Shown here piece by piece: positions 1-54,670 of a DNA stretch of 54,670 nt; the first letter of the stretch is position 1; every line of letters starts with the position of its first letter. The notes under the pieces are model-generated. The model was not told where the DNA came from, ran no database searches, and saw only the letters and a list, made by a program, of their open reading frames with translations. The stretch spans positions 1 to 54,670 of the forward strand of contig CAUJGS010000037.1 in the NCBI GenBank assembly GCA_963170185.1, read 5' to 3'. Source of the DNA: Bdellovibrionota bacterium. GTDB lineage: Bacteria; Bdellovibrionota; Bdellovibrionia; Bdellovibrionales; JAMPXM01. The position numbers and the translations under genes were made by a program.

Positions 1-19
1 TTCCGATAAGTTACAAAAG

Positions 20-1213
20 ATGTCGAATTCCACACCAAAAGACTCTGACAAAAACTCTCTCACGATGGCTGAGCAAACTCAGATCGCCGAGTCGCTTCAC
101 TCATTCACGATCATCTCCAGCACCGACGCTCGCGGTGTTATCAATTACGTCAACGATCTCTTTTGCGAGATCTCCGGTTACACGCGCGAAGAGCTCATCG
201 GAAAAACCCACCAGGTCGTCAATTCCGGATTCCACTCCAAAGAGTTTTTTGGCGGAATGTGGGCCACCATTAAGTCTGGAAAAGTCTGGCAAGGCGAAAT
301 TCAAAATCGCAAAAAAAACGGCGATATCTACTGGGTCCGATCCTACATTGTGCCCCTGATCGACGAAAAAGGCGTCACTCAGCGATTCATTTCGTTTCGT
401 ACGGACGTCACGCAAGAAAAACAAGACCATGCCGAACTCGAGGCGGAACGCATCCGCAACATTCATCTCGGCCGCCTGACTTCACTTGGCGAAATGGCTA
501 GCAATGTTGCCCATGAAATCAATAACCCACTCACCGTGATTTCGGGCTCGCTCGACATGATCCGCTCCAGCCTCACTCGGCTAAAGGAAGTCCCCGATAC
601 TCCTGCCATCACCGTGACGCAGCTAAAATCAAGCGTCGATCGCGCCGAACGCGCCCTCAGGCAAGTCGACCGCATCACCAAAATCATATACGGATTAAAG
701 CGTTTTTCACGGCAAGACGATCCCGTGAAAAACAAAGTCGCACTTCGCGAAATCTACCGTTCGGTCTCGGAGCTCTGCTCGGAAAAAATCCGCAACAATC
801 AGGTGCAGCTCCGCCTGCAGCCGACGGATCTCATCTTGGAGTGCAACAGTATTCAGATCGAACAAGTTCTGGTGAATCTCATCGGCAACGCCGTTGACGA
901 GATCAAAAATCGTCCAGAGCGCTGGATCGAAATCTCGTCACACCAAACCGAAAAGCACGTCGAAATTCGCGTGACGGACTCCGGCGACGGCATTGCACCG
1001 GAAGTCGCAAAACGACTTGCCGAGCCGTTTTTCACCACCAAGGACCCTGGCCACGGCACGGGACTGGGCCTCAGTATCACTCGCACAATAATTCAGCAAC
1101 ACGGTGGCACCTTCTACTACGATCCCACCTGTCCCAATACCCGCTTCGTGATCTGCCTACCGGCAACAGCCGTGGTGAATCCGATGGAACAAGATACCCA
1201 AGAAGTCGCCTAG
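20..1213 (+). CDS. PAS-domain sensor histidine kinase (Aer-like PAS)
   Basis: A 397-residue histidine kinase. Residues about 25-130 form a PAS plus PAC domain whose wording (YVNDLFCEISGY, then KNGDIYWV) matches the aerotaxis-receptor type. The dimerisation helix carries AHEINNPL with the phospho-acceptor His near residue 165. The ATPase domain shows NLIGNAVDE, DSGDG and GTGLGLS, so it should be catalytically complete. No membrane segment is visible, so sensing is probably cytoplasmic; a redox or oxygen ligand is inferred only from the Aer resemblance. No response regulator lies beside it in this window. No clear ribosome site precedes the ATG at 20; an in-frame ATG at 65 is the alternative start. 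Confidence 0.93.
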   Translation: MSNSTPKDSDKNSLTMAEQTQIAESLHSFTIISSTDARGVINYVNDLFCEISGYTREELIGKTHQVVNSGFHSKEFFGGMWATIKSGKVWQGEIQNRKKNGDIYWVRSYIVPLIDEKGVTQRFISFRTDVTQEKQDHAELEAERIRNIHLGRLTSLGEMASNVAHEINNPLTVISGSLDMIRSSLTRLKEVPDTPAITVTQLKSSVDRAERALRQVDRITKIIYGLKRFSRQDDPVKNKVALREIYRSVSELCSEKIRNNQVQLRLQPTDLILECNSIQIEQVLVNLIGNAVDEIKNRPERWIEISSHQTEKHVEIRVTDSGDGIAPEVAKRLAEPFFTTKDPGHGTGLGLSITRTIIQQHGGTFYYDPTCPNTRFVICLPATAVVNPMEQDTQEVA

Positions 1214-1292
1214 TTTTTCGGCTGCGTCGCCAATGACGCCGCACTACTTTGCTTTCACCACTCTCCTATGCTCTGATCGTCCGTGCAAACAC

Positions 1293-1304
1293 GCTCATAT
1301 GAGC
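1293..1304. promoter_or_regulatory. 12-bp perfect palindrome upstream of the small barrel gene
   Basis: GCTCATATGAGC is self-complementary and lies 18 bases before the ATG of the outer-membrane protein gene, just before its AGGAG site. It could be an operator or an mRNA hairpin near the ribosome site. No regulator is known to me for it. Confidence 0.3.
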
Positions 1305-1322
1305 TGACGATAGGAGTACGAA

Positions 1323-1943
1323 ATGAAAAATATGTTTCGCCCAATGACGACCTTCACAACACTTGCCCTCGCGGCGCTCGTCGGTGGCATTGCTCTTGGC
1401 GCCGTAACAGCCCGAGCCAGCACAAATCTCTCGGTTCGTGAATCGACCTCGACATCGACTTTCCCGACGCCTCGCGAAGTTTTGCAAGAGGGTCTAAATC
1501 CCCATATCGATGTGACCATGGGACTTACAAGTCCCGAGGGCAGCTACAACAGCGGTGCGGAATATGGTTTCGGATTTGGTTTCCAACCCTATGTTCCATT
1601 CGGCCTCGGCATGTCGATGACTCACTCTTCGAACACATCGAAGTACAAAGACACTCGCAGCATCGAACGCACGACCGTTCTCGTACGCGGCTCTTACCAT
1701 TTCGCTGGTGATATCCCGCTGATCAAGTACAGCCACATCGGCATCGCAACCGGCCCTGTGATCAATCAAGACGCCACCTATTTCGGTCTTGCGCCGATCA
1801 TCGGTTTCGACATTCCAGTTCAAGAATGGATTGGCGAATATATCTCGTACGTCTCGGTTGGCGTCGAAGCGAAATACCTCATGGTTTCCAATAATGAGTC
1901 CGACGGCCTCACAGTGAACGGCGCTCTCAAATACTGGTTCTAA
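1323..1943 (+). CDS. Small outer-membrane beta-barrel protein
   Basis: A 206-residue protein with an N-terminal signal peptide (hydrophobic core about 12-28, likely cut near ARAS). The rest alternates polar and hydrophobic residues with many Gly and aromatic residues (GFGFGFQPYVPFGLG), and the chain ends in LKYWF, the terminal-aromatic signal recognised by the BAM assembly machinery. This fits an 8-stranded barrel of the OmpW/OmpA-barrel size class, inserted in the outer membrane. Exact function is unknown. An AGGAG site lies 7 bases before the ATG, and a strong terminator follows, so it is probably a single-gene transcript. Confidence 0.8.
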   Translation: MKNMFRPMTTFTTLALAALVGGIALGAVTARASTNLSVRESTSTSTFPTPREVLQEGLNPHIDVTMGLTSPEGSYNSGAEYGFGFGFQPYVPFGLGMSMTHSSNTSKYKDTRSIERTTVLVRGSYHFAGDIPLIKYSHIGIATGPVINQDATYFGLAPIIGFDIPVQEWIGEYISYVSVGVEAKYLMVSNNESDGLTVNGALKYWF

Positions 1944-1982
1944 TCACGACTTAGAGTCCGAACCACACGGAAACTTCACATA

Positions 1983-2016
1983 AGAAAGTCGGGGGAAACC
2001 CCGACTTTCTCTTTTT
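1983..2016 (+). terminator. Rho-independent terminator after the small barrel gene
   Basis: Twelve perfect base pairs (AGAAAGTCGGGG with CCCCGACTTTCT) closed by a GAAA tetraloop and followed by CTTTTT. It lies 40 bases after the stop codon of the outer-membrane protein. Confidence 0.92.
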
Positions 2017-2112
2017 GAAACACCTCGAAGTTCAAAAAACACCGTCCAAAGTCCGATAAGTCAATTGAAGGACCTTAGGCGAGAAATCGTCAATCGTGGC
2101 ACGTAAGCGGGT

Positions 2113-4857
2113 GTGAAGGTGTTTGTCGTAGGCCAAGCTCTAGTTCGTATATCCCTCTATGGCGTTTTGGCGCTAATGGTCCTGCCGTCTTCTAAAGTCC
2201 ACGGCAAGGCCGACGACGAGTCTCAAACCGCTCGCAAACTCAGCGCTCCGTTTCGTGAACCACAACGGCCGCGCGTAGATCCTCGCCCGTTAACAATGGC
2301 AGAAAAGGCCGCCGACAGAAGCCGAGTCTGGCTCGGTTGCGCCTACCATAGAAACTTCTCTTCAGGCGATCAATGTGACTCGTCGACCTGGCACGGTCGC
2401 GCCGTACTAGACGGCGTCGAGCTTTGTCAAAAAGCCGTCTCCAATCCCGTCTGCAAAGAGATGATCAGCAAAGACTCCAATCTCGCCGATGGTCTTCGCA
2501 AATGTGACGTCGCCTCCGTTTGCCAATACAACAGTTTCAATTCCGAAAACCTCGACTTTAAGAAGTGTCGTGAGGGCTACATCCTCGGCACCGGAGAACT
2601 CTTGGTCGGCCTTGGCGAAGGCCTTATGTACCTGGGAACCGGAGCCGTCGAGCTTGTCAAAGCAGGCCGGCGGGAGTCCGACGAACGCTACCGCTTTCTA
2701 AAATCCTGTGTCACACGCGAGTGCAAGCTTCAGGTCGCACGAGATATCCACCCCGCGCTTGGCATGACTCGATTTCCGGAACTCGAAAGTCTCATAGCTC
2801 AATCCGACAAATACACCGCCACCTGGATCGATCTCGAGCGCAAACGACTTGAAGCCAATTACTTCGCCCGCCAAAGGAATCCGGTACCAAAATCCATGTG
2901 GCAACGCGCACAGGAAGCCGAAGCCTATGCGCACGAGCGCGAGGTCAGCGGATACGAGCAGCCAGAGTCGAAGATTTTCGAAACAGCTCTGCTCGCGATC
3001 GAAAAGAAAATCGAAGGTCTTGAGTGCTTTGACCTCGCAACACAAGCGCAACTCGTTTGCTGGGGAGCCGCCTACATCGTCGACCCCACGATCGTCGCCG
3101 GAGCTGCAGCCAAGGGCTCGGCCCTTGCCAGAATGGCCGCCACTCATATGGCCGAAAGTGCGGCTTCGCTTCGTAGCCTGCAGGCTGTTCGCAGTTTCCA
3201 ATCGCGAGTTGTGGCGCTTGAACAAACCGTCGGCAAAGTCATCGCCGAAGTACCGATGAGAGGTTTACCACCTTCGATGCGAGTCGTGCGTTATCAAAAC
3301 GATCTTGGCGAAGAGATTCTCGCCCTTGAACGCGCGATCACCATGCCCGGTGGCGAAGTAAGGAAAACGATACGCGAGCTTCCTATCGACCCTATGACTG
3401 GAACATTTGACGCCAATTTTCCCGTGGCACGTGAGTTCTTAGAAACCATGGTTCGGGATCTCAACGGCAAAGTCACTTTGGCCGTCATCGACATCGACAA
3501 TCTCGGCTATGTCTCAAAAAACTTCACTCATGGCTTTCGCGGCACGGCCGCCGAGATGCGTGCAAACTCCATGAGAATCGGCGACCGATATATTCAAGCT
3601 GTCGCCAAAGCCTTAAAAGACGTCGTGGGCGACAAGGGGCAAATCTGGCGAACAGGTGGCGACGAGTTCGCACTTGTGCTTCATGAAACCGATCCACAAA
3701 AGGCGAAGGCCCTTCTTGATCAGATAGCTCGGCGCGTGCGCGAAAGCGATGTCCGCGCCATCTTCACTGAAGAGTCTCGCGTGCGCGCTCAAGCCTATCG
3801 CGAAGCAACCGTCAACGGCACGGCCAGCGCGACCAGCGCCGCCGATTTTCGTTTAGGCTATGCGCCCTACTCTCAGCCAAATGTCTCTATCGGTTCAGTG
3901 ATCGTAAACAACGAAAACCTTGCCAATGCGTTTTCCATGGCGGAACGCCAAGCAAGCGCGCACAAGATTGCGACCAAAGAGCAATTCGCCGCGGACACGA
4001 CAAAATACGGCGGCTCCGCCCCCGCAAGCGACGCCACACCTCGCCTAAGCTTCATTGCACCTACAAGCCTCCCCGCAAACGGCACCGAAGTCGTCGCTCT
4101 TACAAACAACCATCCGGCGTCGGTCTTAAGAAACGCCCAGACCACGATCAATGAAACCCGATCGCGCGAAGTTTTCCGTGTCGGAGAGTACTCGATCGTC
4201 GAATACCGAAACGACATCGGAGACTCCGTCTTACGCGGCGAACACTTCTTCAATCGAACAGATGGCACGCGCACCTTCACCGCACCGGAACTCTTCACCA
4301 ACACAAAAACCGGCCTCTTGGACGGACGACACGTTCGGACTCGCGATATCTTAGAGACCTTCGCGCGTTCCGAGCGTACGCCCAATCGAGGCGCGATTTG
4401 GATCAATGCCGAAAACCTCGGCCTCGCTAACAACTTCGCAGCCGGAGGAATGGCCACGGGAGACCGACTCTTGGGACGAACCGCCGCGATTTTAAAAGAG
4501 GTGTCGGATCAAAGCCGAATCCCAGTGAAAATGTCGGGCTCGGAGTTTCTTGTCCTTGCCGAGAACGTCAACTCGAGCCAGCTACGAACCTTCACCCAGC
4601 GCCTGCAAACACGCCTCAATACGGATGCTGAAATTCGAGGCATCTACGATGCCCAGGAGCGATTTTTACGACAGCGCCTCGAGCAAGCACGCAGCGGTCA
4701 AGGGCCCGATCGCTCGATTCAAAATGCCGAAGCCGCGCTTGAGAAGTTTCTCACCGCTCGCGATCGCCTGTTTTCTATTCACGAAACCACGATTCATGGC
4801 TCTGAATCTCTTGCCGCCGTCCTTGGCCGAACACGCGGCCAGCGCTACCCCGACTGA
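2113..4857 (+). CDS. Large exported-looking protein with tandem GGDEF domains
   Basis: A 914-residue protein started by GTG. It begins with a signal-peptide-like segment (basic start, hydrophobic core about 7-26), then a Cys-rich region to about residue 155 and a long Ala-rich helical middle. At about 425-620 sits a GGDEF domain with the metal-site AVIDIDN, RIGDRYIQ and an intact GGDEF at 515-519. No RxxD inhibitory site is seen in front of it. A second copy at about 720-900 keeps the fold (INAENLG, TGDRLLG) but reads SGSEF at 808-812, so it should be inactive. GGDEF domains make cyclic di-GMP in the cytoplasm; whether the middle hydrophobic stretches bring this one back inside is unclear. 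An in-frame ATG at 2176 would remove the signal. Confidence 0.85.
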   Translation: MKVFVVGQALVRISLYGVLALMVLPSSKVHGKADDESQTARKLSAPFREPQRPRVDPRPLTMAEKAADRSRVWLGCAYHRNFSSGDQCDSSTWHGRAVLDGVELCQKAVSNPVCKEMISKDSNLADGLRKCDVASVCQYNSFNSENLDFKKCREGYILGTGELLVGLGEGLMYLGTGAVELVKAGRRESDERYRFLKSCVTRECKLQVARDIHPALGMTRFPELESLIAQSDKYTATWIDLERKRLEANYFARQRNPVPKSMWQRAQEAEAYAHEREVSGYEQPESKIFETALLAIEKKIEGLECFDLATQAQLVCWGAAYIVDPTIVAGAAAKGSALARMAATHMAESAASLRSLQAVRSFQSRVVALEQTVGKVIAEVPMRGLPPSMRVVRYQNDLGEEILALERAITMPGGEVRKTIRELPIDPMTGTFDANFPVAREFLETMVRDLNGKVTLAVIDIDNLGYVSKNFTHGFRGTAAEMRANSMRIGDRYIQAVAKALKDVVGDKGQIWRTGGDEFALVLHETDPQKAKALLDQIARRVRESDVRAIFTEESRVRAQAYREATVNGTASATSAADFRLGYAPYSQPNVSIGSVIVNNENLANAFSMAERQASAHKIATKEQFAADTTKYGGSAPASDATPRLSFIAPTSLPANGTEVVALTNNHPASVLRNAQTTINETRSREVFRVGEYSIVEYRNDIGDSVLRGEHFFNRTDGTRTFTAPELFTNTKTGLLDGRHVRTRDILETFARSERTPNRGAIWINAENLGLANNFAAGGMATGDRLLGRTAAILKEVSDQSRIPVKMSGSEFLVLAENVNSSQLRTFTQRLQTRLNTDAEIRGIYDAQERFLRQRLEQARSGQGPDRSIQNAEAALEKFLTARDRLFSIHETTIHGSESLAAVLGRTRGQRYPD

Positions 4858-4938
4858 CGCTCGGCATCCAGCCTTTGACGAATTTCCAATTCACGAGCAA
4901 AACTCGAGTCGTTCTAACGACGAATGGAGTTTTGCCTT

Positions 4939-5541
4939 ATGAAGCCTGCCTTCACATTGAAAACCTTGGTCGCGACTGCGATCGCACTGACAATTTCGCT
5001 TTCGACAGCGGTTATATTTGCCCATGATGAGCATGGCGCCGAAGGTGGCCACGAAGGCGGCGGCCATCACTTCGTGCCAAAGGCCAATCCAGCTCCGACC
5101 GAGCCTTCTAAAACTTACTCCGGTCACCAGCCGATCGATGTGAATCACGGAATCACATTCAACCGCGGCACCTATGGCGCACCAAACCCCGAGATCGAAG
5201 CGTGGGCGAAAAACTCGACATGGGCTGTTGGACTATCCGAGCGCCCGTATCCATACGCTGACAAAGCCCACTTCATCACGACACTGAACGAACGCATCCA
5301 GCACTTCGAACACGCTGTTTGGAACTGGGGCCGCAAGACGGAAAAGACGAAGCCAGAAGTCGTCGAGTACGCAGAGAAAGCGACTGCGGAAATCACGCCG
5401 CGAATCGAAGCGGCTCGCAAGGCATGGAAGGCCGCGAAGTCGGCAGGCAAGTCGGATTGGGAGAAGGCACAAGACGAAGCCAAGCGTTCGTTCTTGGAGC
5501 TACAGAGCTACTACTATAGCCTGCACCGCAACGTTCGTTAA
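4939..5541 (+). CDS. Secreted protein with a His/Gly-rich N-terminus, unknown function
   Basis: About 200 residues. The start at 4939 is preferred over the ATG at 4924 because GGAG lies 8-9 bases before it and the product then opens with a clean signal peptide (basic KPAFTLK, hydrophobic core, cut near IFA). The mature N-terminus is HDEHGAEGGHEGGGHH, a likely metal-binding stretch. The rest is polar and helical with many Lys, Glu and Ala, ending in a Tyr-rich helix. I recognise no family. It is probably periplasmic. Its stop codon overlaps that of the convergent PilZ gene by 4 bases. Confidence 0.75.
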   Translation: MKPAFTLKTLVATAIALTISLSTAVIFAHDEHGAEGGHEGGGHHFVPKANPAPTEPSKTYSGHQPIDVNHGITFNRGTYGAPNPEIEAWAKNSTWAVGLSERPYPYADKAHFITTLNERIQHFEHAVWNWGRKTEKTKPEVVEYAEKATAEITPRIEAARKAWKAAKSAGKSDWEKAQDEAKRSFLELQSYYYSLHRNVR

Positions 5542-6215
5542 TAAGCTGCAATGAAGCGGATGCCAGCCATCTGCTGTTTCACACCCATGAACTGGTCGAC
5601 GAAGCCACCACTGAATGTCGACCAGACGATCTTAGCTTCGACCTTATGAAACTTACCAGGCTCGGATGACGAGCCATAGACGATCTGCACCGAATCTTTT
5701 GGCTGAAACTTGTTGAGACTTGCAACCGAAAGCCTTGCTCCCATCTGAGCAAAATCCAAAAACTGCGCGCGATGCACCACGCCGTTTCGATCGATGATTT
5801 GCACCATCCCCTCTCGTCGGGCGCGCGGGTGCAAACGGTGCTGAGATTCCTCTCCGCGATGCATTTTTTCGACGATCGCCGGAAGATCCGCCACTTCCAA
5901 AGGTTCCTGCAGAATTTTAAACCGCTCCATCCCGGTCGACTTCACGCGCGCCGAGGGATCTACCTCTCGTGCCAAAACCACGACCGTGGACTTATGAAAA
6001 CGACGTAGAGCCTTGTTGGCCATCACGATGTGACGATCCGTGAAATGCGGAATTCGCATCAACAACACGTCAGTCGGAAACGAAACCAGCCCGTGTACGA
6101 CAGACTCCATCGAAAGAAACTCTCGCATGGTAAAACGCATCGGATTGCGAAATGCGGCTCGAACTTTATCGAGATCGGCACCAGGAGCTGAAACCAACGC
6201 GATCCTCACCAACAT
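5538..6215 (-). CDS. PilZ-domain protein with receiver-like N-terminal half
   Basis: A 225-residue cytosolic protein. Residues about 1-120 look like a response-regulator receiver fold (IALVSA start, VLLMRI strand, VVVLARE strand, then ILQEPL) but lack the acidic pocket, so phosphorylation is unlikely. Residues about 130-225 are a PilZ domain with the HPRARREG arginine motif and DFAQMGARL in place of the D/NxSxxG motif, both known to bind cyclic di-GMP. It is probably an effector of cyclic di-GMP; the GGDEF gene is close by, but a functional link is inference. GGGAGG precedes the ATG. The gene ends within the stop codon of the convergent neighbour. Confidence 0.85.
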   Translation of the reverse strand: MLVRIALVSAPGADLDKVRAAFRNPMRFTMREFLSMESVVHGLVSFPTDVLLMRIPHFTDRHIVMANKALRRFHKSTVVVLAREVDPSARVKSTGMERFKILQEPLEVADLPAIVEKMHRGEESQHRLHPRARREGMVQIIDRNGVVHRAQFLDFAQMGARLSVASLNKFQPKDSVQIVYGSSSEPGKFHKVEAKIVWSTFSGGFVDQFMGVKQQMAGIRFIAAY

Positions 6216-6343
6216 CCAAGCCTCCCGTTACACGAGCCATTGCGTTCTCCTCTATATGAGAAGCAAAAAAGGGCCCACACCTTCAGCCACCCTATTCGAG
6301 TTTGCTCGTGCGGACCCTGGCAGGTGCCTACTGGCTAGACACT

Positions 6344-6358
6344 GTCTCAATATGAGAT
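6344..6358. promoter_or_regulatory. Inverted repeat GTCTCA-N3-TGAGAT upstream of the PilZ gene
   Basis: Half-sites GTCTCA and TGAGAT flank ATA. The site lies about 130 bases before the PilZ start and just beyond the stop of the lipoprotein-like gene. Two more sites of the same form occur at 28973 and 37692, so it may be a shared operator. Confidence 0.35.
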
Positions 6359-6367
6359 CTCGCTATC

Positions 6368-7090
6368 TCAGCGAGGAGCGCAAACCGAAGCGCCAGTCTC
6401 TGGGCTACAACCCGACCACGAAGTCGATTTGCAAGTGCCGCCATTGGCATCGGTCTTCCACTTGCCCGATTGCATACAAGCTTTCCAAGCTGGGCTTGTA
6501 ACATCAGCCATCTGCATCTTTGTTTCGTTCATGATCTTGTTCACAAGATCTTCGGCCATCGAACGGCTAACCGCGAGCACAGCCGCCACTTTTTCAAGCG
6601 CCTCTTTCGAAGGAAGCTGGTAGCGTGCGACACGTTTCAAGTCGTCACCCTGAAGCCCAAGAGCCTCCATCGCCGACGTCTCACCTTTTGCAGCCTGCAC
6701 CAAGAGATCGTTCAGACGAGCTGCCGACTCCATGGGAAGCGCGTACTTCTGAGCCAATTGCGACACGGCGACGTCTTGCTTAAGTGGAGAGTTTGCATCC
6801 AAGATGATACCGCTGTCATAGCGACGTGCGCACGAATCCCAAACTTGGTCGCAGTCGCGATGCACACGTCCCCAACGGTCGCGTGTCGAACGGCAAACCG
6901 TGCGGTAACCGCCATGGCAACGATCCGTTGCCGAGTCGATAGCGATGGCGCCTGCAACGATCGCAATCGTGCCGCCGATGACGCGTGCGTCGTCTGAGTC
7001 ACACGCTGTCGTCCCCATGACGACCGATGCTGCCATTGCCAGCGTGACGCCCATTTGGCCCACACGTTTCAAAACTGTTTTACGGATCAT
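6368..7090 (-). CDS. Lipoprotein-like secreted protein, unknown function
   Basis: About 240 residues. The ATG at 7090 is chosen because AGGGGG lies 4 bases before it and the product opens with a signal sequence ending in MGTTAC, an imperfect lipobox. A hydrophobic glycine-zipper-like stretch follows (VIGGTIAIVAGAIAID), then a Cys-paired loop (CHGGYRTVCR, RDCDQVWDSCARR). The second half is helical and polar, with a last Cys-rich tail. The glycine-rich stretch suggests membrane association. I recognise no characterised family. The gene is divergent from the NTF2-like gene, with about 180 bases between starts. Confidence 0.75.
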   Translation of the reverse strand: MIRKTVLKRVGQMGVTLAMAASVVMGTTACDSDDARVIGGTIAIVAGAIAIDSATDRCHGGYRTVCRSTRDRWGRVHRDCDQVWDSCARRYDSGIILDANSPLKQDVAVSQLAQKYALPMESAARLNDLLVQAAKGETSAMEALGLQGDDLKRVARYQLPSKEALEKVAAVLAVSRSMAEDLVNKIMNETKMQMADVTSPAWKACMQSGKWKTDANGGTCKSTSWSGCSPETGASVCAPR

Positions 7091-7268
7091 TTTTCCCCCT
7101 ACGATCGAGTGATTGGTGTTGTTTTGCCCATAAACTCTCGTTTCACGAGAATCCGGGCATGCAGCAGCACCCGGGTAGCAACACGAGTGCCAAGAAACTA
7201 ACGCGCAGCATGGTGCGCCTTGAAACCTGCCGCTACTCAACTCCGAAATCTCTCGGTATCGTTCTCTC

Positions 7269-7694
7269 ATGGATGGCAGGCTTGAAAAGTTCCTCGAGAA
7301 CTTCAACAAACTCGATCACGAACATCTCAACCTCTTAAGCTCGATGTACGCCGAGGACATTTCGTTCCTCGACCCGATCCACGAAATCCAAGGACGCGAG
7401 CCCCTGCGCCGCTACTTCGATCGCATGTACAAAAACACCATCGCCTGCCGTTTCGAGTGGGACTCGCGTCTGATGTTGGGTAACGAGGCGATGATCGCGT
7501 GGCGCATGGCGCTTCGGCACAAAAACCTCAACGGCGGCCGAGAGTTCTGGGTCCCAGGCGCTTCCCAGCTTCGCTTCCAACAAAGCGGCGACCTCGTTGT
7601 CTATCACCGCGATTTCTATGATGCCGGCTCACTGCTCTATGAGCGTCTTCCCGGTCTTTCTCAAGTTATCAAACTCATCAAATCCCAGGTTTGA
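7269..7694 (+). CDS. NTF2-like / SnoaL-like fold protein
   Basis: A 141-residue cytosolic protein with the pattern of the nuclear transport factor 2 superfamily: an N-terminal helix, YAEDISFLDPIHEIQGREPLRRYF, then a run of beta strands (CRFEWDSRLML, MIAWRMALRH, GASQLRF) and the late VVYHRDFYDA. This cone-shaped fold serves many small enzymes and binding proteins, so the substrate cannot be named. It is followed 4 bases later by a secreted protein gene and then hrpB on the same strand, so the three may be co-transcribed. Confidence 0.8.
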   Translation: MDGRLEKFLENFNKLDHEHLNLLSSMYAEDISFLDPIHEIQGREPLRRYFDRMYKNTIACRFEWDSRLMLGNEAMIAWRMALRHKNLNGGREFWVPGASQLRFQQSGDLVVYHRDFYDAGSLLYERLPGLSQVIKLIKSQV

Positions 7695-7698
7695 ACAT

Positions 7699-8583
7699 AT
7701 GAAGATGTCTTGGCTCTCCCACCGGATGATCCTAGCGCTCTCGCTTCTCCTTTCGGCCGGATCAATTAGCCTCACCAGGCACTCCGCGCATGCGCAAACC
7801 AAATCTCCGTCTCCCATCGAGCAAAAGGAATGTGTGCCAGCGGCCAAGCACATGTCTTTTCCCGTTCAACTTCGGTCCGGAAAAAAATTAGAGGCCAGGG
7901 TTTTAAAACCTGTTTTCGAAAGTCTTGCGAAGTCCCTTGCGCAAAGCCCGCTCAGTTCGCTTTGCGACTCCACGCCTCGTTTCGAATGCTGGGATCAAAA
8001 AGGAATTCCCGATGGCCGCCTCGACTTCATTGAACTCTCCAAAACACGCGTCTTGATGCGAGTCGCCTGCTCAATGGGAGCGTACAACGCTTCCTCCTAT
8101 TACGTGGCGTTTGGCATCGGCAACACACCAGCGGCCACCGCCGTCGCCAAGCGCGGAAAACCAAAAAACTCTCCTAGCGCCACCCAGCCGCTGCGAGGCC
8201 CAGCCCTGATTCTCTTCCCACACCACCCGGGACTCCTCAGCGGACCACACGCCTACTGGGGCCTTAAACCGCTGGAGGCGATCGTCGGTTCGCGCCTCTT
8301 TGATGAAAAAACCAATTCTCTTTTTGTCTACACCAAGGGGCTTGGGAACGGCACCATCGGGCACTTTCATCACTACAGCTTCAGCGCAAAAGACGGCTTA
8401 CCTCGTTTAAAAATCAGCGCCTCGAAAATTCTCGATGATGGAAAAGACGAATTTCATTTCGACCCCGTCAAGTCACGCTTTCCTCCGATGACCGCTTCTT
8501 GGGTTCGTTTTAAACCCAAGGGCGATCTTCGCGGCTGCCTTTCTGGCTTTCACGAGTTTGAGTGCAGCAAGATCACTCTATGA
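7699..8583 (+). CDS. Secreted protein of unknown function
   Basis: About 294 residues. The ATG at 7699 gives a clear signal peptide (KMSWLSHR, hydrophobic core, cut after AHA). The mature part has scattered Cys pairs (ECVPA, SSLCDSTPRFECWD, a C-terminal GCLSGFHEFEC) that may form disulfides in the periplasm. No catalytic motif or known family is recognised. It starts 4 bases after the NTF2-like gene, and its TGA overlaps the ATG of hrpB (ATGA), implying coupled translation even though the products act in different compartments. Confidence 0.72.
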   Translation: MKMSWLSHRMILALSLLLSAGSISLTRHSAHAQTKSPSPIEQKECVPAAKHMSFPVQLRSGKKLEARVLKPVFESLAKSLAQSPLSSLCDSTPRFECWDQKGIPDGRLDFIELSKTRVLMRVACSMGAYNASSYYVAFGIGNTPAATAVAKRGKPKNSPSATQPLRGPALILFPHHPGLLSGPHAYWGLKPLEAIVGSRLFDEKTNSLFVYTKGLGNGTIGHFHHYSFSAKDGLPRLKISASKILDDGKDEFHFDPVKSRFPPMTASWVRFKPKGDLRGCLSGFHEFECSKITL

Positions 8584-11165
8584 TCCATCTCCCGTTTGAC
8601 GAATCCTGGCCGGAGATCGCGGCCGCTCTGAAACAGCACCCCAACCTCGTCGTCGTCGCCGAACCCGGAGCCGGTAAGACCACAAGACTTCCTCCAGGTC
8701 TTCTGAGTCGAAATCTCGTCAATGGAAAAATTCTCGTGCTTGAGCCCAGACGAATCGCCGCACGAGCCGCGGCCACCCGCGTAGCCGAAGAAAACGCGTG
8801 GAACCTGCCAGCCGACGTCGGTTACATCGTCAGGTTCGACAACCGAGCCGGACCAGAGACGAAACTTACCTATCTCACCGAAGGTCTTTTTCTAAGACGC
8901 CTTAGCCAAGACCCTAGCCTACAGGGTATTGAAGCCGTCGTTCTCGATGAGTTTCACGAACGCAGCCGCTACACCGATCTCGCTATCGCCGCATTAAAAG
9001 AGCTCCAAACCCTCGAACGGCCCGACCTGAAAATCATCGTGATGTCGGCGACTCTGGATGCCGATGTCGTTTCTCAGTTCCTCGAGATCAACGGTAAAAA
9101 TGCCCCCATCGTCTCGGTTCCGGGCCGAACGTTTCCGGTAAGCATTCACAACTCGCTTCAACCGCTTAAACTCGTAACCGATCGAAATTGGATCGAGACT
9201 ATAAAGTCCGATCTCATTGCGATCGCCAATGGTCGTTTTCGTGTCGGCGAATCCGCCATTCCAAGTCGGACGGACGACATCCTTGTTTTTCTTCCTGGCA
9301 CCGGAGAAATTCGCCGCCTCAAAGAAACGCTGGAGGCTTCGCTTCCGAATCTCGAGATTTTAGAACTACATGGAAGCCTGACGCTAGAAGAACAGTCGCG
9401 CGTTTTAAAACGCGACGGAAAAAAACGCCGCATGATCCTCGCCACGAACATCGCCGAAACTTCGCTGACTCTGGACGGCGTCGGCACAGTCGTCGATTCC
9501 GGTCTCGAGCGTTTTCAAGAAACCGACCGACTTGGTTTCTCCTCTCTCGTACTTGGCCGCATCACTTTGGCTAGCGCCAAGCAACGCGCTGGTCGTGCGG
9601 GTCGCACAGGGCCCGGTACAGCCATTCGTCTTTGGTCGAAGATGGATGAAATTTCATTTCGTCCATTCACGGAAGCCGAAATCCTCAATCTCGATCTCAC
9701 CGATACGGTCTTGGAACTTGCGGGGCTCGGAGTTTTTGATCCGCAAAGTTTTGGCTGGTTTGAAGCACCGCCGGCAGAAAAGCTGGGCCTTGCTGTCAAA
9801 ACCCTGCAAGACCTCGGAGCTTTGGACACAAACCGAAGACTCACGACACTTGGCAAACGCATGCTGGCAAGCGGGCTACCGGCAAGAGCCGCGCGACTCC
9901 TGCTTGAAGGTCAGACCATGGCTCCGCTCTTGGCCGCCACTTTGGCCGCGATCTTAACTGAACGCGACTTTCTCCTTGATCGCGAAACTCACGCGCATGC
10001 CGCATCTGAGTGCGATCTCTTTATTCGACACCAATTGCTCCTTCACCAAGACGAAGCTCGCAGCAGTGGACGTCGCATCGACCGCCAAGCTCGCCAAACC
10101 GTGCTGCGCGCGCGGGAATCCCATCTCCGTTTCTTGAGCATAGATCGCGGGGCCAGCCAGGCTCCGGAATCTTGGGACGAAGACCTCGTCGCAAAGCTCT
10201 TGCTAGCGGGCTATCCCGATCGCATCGCTCGCCGAAGACGGCCACGGGCTCCACAAGCGCGCATGGTGGGAGGCCGTGGGGTTGAACTGCATCCGTCGTC
10301 AAGCCTCGAAACGACCGAGCTTTTTTTCGCCATCCGCGGTGATGCCGGAATCTCACGTACAAGCGGCGACCCGCTTGTCACCATGGCCTCGCCGGTTTCC
10401 GTGGAGACCTTAAAAGCGCTTCGCCCAAGTGATATTCGAAAAGACACGCAAACCGTTTTCGACGACGAAACGCTTTCCGTCTACGGCCTCCGCGCAACCT
10501 TCTACCGCGATCTCCCGCTAGATGACGGCGCTCGTGAAGGGGCCAACTCCGATACCACTCTTGACGTCTTAAAAACTGAACTTCTTAAAAGACGCGAACG
10601 ACTTGAAAGCCTAGAGCCGGTACGCACATTTTTAAATCGTCTTAAGTTCGCCACCGAAAGCTCTGACTCCGAGGCGTCGCAAACGGTTTTGGAAGAAGGT
10701 CTCAAGCTTGCTTTCGAAGAGCTCTTGTTCGGAAAAAAATCGATTCAAGATCTCTTCACCGAAGACGGCTCCGAGCGCCTTGCCGCGACCTGGGAACGTT
10801 CGCTTGCTGTCTTAAAACCCGAACTCTCCACCACGCTACAGCGTCTTGCCCCCAGTCACTTTCAAGCTCCCACGGGGAATCGCTTTCGTATTCAATACCC
10901 CAGCGAACAATCCCCCTTCGTCGCCATTCGCCTGCAAGAGCTTTTTGGCACCAAGGAGAACCCCAAGATCGGCGCGACGAATCTCACCTTCCATCTTCTC
11001 GGGCCCAACTATCGCCCTGTGCAAGTGACATCCGATCTTCCCGGTTTCTGGAAGGGGTCATACTTCGAAGTAAGAAAAGAGCTACGCGCGAGATACCCAA
11101 AACATGCTTGGCCGGAAAACCCTCTCGAAGCTCCGGCTGTCGCCAAAGGGCGACCTCAGCGCTGA
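8580..11165 (+). CDS. hrpB: ATP-dependent helicase HrpB
   Basis: About 861 residues, the usual length for HrpB. The DEAH-box core shows Walker A GAGKTT near residue 33, DEFHER for motif II, SAT for motif III, and the late QRAGRAGR motif VI. The HrpB-type helical region and C-terminal domain follow, including the RRRRPRAPQARMVGGRGVEL and FLGP/FHLLGPNYRPVQVTSDLPGFW-like signature. It is an RNA-dependent ATPase-type helicase of the cytosol with no settled cellular role. The ATG at 8580, overlapping the previous stop, is preferred to the GTG at 8562. Confidence 0.95.
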   Translation: MIHLPFDESWPEIAAALKQHPNLVVVAEPGAGKTTRLPPGLLSRNLVNGKILVLEPRRIAARAAATRVAEENAWNLPADVGYIVRFDNRAGPETKLTYLTEGLFLRRLSQDPSLQGIEAVVLDEFHERSRYTDLAIAALKELQTLERPDLKIIVMSATLDADVVSQFLEINGKNAPIVSVPGRTFPVSIHNSLQPLKLVTDRNWIETIKSDLIAIANGRFRVGESAIPSRTDDILVFLPGTGEIRRLKETLEASLPNLEILELHGSLTLEEQSRVLKRDGKKRRMILATNIAETSLTLDGVGTVVDSGLERFQETDRLGFSSLVLGRITLASAKQRAGRAGRTGPGTAIRLWSKMDEISFRPFTEAEILNLDLTDTVLELAGLGVFDPQSFGWFEAPPAEKLGLAVKTLQDLGALDTNRRLTTLGKRMLASGLPARAARLLLEGQTMAPLLAATLAAILTERDFLLDRETHAHAASECDLFIRHQLLLHQDEARSSGRRIDRQARQTVLRARESHLRFLSIDRGASQAPESWDEDLVAKLLLAGYPDRIARRRRPRAPQARMVGGRGVELHPSSSLETTELFFAIRGDAGISRTSGDPLVTMASPVSVETLKALRPSDIRKDTQTVFDDETLSVYGLRATFYRDLPLDDGAREGANSDTTLDVLKTELLKRRERLESLEPVRTFLNRLKFATESSDSEASQTVLEEGLKLAFEELLFGKKSIQDLFTEDGSERLAATWERSLAVLKPELSTTLQRLAPSHFQAPTGNRFRIQYPSEQSPFVAIRLQELFGTKENPKIGATNLTFHLLGPNYRPVQVTSDLPGFWKGSYFEVRKELRARYPKHAWPENPLEAPAVAKGRPQR

Positions 11166-11215
11166 GACACCGGTTCACCTAATACTTGCCGCGCCTCGTA
11201 CTCACTGCCCAACAT

Positions 11216-11863
11216 TCACTGAGTGGGCGATTCACATTCGATGGCTAGCACAAGCTGTGAGCAGCGCTCGTCGAGGCTATTGACCTCGAGAAGCGCTTGC
11301 TGCGTTTCCGAGTCCAACACCATCAACGAGCAAATCGCGTTGATTTTGTCCTCTGGAGTTTCAAGGTGTTCCATGAACTTTTCACGATCCTCGGACGATG
11401 GAATGTGGGCCGCAAGCCATCGCCCCAGATCTCGCATCAGACGCGAGAGCACGAACAGGTAGGCATCCGACAGCGATTTGTCTTCTTCCAGCCAACGTGC
11501 CTCGGCTCGGATATAGGGAAGGTCTGTCTTAAGCGCCGTCTCAAGCTGCACTTTACCGACTGCGTGAAGCAGAATCACCATGGTGGAATCCGGCCGTCTT
11601 TCAACCAGCTGCACTCGTCCCACACCCGCCACCGTACGCACATGCCCCATAACGCCGTGATCTTGAGCCTTGGAGGTGGCGGGATCGTGATACGCAAGCG
11701 CTACCAACCCATCGTTTTTCAGCGCGTCCTCGATCATGGCAATGTATCGCGGCTCAAAAATATTGAGCGGCTTTGTCGTCGACGGAAACAACGTCACCTT
11801 TGCCAAAGGAAAGACTGAAACTTGAACACGTCCTGAACGATCTGATCCACTCTCTGCGCTCAT
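11216..11863 (-). CDS. LON substrate-binding-domain protein
   Basis: A 215-residue protein equivalent to the N-terminal domain of Lon without the AAA or protease parts. The opening VSVFPLAKVTLFPSTTKPLNIFEPRYIAM is the standard Lon N-terminal signature; VAGVGRVQLVERRPD and VEGVG-like strands follow, then a helical C-terminal half. Stand-alone LON-domain proteins are widespread in bacteria and are thought to bind proteins, but their role is unsettled. It converges with hrpB, and no clear terminator lies in the 50 bases between them. Confidence 0.9.
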   Translation of the reverse strand: MSAESGSDRSGRVQVSVFPLAKVTLFPSTTKPLNIFEPRYIAMIEDALKNDGLVALAYHDPATSKAQDHGVMGHVRTVAGVGRVQLVERRPDSTMVILLHAVGKVQLETALKTDLPYIRAEARWLEEDKSLSDAYLFVLSRLMRDLGRWLAAHIPSSEDREKFMEHLETPEDKINAICSLMVLDSETQQALLEVNSLDERCSQLVLAIECESPTQ

Positions 11864-11941
11864 CTTTCAGCAGGATAACGTAAAAAACTCGTCCAAACCA
11901 GGACACTTGTCAGCTTTGCTTAGGAAGTTTAGAAACGAGGC

Positions 11942-12937
11942 ATGAGTTCCAAGAGTGTCAATTCTATCGAGAGCGCCGTCCACGCTCTGGCAAATGACCG
12001 GCTCGTCGCAATGCCGACCGAAACCGTCTACGGCCTCGCCGCCAGAATCGATCGACCACTCGCTATCGAGAAAGTTTTTAAAACCAAGGGCCGTCCCAGC
12101 TTCGACCCGCTCATCGTTCATGTGGCTAGTCTTGAGCAGGCCAAATCTCTTGTCAGTTCTTGGCCGACATCGGCCGATATCCTTGCGCAAAAATTCTGGC
12201 CCGGCCCCCTGACTCTGGTCGTTCCGAAAAATAGCAGTGTCAGCGATCTTATTTCTTCTGGCCTAGAAACCGTCGGGATTCGTGTCCCCAATCACCCACT
12301 TGCCCTCGAACTTCTCACGAAATGCGCGACGCCATTGGCCGCCCCGAGCGCCAATCGCTTCGGACGAACTTCTCCAACGGCGATCGATCACGTGCGAACT
12401 GAATTCCCAGAAGCGATCGCTTCCGGCGAAGTCTTCATTCTCGACGGCGGGGCCTGTGACGTCGGTGTCGAATCGACCGTCGTTCGCTGCGAAGACGATC
12501 AGGTCACCGTGCTTCGCCCAGGCGGGGTAACCAAATCCGAACTCGAAGCGGCACTTCGTGCCGCAAATATTTTGACCCCTGTTCTCTTCGCTTCGGAAAA
12601 TAAAAAGGTCGCCAGCCCTGGTCACACCGAGCATCACTACATGCCAACCAAACCGCTTTCGGTATTCTGGGGGTCCAAGGCGGAAATCGACGCACACAAA
12701 AAACAACTGAGCCCGCAATTTCAGACGATTTCTCTCAACTCCGACGCCAGACTCGCCGCTCGCGAACTCTACGCGGCGCTAAGGTCGGCCGATCAAACCG
12801 AAGGCAAATCCAGCCTGATTCTGTATCGCGAAACACAAAGCCACGATGAGCTTTGGCAGGCGATCGACGACCGACTGAAACGAGCGGCCAGTCACCGACT
12901 CGGCTCGCCACCCTCAGATCAACCGCACGTGATTTAA
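11942..12937 (+). CDS. ywlC: Threonylcarbamoyl-AMP synthase, Sua5 type
   Basis: A 331-residue enzyme that makes threonylcarbamoyl-AMP from threonine, bicarbonate and ATP, the first step of the t6A modification at position 37 of ANN-decoding tRNAs. The YrdC domain covers about 1-200 with MPTETVYGLAA, KVFKTKGRPSFDPLIVHV, FWPGPLTLV, VGIRVPNHPLA and LAAPSANRFGRTSPT. The extra C-terminal Sua5 domain follows (SPGHTEHHYMPTKPL linker). Its length fits Sua5/YwlC rather than the short TsaC. Its stop codon interlocks with the convergent kinase-like gene. Confidence 0.95.
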   Translation: MSSKSVNSIESAVHALANDRLVAMPTETVYGLAARIDRPLAIEKVFKTKGRPSFDPLIVHVASLEQAKSLVSSWPTSADILAQKFWPGPLTLVVPKNSSVSDLISSGLETVGIRVPNHPLALELLTKCATPLAAPSANRFGRTSPTAIDHVRTEFPEAIASGEVFILDGGACDVGVESTVVRCEDDQVTVLRPGGVTKSELEAALRAANILTPVLFASENKKVASPGHTEHHYMPTKPLSVFWGSKAEIDAHKKQLSPQFQTISLNSDARLAARELYAALRSADQTEGKSSLILYRETQSHDELWQAIDDRLKRAASHRLGSPPSDQPHVI

Positions 12938-14289
12938 ATTTCCGAATGCGAAAGTGGCTCGGCGCCGGTCAGCGATTCGAGTTCAGCCGCCGTCCCAACG
13001 TGCCGTAGCGTTGGCCGATACTTGGCCGAACGCGGAAGCTGACGAAGGATCTTAAGTTCCATCGACGTTCGCCCACCTACGCCGAGACGCGCGATGCGAT
13101 CAAAGCGGCCGCCCTGCATTTCCACAGATTCGCGCAAACGCCGCAATCTCGATTCGACTTCCAAGTTCTGATTGCTTAGTCCGCGACCATTGTCTTCGAC
13201 CGCGATCTCCACCACTCTCAAACCGCGACGAATAGAAAGCCGAACAACACCTTCTCTGCGATGCCCAGCCGACTCGGGAAGCGATTCATAGGCCAATCTC
13301 AAACACGCACGAAGCCCTTCGCGCAAAGCCTCGCGATCAACGCTCACGTCGGCCTTTTCATCGTAACCAGCCGCCGGCGGGAAAAACACAAACCGAACCG
13401 GCCCTAGGACTTCTCCTTGTTTACGGCCTTCGACTTGAAACTCTTGGAAAGCCATTCGTGCATCTTGAACAAGCTCTTCAAATGTCATTTTCGGACGCTC
13501 GAGAATTTGCAGAGTCTCTAGGCCCATGTTGCGGTTTTTAACCCACTCAACCAAACCCGGACCAGCTTGTTCGCCCTGTAAATCCGAGCTTCCCAAAAGA
13601 CCCTCTCGTATCAAACTCAGCTCATCTGTTTGTTTGTTCAGTCGCGTTTTTGCGTCACTCGTCCGTAGCACGAGTCCACCAAGAGAACTCTGCAGCCGGT
13701 TGGTCATCGCGCGCGAGAAGCGAAACATCAGAACCGACGTCGCGGCGGCGTAACTCATCAATAACAAGATCGACTTCGCATCCAGCAGATCACCACGCGC
13801 AACGCCGTGGTAACTTGCAAGCCCAGCCGCCAAGAACACGAAACTCATGACAGCCAAAAGCGCACGCGATCCGTTGAATCCCAACGAGAAGCCGATCCCG
13901 GCCAACGAAAGTAAGAGCCAAAGATTTTCTTTCACCGCAAGCATGCTCGGCGGAAGCCCAAACGCCGACGTACTCGAAAATGAGGCCTGCCCGATCACGC
14001 TAGGAAAACCGGTGTGAAGAGATACGATCAAAGCAATGGCCCACCACAGAGCCAGCGCACTGGCTGGCACTCGGCTCTTACCGTCTCGAACCCCCAGATG
14101 AGTTTCTAGCAAAATTGAAATCAAACCGGCCGCGATCGCCATGCCCATTAGAAAAAGGGCGTTATAGGGGGCGCGCCCCACGGTGAGCATGGCGATCAGC
14201 AAGACCAACGCGGCGGCGAATCGCCAAGCCAACGCACGACGCTCATCAAAGACGGAAAACGTACTGAGCGGAAGGACTTGAAACCACAT
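12934..14289 (-). CDS. Membrane protein with a degenerate histidine-kinase ATPase domain
   Basis: A 451-residue inner-membrane protein. About six hydrophobic segments lie within residues 20-205, then a helical linker, then an HATPase-like domain at about 290-425. The G1 box VEDNGRGL is intact, but the expected N-box asparagines are missing (ACLRLAYESL), the late G-box reads GVGGRTSM, and no H-box histidine is evident. It therefore looks like a pseudokinase or a sensor that lost autophosphorylation. It is divergent from an OmpR-type regulator across 317 bases, so a working pair is possible but only inferred. No clear ribosome site precedes the ATG. Confidence 0.8.
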   Translation of the reverse strand: MWFQVLPLSTFSVFDERRALAWRFAAALVLLIAMLTVGRAPYNALFLMGMAIAAGLISILLETHLGVRDGKSRVPASALALWWAIALIVSLHTGFPSVIGQASFSSTSAFGLPPSMLAVKENLWLLLSLAGIGFSLGFNGSRALLAVMSFVFLAAGLASYHGVARGDLLDAKSILLLMSYAAATSVLMFRFSRAMTNRLQSSLGGLVLRTSDAKTRLNKQTDELSLIREGLLGSSDLQGEQAGPGLVEWVKNRNMGLETLQILERPKMTFEELVQDARMAFQEFQVEGRKQGEVLGPVRFVFFPPAAGYDEKADVSVDREALREGLRACLRLAYESLPESAGHRREGVVRLSIRRGLRVVEIAVEDNGRGLSNQNLEVESRLRRLRESVEMQGGRFDRIARLGVGGRTSMELKILRQLPRSAKYRPTLRHVGTAAELESLTGAEPLSHSEI

Positions 14290-14606
14290 AGCGAGCGTTT
14301 TCTCGCATAATGACTTAAGGCGTCAACAGGGTCTAATACCCCGTCCTGTATTTACCTGGGAATGTGGCGAATCTCCCAAAAACGAGACCCAAAGTGGAGT
14401 TTCAAAATGGTCTCAAATTGATCCGTAATATCATGATATTACTTATGAATATTATCAAACAAGACCCATAAAAACAAGACCTCTCAAAGCGGGCCGTCTT
14501 GAAAGTTCTTCGAGCCTGAGTTCGGTCAGACAGCTAGAATCAACGGCAGGGGTCAACACTTGAATAACTTGTTCCACAGGGTAAGAGATTCGATAGTAGT
14601 TGAAGT
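14290..14606. other. 317-base AT-rich divergent intergenic region
   Basis: The gap between the kinase-like gene and the response regulator is visibly richer in A and T than its surroundings. It holds an 18-bp palindrome (14425-14442), a half-conserved GTCTCA repeat (14410-14424) and repeated CAAGACC words (around 14460-14480). TTGTTC and GATAGT, spaced 17 bases, lie just before the regulator gene and may be its promoter. I see no open reading frame or RNA gene in it. Confidence 0.6.
14425..14442. promoter_or_regulatory. 18-bp perfect palindrome, candidate operator
   Basis: GTAATATCATGATATTAC is fully self-complementary. Its place midway between two divergent signalling genes, away from either start codon, suits an operator for a dimeric regulator. 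There is no T tract, so it is not a terminator. Confidence 0.5.
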
Positions 14607-15413
14607 ATGCAACCATCGAATACTCAAGAAACACATGCGACCAAAAGCGCCTCTATGACGTCACGAAACTCGTCGTCCAATCACGAGGATGGGAGCCTGA
14701 CAGCTTCGACGGTTTCGTCGACGGGCTCCACGACAAAACGGATTCTGGTGATCGACGACGATCCCGGCATTCTCGATTTCATTGAAGAGCTTCTTTCGTT
14801 TCGCTTCCAAATTCTAAAGGCTGGCGACGCGACCTCTGGTCTACAGATGGCTGATACCGGTAAGCCGGATCTCATCATTCTTGATCTGGGTTTGGAAAAC
14901 CAAAGCGGTCATGATCTCTGCCGCGTGCTTCGCAAACGCCCTGAAACAAAACATATTCCGATTCTCATCTACACGGGCGCGGACGATATCGAGAATCTCA
15001 CGCAGGCTTTTGATTTCGGTGCCGACGACTATGTCATCAAAAGTGCGCGCCCACGCGAACTTGTCGCACGGGTCGTGGCTAAGATTCGCCGACTCGAAGA
15101 ACAAGTCGATGAGCCCGATGTGGTCACATGTGGCAACCTCACCATGAATGCGGCTCGCCTAGAAGCGACGATCAACGAACGCACAATTCCGCTTTCGGTT
15201 TTGGAGTTCAACTTGCTTCGCTTTTTTGTGGTCAACAAAGAGAAGGTCGTATCTCGGCAACAGATTCTAGAAGGCGTCTGGAAGGATGCTGTCGTTTCTA
15301 ACCGCACGATCGACACGCACATGGTGTACCTGAGAAAGAAATTGGCTGGCTTCAGCCATAACCTCGCCACCGTCTATGGCGCGGGCTACATCCTACGCGA
15401 GAGTCGCGGCTAA
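14607..15413 (+). CDS. OmpR/PhoB-family response regulator
   Basis: A 268-residue two-domain regulator. After a Ser/Thr-rich leader of about 45 residues comes a receiver domain with the acidic pocket VIDDDPG, phospho-acceptor Asp in IILDLGL, and the conserved Lys in YVIKSARP. The C-terminal winged helix (about 165-265) shows LSVLEFNLLRFF, VVSRQQILEGVW, SNRTIDTHMVYLRKKL and VYGAGYIL, all as in OmpR/PhoB. It should bind DNA as a phosphorylated dimer. Its partner kinase is unknown; the divergent neighbour looks catalytically defective. An in-frame ATG at 14655 would shorten the leader. Its end overlaps the convergent M23 gene by 21 bases. Confidence 0.93.
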   Translation: MQPSNTQETHATKSASMTSRNSSSNHEDGSLTASTVSSTGSTTKRILVIDDDPGILDFIEELLSFRFQILKAGDATSGLQMADTGKPDLIILDLGLENQSGHDLCRVLRKRPETKHIPILIYTGADDIENLTQAFDFGADDYVIKSARPRELVARVVAKIRRLEEQVDEPDVVTCGNLTMNAARLEATINERTIPLSVLEFNLLRFFVVNKEKVVSRQQILEGVWKDAVVSNRTIDTHMVYLRKKLAGFSHNLATVYGAGYILRESRG

Positions 15414-16181
15414 AGTGGGCCAACCGGCCCAAGCCTGCTGCAAGTAGACGCTTGGGTCCGGAAAAATCGCGCAAGCCAGCGAACGATTCGAAGCGTTCAC
15501 CGCCCCTGGCAAATCCACCGCAATCGGCTCGAGCCAAGAAAGCTGCAAGTGAAGATGCGGGTTCCATCCGCCATTTTCGTGTTTTTCCCCGACCCAACCA
15601 AGCAGATCACCTGCACGAAAACACTCGACCGATTCCGCTAGCTTCAAAGAAGCGCGGCTTAAGTGCCCGAACAACAAAAACAACGCTAGCCCATTTTTTT
15701 TAAAGGCATCCGCTTTCAAAATGATCGTGCCGCCGTAGTCGCCCTCAGCTCCACGAAACTCCGTCGCGTGAAGTCTTGCCGCAATCGGAGCAAAAACCGA
15801 TGTTCCCGCCGGAGCCCCGAGATCCACTCCCATATGAATCGTTCGCGGTTCGACACCGCTTTTAAAAAACTCGGCATTGTACATCCCGACTCGATCCTCG
15901 TCGTAACGACCCCAACCATAGGGAAACCGAAGCTTCCGACTAGGATCGTAACCCTTGGTAAAATCAAAGACCTCATACCGACCAGATAAAACAATTGGAG
16001 AAATCCAATTGGTTTGTTTAGCAGCGGTGTCTAAATCCGCCAAAGCCCGGCGCAGAAGGCTGTCTAGCTTCTCGGGCGAGACTTCGGACGACGATTCAGG
16101 CGGCACACGCACGCCAAGTTCCGAGAGACGACTTTGCAAGTCTCCCGAGGAGATATTTTTAAAAGCAGTTTTGAATTCCAT
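15393..16181 (-). CDS. M23-family metallopeptidase (LytM fold)
   Basis: About 262 residues. The zinc site is complete: HMGVD (HxxxD, near residue 116) and HLHL (HxH, near 209-211), with an additional FGHLS His near 173. These are the ligands and catalytic histidines of lysostaphin/LytM-type endopeptidases, which cut peptide cross-links of peptidoglycan. Unusually, no signal peptide or membrane segment is visible, so the route to the wall, or another substrate, is unknown. A GTG at 16184 directly precedes the chosen ATG. It ends 21 bases inside the convergent regulator gene. Confidence 0.88.
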   Translation of the reverse strand: MEFKTAFKNISSGDLQSRLSELGVRVPPESSSEVSPEKLDSLLRRALADLDTAAKQTNWISPIVLSGRYEVFDFTKGYDPSRKLRFPYGWGRYDEDRVGMYNAEFFKSGVEPRTIHMGVDLGAPAGTSVFAPIAARLHATEFRGAEGDYGGTIILKADAFKKNGLALFLLFGHLSRASLKLAESVECFRAGDLLGWVGEKHENGGWNPHLHLQLSWLEPIAVDLPGAVNASNRSLACAIFPDPSVYLQQAWAGWPTLAATLA

Positions 16182-16422
16182 CACGGCTAGGCGCCGTTTT
16201 CGACCGTGCCTCGCATGTTTGCAAGGCGTTTTTCATGACAGGGAAAAATGCAGAGAAAATGGGGTGTCGAACTTCGTTTTTAAGTGATCGGAAAGAACCG
16301 CGCCAACCCTCGAGGTCCCACAACACGTGGGGGGCTTATTTACCTCGAGTCCATCCGTCGCGATTGTCTCTGACTCCCATCACTTTAAGTTTCAAAGTTC
16401 TCCACCCCGAACACGATTCTAA

Positions 16423-17334
16423 TTATTCAAGTTCGACAGTGACGCTCTCGACGAACACGTTGCCGCCGAGTTCGAGATCCAGACTTTGAATTTCGTAACC
16501 GACACGCGAAAGACCATTGGTACGCAGCGTGTGCTCACGTAGCGAAGTACCAAGAGTCACCGTCGAGCGCTGACCAAAACCGTTGATGACAAGCTCCGCT
16601 GTTCCACGACCACGCCGAGACGAACCGCGAATCACGACTTTTTTCACCGAGCGACCGTAATGATTATGCAAACCCACAAGCTGATCGATATTCAGATAGT
16701 CGCCGTTAAAAAACGCCTGCCCGACAAACTCACGAAGCTCAATAGGACCATAGTGGCCACCGCCGCCGGGACGACCGGGACGCACCGGGCCGCCCACATC
16801 ACGCACCGTCGCGGTGATCTCACTGATGTACACAGGACCGTTGAGATTGAGCTCAAGAAGATTACGAGAATTTGGACGCTCCACATAGAAATCGGCATCG
16901 ACCGCGTACGCCGGAACGATAACCGGCTGCCCGACAGCGCGACCGTTTTCTAGCAAGATCGCGTGTGAACGCCCACCTTGCGCACTCATGCGAACCGAAA
17001 GACTCAAGACCTCACGACCTTGAACCGCAACCGACATCAGCTGCGAAACATTTAATTGCGTGAACCCCTGGTACTGACGACCCACCGTCATGCGAACGGT
17101 GTCCGTGCGTGAACTTGGAGGACGATATCCAGGATAACCGGGTTCTTCGTAGCCGGGGCCAGGATAGCTGGGTCCAGAAGGAGGCGTCCATCCACCGGGT
17201 CCGCCCGGAATCAAACCACCAGAAACTTGCGCATTGGCTGCTTGAGCAGCAAACCCAACAGCGATGAGTGCCAAGCATGACTTAAGAAGTCCCGAACGCA
17301 GCCCGGATTGTCTGAGAGAAAGTGAATTGAACAT
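16423..17334 (-). CDS. Secreted Pro/Gly-rich protein with two beta-sandwich-like repeats
   Basis: A 303-residue exported protein. The signal peptide ends at about residue 35 (AANAQ). A Pro/Gly/Tyr-rich linker follows (about 38-75), then two related beta-rich units of roughly 100 residues, at about 80-180 and 195-303. They share a pattern of Q-F-G/R-L followed by a strand ending in LxVR or VVIRG and a late ISEITATV / FVESVTVEL strand. A short Gly-rich hinge joins them. The ribosome site is GGGGG, 7 bases from the ATG. It may be a surface or periplasmic binding protein; no enzyme motif is visible. Confidence 0.78.
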   Translation of the reverse strand: MFNSLSLRQSGLRSGLLKSCLALIAVGFAAQAANAQVSGGLIPGGPGGWTPPSGPSYPGPGYEEPGYPGYRPPSSRTDTVRMTVGRQYQGFTQLNVSQLMSVAVQGREVLSLSVRMSAQGGRSHAILLENGRAVGQPVIVPAYAVDADFYVERPNSRNLLELNLNGPVYISEITATVRDVGGPVRPGRPGGGGHYGPIELREFVGQAFFNGDYLNIDQLVGLHNHYGRSVKKVVIRGSSRRGRGTAELVINGFGQRSTVTLGTSLREHTLRTNGLSRVGYEIQSLDLELGGNVFVESVTVELE

Positions 17335-17440
17335 ATAAGCCCCCTTCTATCGTGGTTTGGTGTCGATGCGTCCCCGCACATTTCGCGAGAACGCCCCCAC
17401 GGGAAGACAAGGGCAAAAGCAAGGCCAAGGTGTTTAGGAG

Positions 17441-17920
17441 TCAGTTTGGCTCTGGACTCGGCTTGAAGTTCTTCATGTTTAAAAGAAGCGAACCGACGCC
17501 GATGATTCCGAGAATGATCATTGAGCGAGCACGCTCTGTATCGCCTTGCGTTATATGAAGCAAGAGACCCATGACCGCACAGATCTCAATCAGCGCCAGC
17601 GCGATAATATGTTTTTGTATCGCCGCTGAGCCACCGCCGCGAGCCGTGTGCCCGATTGCGAGCCCCACCAGCGCCATTCCCAATCCCATATAGAAGAAGA
17701 CCTTTGCCATGGGATCCGGCGTTTCGGTCGTCGCCTCGGTGCCCTCCGAGGTTTCAACAATCGTGGACTCCGTCGTGACCGCTACTGTGTCACTTGCGAG
17801 ACCGCCTTTTGGCGGCAACATAAACGTCAGTAGCAGAAACATGCCTGTGCTCATCAGCATGGCTAAATTAATGATCAGCGCGGATGCGGCCGGTGGATTT
17901 TTCTTAACTTCCTGGTTCAT
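17441..17920 (-). CDS. Membrane protein resembling the ATP synthase c subunit
   Basis: 159 residues, started at the ATG behind GAGGGCG. Four hydrophobic segments are seen at about 13-35, 73-91, 104-122 and 133-148. A Thr/Glu-rich stretch of about 30 residues separates the first from the rest. Segments two and three look like the c-subunit hairpin of rotary ATPases: a Gly-rich helix (GLGMALVGLAIG), a short polar loop (ARGGGSAAIQKH) and ALIEICAVMGLL with a Glu at residue 112 where the proton-binding carboxylate sits. No other ATP synthase gene is near. It could be a paralogue with another role or an unrelated membrane protein; I cannot decide from sequence alone. Confidence 0.55.
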   Translation of the reverse strand: MNQEVKKNPPAASALIINLAMLMSTGMFLLLTFMLPPKGGLASDTVAVTTESTIVETSEGTEATTETPDPMAKVFFYMGLGMALVGLAIGHTARGGGSAAIQKHIIALALIEICAVMGLLLHITQGDTERARSMIILGIIGVGSLLLNMKNFKPSPEPN

Positions 17921-18029
17921 TTCGCCCTCGCCTTGAAGAGATTCCAGCCACAAGGATGACCTGCCCCACACCTAGTTGTACACCCGCCCTTTGCCGACTA
18001 TATGCGATGCATAAACCTGGAGGTTTCTG

Positions 18030-19928
18030 GTGGAGTCTTCCGCACCCGTTTTCAAATCCGCTCGCAGAACACGCGCTCTCTTCTTCGCGGTTCTTTCGAC
18101 GACTCTGGTTGCGCTTACCGTTCATGCCTTCGTCGGCGATCCAGAAGACATGAGCAACGGCGAAGCCGGTGCGAGAAACTCCGTCACCGAGCCCTCGGTC
18201 GTGTACAACAAACCTCTTGCTATCGACTCGATCTCCGATGCGCATGTCTGCGGAAAAACAGCCGATGGGGAACGTGTCTGCGTTGGCAATGTGCCGACGT
18301 CTTCGTTCCACGGCGACACAGTTTCGAAACTGCAATCTTTCATCGCCGGTGGCGGTCACTTCTGCGGACGCGACGAGCGCGGAATTCGCTGTTGGCAATC
18401 AGAAGGCAAATTCGAAAAACCTCTGCAAGAGATCTTGGCGGAAGGCGAGGCCGAAATGGCGCGTTTTGGACACGAGCGTGTCTGCGTTCCGCAAAAAGAA
18501 CGCACCATCCGCTGCTACCAACCCGAAGTGGGGCGCTGGTTTTCGACTCCCACCGGCGGCAATAACTTCCGAATGGTGCGGCCTCCAATGGAGACCTACG
18601 GACCATTTGCGGACCTTCGCGACTTCCGCGTTCTGCAAAACGACATCTGCCTTCTTGATGGCGAATCTGTTTCCTGCATTCCTTTCGTCAACAGAGAAGA
18701 AAACAGCGCGGCCTACACGCCTCGCGAAGTTCTCCCGACCGGCCCCTTCAAAGGCGCTCGCTCGTTGATCGGGTCTTGGAATTCGTTCTGCGTTCTGTCC
18801 GATGCCGGTCTTCACTGCGCGTACGGCCGCGAGGCGAAGGAAAAGAAAACCTACGAAGTCGGCGGCGAATGGACAACCGCGACCAACCTTCAGGCATTTG
18901 GTTACGATGGCTACTGCGCTCGCGCGAAATCCGGCGCGCCGCTTTGCGTGCGTGTGGATTCCAATTCACAACAAATCATCGATGCCGTGCCTGAAGAATA
19001 TAAAAAACCAGGAGTCGAAGTCGTAAAATTCGACATGGACAGCGACCGCATGTGCGCCATCACCAAGGACACGGCGACCGGAAAATCCAGCTTCTCCTGC
19101 ATGATCTATTCTTCGATCACTGAAATTCCGTCGATGAACCACTTGGTCGACTTCAAGGTCGGAAGCGATTCCGTTTGCGGCGTCGACAAAAAAGGCTGGG
19201 TCTATTGCTTCTCCGGCACCTACTACCGCCCCTCACCTCTTCCTGAGGACGGCTCGGAAGTTCAAGCCGCCGGCTACTGCCGCTGGAACAACTCGCGCTT
19301 TCACTGCGCGAATATGGAAATGACGGAAGACTTCAGCAACATTCGCAGTGTCGTCGCCGTCAGTCCGACTCCTAGCGATGAACATCCTTGCATCATCTAC
19401 GAAAACAGTCAGAACATCCGCGAAGTGCGCTGCTTTGGCTCTAACCAAACTCTGTCCTCCAACGCGCCGCTTGTCGAAGGCGACATGACGAAGATCACGT
19501 CCAAGTACCAAACGGCGTGTCTCTACGGCGGACAGTCCGTGAATTGTTGGGGTTCTGATCTCGGCGGTCACGTGCCCAACCTGAACTCCGTTAAAAAGCT
19601 CCTCTTTGCCAGCGACTTCGCTTGCGCGACGGACTACTTCGGATTCCTCTGCTGGGGAAAGGATGTCGAAGCTCGCGGCCTCACGCCTCCTGGCAGCATG
19701 GCGGATATCGACTATGTTCAAGACTTTGCTGTAGGCGACGAACATGTCTGCGCCATCACTCGAGAAAACCGCCTCGAATGCTGGGGGCAAAACTCCCACA
19801 GACAGCTCGACGCGCCTGTCCTCTCCAACCCCACATCTATCGCGATCTCTGGACGCACAACATGCGCCTCCTCGGATCAAGGCGTCACTTGCTGGGGCTA
19901 CCGTCAGGATTCGCTCTCAGGTAAGTAA
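18030..19928 (+). CDS. Exported RCC1-like Cys-pair repeat protein (copy 1)
   Basis: A 632-residue protein with an N-terminal signal or anchor (core about 15-33). Behind it I count 14 repeats of about 40 residues, each with two Cys 7-13 apart, in the style of the bacterial RCC1_2 repeat (VCAITRENRLECWG). The last four end in the canonical CWG; earlier ones have diverged. Seven RCC1 blades make one propeller, so 14 suggests two propellers stabilised by intra-blade disulfides in the periplasm or outside. The GTG start has an ideal GGAGG, 6 bases away. It is followed after about 100 bases by a paralogue, so a local duplication is likely. The ligand is unknown. Confidence 0.82.
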   Translation: MESSAPVFKSARRTRALFFAVLSTTLVALTVHAFVGDPEDMSNGEAGARNSVTEPSVVYNKPLAIDSISDAHVCGKTADGERVCVGNVPTSSFHGDTVSKLQSFIAGGGHFCGRDERGIRCWQSEGKFEKPLQEILAEGEAEMARFGHERVCVPQKERTIRCYQPEVGRWFSTPTGGNNFRMVRPPMETYGPFADLRDFRVLQNDICLLDGESVSCIPFVNREENSAAYTPREVLPTGPFKGARSLIGSWNSFCVLSDAGLHCAYGREAKEKKTYEVGGEWTTATNLQAFGYDGYCARAKSGAPLCVRVDSNSQQIIDAVPEEYKKPGVEVVKFDMDSDRMCAITKDTATGKSSFSCMIYSSITEIPSMNHLVDFKVGSDSVCGVDKKGWVYCFSGTYYRPSPLPEDGSEVQAAGYCRWNNSRFHCANMEMTEDFSNIRSVVAVSPTPSDEHPCIIYENSQNIREVRCFGSNQTLSSNAPLVEGDMTKITSKYQTACLYGGQSVNCWGSDLGGHVPNLNSVKKLLFASDFACATDYFGFLCWGKDVEARGLTPPGSMADIDYVQDFAVGDEHVCAITRENRLECWGQNSHRQLDAPVLSNPTSIAISGRTTCASSDQGVTCWGYRQDSLSGK

Positions 19929-20030
19929 TCGCCCAATAACTCAGCGGGCCATAAACCCGCTCTGGACATCCGCACCCCGCTCACCTAACTGTTTCGACGG
20001 GGTCGAGCCGACCCTTGGGGGATAGCGAAA

Positions 20031-21887
20031 ATGTCTAGGGGTGTATCTAAAAGCTTGGGCTTGGCGCTGACACTGCTTGCGCCGATCGCGGCCGCCGGGA
20101 TGTGGCTTGCGAGCGAAAGCTCCAAAGCGGCTTACACGACCGAGATCCTGCGCGCGACACGGACAGACCCTTTGCTTCCAACCTTGAAGCCCTACGCCGT
20201 TCCCGATTTTCAATCGCTGGAAAGCCTCAACTACGACGAAGTTTGCGGACTCGATAGCAATGGGAAAACCGTCTGCTACAAGGGGCGCGAAGCGGGAACC
20301 TGGATTCCAGATACAGTCGGCAGGCTGCGCACGGCGCTGCAAAACGAAATCTTCGGCTGCGGACAAGACGAGGACGGCTGGAAGTGCTGGCGAATGGTGA
20401 CCGGCTGGTACGAGAAGTTCATCAGCGACAAGGTCATCCGAAGCTTTCTAGAAGGTTCGCTGACTCACACGCTGCGCCTCAGTCCCACTTCGATCTGCGG
20501 CCAAGATCGTAAAACTCAAGACCTGAGCTGCCTCACGCCGTCGTGGGAGGCGAAACCAAAAGTCTGGCAAAAAACAGCTTCTCGAGGACTCACAGCCATT
20601 GGCGTCCACGATAGCTATGTCTGCTGGGGCGATGGGGACCAAATTCTTTGCGAAGAAGAGTACGCACGCTGGCGCTTGCCAAAGGGCCTCGAACTTTCAA
20701 ATCTCAAAGAGATCAAACTGGGCGACACTTATCTCTGCGCGCGATCGGCAAAAGAGGCGATCTGCTGGACGACTGGAAGCGGCAGTGCCGCCCATATGCA
20801 ACCGCTATCCGCCGAAATGACCAACGCCCGACAATGGCTCACCCGCCGCGAAACACTATGCGCGGTCACGCAAGACGGTCGCTTCGTCTGCGTGGACCCG
20901 GCGACAGCAAAAGACATCGAACCGACAACTCCGGGCAATGCAATCCCACCTAGCTACGCATCGCCAAGTCCACTTTTAAAATCGGTATGGGCTTCCGATT
21001 CGCACGGCTGCGCACTTCACAACGACGGCCAAGTTCATTGCTGGAGCTGGTGGAACGGGGCAAGTTTTCGCATCGACTACAGCGAGCGAGTGGAGATGCT
21101 GTTTGGCTCGGGCTATTCGCCCTGCGGCCTCATGCAGTCCGGGCAAGCGGAATGCCGAATCACCTATATCGATGGTCGCACACTGCCCAAAGCCGGTCGC
21201 GTGCGGGTGGAGTTTGGCGGCTACAACAAATGTTATTGGAACGAAGGTGGTATCGACTGCCGAGGACGAGCCGATGCAATCGGATTTAAGTCGGTGAGAT
21301 CGGTCGCATCCTCGACGGCCGGAGAGTCGATGTGCGTCGTTGGCGTTCCACAAGATGCCCCTTATGGTTTTGAAAGCGTTCGCTGCTTCTCGTACGACAC
21401 GGCCTTACAAACTCCGCCGCAAGAACTGAGAAACCCCACGGCCGTCGCCGTTCACAAAGACAGGGCCTGCGCGATTTCAGACGATGGCCTAACCTGCTGG
21501 GGAGATGGCTTTAGCGGTGTCGCCACGCCGACAACAATCGCCGGCGCACGCAAGCTTCGTCTATCCGACTCACACGGCTGTTTGATCGATGACTTTGGGT
21601 TTGCCTGCTGGGGAGATCTCGCTGGTCTGCAACTCGAAGTACCAACCGGCCTCGAACAGCCTGGCCGCGTTGTCGACTTCGCACTGGGAAGCAGTCGCAC
21701 CTGCGCCGTCCTAGACTCAGGCGAAGTCGAATGCTGGGGCCGAGACTTTGATTCGTCAGGACCACCACCGGTATTCTCCAAAGCGACCTCCATCATTGGT
21801 CGCGGAAGTCTTTTCTGCGCGCTCGGCACGACCGACTCGGGCCCAGGCCTACATTGCTGGGGCGGCTATACAGATCTCCCCCGTTAA
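20031..21887 (+). CDS. Exported RCC1-like Cys-pair repeat protein (copy 2)
   Basis: A 618-residue paralogue of the upstream gene, with a hydrophobic export signal at about 8-26. I again count 14 Cys-pair repeats; the last four end in CWG (LTCWGDG, FACWGDL, VECWGRD, LHCWGGY). The two proteins share layout, repeat number and many repeat motifs but differ widely in sequence, so the duplication is old. A GGGGG ribosome site lies 9 bases before the ATG. The likely location is periplasmic or surface, and the function is unknown. An imperfect hairpin without a T tract lies between the copies, so they may share a transcript. Confidence 0.82.
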   Translation: MSRGVSKSLGLALTLLAPIAAAGMWLASESSKAAYTTEILRATRTDPLLPTLKPYAVPDFQSLESLNYDEVCGLDSNGKTVCYKGREAGTWIPDTVGRLRTALQNEIFGCGQDEDGWKCWRMVTGWYEKFISDKVIRSFLEGSLTHTLRLSPTSICGQDRKTQDLSCLTPSWEAKPKVWQKTASRGLTAIGVHDSYVCWGDGDQILCEEEYARWRLPKGLELSNLKEIKLGDTYLCARSAKEAICWTTGSGSAAHMQPLSAEMTNARQWLTRRETLCAVTQDGRFVCVDPATAKDIEPTTPGNAIPPSYASPSPLLKSVWASDSHGCALHNDGQVHCWSWWNGASFRIDYSERVEMLFGSGYSPCGLMQSGQAECRITYIDGRTLPKAGRVRVEFGGYNKCYWNEGGIDCRGRADAIGFKSVRSVASSTAGESMCVVGVPQDAPYGFESVRCFSYDTALQTPPQELRNPTAVAVHKDRACAISDDGLTCWGDGFSGVATPTTIAGARKLRLSDSHGCLIDDFGFACWGDLAGLQLEVPTGLEQPGRVVDFALGSSRTCAVLDSGEVECWGRDFDSSGPPPVFSKATSIIGRGSLFCALGTTDSGPGLHCWGGYTDLPR

Positions 21888-22022
21888 GACGTTTCTCGAT
21901 CTCTTTAAAACCCGACTTTGATAATTCACGGCCAAGTCCGTCAAACGCGGCCTTGCGATGAAACCGTCATTTTCATCGTCGTCTCGTTATGGTTCAGGTT
22001 TTTAAAAAATTTAAACGTTCAT

Positions 22023-22051
22023 TTGATTTTCTTAAACGAAAAACCGATATT
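22023..22051 (+). promoter_or_regulatory. Candidate promoter of the TetR-TolC-RND operon
   Basis: TTGATT and GATATT are separated by 17 bases in a markedly AT-rich stretch that also repeats TTAAACG-like words. This placement makes sense only if the TetR gene starts at 22061; the transcript would then have a very short leader. If translation starts at 21989, the stretch is coding. Confidence 0.3.
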
Positions 22052-22060
22052 TTAAAACGT

Positions 22061-22726
22061 ATGGCGAAGCTACCACCAAAAGCCTCAAGCAGCCCCTCCG
22101 ACTCACGCCAAGCGCTTCTTACAGCGGCAAGGCGGGTCTTTGCCGACCGCGGATTCGAAGGCGCAACAGTAAAAGATCTGGCCGACGAGGCCGGAGTAAA
22201 CGTCAGTCTGGTCAGCTATTACTTCGGTGGAAAAGACGGACTCTATCGCGAGTGCTTGCTCAATTTCGCCGAACAGCGTTGGCAGGCAATCGTTCGGATT
22301 TTAAAACCAGCCGAATCGCCCGAGGAATTCCGGACACGCCTTCAGCTTCTCGCGGAGGAAATCGCGGAAGTTCACGTCCATGAACCGGACCTCTGTCGCA
22401 TCGTTCATCGCGATGTCCAGAATCTGGCTCCAGCCGCTGTTGAGGTCTTTAAGGGCGGGTTTTTTAAGATTTTCGAAACCCTCGTCGCGTTCATCAAGTC
22501 AGCGGAAAAAAAAGGGATCACGCGCCATCTCAAGGACCACGAATCCACAGCCGGACTTGTGATGGGCTCGCTCATGCATCAATTGCAAGCAGAGCCACAT
22601 CGCAAGATCATAGGCCTACCCTCAATTCAAGATGCGAAATATCGAACAAGCCTTTTAGCGCAGTGGTTGGAGTTCACCTACAACGGCCTCGCAAACCACA
22701 ATCAGGGCGAGCAGGAGAAGAAATGA
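22061..22726 (+). CDS. TetR-family transcriptional regulator of the efflux operon
   Basis: About 221 residues from this ATG. The DNA-binding domain reads SRQALLTAARRVFADRGFEG, then VKDLADEAGVNVSLVSYYFGGKDGLYRE, the classic TetR helix-turn-helix. The helical C-terminal half (about 80-215) would bind a ligand and form the dimer. Its end overlaps the TolC-like gene (ATGA), so it is most likely a local repressor released by a pump substrate, as in many TetR-RND operons. An in-frame ATG at 21989 would add a 24-residue Lys/Arg-rich leader; neither start has a ribosome site, and I prefer the later one because it gives the usual short TetR N-terminus. Confidence 0.9.
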   Translation: MAKLPPKASSSPSDSRQALLTAARRVFADRGFEGATVKDLADEAGVNVSLVSYYFGGKDGLYRECLLNFAEQRWQAIVRILKPAESPEEFRTRLQLLAEEIAEVHVHEPDLCRIVHRDVQNLAPAAVEVFKGGFFKIFETLVAFIKSAEKKGITRHLKDHESTAGLVMGSLMHQLQAEPHRKIIGLPSIQDAKYRTSLLAQWLEFTYNGLANHNQGEQEKK

Positions 22727-24228
22727 AATCGCACGTAACGCCGAAAAAAGATATCTCAGCTTGGATTCTGACTGCGATCGCCCTCATCGCGATCTTCTTT
22801 GCATCCTACTCGTCATTTGCCGCAGGCGCCGCCAAAACCAGTGGCCAAACGCCAAAGACGGCCGCGGCTATCGCTTCGGCGGGTGCCGATCTCTCACTTG
22901 GTGAGTTCTTAAAACACGTGCAAGATGGCAACGAAGCCTTTATCGCGGCCGAAAAAATGCGAGCGGCGGCTCTTGATGCGGCCACCGAATCCAGCCTTGC
23001 GTTCAAACCTCAGTTCTTCGCCAACGCTTCGTTCTCTTCGGATGCCAAACCCTCGCCGTTTTTCCCCTATGACCGGGTTGAAACCACAAACCTTGGCGTC
23101 GGCATCCAAAACCAGTTTGAGTTCGGTCTGCAAACCAAGTTCACCTACGGTTTTTCGGATTTCAACTACGTCGGTATCGCTCCGAAATATTTCGAAGGCC
23201 GACCGCAATTGGAGGCTTCGCTTCCGCTTTTGAAAAACGCATTCGGCCGCGAAGCACGGTTAACGGCTTTGGCCGGAGAAAAAGGCGGCCTGGCGAAATC
23301 CGCTGCGCAGGACGCCGCCCGCCGACAAGTTTTACTCGAGGCGGAAGCGGCCTATTGGAGACTCACTCTGTCACGCGAGGCGGAGAAAATCTCAAAGGCC
23401 TCGTTAGATCGCGCGCAAGCAATGTACGACTGGACAAGTCGCCGCGTAAAGCTCTCGCTTTCCGACAAAGCCGAGGGGCTTCAGGCCACTGCGCAACTCA
23501 AAGCTCGCAAACTTGATTATCGCCTAGCACAAGACGAAACACGCACCGCTTCGCTGGCCTTCAACTCGGCTCGCGGTCGCACTGGCGATGTGGTCACAGA
23601 AAACCTCCCGAAACTGACGTCCCAACTCGTCAGCGGATGGAAATCTCCAGAGCGTCAAACCAATCGCCCAGATGTCGACCTTGCGCTCTTGCAAGCGGAA
23701 GCCGCCAAAGCAAGCGCGATGGCGAGCGCGGAACGCAGCCGTTCACAGCTCGAGCTCTTCGGCCTTTACGCGTTCAACTCCCCACAAAGAGGTAGCGAAA
23801 GCGAAGCTTTCGCCGACTCCTGGAACGGCAATCGCCCGACCTCGACCATCGGGGTTCGTCTTAATATCCCACTCGATCGCTCGACAACCGAACGCGTTCA
23901 AGCAGCCTGGGCGGCCGAAGCGTCGGCCCAACAAGCCGTCGCAAGCCGCAAAATCTTCGAACAAGAGCGCGATTGGAATGATGCGGTCGCGCGCTTTGAG
24001 CTCGCGAAAGAAAAAGTAAAACTCTATGAGGACCTTGAACTCGCTCAAAAAGAGAAACTCGACTACGAGAAGTCGCGCCAACAACGCGGACGCTCGACAG
24101 TCGCGCAAGTGATCCTTTTTGAAGGCGAGTACGACCAGACAGCTTTTGCCCGCGTGCGGGCGCTGGCTGAACTTTTAAATTTGAATGCACAATTAAAACT
24201 TTATAGCCCGTTTGAACTTGCGAATTAA
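22723..24228 (+). CDS. TolC-family outer-membrane efflux protein
   Basis: About 501 residues. A signal sequence (core about 13-30, cut near FAAG) leads a long helical protein with two related halves, as in TolC. Typical signs are QLEASLPLLKNAFGREARL in the first barrel region, long Ala/Glu/Lys-rich helices (LLEAEAAYWRL, ARKLDYRLAQDETR), GVRLNIPLDR, and the final helix with VAQVILFEGEYDQ. It forms the trimeric exit duct of tripartite pumps. AGGAG lies just before the ATG, which overlaps the TetR stop codon. The RND pump gene follows 65 bases later. Confidence 0.92.
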   Translation: MKSHVTPKKDISAWILTAIALIAIFFASYSSFAAGAAKTSGQTPKTAAAIASAGADLSLGEFLKHVQDGNEAFIAAEKMRAAALDAATESSLAFKPQFFANASFSSDAKPSPFFPYDRVETTNLGVGIQNQFEFGLQTKFTYGFSDFNYVGIAPKYFEGRPQLEASLPLLKNAFGREARLTALAGEKGGLAKSAAQDAARRQVLLEAEAAYWRLTLSREAEKISKASLDRAQAMYDWTSRRVKLSLSDKAEGLQATAQLKARKLDYRLAQDETRTASLAFNSARGRTGDVVTENLPKLTSQLVSGWKSPERQTNRPDVDLALLQAEAAKASAMASAERSRSQLELFGLYAFNSPQRGSESEAFADSWNGNRPTSTIGVRLNIPLDRSTTERVQAAWAAEASAQQAVASRKIFEQERDWNDAVARFELAKEKVKLYEDLELAQKEKLDYEKSRQQRGRSTVAQVILFEGEYDQTAFARVRALAELLNLNAQLKLYSPFELAN

Positions 24229-24293
24229 TTGCCGAGCAAACTTGCGAAGCATAGTCGCCGGCGAAGCCTAAGCGGGACATTTTAGGAGCTACG

Positions 24294-27200
24294 ATGGATC
24301 TTTCAGAACTTTCCATACGACGTCCGATCTTCCTGACGTGTATCGTGATTCTTTCACTCGTCGTCGGACTCGGCGCGATGTCACGAATGGGGGTCGATCT
24401 CTTCCCTGACATCACGTTCCCTGTGGTGACGGTTCAAACACCCTACCCTGGTGCGGGCCCCGCCGAGGTTGAAACTCTAGTTTCAAAACCTCTTGAGGAC
24501 GAACTCTCGACACTTTCCGGTATCAAACGCCTTTCCTCGCAAAACCGCGAAGGGATCTCGGTTGTTATCGCTGAATTCACGCTCGAAACCGACGTCAAAT
24601 ACGCCGAACAACAAGTCCGCGATCGCGTCGGCTCGACAAGAAGAAAACTACCGACCGATATCGACGAACCCGTGATCCGCCGTATCGATCCGGCCGATCA
24701 GCCGATCTTGATTCTCGCGGTCAATGGCGACCTGCCTCCCGGTGAACTCTACGACTTCGTCAACGAACGCGTTAAACCCCGCCTCGAACAGGTCAACCAA
24801 GTTGGTCTGGTAGAAATTCTCGGCGGCCGCAAGCGCGAGATTCAGGTTCAGCTCGATCGCGCCAAACTAAAAGACCGCGAACTCTCGGCAACCCTGATTG
24901 CAAGTCGCCTAGCTGGCGCCGGCAACGACATTCCGTCCGGAAAAAAAGCCGATGGCCAAGTGGAAACCGTGTTCCGCACTGTGGGCCAGTTCAAGTCGTT
25001 TGACGACATTCGCAACATGGTCGTGAACTTCTTCGGTAACGACGTTCCAATTAAGATCTCCGATGTCGCAAACGTTCAAGACACGCTAGTTGATGAAACC
25101 TCACGCGCTTATATCAACGGCGAAAAGTCGCTGTTTATTTACGCGTTCCGCCAGTCCGGCGCCAACACCATCAAGGTCGTCGACGGGCTTCTTGGTGCCG
25201 TCGAACGAGCCAACAAAGAGTACGCCGGCGAAAAAGGAAACCCAAAGATCACTGTCGTACGAGACGGATCGCTTTGGATTCGCGCCAATATCTTCGACGT
25301 CCAAGAGACTATTTTTATCGGGATCTTTCTAGCCGTCGTGACGGTCTTCTTCTTCCTCGCCAATGGTCGTTCAACGATTATCACTGGCTTGGCTCTCCCC
25401 AACTCGTTGATCGGCGCCTTCATCTTGATGGCCATCTCTGGGTTCACCATCAACATCATGACTCTCCTCGCGCTGTCGCTTTCCGTTGGTCTTCTGATCG
25501 ATGACGCGATCGTCGTACGAGAAAACATCTTCCGTCACATGGAGATGGGAAAATCTCCAATGCAGGCCGCCCGCGAAGGAACGGCCGAGGTGAAGCTTGC
25601 GGTTATCGGAACCACACTCGCAGTCATTGCGGTCTTCGGACCACTTGGCTTTCTTAGCGGTGTCGTCGGACAGTTCTTTAAGCAGTTTGGCCTCACCGTC
25701 TGCTATGCAATGGCGATCTCACTTTTCGACGCCCTGACAATGGCGCCAATGATGTCGGCGTACCTAGCAGGTCCCGCGCACCACAAACCTGGAACCGGCA
25801 ACTCAGTCTACGACAAGACGATTGGAAAAATGCTTGCGGGCTTCTCGAACTTTCAAGACTGGCTTGAAGTGAAGTACGAAAACTTTGTTCGCAAAGTCAT
25901 CGCCAACCCGCTTAAGTCGATCGCGGCCTCTGTCATGGTGTTCTTCGCTTGCATGGCCTTGGCGAAGTTCGTTCCTGCGACATTCCTCCCGACTCAAGAC
26001 TCCGGTGAGTTCACGGTGGGAATCGACTTGCCGCCTGGAACCAGCCTCAATTCGATGAATGAACTCGCGATGAAGGTCGATAAAACCATTCGCGAAAACA
26101 AAGAGGTTCGCATCACGGCTACTACCGTCGGCTCACGCGAAGGTGACGCCAACTACGCGGACTTCTATGTTCAGCTCGTCCCAAGTCGCCAACGCAGCAT
26201 GAACACAAGCAAGTTCAAAGAACGTCTTCGTGAGCAACTGCACCAGTACGCACATGCAAATCCGAAAGTGAAAGATTACGACGCCGTCGGTGGCGGCATG
26301 CGACCGTTCACGATGATCATTCAAGGAACGGATCAGCAGGTTCTCGAAACTCAAGGTCTCGCGGCTTTGGAAAAACTGAAATCCTACAAAGGCCTTCTCG
26401 ATACGGACATCAACTTCCGTACCGGAAAACCAGAGTTTCAAGTCGTTCCAGATCGCGCGCGCGCCCAAACACTTGGCGTTTCAACAACCGCGATCGGCTC
26501 GGAGCTTCGTGCTCAGGTCGAAGGCCTGGTGGCCGCCAAGTATCGCGAAGCCGGAATCGAATACGACATCCGCGTTCGCATGCAAGAGGATCAACGCGAC
26601 ATCAGGTCGGCCTTCAACGGTATTTATGTTCCGAACCTGAACAACTCTCTGGTGAAGCTCTCCAACGTGGCAAAGCCAGTCGACGCGACAGGGCCCTCTA
26701 GTATCACGCGCATGGACCGCATGAAGTACGTTCAGATCTCGGCCGATCTCGCTCCCGGCGTCGGTATGGCTCAGATCCTCGGTGACGTCACAAAGATCAT
26801 GAATGACGAAATCAAGCTTCCAAAGGATGTGAAGTTCTCGTTTATCGGTCAGGCCGAAAACTTCAAGGAGCTTGGCGAGTCGATGGCGTTTGCAATGGGC
26901 GCGGGCGTGATCTTCATCTTCCTCGTCCTCGCTTCACTTTATGAATCGTTCATCACGCCGTTTACGATCATGCTTGCGATGCCACTTGCGATCGCCGGAG
27001 CATTTGTCGGCCTCTTCCTTGGAAACGAGAGCATGAATCTGTTCTCGATGATCGGGATGATTATGCTGATCGGGATCGCGTGTAAAAACTCGATTCTCCT
27101 GGTCGACTATGCCAACCAGCTTGTTCAAGGGGGCATGGACCGCACCACTGCCATGGTGACAGCGGGTCGCGCCCGTTTGCGCCCGATCTTGATGACGACG

Positions 27201-27485
27201 ATGGCTCTCATCGCCGGAACGATTCCCCTGGCAATTGGTCTCAACGAGGCCTCCAAGCAGCGTACATCCATGGGCTGGGCGATTATCGGCGGTCTGATCT
27301 CATCTACCCTCCTCACACTGATCGTGATCCCTGCGGCCTATGCCTTTATTGATCGCTTCCGTGTCTGGAGTCTGGGGCAAATGAAACGCATCTTCGTTGC
27401 GGCTCCTAACGAAGGCCCCGTGGCCCACGCGAAAAACGGAGCTAGCCCAAGCGCTGGCCACGAGCCCGACATGATCTCGAAATAA
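24294..27485 (+). CDS. RND-family efflux transporter, AcrB/MdtB type
   Basis: A 1063-residue inner-membrane proton antiporter of full length with 12 predicted membrane helices and two large periplasmic loops. It begins LSIRRPIFLTCIVILSLVVGL and MGVDLFPDITFPVV, standard for the family. The proton relay is intact: Asp-Asp at 403-404 in helix 4 (LLIDDAIVVRENI) and Lys near 931 in helix 10 (KNSILLVDYANQL). AGGAG lies 5 bases before the ATG. It probably exports drugs, lipophilic compounds or lipids with the TolC-like neighbour. No membrane fusion protein gene is present in the operon, which is odd for a hydrophobe/amphiphile pump. A strong terminator follows. Confidence 0.95.
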   Translation: MDLSELSIRRPIFLTCIVILSLVVGLGAMSRMGVDLFPDITFPVVTVQTPYPGAGPAEVETLVSKPLEDELSTLSGIKRLSSQNREGISVVIAEFTLETDVKYAEQQVRDRVGSTRRKLPTDIDEPVIRRIDPADQPILILAVNGDLPPGELYDFVNERVKPRLEQVNQVGLVEILGGRKREIQVQLDRAKLKDRELSATLIASRLAGAGNDIPSGKKADGQVETVFRTVGQFKSFDDIRNMVVNFFGNDVPIKISDVANVQDTLVDETSRAYINGEKSLFIYAFRQSGANTIKVVDGLLGAVERANKEYAGEKGNPKITVVRDGSLWIRANIFDVQETIFIGIFLAVVTVFFFLANGRSTIITGLALPNSLIGAFILMAISGFTINIMTLLALSLSVGLLIDDAIVVRENIFRHMEMGKSPMQAAREGTAEVKLAVIGTTLAVIAVFGPLGFLSGVVGQFFKQFGLTVCYAMAISLFDALTMAPMMSAYLAGPAHHKPGTGNSVYDKTIGKMLAGFSNFQDWLEVKYENFVRKVIANPLKSIAASVMVFFACMALAKFVPATFLPTQDSGEFTVGIDLPPGTSLNSMNELAMKVDKTIRENKEVRITATTVGSREGDANYADFYVQLVPSRQRSMNTSKFKERLREQLHQYAHANPKVKDYDAVGGGMRPFTMIIQGTDQQVLETQGLAALEKLKSYKGLLDTDINFRTGKPEFQVVPDRARAQTLGVSTTAIGSELRAQVEGLVAAKYREAGIEYDIRVRMQEDQRDIRSAFNGIYVPNLNNSLVKLSNVAKPVDATGPSSITRMDRMKYVQISADLAPGVGMAQILGDVTKIMNDEIKLPKDVKFSFIGQAENFKELGESMAFAMGAGVIFIFLVLASLYESFITPFTIMLAMPLAIAGAFVGLFLGNESMNLFSMIGMIMLIGIACKNSILLVDYANQLVQGGMDRTTAMVTAGRARLRPILMTTMALIAGTIPLAIGLNEASKQRTSMGWAIIGGLISSTLLTLIVIPAAYAFIDRFRVWSLGQMKRIFVAAPNEGPVAHAKNGASPSAGHEPDMISK

Positions 27486-27515
27486 TTCCACGAATTTTCA
27501 CAAGGTCTCTATGTC

Positions 27516-27547
27516 AAAGCGGGAAGATTTCCTTCCCGCTTTTCTTT
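27516..27547 (+). terminator. Rho-independent terminator of the efflux operon
   Basis: Eleven perfect base pairs (AAAGCGGGAAG with CTTCCCGCTTT), a 5-base loop and a TTTCTTTT tail, 30 bases after the RND stop codon. Confidence 0.92.
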
Positions 27548-27625
27548 TGCCACACCCCCAAGTATCAAAGAGCTGCCGTATTTTTAGGCGACGCCTTTAT
27601 CTTAAAACTTTTGGGGGACTTTCCG

Positions 27626-28930
27626 ATGTCACGCTTCACATCTCGGTTGCCGATTCACATTGCAACGTTCCTCACTCTTCTTGCGACGTCGTTTCTGAGC
27701 CTCTCGGCCCATGCGCAGGTCTATGGCCCCACATCGGAAGAACGAAAGTTCTCGCTCGACGCTCATTTCATCTCGCAATCCAGCGATCAGGCCTCATGGG
27801 AACAAGAGGCCGACACGCAGTTCAGTCACATTTTTGGCGTCATGCACTCACCGAAACTGATTCGGCAGTTCGGCCTCGACGCCGACTATGTCGGCGGCAT
27901 CGGCGCCCCACAGCTTCCCGTCGAGTACTCGCGCTTTAAATCCACCAAACAAGCCGAAGGCACCTACCTCATTAGCTATCGCGCCAAAGGAAAGATTCTA
28001 CTTCACACCGAGGTCGCCAAGGTTCTCGACAGAGAAGGCGAAATCGAACTGCCACTTCCGGTGGACCTTGAAAACTTCTACGACAAAAAGTGCACCGACT
28101 CGCACTACGACTCGTTTGAAGACTTCTGGTATTTCTACGATCCTTTCGCCAAAGGATGCGAGAAGTTCGCCAAAGCGCCTCTGGCCGACACCTTCAAGTT
28201 TCAACTCGGCGAAGCCGTGAAACGCAAACTCGACATGGATCTCCGCTTAGATCTCTTGCGTGGAGCAAACGGCAACGGCAAAACCTTCCGCATCGACGTC
28301 GTCCATGGATTTGAAAGCTCGCACACAAACCCGCGCGATGATGGCCGTATCAACTTCAATGAGTTCAATACATGGATGGGCACTCAAGGGTTTAGCCTCA
28401 CCAAAATTCAAACACATCGCGCCCGCCCGATGAACCTTTGGACGAAGACACTTACGCTTCCCGGCGGAAAAGAAATCGAAGTCGAGATTCGAAGCTTCCT
28501 CGTCGAAACTTCGATCACTGCTCGCTCGAAACTCTTCGCCGAGTATTTCAAAGAGGCCGTCGAAAATGCCGACGTCATTTTTTATGCTGGCCACTCGGGG
28601 CTTGGCGGAAACTTGGATATTCCGTCGCTCGAAGAAAAGTCCGGCGGATTCCAATTCCAAGCTAACAAACGACAGATCTTCTTTTTCGAAAGCTGCTCGA
28701 GCTACAGTTACTACCTCGCCCCTTTCCGAGCCGAAAAAACCCGCGCCCGCATCGACGTCGTCACCAATGGGCTTTCAAGCTACTTCGACACAGGCGCGGC
28801 GATGCTTCACGGGTTTCTCGAGGAGATTCTCGATGACCGTGCGACGGATAAAACCTGGGACCAAGTCTTGGGCCGCATCGAGGGCGATCTCGGTGGACGC
28901 TCTTACTTGACCAACGTCGGCGGGATCTAG
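27626..28930 (+). CDS. Secreted protein with a clan CD-like cysteine-peptidase motif pair
   Basis: About 434 residues. GGGGG lies 8 bases before the ATG; a signal peptide ends near SAHAQ. The C-terminal half holds DVIFYAGHSGLGG with His 323 and QIFFFESCSSYSYY with Cys 357. Each follows a hydrophobic strand, as in the His-Gly and Cys motifs of caspases, gingipains, clostripain and CHAT proteases (clan CD). The 34-residue gap is close to that of gingipains. The N-terminal part (about 30-290) has no match that I recognise. It is probably a periplasmic or secreted protease, but this rests on motif reading alone. It stands between a terminator and a lipoprotein gene, with no obvious operon partner. 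Confidence 0.7.
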   Translation: MSRFTSRLPIHIATFLTLLATSFLSLSAHAQVYGPTSEERKFSLDAHFISQSSDQASWEQEADTQFSHIFGVMHSPKLIRQFGLDADYVGGIGAPQLPVEYSRFKSTKQAEGTYLISYRAKGKILLHTEVAKVLDREGEIELPLPVDLENFYDKKCTDSHYDSFEDFWYFYDPFAKGCEKFAKAPLADTFKFQLGEAVKRKLDMDLRLDLLRGANGNGKTFRIDVVHGFESSHTNPRDDGRINFNEFNTWMGTQGFSLTKIQTHRARPMNLWTKTLTLPGGKEIEVEIRSFLVETSITARSKLFAEYFKEAVENADVIFYAGHSGLGGNLDIPSLEEKSGGFQFQANKRQIFFFESCSSYSYYLAPFRAEKTRARIDVVTNGLSSYFDTGAAMLHGFLEEILDDRATDKTWDQVLGRIEGDLGGRSYLTNVGGI

Positions 28931-28972
28931 ATATACCGCTTTTTCGCGCAAGCGCTTCAAAAGCTGTTGAGC

Positions 28973-28987
28973 GTCTCAAAGTGAGAC
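28973..28987. promoter_or_regulatory. Inverted repeat GTCTCA-N3-TGAGAC upstream of a lipoprotein gene
   Basis: A perfect 6-bp inverted repeat around AAG, extended by one more pair (CGTCTCA...TGAGACG). It lies about 77 bases before the GTG of the next gene and has the same form as sites at 6344 and 37692. Confidence 0.4.
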
Positions 28988-29063
28988 GGGCTTGTCTTCG
29001 GCTCTTCTCATTTGGCTCATTTCGAGAGACGATAAATGTCGGACACTCGAAAGGGTTCTACTG

Positions 29064-29879
29064 GTGGGGAAAATTTCTGAGGATACTTCTGGCCTGAAAC
29101 GAAAGCCGGGACGACTTATGGTCATGGGCCTTGTCGGTCTTGGTGTCGTAATTTTTAGCTTTCAAAACTGTGCGCCGAGGCCTCTTGAACAAGGCGAAGG
29201 CGCTTCGATCGATAACACCGGAATCTCCGGCGACTCGCAGTATCGCTTGCCGGCAAATTTCAATGAAACTCTCAACACAGGCGTCACCTGTGCAGCCACC
29301 GTGTCCGCTACCAATGTGGCCGCCGGTGGAACCTATAGCTACACCATCACACCCACTGGCACTGTTCCCACGGGTTACCGTATCTATGTTTACGGTTCTA
29401 AAAACGGAATCGCAGATGCCAGCGAAGTGATTCCCGAATACCTGACGACAATGTCCCAACAGTACACCAATCCGACACCGGGAATCATGGGCGGAACCTA
29501 TCTTCGATACTTTCAAATCCGTGACTCTCTGGGACGGGCGCTTTGCCAGACCAACACGGTGCAAACGACCCTTCAAGGTCGCATCTGCACGCTCTCAACT
29601 TCGACCACGCAAGTGCGCGTCGGCGGCGTGGTCTCGATGACCATCGGCTACGGTGCCGGCACAGCGGTTCCTGCCGGGGGAACACTGGAGTGGCAGGGCA
29701 TGAACAACAATCAAACCATCGCCGCTCTCCCCTACGACGGCGCATCAAACACCTCCTACACACGGCAGATGCAAAACATCGACGCCGGAATGGAGTATGT
29801 TCGTCGGATCGTGGTGAAAAACACCGATGGATCCGTGTATTGCCAAACGAACTACGTTCGTGTTCGCGTCTCGCCCTGA
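29064..29879 (+). CDS. Lipoprotein with an FQNC signal, beta-rich, unknown function
   Basis: About 271 residues from the GTG at 29064, chosen because GAAAGGG lies 8 bases before it; other in-frame starts are TTG 28992 and ATG 29118. The signal runs LMVMGLVGLGVVIFSFQNC, with Cys the likely lipidated residue. The mature part has two or three Ig-like or fibronectin-like beta units with the repeating layout xxGGxYSYTITP / VPxGxxxY, Thr/Ser-rich and with paired Cys (TCAATV ... LCQTN, ICTLST ... YCQTN). It is probably an outer-membrane-anchored adhesin-like or binding protein. Confidence 0.75.
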   Translation: MGKISEDTSGLKRKPGRLMVMGLVGLGVVIFSFQNCAPRPLEQGEGASIDNTGISGDSQYRLPANFNETLNTGVTCAATVSATNVAAGGTYSYTITPTGTVPTGYRIYVYGSKNGIADASEVIPEYLTTMSQQYTNPTPGIMGGTYLRYFQIRDSLGRALCQTNTVQTTLQGRICTLSTSTTQVRVGGVVSMTIGYGAGTAVPAGGTLEWQGMNNNQTIAALPYDGASNTSYTRQMQNIDAGMEYVRRIVVKNTDGSVYCQTNYVRVRVSP

Positions 29880-30007
29880 TACGAGAGACTTCGACAATGG
29901 TCGAGTTCTTCTCGATAGCCAGACTTTCTTCTTAAGCCAAGAGTCGAGACGCCGATGAGTGTAGTGTCCAGATTCAGGTCTTTGGACCACAAAAAGGAGA
30001 TCGCCTC

Positions 30008-30244
30008 ATGGCGCAAAAGCTGAAGCACAAAGAATCAAACGGTGGGGCACCAGCCCCGGGGCCAGTTGCTACTCTTCCAACAAACTGCAAGTCAGAAGGC
30101 TGCAAGAAGAAGTCAGAGAAAATGGACTTCTGTTCGGAGCACTACGACTGGTTCAAGTGGGGCCTGCTCACACGCGAAGGCAAAAAGCCAATCGACTTCG
30201 ACAAGAAGTATCAGGCTTACACGAAACACAAAAAAGTCGCTTAA
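30008..30244 (+). CDS. Small CCCH zinc-finger-like protein
   Basis: A 78-residue basic cytosolic protein with the motif C-x4-C-x9-C-x2-H (Cys 27, 32, 42 and His 45), followed by YDWFKWGLLTREGKKP. The spacing and flanks recall short zinc-binding proteins that are sometimes labelled vegetative protein in myxobacteria; I cannot confirm the homology here. High Lys content suggests nucleic-acid binding, but no function is known. AAGGAGA lies 7 bases before the ATG and a strong terminator follows, so it is a single-gene unit, probably well expressed. Confidence 0.8.
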   Translation: MAQKLKHKESNGGAPAPGPVATLPTNCKSEGCKKKSEKMDFCSEHYDWFKWGLLTREGKKPIDFDKKYQAYTKHKKVA

Positions 30245-30278
30245 AGCCTCTCTTATCGAAGGCCTTTTGAAACTATCC

Positions 30279-30310
30279 AACACCGCAAGTTACCCACTTG
30301 CGGTGTTTTT
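30279..30310 (+). terminator. Rho-independent terminator after the small zinc-finger gene
   Basis: Twelve perfect base pairs (AACACCGCAAGT with ACTTGCGGTGTT), a 5-base loop and a T5 run. It ends 14 bases before the stop codon of the convergent ABC permease gene. Confidence 0.93.
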
Positions 30311-30324
30311 CGTCGTGACGTCCT

Positions 30325-31362
30325 CTACTCCCAGCGGAAAAGCCACGAACCGATCGCGAGTCCCAAGAACGCCAGGGCCGAAAGAATGATAAGCGGCATA
30401 TAAACCGCAGCCGACATCAAACCTTCCCCATCGATCATCACCGCACGCGCCGCCGCCACCATGTGCGTGAGCGGCGAGAGCATCGAGGCTTTTTGAAGCC
30501 ACGGGTTTAAACCCTCTAAAGAAAACCAAACGCCAGAAAGAAACATCATCGGCCAGGTCATCATATTCAAAAGACCACCCGCTAGCTCCTCACTGGAAAC
30601 CCGCGCCGCTACGATCAAGCCAATTGAGATCAAGCAAAGTGTTCCAACCGCCATGACGAGCGCCAGCGTCCACGCCGAGCCATGAACAGGAATTCCCAAG
30701 ATCAAAATCGCGCCTAGGAAAATCACAAACGTCGTCACCGAGATCAGCACAAAGCGAGATAAGATCTGCGCCATCAAAAACTCCCACGCTCGCACCGGCG
30801 TCGCCTTCAGCCGTTTTAAAACACCGGATTTGCGATAGCGCACCAAAACGTAGCCGACGCCGAAAAGCGCCGAAAACATCATGTTGATCCCGATCACTCC
30901 CGGCGTTAGCCAGTCGACAAAGCGAATCGCCTGGCCCGTGATTTCCTCACGGTGCCACTCGACTTGTTTGATGCTTGCGAGCATCTTTTCAAGCGTATCG
31001 CCTTGCGGAGATGTCGCGTTCACCCAGTACTTGCCACGAGCCGCCTCCGCATCTGCCCCCAGCGATGAGACCTGAACCAAGAGATCCAACTGGTGGCGGC
31101 CGACTTTCTCGCGCGCCTTTGAAAGCTCTTCTTCACCCTCTGGAATCTCCACGAACTTGGCGTACTGCCATTCAGCCATCGGGTTGGTCTGCCCGATAAC
31201 ACCGATTGTGAACAAGGGTTTTGGTTTTCCACTATAAGCAAACGCAAACCCCGCGATGATCAAAACCGGAAATAGAAAATTCCAGCTCATCGAGCCACGG
31301 TCTCGGTAGAACTCTTTGTTGCGTGCGACGAATAACTGCCAGAGACGTTTCAATGTCGTCAT
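30325..31362 (-). CDS. ABC-2 type transporter permease
   Basis: A 345-residue inner-membrane protein. One N-terminal helix (WNFLFPVLIIAGFAFAYSG) is followed by a soluble periplasmic stretch of about 120 residues and five or six C-terminal helices. This is the layout of ABC-2 permeases of the YhhJ/DrrB class. It should form the channel of an exporter with the ATPase encoded just upstream. Its ATG overlaps the ATPase stop codon (ATGA) and has GAGGTG just ahead. The substrate is unknown; drugs, lipids or polysaccharides are common for the class. Confidence 0.9.
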   Translation of the reverse strand: MTTLKRLWQLFVARNKEFYRDRGSMSWNFLFPVLIIAGFAFAYSGKPKPLFTIGVIGQTNPMAEWQYAKFVEIPEGEEELSKAREKVGRHQLDLLVQVSSLGADAEAARGKYWVNATSPQGDTLEKMLASIKQVEWHREEITGQAIRFVDWLTPGVIGINMMFSALFGVGYVLVRYRKSGVLKRLKATPVRAWEFLMAQILSRFVLISVTTFVIFLGAILILGIPVHGSAWTLALVMAVGTLCLISIGLIVAARVSSEELAGGLLNMMTWPMMFLSGVWFSLEGLNPWLQKASMLSPLTHMVAAARAVMIDGEGLMSAAVYMPLIILSALAFLGLAIGSWLFRWE

Positions 31363-32150
31363 ACTTCACCTCGAAGATCTCGGCCGGTGCGCTTTAGGAA
31401 AAGCTCATCGAGATTTTTTACATCGTATTTCTTCAAAAGGTCGCGTGGCGCCCCCTCGTCGATCACCTGGCCGCGGTCGACCAGAACAAGAGTGTCACAA
31501 AGAACCTCGGCCTCATCCATGTAATGCGTCGTCAAAATAACTGTACGCCCCTGAGCTTTGATCTTATTCACCAGCGACCAAAACTGACGGCGTGCCTGAG
31601 GGTCAAGGCCCGTCGTCGGCTCATCAAGGAAGACGATTTCCGGAGAATGCACAAGAGCGAGAGCCAGCAACACTCTTTGCCTCTGACCGCCGCTGAGTTT
31701 TTTTGGTTCGCGATCCACGAACTCGCCAATCTCGCATGTCTTGATCGCATATTCGACAGCATGATCTTGATTGTCGAGCGAGTAGAGCCCCGTGAAGAGC
31801 TTCAATAACTCTCGTCCAGTCAAATGATCCTGCAAAGCCGTCTGTTGAAACTGAATACCAATGGCTTCCGACCAAGCACGCGGCGCTCTCGCTCCACCCT
31901 TGGCCGAGATGACCGTCTTACCCTTGAACAATACCTCGCCGCGGTCTGGCCGCTGCAAGCCCTCCATGATCTCGATCGTGGTGGTCTTCCCCGCGCCGTT
32001 CGGCCCCAGTATGCCGAAACAGACACCTTGAGGAATTTTAAGATCAATCCCGCGCACCGCCTCCACATTTTGCGGCTTAGCCTTGTAGGTCTTTGCGAGA
32101 TCGCGAACTTCTAGAAACCCGGTATTGGAAATCTGATCCGACTGTGCCAT
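31359..32150 (-). CDS. ABC transporter ATP-binding protein
   Basis: About 263 residues from the ATG at 32150 (an in-frame TTG at 32225 would add 25 residues without clear purpose). The nucleotide-binding domain is complete: Walker A GPNGAGKTT, Q-loop IQFQQTAL, signature LSGGQRQR, Walker B IVFLDEPTTGLDP and the switch His in LTTHY. It is of the DrrA/NodI type that energises ABC-2 exporters. It is translated together with the overlapping permease gene. It diverges from the MFS gene with about 100 bases between starts. Confidence 0.95.
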   Translation of the reverse strand: MAQSDQISNTGFLEVRDLAKTYKAKPQNVEAVRGIDLKIPQGVCFGILGPNGAGKTTTIEIMEGLQRPDRGEVLFKGKTVISAKGGARAPRAWSEAIGIQFQQTALQDHLTGRELLKLFTGLYSLDNQDHAVEYAIKTCEIGEFVDREPKKLSGGQRQRVLLALALVHSPEIVFLDEPTTGLDPQARRQFWSLVNKIKAQGRTVILTTHYMDEAEVLCDTLVLVDRGQVIDEGAPRDLLKKYDVKNLDELFLKRTGRDLRGEV

Positions 32151-32248
32151 TTCCCAAACATACGGATTTCGCGATGACACGTCACGCGGCTCCTTGAAGA
32201 TTTCAAAGGTTCGAGAGAGCTTCAACTCGGGGGAGTTTCAGCTCTAAA

Positions 32249-33607
32249 ATGACAGCCTCAACAGAGAACCATTCCGATCCATCTGCACTACCAAACCTTA
32301 AGCCTCGCCGCTTTCGCGAGATCTTGGGCGACCGGCAGATTCTTTCGTGGGCTCTCTATGACTGGGGCAATTCGGCCTTCGCCACGACTGTCATGGCCGG
32401 TTTCTTCCCGATATTTTTCAAACAGTATTGGTCCAATACCGGACCAGCCACGGAAAACACCGTCACGGCCGTGCAGTCGACTGCACTTCTCGGCTACGCT
32501 AACTCGTTTTCTAGCCTCATCCTCGGGCTCTCTGCTCCTCTGCTTGGGGCCCTTGCTGACCGTGCGAAGGGCCGAAAACGGTTCCTATTCGGATTTACAT
32601 TTCTTGGAGCCGTCTCCGCATCGGCACTCGCCTTGGTCGGACAAGGCCAATGGGGCCTAGCTGCCGCATTCTACATTTTAGCTAGCGTTGGTTTTTGGGG
32701 CGGACAAAACTTCTATGATGCACTCTTGGCGCTGGTTTCTCGCAAAAGTGAAATGGACCACGTCTCGGGCCTTGGCTACGGCTTGGGTTACTTGGGTGGC
32801 GGCCTCTTGTTCGCCGTAAATGTCTTCATGACGTTGAAGCCCGAATTTTTTGGTCTGTCGTCAGCCGCGGAAGCCGTACGCATTTCATTCTTAATGGTGG
32901 GAATCTGGTGGCTTCTGTTTACGATCCCTCTCATGCTGAATGTCAAAGAAGAGAAAAATAACGAAACAAACTTGCCGTTCTCTCGGCTGACTCGCGAGGC
33001 CTTCGCTCAGGTAAAACACACGTTTCGCAGCCTGAAAAATCACAAACCCGCCTTCACTTTTCTCATCGGTTACTTTTTTTACATCGACGGCGTGAACACA
33101 ATCATCAAGATGGCCGTTGATTACGGCATGTCGCTGGGGTTTAAGTCCGACTCACTCATTGTCGCGCTTCTCATGGTGCAGTTTATCGGCTTCCCTGCGG
33201 CGATCGGCTTTGGTTTCTTGTCACAAAAAATCGGTGCCAAACGTTCACTCTTTGTCGCGATCGGCATCTACGCCCTGGTGACGGTGCTGGCGACACAGCT
33301 ACGAGTCGAATGGCACTTCTATGCGTTGGCTGCCTCCATCGGTCTCGTTCAAGGTGGCATTCAAGCCCTCAGTCGCTCCGTTTTTGGCCGCCTGATTCCC
33401 GGCGAACACGCTGGCGAGTTTTTTGGCTTCTTCAATATGCTCGGCCGATTCTCCTCGATTCTCGGTCCACTTTTGATCGCGATCACTGGTCTTGTCTCCG
33501 AAAGTTCACGGCTTGCGATGTTGAGTCTGTTGATACTCTTCGCTGTAGGAGCATGGATGCTTTCCAAGGTGCAATTCCCGGAACGCCATCAAAAAGGCGA
33601 GACATGA
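32249..33607 (+). CDS. MFS transporter of the UMF1 / Atg22-like family
   Basis: A 452-residue membrane carrier with about 12 helices. SWALYDWGNSAFATTVMAGFFPIFFKQYW near the start, PLLGALADRAKGRKR in the helix 2-3 loop, NFYDALL and YFFYIDGVNTI are the signature stretches of the Atg22/UMF1 group, related to the yeast vacuolar amino-acid effluxer. It probably moves small solutes such as amino acids across the inner membrane; direction and substrate are inference. It leads an operon of four genes that overlap by 4 to 20 bases and ends in an M20 peptidase, which may fit peptide or amino-acid handling. Confidence 0.9.
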   Translation: MTASTENHSDPSALPNLKPRRFREILGDRQILSWALYDWGNSAFATTVMAGFFPIFFKQYWSNTGPATENTVTAVQSTALLGYANSFSSLILGLSAPLLGALADRAKGRKRFLFGFTFLGAVSASALALVGQGQWGLAAAFYILASVGFWGGQNFYDALLALVSRKSEMDHVSGLGYGLGYLGGGLLFAVNVFMTLKPEFFGLSSAAEAVRISFLMVGIWWLLFTIPLMLNVKEEKNNETNLPFSRLTREAFAQVKHTFRSLKNHKPAFTFLIGYFFYIDGVNTIIKMAVDYGMSLGFKSDSLIVALLMVQFIGFPAAIGFGFLSQKIGAKRSLFVAIGIYALVTVLATQLRVEWHFYALAASIGLVQGGIQALSRSVFGRLIPGEHAGEFFGFFNMLGRFSSILGPLLIAITGLVSESSRLAMLSLLILFAVGAWMLSKVQFPERHQKGET

Positions 33608-34089
33608 AGCCTCTTCAACCAGCCGCTCGAGAGAGCCTCCAGACTGTCAACTCCACGATGACCGTGCAAATCCTCGTGCTGACGACAATTCTCCTGATCT
33701 CACTCTATGTCGCTCTGACAGGTCGCTCGATGTTCCCTATCTCAAACTACGATATGTTCGCTACGAACAGATTTACTCGACACATACACCATATTGAAAT
33801 CCACGCCGTGAGTGACTCTCAATCCTTCACACTTCCACCCCGGATCTTGGCCCCCTTTCTTCCACACCAAATATACCGATTGACCGTGCAAAGAAGGGAC
33901 ACTCCTGCGGACGTGTTGTCTGAACTTCGCAATATTTATCGGCGTGTCAAAAAGAAACTACCTGGCGTTCGACGTATCGATCTCATTCTGCTCGAACTCC
34001 GGCCGTACATCAAAGAAGGAAACCTTGAGTTTGAACGTCTCTCAGAAAGAATTTTTCTCACGGTTTCCGATGAAGACTCTCATCAATAG
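33604..34089 (+). CDS. Small membrane-anchored protein next to an HTTM gene
   Basis: 161 residues, starting at an ATG that overlaps the MFS stop codon, with AGGCGAG ahead. One membrane helix at about 20-40 (VQILVLTTILLISLYVALTG) is followed by MFPISNYDMFA and a soluble domain of about 110 residues, with basic helices (NIYRRVKKKLPGVRR) and a final acidic strand. I do not recognise the family by name. The close link with the HTTM gene, which it overlaps by 20 bases, suggests the two products act together in the membrane. Confidence 0.8.
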   Translation: MKPLQPAARESLQTVNSTMTVQILVLTTILLISLYVALTGRSMFPISNYDMFATNRFTRHIHHIEIHAVSDSQSFTLPPRILAPFLPHQIYRLTVQRRDTPADVLSELRNIYRRVKKKLPGVRRIDLILLELRPYIKEGNLEFERLSERIFLTVSDEDSHQ

Positions 34090-34966
34090 AATCCTAAACC
34101 CGCAGATGTTTCTCAAAAAGTCTGGGCAAGACCTTGGGGTCACACGCATTTTGATGTTTTCCGTGCTGCTCTATTTCATGTGGGATATCAAGGATTTCAC
34201 GCATCTGATTGGCAGCGACCGCACTGTCTTTCTCCCCCACTGTTTATCTGAAGCACTTTGTTTGCCTGTTCTTCGAGGGGACGACCTTCGGTATCACGCT
34301 CGTCTCTTTTGTCTCATGGCTATCTTGGGACTTCTCACACCTCTGGCCATAGCAGGAACGACATTAATACTGAGTAGCTTGATAACTGCGAACATGGCCG
34401 CAGGCCTGGGAAATCATGCCTACTATCCACTCGTGGCTTTTTTTCTATCCCTGCTCTTTTCACGTTGTGGAGATCACTACAGTGTCGATGCGTTCATACG
34501 CCGGCGTTTCGACTTGCGACCCGCAGACCGCAACCAGCCACTGCACGGCATCACCCTGCGTTTCATGCAATTTTATCTCATATTGATCTTCTTTCTGTCC
34601 GGGCTCGCAAAACTTCGCGCGGCAGGTCTTGATTGGATATTTTCTGACAATCTGAAGAATATCTTAGCCTGGTCACAGCTCTTAAGCCCCGATAAGAAGA
34701 CCCCTCTCTCCGAATACGTCATTGTGACTGTCGTTCAGTACCCCTATATTGGCCAACTGCTCGCGCTATCCACGATTCTATTGGAAATCACGGCGCCACT
34801 TCTTTTCATTCTTATCCCTAAGAAGTGGATCCTTCCAACACTGCTCTTCGGATTTCAGATTATCAATTCCTTGATTCTAAAAATTAATTTCCAACCTTGG
34901 ATCATTCTTTACCTTTGCTGGATTCCCTGGTCAGATATATTAAACCGACTCAGGCCAAAGATATGA
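34070..34966 (+). CDS. HTTM-domain membrane protein
   Basis: About 298 residues with six or seven membrane helices. The core has the wording of the HTTM family (related to the membrane part of vitamin-K-dependent gamma-carboxylase): ARLFCLMAILGLLTPLA, a YYPLVAFFLSLLFSRCGDHYSVDAF stretch, FLSGLAKLRAAGLDWI, and a late LLEITAPLLF helix. The soluble carboxylase part is absent. HTTM genes are named for frequent horizontal transfer, and this gene looks somewhat richer in A and T than its neighbours. Biochemical role is unknown. Its ATG lies inside the upstream gene and its stop overlaps the M20 gene (ATGA). Confidence 0.85.
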   Translation: MKTLINRILNPQMFLKKSGQDLGVTRILMFSVLLYFMWDIKDFTHLIGSDRTVFLPHCLSEALCLPVLRGDDLRYHARLFCLMAILGLLTPLAIAGTTLILSSLITANMAAGLGNHAYYPLVAFFLSLLFSRCGDHYSVDAFIRRRFDLRPADRNQPLHGITLRFMQFYLILIFFLSGLAKLRAAGLDWIFSDNLKNILAWSQLLSPDKKTPLSEYVIVTVVQYPYIGQLLALSTILLEITAPLLFILIPKKWILPTLLFGFQIINSLILKINFQPWIILYLCWIPWSDILNRLRPKI

Positions 34967-36180
34967 ATCCCCAGAATCGAGCCGAATCTTTTCTCAAACG
35001 TCTCGTCGAATCCCCCTCTCCCACGACCAGCCAAAGCCAGGTACGCGCCACACACGCGATCTTAGCAGAAGAACTTCAGACTCTCGGCTTCAGCATTCAA
35101 TGGATACGAGACCCATCCGGAAAAACCGATGATCTTCTCGTCGCGGAAAAACCGGGCCAATTGCAGGCCGACCCCGCTGCCATTGACGATGCTCGGTTCA
35201 TCACCTTGGTCTCACATGTAGACACGGTTCTAAGCCCGTCGGATGCAGGTCCATTGCGAGTCGACAAAAAAGGACGACTGCTTGGCGCCGGGATCATCGA
35301 CAACAAAGGTGGCCTGGCCGTTCTCTTAGAAAGCCTCAAACTCTTTCTCGCCAAACATCCCAAACACGATCTCGGCTTTCGTGTCGTCTCGTCGCCCGAC
35401 GAAGAAAACGGGTCCACCGCCTGGCACCCGACATATCGCGAAATCGGCGCACGCTCGATTGCCGTACTCGGTTTTGAGCCAGCTCTCGAAGATGGCTCTA
35501 TCATTACCAGTCGACGCGGAAACCGTTGGTACGACATTCAGTTCACAGGAATCGAAGCTCACGCTGGGCGCTGCAGAGGCGAAGAACTAAATGCCGCTCA
35601 CGAGGCCTCACTCGTCATCGCAAACCTCTTAGCGACTCGCGAAGAACTCAAACGACGGTTTCCAAGCCCTCCCGGGCTCGGCGTCTCGCTGCATGTCGGC
35701 CACATCGAAGGCGGCCGCAACCGCCACAACGTCGTTTGCGGCAAAGTGGACGTGAAGCTCGACACGCGGTTTTCTACGTTTGACCAACGCGACCGCCTGC
35801 ACGAAATGGTCGTCGCACAAATAGAAACCCAGCATCAGCACAATGACAAAGCTCAAGGCCTTGAGCGCCGTTGGACGATCGTGGACGACTGCCCACCATT
35901 TTTTTCCGGTTCAGACAAAACATCTGCCGAAATCGTGGAGAGTCTGCTGAATGAGATTCATGTGCGAGAGCCCGATTCTCGTCTGCAAGCGGCACAAGCC
36001 GGAGGTGCAGGCGACGTCAATCACATGTCACGGCCAGGTCTCTTGGTTCTCGACGGTCTTGGCCCGGTAGGAGGCCTCATGCACACAGTGGATGAGTTTC
36101 TTGTTCGCGAAAGCCTAACGACTCGGTCGCAAGCGCTCGCGAGTTGGTATCCGACTCTCATGAAACTCTTGATGCCCTAA
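34963..36180 (+). CDS. M20-family metallopeptidase (CPG2/ArgE-like)
   Basis: About 405 residues. The two-zinc site of the family is readable: SHVDTV (metal His with its Asp), GAGIIDNKGG (bridging Asp), SSPDEENGS (catalytic Glu pair) and a late HTVDEF His. The lid domain contains GIEAHAGRCRGEELNAAHEAS, as in carboxypeptidase G2. It hydrolyses an N-terminal or C-terminal amide bond of a small peptide or acylated amino acid in the cytosol; the substrate is unknown. It is the last gene of the MFS-HTTM operon, overlapping by 4 bases, and its stop interlocks with that of the convergent EamA gene. Confidence 0.92.
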   Translation: MNPQNRAESFLKRLVESPSPTTSQSQVRATHAILAEELQTLGFSIQWIRDPSGKTDDLLVAEKPGQLQADPAAIDDARFITLVSHVDTVLSPSDAGPLRVDKKGRLLGAGIIDNKGGLAVLLESLKLFLAKHPKHDLGFRVVSSPDEENGSTAWHPTYREIGARSIAVLGFEPALEDGSIITSRRGNRWYDIQFTGIEAHAGRCRGEELNAAHEASLVIANLLATREELKRRFPSPPGLGVSLHVGHIEGGRNRHNVVCGKVDVKLDTRFSTFDQRDRLHEMVVAQIETQHQHNDKAQGLERRWTIVDDCPPFFSGSDKTSAEIVESLLNEIHVREPDSRLQAAQAGGAGDVNHMSRPGLLVLDGLGPVGGLMHTVDEFLVRESLTTRSQALASWYPTLMKLLMP

Positions 36181-37067
36181 ACTCTTCTGGCTTTTGACGG
36201 AATCGAAACGATCACAAGTGCGAAAAGAACGCAGGCGACACCGGCCCATTGAAGCAGCTTAAGGCTCTCCCCCAAAAATGCCAATCCGAGCGCCACACCG
36301 GTAATCGGCTCGGCCATGGAAAGCACCGAGGCCTCCCAGTTTTTTACTCGCAAAAGCCCAGCTAAAAACAGCGACATCGCAAGAACCGAGCAGATCAGCG
36401 CGATGAGCACGACCTGCGGCCAAGCCGCCTGTAAAACTTCGACCACACGCCCAGGCTCACGGTACCCGATCAACACCAAGGCTAGGCCCGCGCCCAGTTG
36501 AATCCAAAAAGTTGAAATGAATGGATCAACTCCCTTAAGCCAGTGTGACGACAACAGAATGTAAACCGAATAAAACACAGCGGCCGAAAGACCAAACAAA
36601 ATACCGATGGGCTGCCCCAGCGAAAGATCCCGCCAAACCAAGAGCACCATACCGAGGAAAGCCAGTGGAATAGCAGGTATTCTTGCCCGCGGAATCCATT
36701 CTTTGAAAAACACCGCTCCACCGATCGCCACCAACACCGGATAGGTGTAGAGCAAAATCACCGTGAGCGACGCCGAGATCTTCTCAAGTGCCAGAAAATA
36801 AAAACTCGAAAATACGGCGTACCCAAGAACTCCCAAAAGAAGACCGACGACGACGTGTTTTTTTCCCAGCCAAATCTTTTTTGGAGCTCGAGTCGAAATC
36901 GCGATATAGAGCCCCAGCATCAGTGCCGCAACGAGATAGCGCAGAGCTAGGAATTCAAACGGTGCGACACCCTTTTCATAGGCTTGCTTTCCGAAAAGCC
37001 CAAGGAAGCCAAAGAAAAAACCACTGGCCAGAAGTTGCGCGATTCCAATTGCGCGAGAGGATTTCAT
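36177..37067 (-). CDS. EamA/DMT-family transporter
   Basis: A 296-residue inner-membrane carrier with ten hydrophobic helices in two halves of five, each an EamA unit (first half opens IAQLLASGFFFGFLGLFGKQAYEKG; second half contains AAVFYSVYILLSSHW and ends with LAFLGESLKLLQWAGVACVL). Members of this drug/metabolite superfamily export amino acids or other metabolites. Its ATG overlaps the stop codon of the upstream basic membrane protein gene. Its substrate is unknown. Confidence 0.9.
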   Translation of the reverse strand: MKSSRAIGIAQLLASGFFFGFLGLFGKQAYEKGVAPFEFLALRYLVAALMLGLYIAISTRAPKKIWLGKKHVVVGLLLGVLGYAVFSSFYFLALEKISASLTVILLYTYPVLVAIGGAVFFKEWIPRARIPAIPLAFLGMVLLVWRDLSLGQPIGILFGLSAAVFYSVYILLSSHWLKGVDPFISTFWIQLGAGLALVLIGYREPGRVVEVLQAAWPQVVLIALICSVLAMSLFLAGLLRVKNWEASVLSMAEPITGVALGLAFLGESLKLLQWAGVACVLFALVIVSIPSKARRV

Positions 37068-37663
37068 CGGCGTTTCGAACGATTCGTCGTCTTGCTACGA
37101 ACAGTTTTTTCGCGTTCTCGTTTTGACCGAAGACTTACCGACGAGACTTGCGCCCCCGTGCCGAAGGCCGATTGACCGGCTCGTCGAGCCGATTCATTGG
37201 AGTCCCATCGGACTGATGCATTGTCCATCTCGGGAAGCCGACGATTGGTCACATCCACCTCACGAACCGGACGACGGTTCGCAAGAGGATTGCTTTCCAC
37301 TTCGATTCGCCGTCTCACCGTCGCAACACGGCCAAGCGATTGGCCTGCCTGCGGGTTCGATGACGAGTTCGGAGGTGGAAGGTGACCACCACCAGCCGTC
37401 TGCCCGGCTCCCTGCCGTCTTGCCTCTTCCGCTTGCTTGCGAAGATTCTCCATAAAGTCTTCGCCAAACGGCCACCACGGCTGAAGGCGCGCGATTCGGT
37501 AGCCGAAGTATGCAAGAAACGCGAATGGCAAAACCCCACCGGTTGCCGGCGGTTTTCCGGTGAGCATCGAACGAATCACCGTGAAAACGATCGATGTCAG
37601 GATCAAAAACTTCCAGAAGCCTACGGGTTTACCTGGATCTTTTCGCGCGCGTTCAGTCAGCAT
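37064..37663 (-). CDS. Basic membrane-anchored protein of unknown function
   Basis: 199 residues. Two hydrophobic segments at about 18-35 and 45-60 are followed by PWWPFGEDFMENLRKQAEEARRQGAG and a long disordered tail rich in Arg, Ser, Asn and Gly (RRRIEVESNP, NRRPVREVD, a final KREREKTVRSKTTNRSKRR stretch). The tail is probably cytoplasmic and could bind nucleic acid or acidic partners. No family is recognised. Its end overlaps the EamA start by 4 bases, so the two are one transcript. No ribosome site is visible before the ATG. Confidence 0.72.
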   Translation of the reverse strand: MLTERARKDPGKPVGFWKFLILTSIVFTVIRSMLTGKPPATGGVLPFAFLAYFGYRIARLQPWWPFGEDFMENLRKQAEEARRQGAGQTAGGGHLPPPNSSSNPQAGQSLGRVATVRRRIEVESNPLANRRPVREVDVTNRRLPEMDNASVRWDSNESARRAGQSAFGTGAQVSSVSLRSKREREKTVRSKTTNRSKRR

Positions 37664-37691
37664 GTTTTTATGAACCCATTAGTTTGCAAAC

Positions 37692-37706
37692 GTCTCAAGC
37701 TGAGAT
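37692..37706. promoter_or_regulatory. Inverted repeat GTCTCA-N3-TGAGAT in a divergent promoter region
   Basis: Half-sites GTCTCA and TGAGAT around AGC, in the 150-base gap between two divergent operons: 29 bases before the basic membrane protein gene and about 107 before the MoxR gene. It matches the sites at 6344 and 28973. Confidence 0.4.
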
Positions 37707-37812
37707 TACGACCCACGACCTTGGGCTTGTCTAGCAATTGATCTGCAATTCTCTCGGATTTTCTTGTCGGATTAGCTTGGTAGACGCCTCCATTTTGCCG
37801 ATAAGTTTCCCG

Positions 37813-38808
37813 ATGGAGCCGACCGCAAAAAAAACAAGCAACCAGTCAACCGGCGTAACCACCGGCACGAACTCACCAATTCAAAATATCCTGCAAAGTT
37901 TCGTACATCGAGCTTCGACAGTGGTTTTTGGTAAAGAGCGCGAAATTCAACTCGCTCTCGCCTGTTTATTGGCTCGCGGCCATCTGCTCGTCGAAGACGT
38001 CCCCGGTGTCGGCAAAACCACGCTGGTTAAAACTCTGGCCAAACTTCTCGACCTCCCCCTAACAAGGGTGCAGTTCACCAATGATATGCTTCCCGGTGAC
38101 CTGATCGGCGGTCGGATCTTCGACGCGCGCACCGGTCAGTTTTCTGTGATTCGCGGACCGCTGTTTTCGCCATTCGTTCTGGCGGACGAACTAAATCGCG
38201 CGACACCGAAAACGCAGTCAGCCTGTCTTCAGGCCATGGAAGAACGTCAAATCTCCATCGACGGCGAAACGTTCAAACTGCCTGAGCCTTTCTTTGTCAT
38301 CGCCACGCAAAACCCAAGACAACAGATCGGGACCTACCCGTTGCCGGAATCTCAGCTCGATCGTTTTTTGATGCGTATTGGCCTTGGTTACCCGGATCGT
38401 CTCAGCGAAAAACGTCTTCTTCAGGACGGCATCTCGGCCGGTGGTCCGGCGGATCGTATCGAAGAACTCGAACCGGTTTTTGATGTCGAATCACTTTCCT
38501 ATCATCAAAAAGCCGTCGAGCAGGTTCACCTTTCCGATGCACTTGTCGAATACATTCAAGCCATTGCCAGCAAAACTCGAGAGAGCGCGACAACGGGCGA
38601 AGGTCTCTCGCCGCGCGGAGCATTGGCTCTCGCAAGAGCGTCACGGGCCTGGGCCTACATTCAAGGTCGCAATATGACATTGCCTGAAGACGTTCAAGCC
38701 GTGGCGGTCTCAGTACTTTCGCATCGCTTAAATCCGCCCGAAGACCCTTCCGGAGAAACCGGTCGCCGAAAGGCCGAAGATGTCTTGGCTCAAGTTAAAG
38801 CCGTCTGA
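37813..38808 (+). CDS. MoxR-family AAA+ ATPase
   Basis: About 331 residues from ATG 37813. The AAA core shows Walker A GVGKTTL, VQFTNDMLPGDLIGG, Walker B VLADELNRA, sensor I ATQNPRQQIGTYPLPESQLDRF and the sensor II region LSPRGALALARASRAWA, all classic for MoxR. MoxR ATPases act as chaperones for partner proteins, often with a DUF58 protein encoded next to them. Here the DUF58 gene overlaps its end by 29 bases and a transglutaminase-like gene follows, forming the widespread MoxR-DUF58-TgpA set. Confidence 0.94.
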   Translation: MEPTAKKTSNQSTGVTTGTNSPIQNILQSFVHRASTVVFGKEREIQLALACLLARGHLLVEDVPGVGKTTLVKTLAKLLDLPLTRVQFTNDMLPGDLIGGRIFDARTGQFSVIRGPLFSPFVLADELNRATPKTQSACLQAMEERQISIDGETFKLPEPFFVIATQNPRQQIGTYPLPESQLDRFLMRIGLGYPDRLSEKRLLQDGISAGGPADRIEELEPVFDVESLSYHQKAVEQVHLSDALVEYIQAIASKTRESATTGEGLSPRGALALARASRAWAYIQGRNMTLPEDVQAVAVSVLSHRLNPPEDPSGETGRRKAEDVLAQVKAV

Positions 38809-39712
38809 TCGGGTTTATATTATTCCGACCAAATTCGGTCTGGCCTATGCGGCCGGCACCGTATTTATGATCCTGATCGGCGCGGCCTACCAAAACAACC
38901 TCGTGAACCTGCTCGGCTTTTTCATGCTAGCCTTGATGTTCACTTCCATGTTCGTCACCAATTACAATCTCAAAGGGCTTGAGATCTCACGTATCGAGAA
39001 CATTCACGGCTTTGCCGGTGAAACACTTCCGATCTCTCTGGTCGTGAAAAACAATTCGCGCAAATCGAAGGTCAATATCGAATTCGATATTCGTGGATTA
39101 AAAAAATCCGCGCAATACGACGCTCGCTCCGAGATCGCACCAGCGTCTGACAGTCGCCTACTTGCTACTTTCACGGCACCCGACCGCGGACGCCACGTTT
39201 TTAGTCGCATCGTGCTTTCTACGACGGCTCCGTTTGGTCTGTTCTACGCCTGGATGGTTTGCCCCAACAAAGCGGAGGCCCTGATTTATCCAAGACGCGT
39301 CGGAGATCGCAATTGGACAGAGTCACATGGCGCGCATGTGGGTGAACACAAACGGGCCGCCGGCGCTGAGGACTTCAAAGAGCATCGCAGCTACTATCCG
39401 GGAGACAATCTTCGCCGTGTCGATTGGCGCGCGTACTCGAGAGGACGCGGTCTTCTTACGAAGGAATTCGACGAAGCCTCACAAACCGGACTTCATTTCG
39501 ACTACCATCGCTTGCAAGGAATTCCGTTTGAGACCCGTCTCGAACAGCTCTCAAAGTGGGTCGATCTCGCCCTACAAAAAGGGCAACCCTTTACCATCTC
39601 TCTTCCCGATCGTCGCATGGGGCCTGATACCGGACTTGTCTTCGCACACCGGGTCTGGAGTGAGCTTGCCGCGTTGCCATCGGAGTCTCAAACGCAATCG
39701 GAGAAACGCTGA
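38780..39712 (+). CDS. DUF58 membrane protein
   Basis: 310 residues. Two adjacent membrane helices at about 22-62 are followed by a beta-rich region and the DUF58 hallmark YYPGDNLRRVDWRAYSRGRGLLTKEFDE. DUF58 proteins are partners of MoxR ATPases with a von Willebrand A-like context and unknown biochemical role, often tied to the cell envelope. The start lies inside the MoxR gene and the stop overlaps the next ATG (TGATG), so the three genes are translationally linked. Confidence 0.92.
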   Translation: MSWLKLKPSDRVYIIPTKFGLAYAAGTVFMILIGAAYQNNLVNLLGFFMLALMFTSMFVTNYNLKGLEISRIENIHGFAGETLPISLVVKNNSRKSKVNIEFDIRGLKKSAQYDARSEIAPASDSRLLATFTAPDRGRHVFSRIVLSTTAPFGLFYAWMVCPNKAEALIYPRRVGDRNWTESHGAHVGEHKRAAGAEDFKEHRSYYPGDNLRRVDWRAYSRGRGLLTKEFDEASQTGLHFDYHRLQGIPFETRLEQLSKWVDLALQKGQPFTISLPDRRMGPDTGLVFAHRVWSELAALPSESQTQSEKR

Positions 39713-41877
39713 TGGCCTTGCAAGCACGCTCCGACATGGAGCTTTGGGACCGTCCATTTCAAACACTTCTACTTGCCGTTTTGGGAGTGAACGTCCTTTC
39801 GCATGTCATGCACGTGCCATGGTGGATATTGCTTTTAAGTGTGATCTCTCTTGGATGGAAAATCGGCCACTTGTACAAAGGCTGGCCGCTTCCGGCAAAA
39901 CGTTGGATCTATCTCACCGGCGTTCTTGTCGGCGGTGCGGTGATCTGGGAGTACAAAACCGCATTTGGCCACGAGGCCGCGACACCCACATTGGTCTTTT
40001 TGACGTCACTAAAGCTGCTTGAAACCAACCGTGATCGAGACGCAAGATTTGTCATCGTCACAAGTTACTTCCTTCTCATGGCGCACCTTCTGCATTCGCA
40101 GTCTCTGCTCTCGACATTTTTTATGGCGTTTGATGTCGCGATCATCACCATTCTCATGTACCAACTACATCGCGCGGATCGTCGACTCTCAGGAGCGGCA
40201 CTTCGACCTGTCGTGCACGTACTGGTCCTGACTATTCCTGTTTGGCTGCTCTTGTTCGTGGTATTTCCCCGCTTCAACCTCACTATGCTTCGAACGAGCC
40301 AACCTCAGGCGACTGTCGGCTTTTCCGAAGACATGAAACCCGGAAGCGTGAACCAGCTTGCGCAGTCAAACGAACCCGCATTTCGTGTGAAATTCCAAAC
40401 CGGACCGGCACGAAGCCCCGAGCTTCTCTACTGGCGTGGAGCAACGCTGTATCACCCAGACGGCCTTAGCTGGAAACCACTGGATGAATCCGAAGTTCGA
40501 CGTCGCGGCGTCGGTCTCGAAAACCTCATGCTCGCCAAAACAGATCTCTCCGACGTCGAAGACGTCGAGAAAAAAGTGTTAACTTATCAGGTCATTGCCG
40601 AGCCCAACATTGGTCGAACCATTTTTACGCTTCCACGTGTCGTCAAGTTCGACCCCATCGGTTCACTCACCTACAATCGCCCTTATCTCACGCGCGACAA
40701 TCAAGTCCGCTTAAGAAACAATCGAGCCGATCATATCTCCTATCTCGCGAGCTCCATCGCCGAATCCGAAGGTGAATTGGAGATTCTCGATCCCGAAACT
40801 CTTCGTCTCACGCTTGATGTACCAAAAGACCTTTCGCAAAAAACTCGAGCCCTAATCGAGCAGCTCGCAATTCCAGGAGTCGACTTTCACTCCTCCCCAC
40901 AAGCCTCTATACGAAAGCTCGACGAGTGGTTTCAACGAAGCGACTTCCGCTATTCATTGGACTTAACCAATACCCCTAGTCGCACGCTCGACGAGTTTCT
41001 TTTCACCAGCCGCCGCGGTTTTTGCGAACACTTCGCTGGCGCAAGCGCCCTTCTTTTAAGAGCGATGGGCCACCCCACGCGTGTCGTCGTCGGCTATCAA
41101 GGCGGAAGATGGAACGACATCTCCAAAGCACTTGTCGTGCAAAGCCGCGATGCACACGCCTGGGTTGAGGTGTGGTACCCCTCTCATGCAAATCCTCGCG
41201 AAGGCCGCTGGCTCACCTATGATCCGACCGCGATGATCGCCCCGCTTCGTTTGCGCATGGGTGGCGACTTCTTTGACCTCGATGAAGAGCAACAGATGGC
41301 GGGCAGCGACGAGTTTGACTCAATTCGGATCCGGCGCAGCCTCGTCTACCGGATGCTTTTAAGAGCCGAACTCGCTTGGGACTACGCTCAAATGAGCTGG
41401 ACGCAGTTTTTGATCGGCTACGACAAAAGCGGCCAGCAAAATCTCCTCAGTAGTTTACTCGGTGGGCTCGGCATCAAGCCGTCACCTTGGATGATCACGA
41501 TTTTAATCGGTGTGCTCTTGGCAATCGGTCTTCGCTTGGTCTTTATCTGGAACAGTCGCGCGCCGAAAGCCGATCGTCTTCGTCAAGAGTGGCTACTTTT
41601 TGAAAAGGAACTCGCACGTCTTGGATACTACCGCTCACCGATGGACGGTCCGTTGACTTTAAAAAATCGCGTCCCGCTTGAGGACGTCGGTCTCGCTTTG
41701 GATCGCTACATGTCTTACGTGTATGGAAAGCCGCTTCAAGACGCCGCCGAAAACAAACGTGAGCTGCGCAAACAAGTCCGATCCCTCAGCCAAGCCCGTA
41801 AAGCCCTTCGAGCAAATGCCAAGAAGAACCCAAGACCAAAGTCCGCTCTCGCGCCTCACGACCACCTGGCATCTTGA
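39712..41877 (+). CDS. TgpA-like membrane transglutaminase-domain protein
   Basis: A 721-residue protein of the DUF3488/TgpA type. Five or six N-terminal helices span about 15-190. A periplasmic transglutaminase-like domain sits at about 400-510, with Cys near residue 438 (RRGFCEHFAGASALLLRAMG), His in RDAHAWVEV and Asp in WLTYDPT, a complete triad. A further helix at about 590-610 (WMITILIGVLLAIGLRLVFIW) leads a cytoplasmic tail. The Pseudomonas TgpA is essential and has transglutaminase activity, but its substrate is uncertain. It is the third gene of the MoxR operon. Confidence 0.93.
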   Translation: MALQARSDMELWDRPFQTLLLAVLGVNVLSHVMHVPWWILLLSVISLGWKIGHLYKGWPLPAKRWIYLTGVLVGGAVIWEYKTAFGHEAATPTLVFLTSLKLLETNRDRDARFVIVTSYFLLMAHLLHSQSLLSTFFMAFDVAIITILMYQLHRADRRLSGAALRPVVHVLVLTIPVWLLLFVVFPRFNLTMLRTSQPQATVGFSEDMKPGSVNQLAQSNEPAFRVKFQTGPARSPELLYWRGATLYHPDGLSWKPLDESEVRRRGVGLENLMLAKTDLSDVEDVEKKVLTYQVIAEPNIGRTIFTLPRVVKFDPIGSLTYNRPYLTRDNQVRLRNNRADHISYLASSIAESEGELEILDPETLRLTLDVPKDLSQKTRALIEQLAIPGVDFHSSPQASIRKLDEWFQRSDFRYSLDLTNTPSRTLDEFLFTSRRGFCEHFAGASALLLRAMGHPTRVVVGYQGGRWNDISKALVVQSRDAHAWVEVWYPSHANPREGRWLTYDPTAMIAPLRLRMGGDFFDLDEEQQMAGSDEFDSIRIRRSLVYRMLLRAELAWDYAQMSWTQFLIGYDKSGQQNLLSSLLGGLGIKPSPWMITILIGVLLAIGLRLVFIWNSRAPKADRLRQEWLLFEKELARLGYYRSPMDGPLTLKNRVPLEDVGLALDRYMSYVYGKPLQDAAENKRELRKQVRSLSQARKALRANAKKNPRPKSALAPHDHLAS

Positions 41878-41922
41878 TTGCTCTCTTTGTTCCTCGAAGC
41901 CTTACGCTACAAGAGGAAAAAC

Positions 41923-42141
41923 ATGAACAATCTCATTCGCACAGTTCGCTCAAAGTCGATCAACGCCGAACAAACACGCTACCAAAGCGAACAGGAAACT
42001 TGCGTCCTCTGCGACACAAAACTCGAAGTAAAGGCCGAACGAATCACGACCACGGCACCCGCTGGCGAAATCGTACGCGAGGTCGCCGAGTGTCCGAAGT
42101 GCCGTGTGCGTGCACGGTCAAAAGATCATCAGCTACAGTGA
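41923..42141 (+). CDS. Small zinc-ribbon protein
   Basis: 72 residues from ATG 41923 with AGAGGAAA just ahead. Two CxxC knuckles (CVLCDT and CPKCRV) are about 40 residues apart with a beta-rich stretch between, as in zinc ribbons; the N-terminus is basic. It probably binds zinc and perhaps nucleic acid or protein. It follows the transglutaminase gene after 45 bases and may belong to the same transcript. Its end overlaps the convergent acyl-CoA dehydrogenase gene by 9 bases. Confidence 0.8.
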   Translation: MNNLIRTVRSKSINAEQTRYQSEQETCVLCDTKLEVKAERITTTAPAGEIVREVAECPKCRVRARSKDHQLQ

Positions 42142-43845
42142 CTCAAGCGCCAATTTTTTGGCGGATGCCAAATCAATGGCGCCGATATCATCCTCGCGCG
42201 CTATCCATTCGCCGATCACGCCGATAAATCTCGAGGCCGCTAGACCAGCGGTCGCATCGGTCACAGCCCTCTCGAGCAGCAAAACCCCGGCTGCCGTTTC
42301 GGCCAACGCCAAAGAAAAATCCCTTGCCGACTGCTGCTGAGAATCCGGAGAAGCCGAGGCTTTCTTTTTTGCGTGATGCACCAAAGCTGCCAACCGGCGC
42401 TCGATTCGAGCCTTCGGCAAAGAGGTCGGCACGCCTTTTAAACGCCCCGCTAGATCCGCCACCAAGGGCTGCAAAGCCCCGTCTTTGGCCATCGCCCGCA
42501 GCGTATCCAGCGAGAGCACATTGGTCGTGCCTTCCCAAATCGGAAACACCTGAGCATCGCGAAGCAGCCGAGGCACACCTGTGTTTTCGATATAGCCAGC
42601 TCCGCCAAATGATTCGATCGTTTCGCTGGCGTTGGCGATCGCCTCTCTTGCCGTGTAGAGCTTGGTCAAAGGCGTGAGTATCCGAAGCTGCTGCGACTCC
42701 TCTTTTGTCGCCAACCCACACTCCTCTTTTCCCATCAGTTCGACCGCATGAAAAACAAGCTCCGTTGAAGCCGCCGCACGCGCGCGCATCGTCGCCAAAG
42801 TTTCAATATGCAAAGGTTGATCGGCGATCAGTCGGCCAAATGCACGTCGCTCCACCGCATACGAGGTCATCAGCTGAAGCCCGCGCGCCATCGATCCGAC
42901 ACAACAGATCGAGTTGTAAAGCCGCGTAACATTCAGCAGGCCCGCTACACGCTTTACGCCCTCGCCAGGATTTCCAACCATCATCGCCGGCACGCCCTCT
43001 AGCGAAAGTTCCGCGGTCGGTAGCGCCTTCGTTCCAAGTTTTTCTTTGAGACGGTTCACACGAATGCCATTCAGGCGTCCGCGCGCGTCGCGAAGCTCGA
43101 CATAAAACAAGGTCAAACCACCGGGAGTCGACCCGCCTTGCCCGGCCCCACTCTCTACACGCGCCAATACCATCGCCATCTGCGACGTCGTCGCCGAAGT
43201 GAACCACTTGTCGCCATAAAGACGCCACGTACCGCCCTCATATCTCGCCGTCACCTCCGTGCCGGAAACATCGGAGCCACCCGACCGTTCGGTCATCCAT
43301 TGTCCCGATGTCCAAAACTCGCCAGGTGTTCGCGATGTCAGATGTTTAAAGGCGTGATCTTTCAACGCAGGGACACCACTGAGTTCAATCACGCGAGCCG
43401 CACCATCCGTCATTGCAAGTGGACACGTGTAAAACGCCGACGCCGGATGAAAGAGCGCCAGCTTCGCAAACTGCAAAAGTCGAGACGCCGGACCGTGCTT
43501 TCGTTCATACCCGATCGCAACCATACCTTCGCGAGCCGCGATCGCATCAAGTTCCGTCCAGGCATGACTCGTGCGAATTTCGTCGATTCGGTTTCCCCAA
43601 GCATCGTACTGAACAAGCACAGGGATATCGCGTTCGGCTTCCAGTCCAAGCCGTTCAATTTCTCGAGGCACCCGCTCACCAAACGCCTGAAGCTCCGTTT
43701 GAAACTCCGACCATTGCTCCTCTGTCACCCGTGCGCGCAAAGCTCTGCCAATGGCGCTTCCTGCTGCCCAAGGGTTCGGCAGCTCTGGCGCCGACTGATA
43801 AAATCTCGATGGTGAGTCCGACGAAGAATTGATCTGATTTCCCAC
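42133..43845 (-). CDS. Acyl-CoA dehydrogenase family protein, AidB-like
   Basis: A 570-residue flavoenzyme, longer than the usual 380-400 residues, as for AidB and related large members. The middle domain shows WMTERSGGSDVSGTEV and YGDKWFTSATTSQMA; the C-terminal helical domain contains YAVERRAFGRLIADQPL, ESFGGAGYIE and PIWEGTTNVLSLDTLRAM, close to AidB wording. The family oxidises acyl-CoA thioesters at the alpha-beta bond with FAD; AidB itself is linked to alkylation stress. The true substrate is unknown. A GTG start is used, with GGGAGA ahead. Confidence 0.9.
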   Translation of the reverse strand: MGNQINSSSDSPSRFYQSAPELPNPWAAGSAIGRALRARVTEEQWSEFQTELQAFGERVPREIERLGLEAERDIPVLVQYDAWGNRIDEIRTSHAWTELDAIAAREGMVAIGYERKHGPASRLLQFAKLALFHPASAFYTCPLAMTDGAARVIELSGVPALKDHAFKHLTSRTPGEFWTSGQWMTERSGGSDVSGTEVTARYEGGTWRLYGDKWFTSATTSQMAMVLARVESGAGQGGSTPGGLTLFYVELRDARGRLNGIRVNRLKEKLGTKALPTAELSLEGVPAMMVGNPGEGVKRVAGLLNVTRLYNSICCVGSMARGLQLMTSYAVERRAFGRLIADQPLHIETLATMRARAAASTELVFHAVELMGKEECGLATKEESQQLRILTPLTKLYTAREAIANASETIESFGGAGYIENTGVPRLLRDAQVFPIWEGTTNVLSLDTLRAMAKDGALQPLVADLAGRLKGVPTSLPKARIERRLAALVHHAKKKASASPDSQQQSARDFSLALAETAAGVLLLERAVTDATAGLAASRFIGVIGEWIAREDDIGAIDLASAKKLALESL

Positions 43846-43993
43846 TTTCTCTCCCGGCTTTAAACGCTAGAAATAAACGTCCCGATCAGACAGCTCATTC
43901 TACCTACAAAGCAGCCGCTTTTTTAACCACTGCCCAAACATCCATTGCAAAGCGTCAGGTCTGAACGCTTCGTGGAGTGACAAAGTCCATTCC

Positions 43994-44009
43994 GCCGATC
44001 ATGATCGGC
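43994..44009. promoter_or_regulatory. 16-bp perfect palindrome upstream of the cyclophilin gene
   Basis: GCCGATCATGATCGGC is fully self-complementary, 26 bases before the preferred ATG. It shares the core ATCATGAT with the palindrome at 14425. It may be an operator, or an mRNA hairpin ahead of the ribosome site. Confidence 0.4.
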
Positions 44010-44035
44010 CCACAATACTTATAAGGATGGCGCTC

Positions 44036-44689
44036 ATGGCAGGCTTTCTTCAGTTCTTTACAGCTCTCGCTTTCACGATGTCGCTTGGACCGGTTTCGGC
44101 CGCCAACGCCGAAGGTGAAAAAACACCGCCGAAGGCGAGCAAAGAATCAACAACGACAAAATCCGACAAATCTAAAGCAGGAGCGAAGAAAATGACCAAT
44201 GTCGTAATCGAAACATCTCTCGGAAATATCGAAGTCGAACTCAACAGCGAAAAAGCGCCGATCTCGACGGAGAACTTCCTTAAGTACGTCGATAAAAAAC
44301 ATTACGACGGTACGATCTTCCACCGCGTGATCAAAGACTTCATGATCCAAGGCGGCGGCATGGACGAGAAAATGGCGGAGAAGAAGTCCGACTCGCCGAT
44401 CAAAAACGAAGCGACAAACGGCCTGCAAAACCTCCGCGGCACGATCGCCATGGCTCGCACAAGCGTCGTGGACTCCGCGACAGCGCAGTTTTTCATCAAC
44501 ACGGTCGACAACGACTTCCTGAATCACAAAGCGCCAAATGCCCAGCAATATGGGTACGCCGTTTTTGGTAAGGTCGTTTCTGGCATGGACGTCGTCGATA
44601 AAATCCGAGCGGTTCCTACTGGCAACTATCAGATGTACCAGGATGTTCCCAAGACTCCGGTCGTGATCAAATCGATTCGTCGAAAGTAA
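44036..44689 (+). CDS. Cyclophilin-type peptidyl-prolyl isomerase
   Basis: About 217 residues. The ATG at 44036 has AAGG at a good distance and opens with a signal sequence (core about 3-20, cut near ANA); an ATG 9 bases earlier is possible. A Lys/Ser/Thr linker of about 30 residues leads to the cyclophilin domain: [35 protein letters not shown] with the catalytic Arg, [18 protein letters not shown] and [17 protein letters not shown]. It speeds proline isomerisation of folding proteins in the periplasm. A second in-frame ATG at 44192, with AGGAG 8 bases ahead, could yield a cytosolic form of the bare enzyme. Confidence 0.94.
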
Positions 44690-44729
44690 GTTCGACCAGA
44701 AACACATCTCGCTCATAAGCTGGTAGTTC

Positions 44730-45389
44730 GTGGAAGAGTTCATCCAACAAACGTTTCTAGGCCTGGCCTATCAACCTCTCGCCGTGTATGCGGCGATTGT
44801 TGGTTTTATGCTTCTTTCATCCGTCGGACTTCCTCTTCCAGAGGAAGTCGTCCTCTTGAGTGCGGGGTTTCTCGCGCATTATGCGATATTCCCAGACTCT
44901 CCCCATCCCGAAGGCGTGAATCTCGTCAACATTCACGTCTTGGCCGTGGTCTCAATGATCGCGGTGATGGGCTCCGACTACATGATCTACTTCTTGGGAA
45001 AGAAGGCAGGACCTTCGATCTTTGAATCTCGGATCTTCCGCCGAATGATGAGCAAGGACAGACTCGATAAAACGAAGTCCTGGGTACAAAAGTATGGCTC
45101 ATGGCCGGTTATTGTATTTCGCTTCACGCCAGGAGTCCGGTTTCCAGGTCACCTGATGTGTGGCGCAATGGGACTCTCGCCCTGGAAGTTCATCGCCGTC
45201 GACTTTTTAGCTGCTGGAATTTCGGTTCCGACCCAGATCTACTTCGTCGGATACTATGGTCGCGACATCCTTCGCTACCTTCAACAGGCCAAAATCTATC
45301 TGTTTGGCGGTCTCGCGGTCATCGCGGTCATCTACTTCTACCGCAAATGGCGCCAGAGCAAAGACCAGCCGCCAGCAGCGGCCGTCTAA
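44730..45389 (+). CDS. DedA-family membrane protein
   Basis: A 219-residue inner-membrane protein with four to five helices. Family signatures are VGLPLPEEVVLLSAGFLA, MGSDYMIYFLGKKAG, and FRFTPGVRFPGHLMCGAMGLSPWKF with the conserved Arg residues. DedA proteins act in lipid-carrier or phospholipid flipping across the membrane (shown for undecaprenyl phosphate in some members) and in envelope homeostasis. It begins with GTG and no strong ribosome site, 40 bases after the cyclophilin gene. Confidence 0.9.
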   Translation: MEEFIQQTFLGLAYQPLAVYAAIVGFMLLSSVGLPLPEEVVLLSAGFLAHYAIFPDSPHPEGVNLVNIHVLAVVSMIAVMGSDYMIYFLGKKAGPSIFESRIFRRMMSKDRLDKTKSWVQKYGSWPVIVFRFTPGVRFPGHLMCGAMGLSPWKFIAVDFLAAGISVPTQIYFVGYYGRDILRYLQQAKIYLFGGLAVIAVIYFYRKWRQSKDQPPAAAV

Positions 45390-45473
45390 ACAGCCAAAAG
45401 CCTTTTTTTAAAAAGGGCACTGCCGCCACAAAGCTCGAGCGCACGACCGCACGCCCGAAAGCGGCACCGGCCG

Positions 45474-45510
45474 TTAGAATCGGTAGTTAGAATCGGTACT
45501 AGAATCTGTA
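45474..45510 (-). repeat. Triplicated C-terminal codons plus stop of a barrel gene
   Basis: On the minus strand, the last three codons and stop of the barrel gene (TACAGATTC then TAG) are followed at once by TACCGATTC-TAA and, one base later, a second TACCGATTC-TAA. Each unit would encode Tyr-Arg-Phe-stop, the C-terminal signal of an outer-membrane protein. The periods are 12 and 13 bases. Confidence 0.8.
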
Positions 45511-46476
45511 GTAGGAGCGCGCGAAGTACTGCGTTTCGTTGTCACGAAACAACGAGAAGCTGTTGTTGTTAAACGGCCGTTGCACGTTACGAGACTGCGT
45601 TACGCCGACAGCTGTCGCTAGCGACTTCCAGTTGATCCCAACCGAAGCACCGATATCGACTTCCTCGATCTGATAAACAGCCACGTTTTCTACCGGTACG
45701 GAATGATGCCACATCTTGCTATGACCCAAGTTTCCAACAAGCGAGAACGTGCGGTTTAAGCGATACGAAAGTTCACCGAAGATATTGTACCCGTAGTTGC
45801 GGTTGCCGTTGGCATACCCACGATCGTTCGCATAGCCCGTGCGCGACTGAATGTAGAAGTCCGGCTGAAAATGAATCGAATAAGTCATGCGCGAGGTAAT
45901 TGGAGCGCCGACGATGAAGTACGGACGAATACGCGCAATCATGCCACGTGTTTGGCTAGATTCACTCGTCGGAAGATAGAGACGAAGATTGGCGACGTAG
46001 TCGAGATCAAAGGGCAAGAAGCGAAGACCGTAGTTCGCGTAGTTGATATAGACATCCGACCATTCGAATTGCGATTCCTGGAAACGACCGCGGTAATCAC
46101 TACCGCCGGAGTTCAAGAAAAACGCCGGACGAACCGCAATCGACTCCGTACGCGACAAACGATATTGAAGCGAGAAATAGTTGTAGCTCTCAAGACGTCC
46201 GCCGTCTTTACCAACCTGCTCCATCGAAGCACTGGTGAAGTTAAAGAAACGAAGTCCAAGATTACGCTTGAATTCCGACCAGCCCGAGCCCGAAAGCCGA
46301 GCGCGCGATTCCGCATTTGCTCCATCCGCCGAAGTCGTTCCAAGAGCGTCTCTTGCCGCACCTTCACGAAGCTCAGCTGCTTCCAAAGTCCCTTCACTCT
46401 GAGCCATCGCCTGGCTACCGGTAACCATCAGAGCGGCGGTAAGAACCATTTTAGAGAATAAGCGCGAATCGAGCAT
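45499..46476 (-). CDS. Outer-membrane beta-barrel protein
   Basis: About 325 residues. The ATG at 46476 is chosen because GGGGGG lies 5 bases ahead; the product then opens with a signal peptide ending in QAMAQ. After a polar helical stretch of about 60 residues, the chain shows repeated amphipathic strands (NYFSLQYRLSRTESIAVRP, VYINYANYGLRF, YSIHFQPDFYIQSR, FGELSYRLNRTFSLVGNL) and ends SYYRF, an outer-membrane C-terminal signal. About 12 strands can be counted roughly. Function is unknown; it could be a channel or structural protein. Confidence 0.8.
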   Translation of the reverse strand: MLDSRLFSKMVLTAALMVTGSQAMAQSEGTLEAAELREGAARDALGTTSADGANAESRARLSGSGWSEFKRNLGLRFFNFTSASMEQVGKDGGRLESYNYFSLQYRLSRTESIAVRPAFFLNSGGSDYRGRFQESQFEWSDVYINYANYGLRFLPFDLDYVANLRLYLPTSESSQTRGMIARIRPYFIVGAPITSRMTYSIHFQPDFYIQSRTGYANDRGYANGNRNYGYNIFGELSYRLNRTFSLVGNLGHSKMWHHSVPVENVAVYQIEEVDIGASVGINWKSLATAVGVTQSRNVQRPFNNNSFSLFRDNETQYFARSYYRF

Positions 46477-46692
46477 AAAAGCCCCCCTCATCGCCCAGCG
46501 TTTTCCCCGATGCGGCAGGCCATTTCAAGTCAATTTCCGCAATTTGTATCAGGTATTGGTTAAGAGCTGTTTCATCTGCATAAGGATGCAAAAGGTTGCT
46601 AGGACGCGCCTCGGAATCTCTGTGCCACGCAATTGATTCTTTGCCCCAGAAAGGCGATGGATAGGCCTTCAAAAAAACGGGGGACTTTAGAC

Positions 46693-47904
46693 GTGCGCGA
46701 AACGATGATCCAAAACGCCGACCGAGACAGCCAGAACTCACACCAAAACCCGACAAGCCGAGTTTTCGGAAAGGGCTTTGCAAGAACCCTCGCCTTGGCT
46801 TTGGTGCCCGCAGTCCTCGCGATTTCGGCATTTGTGGGCTGCACCAGCCTCACCAAAGCCCCGCCAAAGATCGAAGGGCAACGTGTTTCCGTCATGGTGT
46901 TCAACGTCGAGAACCTCTTCGACACCAAGCATGATGAAGGTACCGAAGACTTCACCTTCCTTCCACTGACCCTCAAAAAGGATGAGAAAATCAAAGCCGG
47001 CTGCGCGGCCAATTCCAGCGCGTACCGTCGTCAGGAATGCTTTGAGACCGACTGGAACGACGAAGTTCTCGATAAAAAAATGAAGCGTATCGCTCACGTC
47101 ATTCAGCAGGTCGGCGATGGAAAAGGCCCCGATATTCTGATTTTGGCCGAGGTCGAAAACCAAAACGTCGTCGATCTCCTCAATAAAAATCACTTAAAAG
47201 AATCCGGCTACGTCACAGCCAAGGTCATCGATAGCTTCGATCCCCGCGGAATCGATCCTGGCGTCATGTCGCGTTTTCCAATGTGGCGCGAACCGAAGAT
47301 CCACCGTCTTCCACTTAAGGCCGAAACCAAAGAAGGTGAATATTCGGCCAACCGCACACGGGGTCTTCTCGAAGTTCCGGTGACCTTACCTGATGGCACC
47401 AAAGCTCTCATCTTTGGCCTCCACTTCCCTTCGCAAGCCAACCCGACCTACTTGCGCAAACAAGCCGTCGAGTTCTTAAACGAAGTCGAAAAAACACTTC
47501 CACCGGACGTGGTGGCAATCATGGGCGGCGACTTCAACATCACAAGCGTCGAAGACAAGGAGCAAGGCTACTTTTCAAAGACGCTCAATAACGTCTGGCA
47601 AGTGAGCCATATCGAAGGCTGCAAGTCATGCGACGGCACTCACTACTATCACCCAAAAACCGAGTGGAGCTTTCTGGACGCGATCTTGGTTCGCCGCGCT
47701 TCCATCGAAACGACCGGCTGGCGCGTAGACCCGGCAAGCGTGAAAGTTCCAAACGAATCGAAGTATCAAGTGAACAAGTTTGGCAGCACGGCGCGCTTTA
47801 ATGCCAACTCACCATTTGGCGTGAGCGATCACTGGCCAATCTATCTCGAGATCGTAAAACCGACGGCAGCAGTAGCCCCGGCAGCCGCCGCGACTGCGAA
47901 ATAA
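46693..47904 (+). CDS. Exported endonuclease/exonuclease/phosphatase-fold protein
   Basis: About 403 residues from GTG 46693, picked because GGGGG lies 9 bases ahead; ATG starts at 46657 and 46708 are alternatives. An export signal (core LALALVPAVLAISAFVGC) with a possible lipid-bearing Cys leads the DNase I-like fold: MVFNVENLFDT, metal-binding Glu in LAEVENQNVV, GLHFPSQAN, GGDFNITS and the final SDHWPIYLE. All catalytic stations are present, so it should be a metal-dependent phosphodiesterase acting in the periplasm or outside, on nucleic acid or another phosphoester. In a predator it might degrade prey DNA, but that is speculation. Confidence 0.88.
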   Translation: MRETMIQNADRDSQNSHQNPTSRVFGKGFARTLALALVPAVLAISAFVGCTSLTKAPPKIEGQRVSVMVFNVENLFDTKHDEGTEDFTFLPLTLKKDEKIKAGCAANSSAYRRQECFETDWNDEVLDKKMKRIAHVIQQVGDGKGPDILILAEVENQNVVDLLNKNHLKESGYVTAKVIDSFDPRGIDPGVMSRFPMWREPKIHRLPLKAETKEGEYSANRTRGLLEVPVTLPDGTKALIFGLHFPSQANPTYLRKQAVEFLNEVEKTLPPDVVAIMGGDFNITSVEDKEQGYFSKTLNNVWQVSHIEGCKSCDGTHYYHPKTEWSFLDAILVRRASIETTGWRVDPASVKVPNESKYQVNKFGSTARFNANSPFGVSDHWPIYLEIVKPTAAVAPAAAATAK

Positions 47905-47928
47905 CCCGTCCAGACCTAAACTTTCAGG

Positions 47929-48624
47929 CTAGCGCTCAGGTTTCGGAAGCCCCTCATCAAGAAGCGACTCATCCACACAGTCGCTTCTCTTGGCGGGCTT
48001 TAGCACATAGTTGTAAGTCGCCGAGCCATCCGAAACGAGAAGCGTTAGCCCCTTCTTGCTCGAGCCCGAGGCACGGAACTGCTGCTTAAGCTGAACCGCC
48101 TCTTCCGGCTGTGCGGCCTTGGCCTTGATGTCCGCTTCCGTCATTCCCACCGTATCGCGGTCGATGACCTCTCTTTGCAGATGTCCACGGATCTCATCAC
48201 CCTTGACGGCGTAAGAGTCCTCATCAATCACCAACTGAAAGCTTGCACCCGGCGAATGATTGTGTGGGAGCAAGCTCACATAGACCTCTTTCAGAGGCTT
48301 CTTGGACTCCGGATCGAAGTAAATGTGGGAGTCGTAGATTCTTGTAATAGAACTCGCAATGCGGGGCTTCTTCTCTCGCTGTTCACGACAAAGACGATCA
48401 CCTGCTCCGCAAGGTTTCACAGTGGTGGAATAGGTACGAAACTCCGAATCCGTCAGATCCTCGGTCATCCAGTAGCAGCCTTTGATATTCTCAAAGGACG
48501 CACGAATCTTTTTAAACGCCGCCGTTTCGTGGTTGGCTCCGCCTTGGGTGGCAGCCTCAACAGCCGGCCCGCCCACTAAAAAACCACCCAATACGATAGG
48601 TATCCAAATTCGGATTTTTCTCAT
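47929..48624 (-). CDS. Secreted protein of unknown function
   Basis: 231 residues with a signal peptide (RKIRIWIPIVLGGFLVGG, cut near VEAA). The mature part is polar, with Cys pairs around GCYWM, PCGAGDRLC and one Cys near the end. It contains a beta-rich middle (DSHIYFDPE, EVYVSLLPH, SFQLVIDEDSY) and an NYVLKPAKRSDC tail. It resembles no family that I can name; periplasmic location is likely. It converges with the phosphatase-fold gene 24 bases away and may be co-transcribed with the lipoprotein gene 27 bases upstream. No ribosome site is seen at its ATG. Confidence 0.75.
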   Translation of the reverse strand: MRKIRIWIPIVLGGFLVGGPAVEAATQGGANHETAAFKKIRASFENIKGCYWMTEDLTDSEFRTYSTTVKPCGAGDRLCREQREKKPRIASSITRIYDSHIYFDPESKKPLKEVYVSLLPHNHSPGASFQLVIDEDSYAVKGDEIRGHLQREVIDRDTVGMTEADIKAKAAQPEEAVQLKQQFRASGSSKKGLTLLVSDGSATYNYVLKPAKRSDCVDESLLDEGLPKPER

Positions 48625-48651
48625 ACGTCAATCGTCTCAAAGACGACAGGC

Positions 48652-49854
48652 CTAGTAAAGAAGACCTGAGAAGAACTCGCTAGGCGAAAGCGACTTGTCT
48701 GCCGCACAAGCCGTAGTACCTACTTTCGATCGGGTCTCCGACTCACCTTTGGCGAGGTCGCGAACCGCTTCGTCAGCCGACTCCATCTTCGACGAAACAT
48801 CAACCAGGTACTTCTTGTCGCGCGCGCCTAAGTCTCGAATCGTGAATCGCGATTCAACAAGACCTTGCGGCAAGCGGCACTGTTCGAGGTCCACAGCAAA
48901 GCTCGATACGAGACCAGAAGCACGGAACTCCTGGCGAGCTGTGTTGCTTGCGCAGCTGCGGCAACGACGGTTGCTTTCAACCGTGATGTCGAAACGATCT
49001 GACTTTTCGGTCGCACGGTAACCTTGAACTTTTCCTGAAAACGAGTCGACCAACAGGATGCCCGCTTGCTTTGTGCGGATCACACCGTCATCTGTGAACG
49101 GCTTGAGGTCGAGGAAGTAGTTGCCTTCAGTCTCGTAGTAGAAACGATAGAGGTCGACGTCGCCCTCGCTCCCTACATACCGAACATCCAAGAAGCGAAA
49201 GAAACGTGCTTTCAACAAGTCCTTCGGATTCGATAGCGGACGCAAATTCGTGTCCATACCTTTGCTCTGGATACGCATCGCTTTTACAAACGGACGCTCG
49301 CCTTTTGCACCCAAAACCACAAACGCGATCTCGCGTCCGAAGCTCTGTGCATCAAACATCGTACCCTTGTCTTTGCAGTCTTTGGTTTCGGTCAAAAACT
49401 CAAGCGTGCCTTCTGGAGATGTGAACTCACGAGCCGTGCGACAGTCTGGTTTAACAGGAGTGGCACCTTCCGTCGGTGCTTCCGGTGTCACAGCCGCCTT
49501 ATCCCCAAAGGGATCAACCAGACCGCTGACTGCTTTCGCCGCCACGGCTTTACGTGAAGTCGCAAGAGTGTTCTCGACTTGCCCGGCAATGAGGTTTAGC
49601 TCAGCAAGCATCGAGCGCGAATATTCGAGGCTACGATCTTCAAACCTGAGTTCTGCAGCAACACCTGTGTTCGTATTCGTGCGTGGGGTGAATGGACGAC
49701 GAGTCGAAACCTTTTCGTCTTTCGGTTGGCAACCGATCAGCGCGAGCCCCAGAAAAGCGGCCGCGACGAGGAGCTGAACCGTCGAGATCCCAACTGCTTT
49801 CAAACGATTCTGGTTCAAATTAGCCAAACGAACTGTCGTCGAAGCCTGCGCCAT
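48652..49854 (-). CDS. Lipoprotein of unknown function, about 400 residues
   Basis: The ATG at 49854 has GGGGGG 4 bases ahead. The signal ends in LALIGCQP, a textbook lipobox, so the Cys near residue 38 is lipidated. A helical stretch at about 65-110 is followed by a beta-rich domain with repeated strands (TLEFLTETKDC, IAFVVLGAKGERPFVKAMRI, DLYRFYYETEGNYFLDLKPF) and a Cys knot-like CRSCASN. The C-terminus returns to helices. No enzyme motif is visible. It is probably anchored in the inner or outer membrane facing the periplasm, co-transcribed with the next secreted gene. Confidence 0.78.
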   Translation of the reverse strand: MAQASTTVRLANLNQNRLKAVGISTVQLLVAAAFLGLALIGCQPKDEKVSTRRPFTPRTNTNTGVAAELRFEDRSLEYSRSMLAELNLIAGQVENTLATSRKAVAAKAVSGLVDPFGDKAAVTPEAPTEGATPVKPDCRTAREFTSPEGTLEFLTETKDCKDKGTMFDAQSFGREIAFVVLGAKGERPFVKAMRIQSKGMDTNLRPLSNPKDLLKARFFRFLDVRYVGSEGDVDLYRFYYETEGNYFLDLKPFTDDGVIRTKQAGILLVDSFSGKVQGYRATEKSDRFDITVESNRRCRSCASNTARQEFRASGLVSSFAVDLEQCRLPQGLVESRFTIRDLGARDKKYLVDVSSKMESADEAVRDLAKGESETRSKVGTTACAADKSLSPSEFFSGLLY

Positions 49855-49968
49855 GATTCCCCCCAAAAAAAGACCCTCTTCCGAACTTCACGGAATGGCG
49901 TGGTACTAACCGAGATGCCATGGGAAGTCACCGGGGGCCTAGCGATTCTCCTGATTTCAGACAAAATC

Positions 49969-51435
49969 TCACCGAGTCCTGACCGAACCTACACTGAAAA
50001 ATCTCGCTGTAACCGGAATTCCACCGGCCCGGAAAGAAAAGCCTTCGTGCTCTTTCCAGCCCGCAGGTGTTTTAAGAGCTCTTGCGCCACCGCCGGGGCC
50101 TGGCTTCACCTGGATTTCCGGCAAAATCACGGCCACCAAGGTCGGTTGAAACTGTGTCTGAATGTCTTGAAGCAATCGCGCCTGCCGTTCGAAACTCGAA
50201 GCTGCGTCTTCCGATTTCAGCCTTACGCCCCAAGGAGGATTGAGAATCACGAGACGGGTCTGATCCTCTGTCAAATTCAGGCGACTGAGCTTGAGATCCG
50301 AAACCAGAAACTCGGTCTGAAGCTCCTCATAAAACTTGGTCGCAGCGTTCGCTCGTGGCTGCGACGTACGAAACGTCGCGAGAATCTGCTCCACGCCACC
50401 TTGAGCCTTTTTAAGCTGTGCGGAATCGCGATCCAAAATCGAAAGACGTTTCAAACTCGCAAGCGGACTCCACTTAGCGTCTGGCAAGGGCTCCGACTGG
50501 TTGTCGGACTGGCGTGCTGAAGCTTGTTCCGTCGCAGCCTTGCTCGCCATTGCTTCGGATTTCAAACCCTCGATGTTCAAGCACTCTTCCATGGCAAATG
50601 TTCGTCCCAATTCGGAGATCCGCTTAACATCCGCGGAAAGGTCCTCTCGACCTTTCAAAGCCTCGCGTGCAAAGACAGCCGTTCCCGCCATTGGCTCGAT
50701 CCAATGCCAAGATCGCGAGAACTTTTCTCGAAGCTCTTTGTCGGACGTGACGATCTCCCAAGCACGAGTCAACATGCCGGCCGCCCAAGTTTCACGAAGC
50801 GGAGCTACCCCCACCTCTTCGCGGTCACCGCGCTTGTGAAGCAGTTCTCCGGAAAGATCCAGGCTGAGCGTGCAGATGTCATCTTCGACTCTGGCTAAAA
50901 CCAAAAGTTCTGTCTGTGGCTTCGCCTTCACCACTTCCGAAAATGCGTCTAGAATCGTGCGTTCGATGCCTTTTTTAATTTTCAAGCGAGACGCATGACT
51001 GCTGGCGCGCGCCCTTAGCCCTACACCAGGCTTGAGCCAGCTTTTCCAGGGAAGCCCCTTAACTTTACGAAACAGCTTTTGGAAATCGCGAACGCCAAAC
51101 TGATCGATGCGAAGAAGCAGGCGGTTCACGGTTTTAAGCCTCGGTTGGCCCCGGTAAACAGATTCCACCCGCGCTTGAAACTGAACTCCGCCGACGGTCT
51201 CGATGAGCTCTCGCCCCTGCAAAATTTCCTCGATCTCGCGACGCACGAGTTTTTCCATACCCGGGTTTGCAATGGCAAAAAAACTCGCCTCCGTTTGCGC
51301 CTCAATTCGCTCTGAGAGCTTTAAAATGCGTGGCTGCTTATCAGGTTGCTTGCCTGGCGACTTCTGAAGATGTTTCTCCGGCTGTTTGGTTTTTTTTGAT
51401 TGGGGCCCGGGTTGACGCTCAGATTTGGACTTCAC
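49969..51435 (-). CDS. THUMP-domain class I RNA methyltransferase
   Basis: 488 residues with a GTG start. A Lys/Gln/Pro-rich basic leader of about 40 residues is followed by the THUMP/ferredoxin-like region (FFAIANPGMEKLVRREIEEIL, VGGVQFQ, RINRLLLRI-like NRLLLRIDQF) at about 50-170. The Rossmann methyltransferase part has LRETWAAGMLTRAW, WIEPMAGTAVFAREAL for SAM binding and ILNPPWGVRL, the NPPW catalytic motif for amino groups of purines. It is closest in layout to RlmL/RlmK-N, which makes m2G in 23S rRNA; the exact target is inference. An acidic and Gln/Ser-rich insert of about 30 residues lies mid-domain. Confidence 0.88.
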   Translation of the reverse strand: MKSKSERQPGPQSKKTKQPEKHLQKSPGKQPDKQPRILKLSERIEAQTEASFFAIANPGMEKLVRREIEEILQGRELIETVGGVQFQARVESVYRGQPRLKTVNRLLLRIDQFGVRDFQKLFRKVKGLPWKSWLKPGVGLRARASSHASRLKIKKGIERTILDAFSEVVKAKPQTELLVLARVEDDICTLSLDLSGELLHKRGDREEVGVAPLRETWAAGMLTRAWEIVTSDKELREKFSRSWHWIEPMAGTAVFAREALKGREDLSADVKRISELGRTFAMEECLNIEGLKSEAMASKAATEQASARQSDNQSEPLPDAKWSPLASLKRLSILDRDSAQLKKAQGGVEQILATFRTSQPRANAATKFYEELQTEFLVSDLKLSRLNLTEDQTRLVILNPPWGVRLKSEDAASSFERQARLLQDIQTQFQPTLVAVILPEIQVKPGPGGGARALKTPAGWKEHEGFSFRAGGIPVTARFFSVGSVRTR

Positions 51436-51498
51436 CGAACAACTCTTTTCAAATCGAGGATTTTGGAATATCTGGCTTGTATCTCAATAGGGGGTGTT

Positions 51499-51951
51499 AT
51501 GACCATTCGTATTCTTGCGGCGTTGGCTGCCGTTTTCTGTTTCACAGGCCAGATACAAGGGGCCCAAGCTTCCGAGCTTGATCGCGAATCTCAAGTCGTA
51601 AACGAACAAGCGGCTCGCGCAAAAGACCTTCCAGGCACAGTCGTCGTTCGCGTGAACGAAAAAACTGGCGAAGCTAGCGTCCTTGAACTCGGCGAGCGCC
51701 TGGAAGCCGGTGCCGACAGCGCACGTCTCGTCGCCGACATGGCGGGCTTCAAATCGGTTCCGGCTTCCGGCGTACAAAGCCCTGCTGGTGAACTCGATCG
51801 CAATAGCTCGGCATCGTCTTGGTATGCTTGGTACAATTACAACTACTACTACGCACCAACGTACTACTACTGGGGCTACACCTACTCGTACCGCACGTAT
51901 TACAGCTACAACTGGTACGGTTACGCGTACTACTGGTACCGCTGGTACTAG
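51499..51951 (+). CDS. Secreted protein with a Tyr/Trp-rich C-terminal tail
   Basis: 150 residues behind AGGGGG, 4 bases from the ATG. A signal peptide ends near IQGAQA. The middle (about 25-100) is mixed and polar with a beta motif VVVRVNEKTGEASVLELG. The last 48 residues are extraordinary: by my count 21 Tyr and 6 Trp, with the rest mostly Ser, Asn, Thr, Gly, Ala and Arg, and no Leu, Ile or Val. Such a tail could form stacked aromatic aggregates, dityrosine cross-links or a sticky surface layer; none of this is shown. A strong terminator follows, so it is a single-gene transcript. Confidence 0.8.
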   Translation: MTIRILAALAAVFCFTGQIQGAQASELDRESQVVNEQAARAKDLPGTVVVRVNEKTGEASVLELGERLEAGADSARLVADMAGFKSVPASGVQSPAGELDRNSSASSWYAWYNYNYYYAPTYYYWGYTYSYRTYYSYNWYGYAYYWYRWY

Positions 51952-52040
51952 TTCACTCGTAAGCATTGGCTTAGCGCCATCCGCGAGCGCGATCGATATG
52001 AACACACGCGCCCAAGGCCTTTGGCCTCGGCATGGAACCT

Positions 52041-52073
52041 CTGGCAGCCCTTTCAAGGCTGCCAGTTTTTTTT
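52041..52073 (+). terminator. Rho-independent terminator after the Tyr/Trp-rich gene
   Basis: Nine perfect pairs (CTGGCAGCC with GGCTGCCAG), a 7-base loop and a run of eight T, 90 bases after the stop codon. Confidence 0.93.
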
Positions 52074-52128
52074 CTAATCCCTTGAAATCACGGTTTTGCG
52101 CTCTGCGCCAAAGTGGTAGACGAGGGGC

Positions 52129-53799
52129 ATGAAACAACAGACTCTTGCCCCTTTCGCTTTAGCCCTCGCAAGTCTCTTCGCCAACCGGTCGATCCGTACG
52201 CTTGTTGGCATGGTGATCGGCCTTTGCCTATGCCTTCCCGCCATTGCCGAAACGACAGTGCCAGCGCTGACACCCGAAAGTCTAAAAACCCTGACTCAGA
52301 AATCGGAAATCCTCGAACGTGTCGCGAGTCGCGGAGTAGGTTCCCACAAAATCTCCATCGCGATCCTCGACAATGGCTTTCGCGGCTACAAGGAAGCCAT
52401 CGGCCAAACGCTTCCCTACAGCACACGCCTGCACGTAGGCCCCGTTGCGGTCGATCCCAAGGCCGAAGAGTTTCACGGGCTCAAGATGGCGGAAATCGTA
52501 AGTCGCTTGCTTGAAGAAGCCGGTGTCGATTTCGACCTTCATCTCTATTCTGCGTTCGGTTTTTCAAACTTAAAGCACGCCATTGATCGCGTGATCGAGC
52601 GCAAGCACGATCTCGTGCTCTACGCGCAAGTGTGGGAGTACGGTGGCAACCCCGATGGCTCGGGCTTTATCAACAACGAGGTTCGCCGAGCCCTGAAAGC
52701 CGGCGTGAAATGGATCAATGCCGCTGGCAACTTCGCAAACGGTGTCTATCTCGACAAAGTCGACCGCGTCGCCGACGACTGGGCTTATTTGCCTGGCCCC
52801 AATAGCTCAGTTCAAGTGCGTTGCCACCGAACCGCGGCTAAGAAATGCCAGCTCCGTGCGGTTCTCAGCTGGAGCGGTTTTGCCAATACGATTCAATCGG
52901 GAACCAACAAGGACCTGGATCTCGTTTTGACCGACGACACCCTTAAAGTGATTCAAGTCGGTGGTCTTAAGCAGGTTTCTGCCAACGCGCAAAATGGCGA
53001 ATCGCTCTACCCCCGAGAAATCATCGAAGCCGAAATTCCGCCAGGTCTTTATTATTTGCGCGCGAAGATTCGGTCGGGCGAATTCTCGAAGAAAGACTAC
53101 CTGCGGATCACGACTCTGGGCGACGGTCTCGAGATGCTCAATCGCACCGAAGGTGAAACGCTGCTGGCTCCCGCCGACCTACCAGAAGTCATCACAGTAG
53201 GAGCCAACGATTCGCGCCTAAGCGGATTTAGCAGAAAACTTGCGAAACCGAATTTGCGAGCCCCATCGCTGCTTGAAACAGAAGAAAACGGGAGCTTCCT
53301 TGGATCTTCGACAGCATCTGCCGTAGCAACAGCTCTTGCGGGACTTGAGCTTAGTCACAATCCTCGGCTCACGGGCCAGGAGCTACAAAGAAAACTGCAA
53401 ACTGGTGGTCTTTGGAACGAAGCCGAGACACCGCTATCAGAGGCCGAGACACCGCCCTCGCCAACCCCGGTTCGCCTTCAAAGCCATGATGGTCGCATGT
53501 GTCTTTCGACGACTGTCTTGATGGTGATGACTCCCGACGTTCGTAAACTGATGCGCGGCGGACTTGCGTGGTCTGTGCGGACTAGCACAGGTGTAAAACT
53601 TGTCATCGACCAAGACCCGATCGCAAAGCTCGATGGTCAAGGAAAGCTCGCTTCGGATGAGATTTTGGTACTTGGCGTGGATCGTTTTGGTCAGCCAGAG
53701 CGTTTTGTAAAACCCGTGGCTTGGCGCCAGAATCTGGCTCGAAGCTCCACGCATATCGAAGTCGTGAAACTCGATTCCTCCATCAAAATCTGCCCTTAA
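52129..53799 (+). CDS. Exported subtilisin-like (S8) serine peptidase, divergent
   Basis: 556 residues with a long basic leader and hydrophobic core ending near AIAE at residue 41, an export signal. The subtilase triad can be read: Asp 81 in ISIAILDNGF, His 116 in EEFHGLKMAEIV, and Ser 394 in GSSTASAVATALAG; the oxyanion Asn lies in NAAGNFANG. The motif has Ser for Thr and Ala for the usual Pro after the Ser. An insert between Asn and Ser (about 210-370) looks beta-rich, like the pre-P or PPC-like domains. A C-terminal region of about 120 residues follows with two Cys. It should be a periplasmic or secreted endopeptidase. GAGGGG precedes the ATG. Confidence 0.82.
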   Translation: MKQQTLAPFALALASLFANRSIRTLVGMVIGLCLCLPAIAETTVPALTPESLKTLTQKSEILERVASRGVGSHKISIAILDNGFRGYKEAIGQTLPYSTRLHVGPVAVDPKAEEFHGLKMAEIVSRLLEEAGVDFDLHLYSAFGFSNLKHAIDRVIERKHDLVLYAQVWEYGGNPDGSGFINNEVRRALKAGVKWINAAGNFANGVYLDKVDRVADDWAYLPGPNSSVQVRCHRTAAKKCQLRAVLSWSGFANTIQSGTNKDLDLVLTDDTLKVIQVGGLKQVSANAQNGESLYPREIIEAEIPPGLYYLRAKIRSGEFSKKDYLRITTLGDGLEMLNRTEGETLLAPADLPEVITVGANDSRLSGFSRKLAKPNLRAPSLLETEENGSFLGSSTASAVATALAGLELSHNPRLTGQELQRKLQTGGLWNEAETPLSEAETPPSPTPVRLQSHDGRMCLSTTVLMVMTPDVRKLMRGGLAWSVRTSTGVKLVIDQDPIAKLDGQGKLASDEILVLGVDRFGQPERFVKPVAWRQNLARSSTHIEVVKLDSSIKICP

Positions 53800-53828
53800 A
53801 AAAACTTGGCCCGTGATACTCACGGGCC
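53798..53828 (-). terminator. Terminator of the convergent small secreted gene
   Basis: On the minus strand, nine perfect pairs (GGCCCGTGA with TCACGGGCC) around a 3-base loop are followed by AAGTTTTTTT. The T tract overlaps the stop codon of the subtilisin-like gene on the other strand. The stem may also halt plus-strand transcription. Confidence 0.85.
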
Positions 53829-53858
53829 TTCGGTGGGCCGGCCTTCGGTGAGCCTCGC

Positions 53859-54350
53859 CTACTCCGCGTACCAAAACGCGCGAATCACAAGAACCTCGGT
53901 TGCCGGCATTTTCGGAACGAAGATGTAAAGATCCTCTAAGCCCGTGCCACCGTGGTAGTTGGTCGAAACCCCAGCTGCTTCGACGTATTCCACTTGGTTC
54001 TTTTCCACCCAAGCCTTGAGAACGTCGGACTCAAGATGCGTCAGGCCCAAAAACTCCCCCTTCTTCTCAGAGAGGTATTTGTAGGCCTCGAGTACCGTGA
54101 CTTGTTCACCACCGTAGCCATCGACGCGGTAGCCGTCTTTGTAGTAGCTCTGACGGATTCGTTTACCGATTTCATCTGCCACTTCTTTTCCGGTCGTCTG
54201 CGCCGTCGCTCCGCTTAAAGTGTAGAGATCGGCCACCAAAATTCCATCGAATGCGCTCAAGTAAGAAGCTTTAACCGCCGCTTGTGCGAAATCCGTGAAT
54301 ACCAAGAAACTTACGATAAAGCCCGCAACCAGCAGGCGAAGTGCTTTCAT
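53859..54350 (-). CDS. Small secreted protein of unknown function
   Basis: 163 residues behind GAGGGGG, 5 bases from the ATG. The signal peptide (ALRLLVAGFIVSFLVF) is cut near AQAA. The mature domain mixes helices and strands: AEIGKRIRQSYYKD-like helix, EQVTVLEAYKYLSEKKGEF, DVLKAWVEKNQVEYVEAAG, and a last strand pair DLYIFVPKMPATEVLVIRAFWYAE. It has no Cys and no known catalytic motif. It is probably periplasmic. A terminator follows, so it is likely a single-gene unit. Confidence 0.75.
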   Translation of the reverse strand: MKALRLLVAGFIVSFLVFTDFAQAAVKASYLSAFDGILVADLYTLSGATAQTTGKEVADEIGKRIRQSYYKDGYRVDGYGGEQVTVLEAYKYLSEKKGEFLGLTHLESDVLKAWVEKNQVEYVEAAGVSTNYHGGTGLEDLYIFVPKMPATEVLVIRAFWYAE

Positions 54351-54400
54351 CAGGTCCCCCTCTTTTGATAGGAAAACCCCTAACCGGAATAAGCTCTCAA

Positions 54401-54424
54401 TCTCAAGTTAGATTCCTCTTGAGA
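54401..54424. promoter_or_regulatory. Inverted repeat TCTCAAG-N10-CTTGAGA
   Basis: Seven-base arms separated by ten bases, 51 bases before the start of the small secreted gene and 90 past the end of the barrel gene. It is a candidate operator; the arm TCTCA is shared with the GTCTCA sites elsewhere in the window. Confidence 0.3.
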
Positions 54425-54513
54425 ACAATTTGCTGTGGTTCAAGAGTCTTGAAACTGCCACTGGCGCCACTCTCTTATCTCGAGCGGCTTCACTGATTGG
54501 TTTAACTGAACGA

Positions 54514-54670
54514 CTAGAAGATAAAACGAAGCTGCGACATCCAGCGATCGTGTCCGCGGTAGCGCGACACGTATCCCTGGTTTTCATTTGGCGGAAGACG
54601 GCTTCCCAAGACATCTCCCATCACCGACACGCGCCAGTCTTGCGTCGTCCCGTTCATCGAGAAGTCCAAG
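54514..54670 (-). CDS. C-terminal part of an outer-membrane barrel protein (cut by the window edge)
   Basis: The minus-strand frame is open from the window edge to the TAG at 54514 and gives the last 51 residues of a protein: LDFSMNGTTQDWRVSVMGDV, then a polar turn (PPNENQGYVSRYRGHDR) and WMSQLRFIF. Two amphipathic strands and the terminal Phe are the usual C-terminus of a BAM-assembled barrel. The 5' end lies beyond the window, so size and function are unknown. Confidence 0.72.
   Translation of the reverse strand, partial: LDFSMNGTTQDWRVSVMGDVLGSRLPPNENQGYVSRYRGHDRWMSQLRFIF

Follow-up and report, generated by a model that had tools for sequence, protein, structure and literature searches.

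The window, by which we mean the whole stretch of DNA that was analysed (54,670 nucleotides), carries a gene for an exported protein that we consider probably to be a two-domain cysteine peptidase of an unnamed family, with His323 and Cys357 as its predicted catalytic residues. This family is widespread in the Bdellovibrio phylum and nearly confined to it. Since an invariant His and a lone Cys occupy the positions of the active site of gingipains and caspases, the protein probably represents a novel type of secreted protease. Sequence comparisons give fair support to kinship with clan CD at the level of the clan, and no support to membership in any one of its named families. If this assignment is correct, roughly one in three genomes of the Bdellovibrio phylum encodes an exported cysteine peptidase-like family that was missed by the libraries searched, clan CD gains a family with an unusual His-Ser site, and probes and inhibitors could be directed at a defined target in this phylum.

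The gene and the parts of its product

The reading frame at positions 27626–28930 of the forward strand is open for 434 codons from an ATG that is preceded by a G-rich stretch; an in-frame TTG at position 27611 is also a possible start. The upstream neighbour is an AcrB-type pump gene (24294–27485), and the presence of terminator-like hairpins on both sides of the gene suggests that it is probably transcribed alone. The features of the region are as follows.

27516..27542, +, terminator-like hairpin of 11 pairs, separating the RND pump gene from the gene under study (hairpin reading)
27626..28930, +, whole coding sequence of the exported clan CD-like protein, 434 aa (reading frame and family searches)
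27626..27715, +, signal peptide, residues 1–30, AHA then Q (sequence; predicted helix 8–24)
27719..28276, +, N-terminal beta-rich domain, residues 32–217 (AlphaFold2 secondary structure)
28091..28093, +, Cys156, candidate disulfide partner of Cys178 (116/118 members)
28157..28159, +, Cys178, candidate disulfide partner of Cys156 (118/118 members)
28277..28927, +, C-terminal clan CD-like alpha/beta/alpha domain, residues 218–434 (AlphaFold2; weak C25 and C50 matches of relatives)
28337..28339, +, Asp238, in the loop that follows strand 1 (114/118 members)
28592..28594, +, His323, proposed catalytic His, directly after strand 317–321 (118/118 members; AlphaFold2 strand)
28688..28690, +, Glu355, two residues before the Cys, at the place of the S1 residue Asp177 of PmC11 (alignment; PMC4850288)
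28694..28696, +, Cys357, proposed nucleophile, directly after strand 349–355 and the only Cys of its domain (118/118 members)
28972..28988, +, weaker terminator-like hairpin of 7 pairs, 3' of the gene (hairpin reading)

The preliminary description of this region had taken the protein to be secreted, and its N-terminus agrees with this, being by sequence a Sec signal peptide in which MSRFTSRLPIHIATFLTLLATSFLSLSAHA is followed by Q after the cleavage site. According to a simple rule, a hydrophobic N-terminal stretch of the signal-peptide type is present in 91 of 99 family members. The protein contains 12 His and 3 Cys residues. His323 lies within ADVIFYAGHSGLGGNL and Cys357 within KRQIFFFESCSSYSY, 34 residues further on, each after a hydrophobic stretch; the two hydrophobic strands that had been proposed to end at these residues are thus borne out by the sequence and by the AlphaFold2 strands.

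The next reading frame downstream (28992–29879, +) encodes a putative lipoprotein-like product with FSFQNCAPRP near its N-terminus and without a Pfam match.

Distribution of the family and gene neighbourhood

The single protein of the window had no match in Pfam, NCBIfam or the PDB sequences, and the first scan of genome contigs with it found no relative. A search of whole genomes revealed relatives in 48 of the 141 genomes of the window organism's order, and a profile search of the phylum found the family in 135 of 369 genomes, spread over 77 of 182 genera; the records with members include ones named Bdellovibrio, Pseudobdellovibrio, Bacteriovorax and Halobacteriovoraceae. The distribution is patchy: several complete genomes are without the family, among them many complete single-contig genomes of one genus (g11). 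One further member comes from a record titled Elusimicrobia (L101), where transfer or a mis-binned contig is possible. No description of the family was found in open-access titles and abstracts on Bdellovibrio with clan CD-type peptidases; the Bdellovibrio proteases BspE and BspK are reported to be serine proteases (PMC6510308, PMC5288813).

It had been suggested that the protein could be a lead for the cleavage of prey or host proteins. As a predation enzyme, it would be released into the prey to cut such proteins there. Such a role is compatible with a secreted peptidase; the export signal speaks for it, as does the occurrence of the family in Bdellovibrio, Bacteriovorax and Halobacteriovoraceae records. 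However, the presence of the family in only 135 of the 369 genomes, its absence from many complete genomes of the genus mentioned above, and a surrounding region with neither a predation gene nor a conserved gene order do not fit well with it, and we consider this role unlikely. In the window's clade, only close relatives share the gene neighbourhood.

Within the genus, the orthologue in another genome (L002:1498-4187) immediately follows an RCC1-like gene. In the window, a block of TetR, outer-membrane factor and AcrB-type pump genes (21989–27485) stands between the RCC1-like gene (20031–21887) and the gene under study, indicating that the block was either gained in the window or lost in L002.

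Several smaller variations were observed within the family. One subfamily (L043–L048, L051, L054, L056, L057, L004) carries GHSRVG and GCNSYSYY motifs, and lipobox-like N-termini in several of its proteins suggest that some members may be lipoproteins. In the divergent members (L078–L108), many C-termini end in a conserved GVNGDEDN-type motif, in place of which the window's clade has LTNVGGI. A distant member (L006:1276-2288, genome G012) is split into two overlapping frames, possibly by a frameshift, and its second frame alone was used.

Conservation of His323 and Cys357

The alignment-based scan used patterns holding the His and Cys motifs, so that the loci fetched in this way are biased. 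The set of 118 non-redundant members combines these loci with whole-protein and profile hits, and for this reason the estimate of conservation rests on it; the profile favours the motif somewhat, and a full-length member without the motif would still score.

His323 and Cys357 are both retained in 118 of 118 members, as are Gln350 and Cys178, followed by Gly322 (117/118) and Cys156 (116/118). When the sequences are grouped into 70 clusters at 50% identity, the His is present in 69 of 69 and the Cys in 68 of 68 of the rows with a letter at that place. Homologues lacking either residue, which would have spoken against the proposed pair, were therefore not encountered in either set. Among 55 divergent C-terminal domains, four columns are fully invariant, Gly322, His323, Gln350 and Cys357; it should be noted that these domains were selected with the His and Cys aligned at these columns, and the unselected sets (118 members and 70 clusters) are accordingly the real test.

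The cysteines show a regular pattern, with exactly three in the aligned region of 105 of the 118 members and a single one in the C-terminal domain of 113. One disulfide together with one free nucleophile would yield this pattern.

The His–Cys spacing has its mode at 34 residues and lies almost entirely between 29 and 43 in the 50% identity clusters. In gingipain R, the pair is His211–Cys244, with a spacing of 33, and the gingipain-like spacing noted earlier for the protein of the window, 34 residues, is close to this value.

In several respects the family follows clan CD: the His precedes the Cys, each ends a hydrophobic strand, both are invariant, and the Gly before the catalytic His is present in 117 of 118 members. 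The residue after the invariant His is Ser in 149 of 154 rows and Ala in the remaining 5, and the Gly of clan CD does not occur there. In clan CD, a Gly precedes the catalytic His, and His-Gly is usual (PMC12445089); it is not the structural definition of the clan. Because His-Ser stands in place of the usual His-Gly, we describe the protein as clan CD-like and do not claim proven membership.

This departure from known peptidases also speaks for the alternative that the same fold and His–Cys pair serve another thiol reaction, in which envelope proteins would undergo transpeptidation, ligation or acyl transfer. What speaks for a catalytic pair leaves the type of reaction unfixed, and legumain, a member of clan CD, is credited with ligase activity as well (PMC9604545). 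On the other side, the named clan CD families that are weakly matched are peptidases, and the partner found in one clade matches a peptidase family. We therefore regard a reaction other than peptide bond cleavage as very unlikely and retain the peptidase reading.

Sequence links to clan CD families

Two partly overlapping sets of C-terminal domains from family members were scanned, one domain at a time, against 24,736 Pfam models. In the first set (41 domains), Peptidase_C25 was matched by 8 domains (best E = 9.9e-4) and Peptidase_C50 by 3 (best E = 0.022); in the second, more divergent set (55 domains), the corresponding numbers were 7 (best E = 7.6e-5) and 4 (best E = 0.013). In both sets these were the two Pfam families with the largest numbers of matching domains. 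Where positions are given, the C25 matches cover profile positions 184–281 of 374 and the C50 matches positions 312–386 of 395; in both cases they lie at the catalytic end of the profile and over the His–Cys region. The members are related, so that their matches are not independent.

The gingipain family C25 (PF01364), to which relatives of the protein are weakly matched, resembles it in export and in the order of Gly-His, a short spacer and Cys, and differs from it in having His-Gly where the family has His-Ser and in its N-terminal domain. Membership in the gingipain family itself is not supported: wherever bits are given, relatives score 12.4–15.9 bits against a cut-off of 23, and the protein of the window itself has no match. 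The weak matches to separase C50 (PF03568), at the catalytic end of the profile, are likewise below the cut-off, and separase is a eukaryotic cell-cycle enzyme that is otherwise unlike the family.

For the caspase/metacaspase family C14 (PF00656), there was no Pfam match (cut-off 21.4 bits), and a profile made from C14 proteins of this phylum reached 9.9 bits at best, compared with at most 3.0 bits in 1,140 shuffles. This score arises mainly from a DSCSS-like Cys loop, which parallels the DSC-S-S of the local C14 proteins; the loop alone aligns, the score is weak, and the family differs from C14 in being exported and in its N-terminal domain. Neither the protein of the window nor any scanned member matched the clostripain family C11 (PF03415; cut-off 25.8 bits), and no match to the C-terminal domain of PmC11 was found either. 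The local C25 and C11 profiles did not exceed shuffles, and profile–profile alignment with hhalign gave no significant result against the C11, C14 and C25 sets or GTPases. A family profile run against the PDB sequences returned weak matches without a sensible link, and NCBIfam gave nothing coherent for the 41 domains. CHAT peptidases, intended as a comparison set, were not found in 144 genomes, and family C80 was left out of the clan CD yardsticks, since the members known for it are listed toxins.

Predicted structure

AlphaFold2 predicted the full protein with a pLDDT of 86.8 and a pTM of 0.85 (34 rows) and the C-terminal domain alone with a pLDDT of 85.1 and a pTM of 0.87 (41 rows). The elements of the domain are, in order, b1, a1, b2, a hairpin b3–b4, a2, b5 (followed by the His), helices, b6 (followed by the Cys), a helix, b7, helices and a last strand. 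The His and Cys thus stand directly beyond consecutive strands of a predicted alpha/beta/alpha domain, as in clan CD.

In PmC11 (3UWS), a C11 peptidase of solved structure, the sheet order is 4-3-2-1-5-6-7-8-9, His133 and Cys179 end b5 and b6, and the b3–b4 hairpin lies between b2 and b5 (PMC4850288). In our reading of the secondary structure, the predicted elements can be matched one-for-one with those of PmC11 up to the Cys, including the hairpin placed after strand 2 and before the His strand. The caspase core has the strand order 2-1-3-4, and its dyad sits on the loops that follow strands 3 and 4 (PMC4357240); the order of elements and the places of His and Cys fit the caspase/haemoglobinase core when compared at the level of secondary structure.

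Foldseek searches of the PDB with both models gave a different picture, the leaders among the best 50 of 886 and the best 50 of 1,379 matches being Ras-like GTPases and atlastins, with no clan CD entry in either group of 50. In the viral library, too, the leading matches were mostly Ras-like GTPases. The GTPase matches had E-values of 1e-5, TM-scores of 0.3–0.5 for the domain and an rmsd of mostly 6–15 Å. On the proposed clan CD fold the evidence is mixed: the order of elements and the places of His and Cys, most like those of PmC11, and the weak C25 and C50 matches agree with it, whereas the Foldseek leaders do not.

Caspase-like and Ras-like folds have a common core strand order if the antiparallel strand 2 of Ras is set aside, and by this comparison the shared order could account for the GTPase matches; the family also resembles Ras-like GTPases in having a hairpin after the first helix. 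Taken at face value, these top matches would suggest a Ras-like or other nucleotide-binding alpha/beta domain, not a protease, with a structural or metal-binding role for the His and Cys. However, the P-loop GxxxxGK[ST] is absent from the protein of the window and occurs in 1 of 114 domains (L050), no GTPase family appears among the listed Pfam matches of member domains, and a local GTPase profile does not exceed shuffles. Moreover, one invariant His and one invariant Cys are few for a metal site. A GTPase function was rejected on the absence of the P-loop and on export, and a nucleotide-binding domain in general appears to us highly improbable.

Proposed mechanism

In the peptidase reading, the N-terminal beta-rich domain, probably held by a Cys156–Cys178 disulfide, would precede the clan CD-like alpha/beta/alpha domain. 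In the latter domain, two successive predicted central strands lead up to His323 and Cys357; the His would activate the Cys, which would attack a peptide bond outside the cytoplasm. Glu355, two residues before the Cys, probably contributes to the choice of the P1 residue, which may be Arg or Lys. As it takes the place of the S1 residue Asp177 of PmC11, a basic P1 is a sensible starting assumption for the window's clade. The residue at this position is acidic in many family members, as in PmC11, and across relatives it is Asn, Asp, Gly, Glu or Ala, so that the clades probably differ in specificity.

Operon with a C11 peptidase in another clade

In a clade different from that of the window (24 tips, support 0.99), 13 of the 24 members have a separate C11 gene as a partner. 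It lies 3' of the family gene on the same strand and encodes a secreted C11-matching product, mostly of 460–530 residues, in which the canonical His-Gly and Asp-Ala-Cys are retained. The two frames overlap by 4 to 41 bases in many loci and are separated by 8 to 36 bases in others (one start being uncertain). When the phylum was searched with a partner profile, 13 genomes each had one strong match (E = 1e-40 or better), and every one of these lies immediately 3' of a family member; beyond these the search returned one short piece, from a genome whose partner runs off the contig end, and a second stretch of a gene already counted. The same search found no such partner in the window's clade or genome.

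In the operon clade, the two products likely form a jointly acting or cross-activating protease pair: the family enzyme would be made with the secreted clostripain-like peptidase and probably acts with it or processes it. A broader proposal, which we put forward tentatively and hold to be possible but somewhat doubtful, is that this is a new clan CD family with a Gly-His-Ser site, characteristic of one phylum, of which one clade forms a secreted two-protease unit with a dedicated C11 peptidase, one protease activating or delivering the other in an extracytoplasmic cascade. If so, it would offer a genetically coupled clan CD-type pair for testing the control of one secreted protease by another.

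The pairing with a C11 peptidase that keeps its canonical motifs could also be expected if the family were related to clan CD but catalytically dead and served other proteases, this partner for example, as inhibitor, chaperone or adaptor. Dead enzymes, however, usually lose active-site residues, which no family member has done, and most members are without a partner; we give this possibility very little credence and keep to an active peptidase.

The window genome has a different kind of C11 gene elsewhere. On its contig C5 (L246:1103-4481), a C11 clostripain-like gene overlaps or abuts a gene matching PF16683 (Transglutaminase elicitor). Similar pairs occur in L251, L252, L256 and L257, the genes upstream of C11 genes elsewhere in the phylum looking alike by eye; this is a second, separate C11 pairing.
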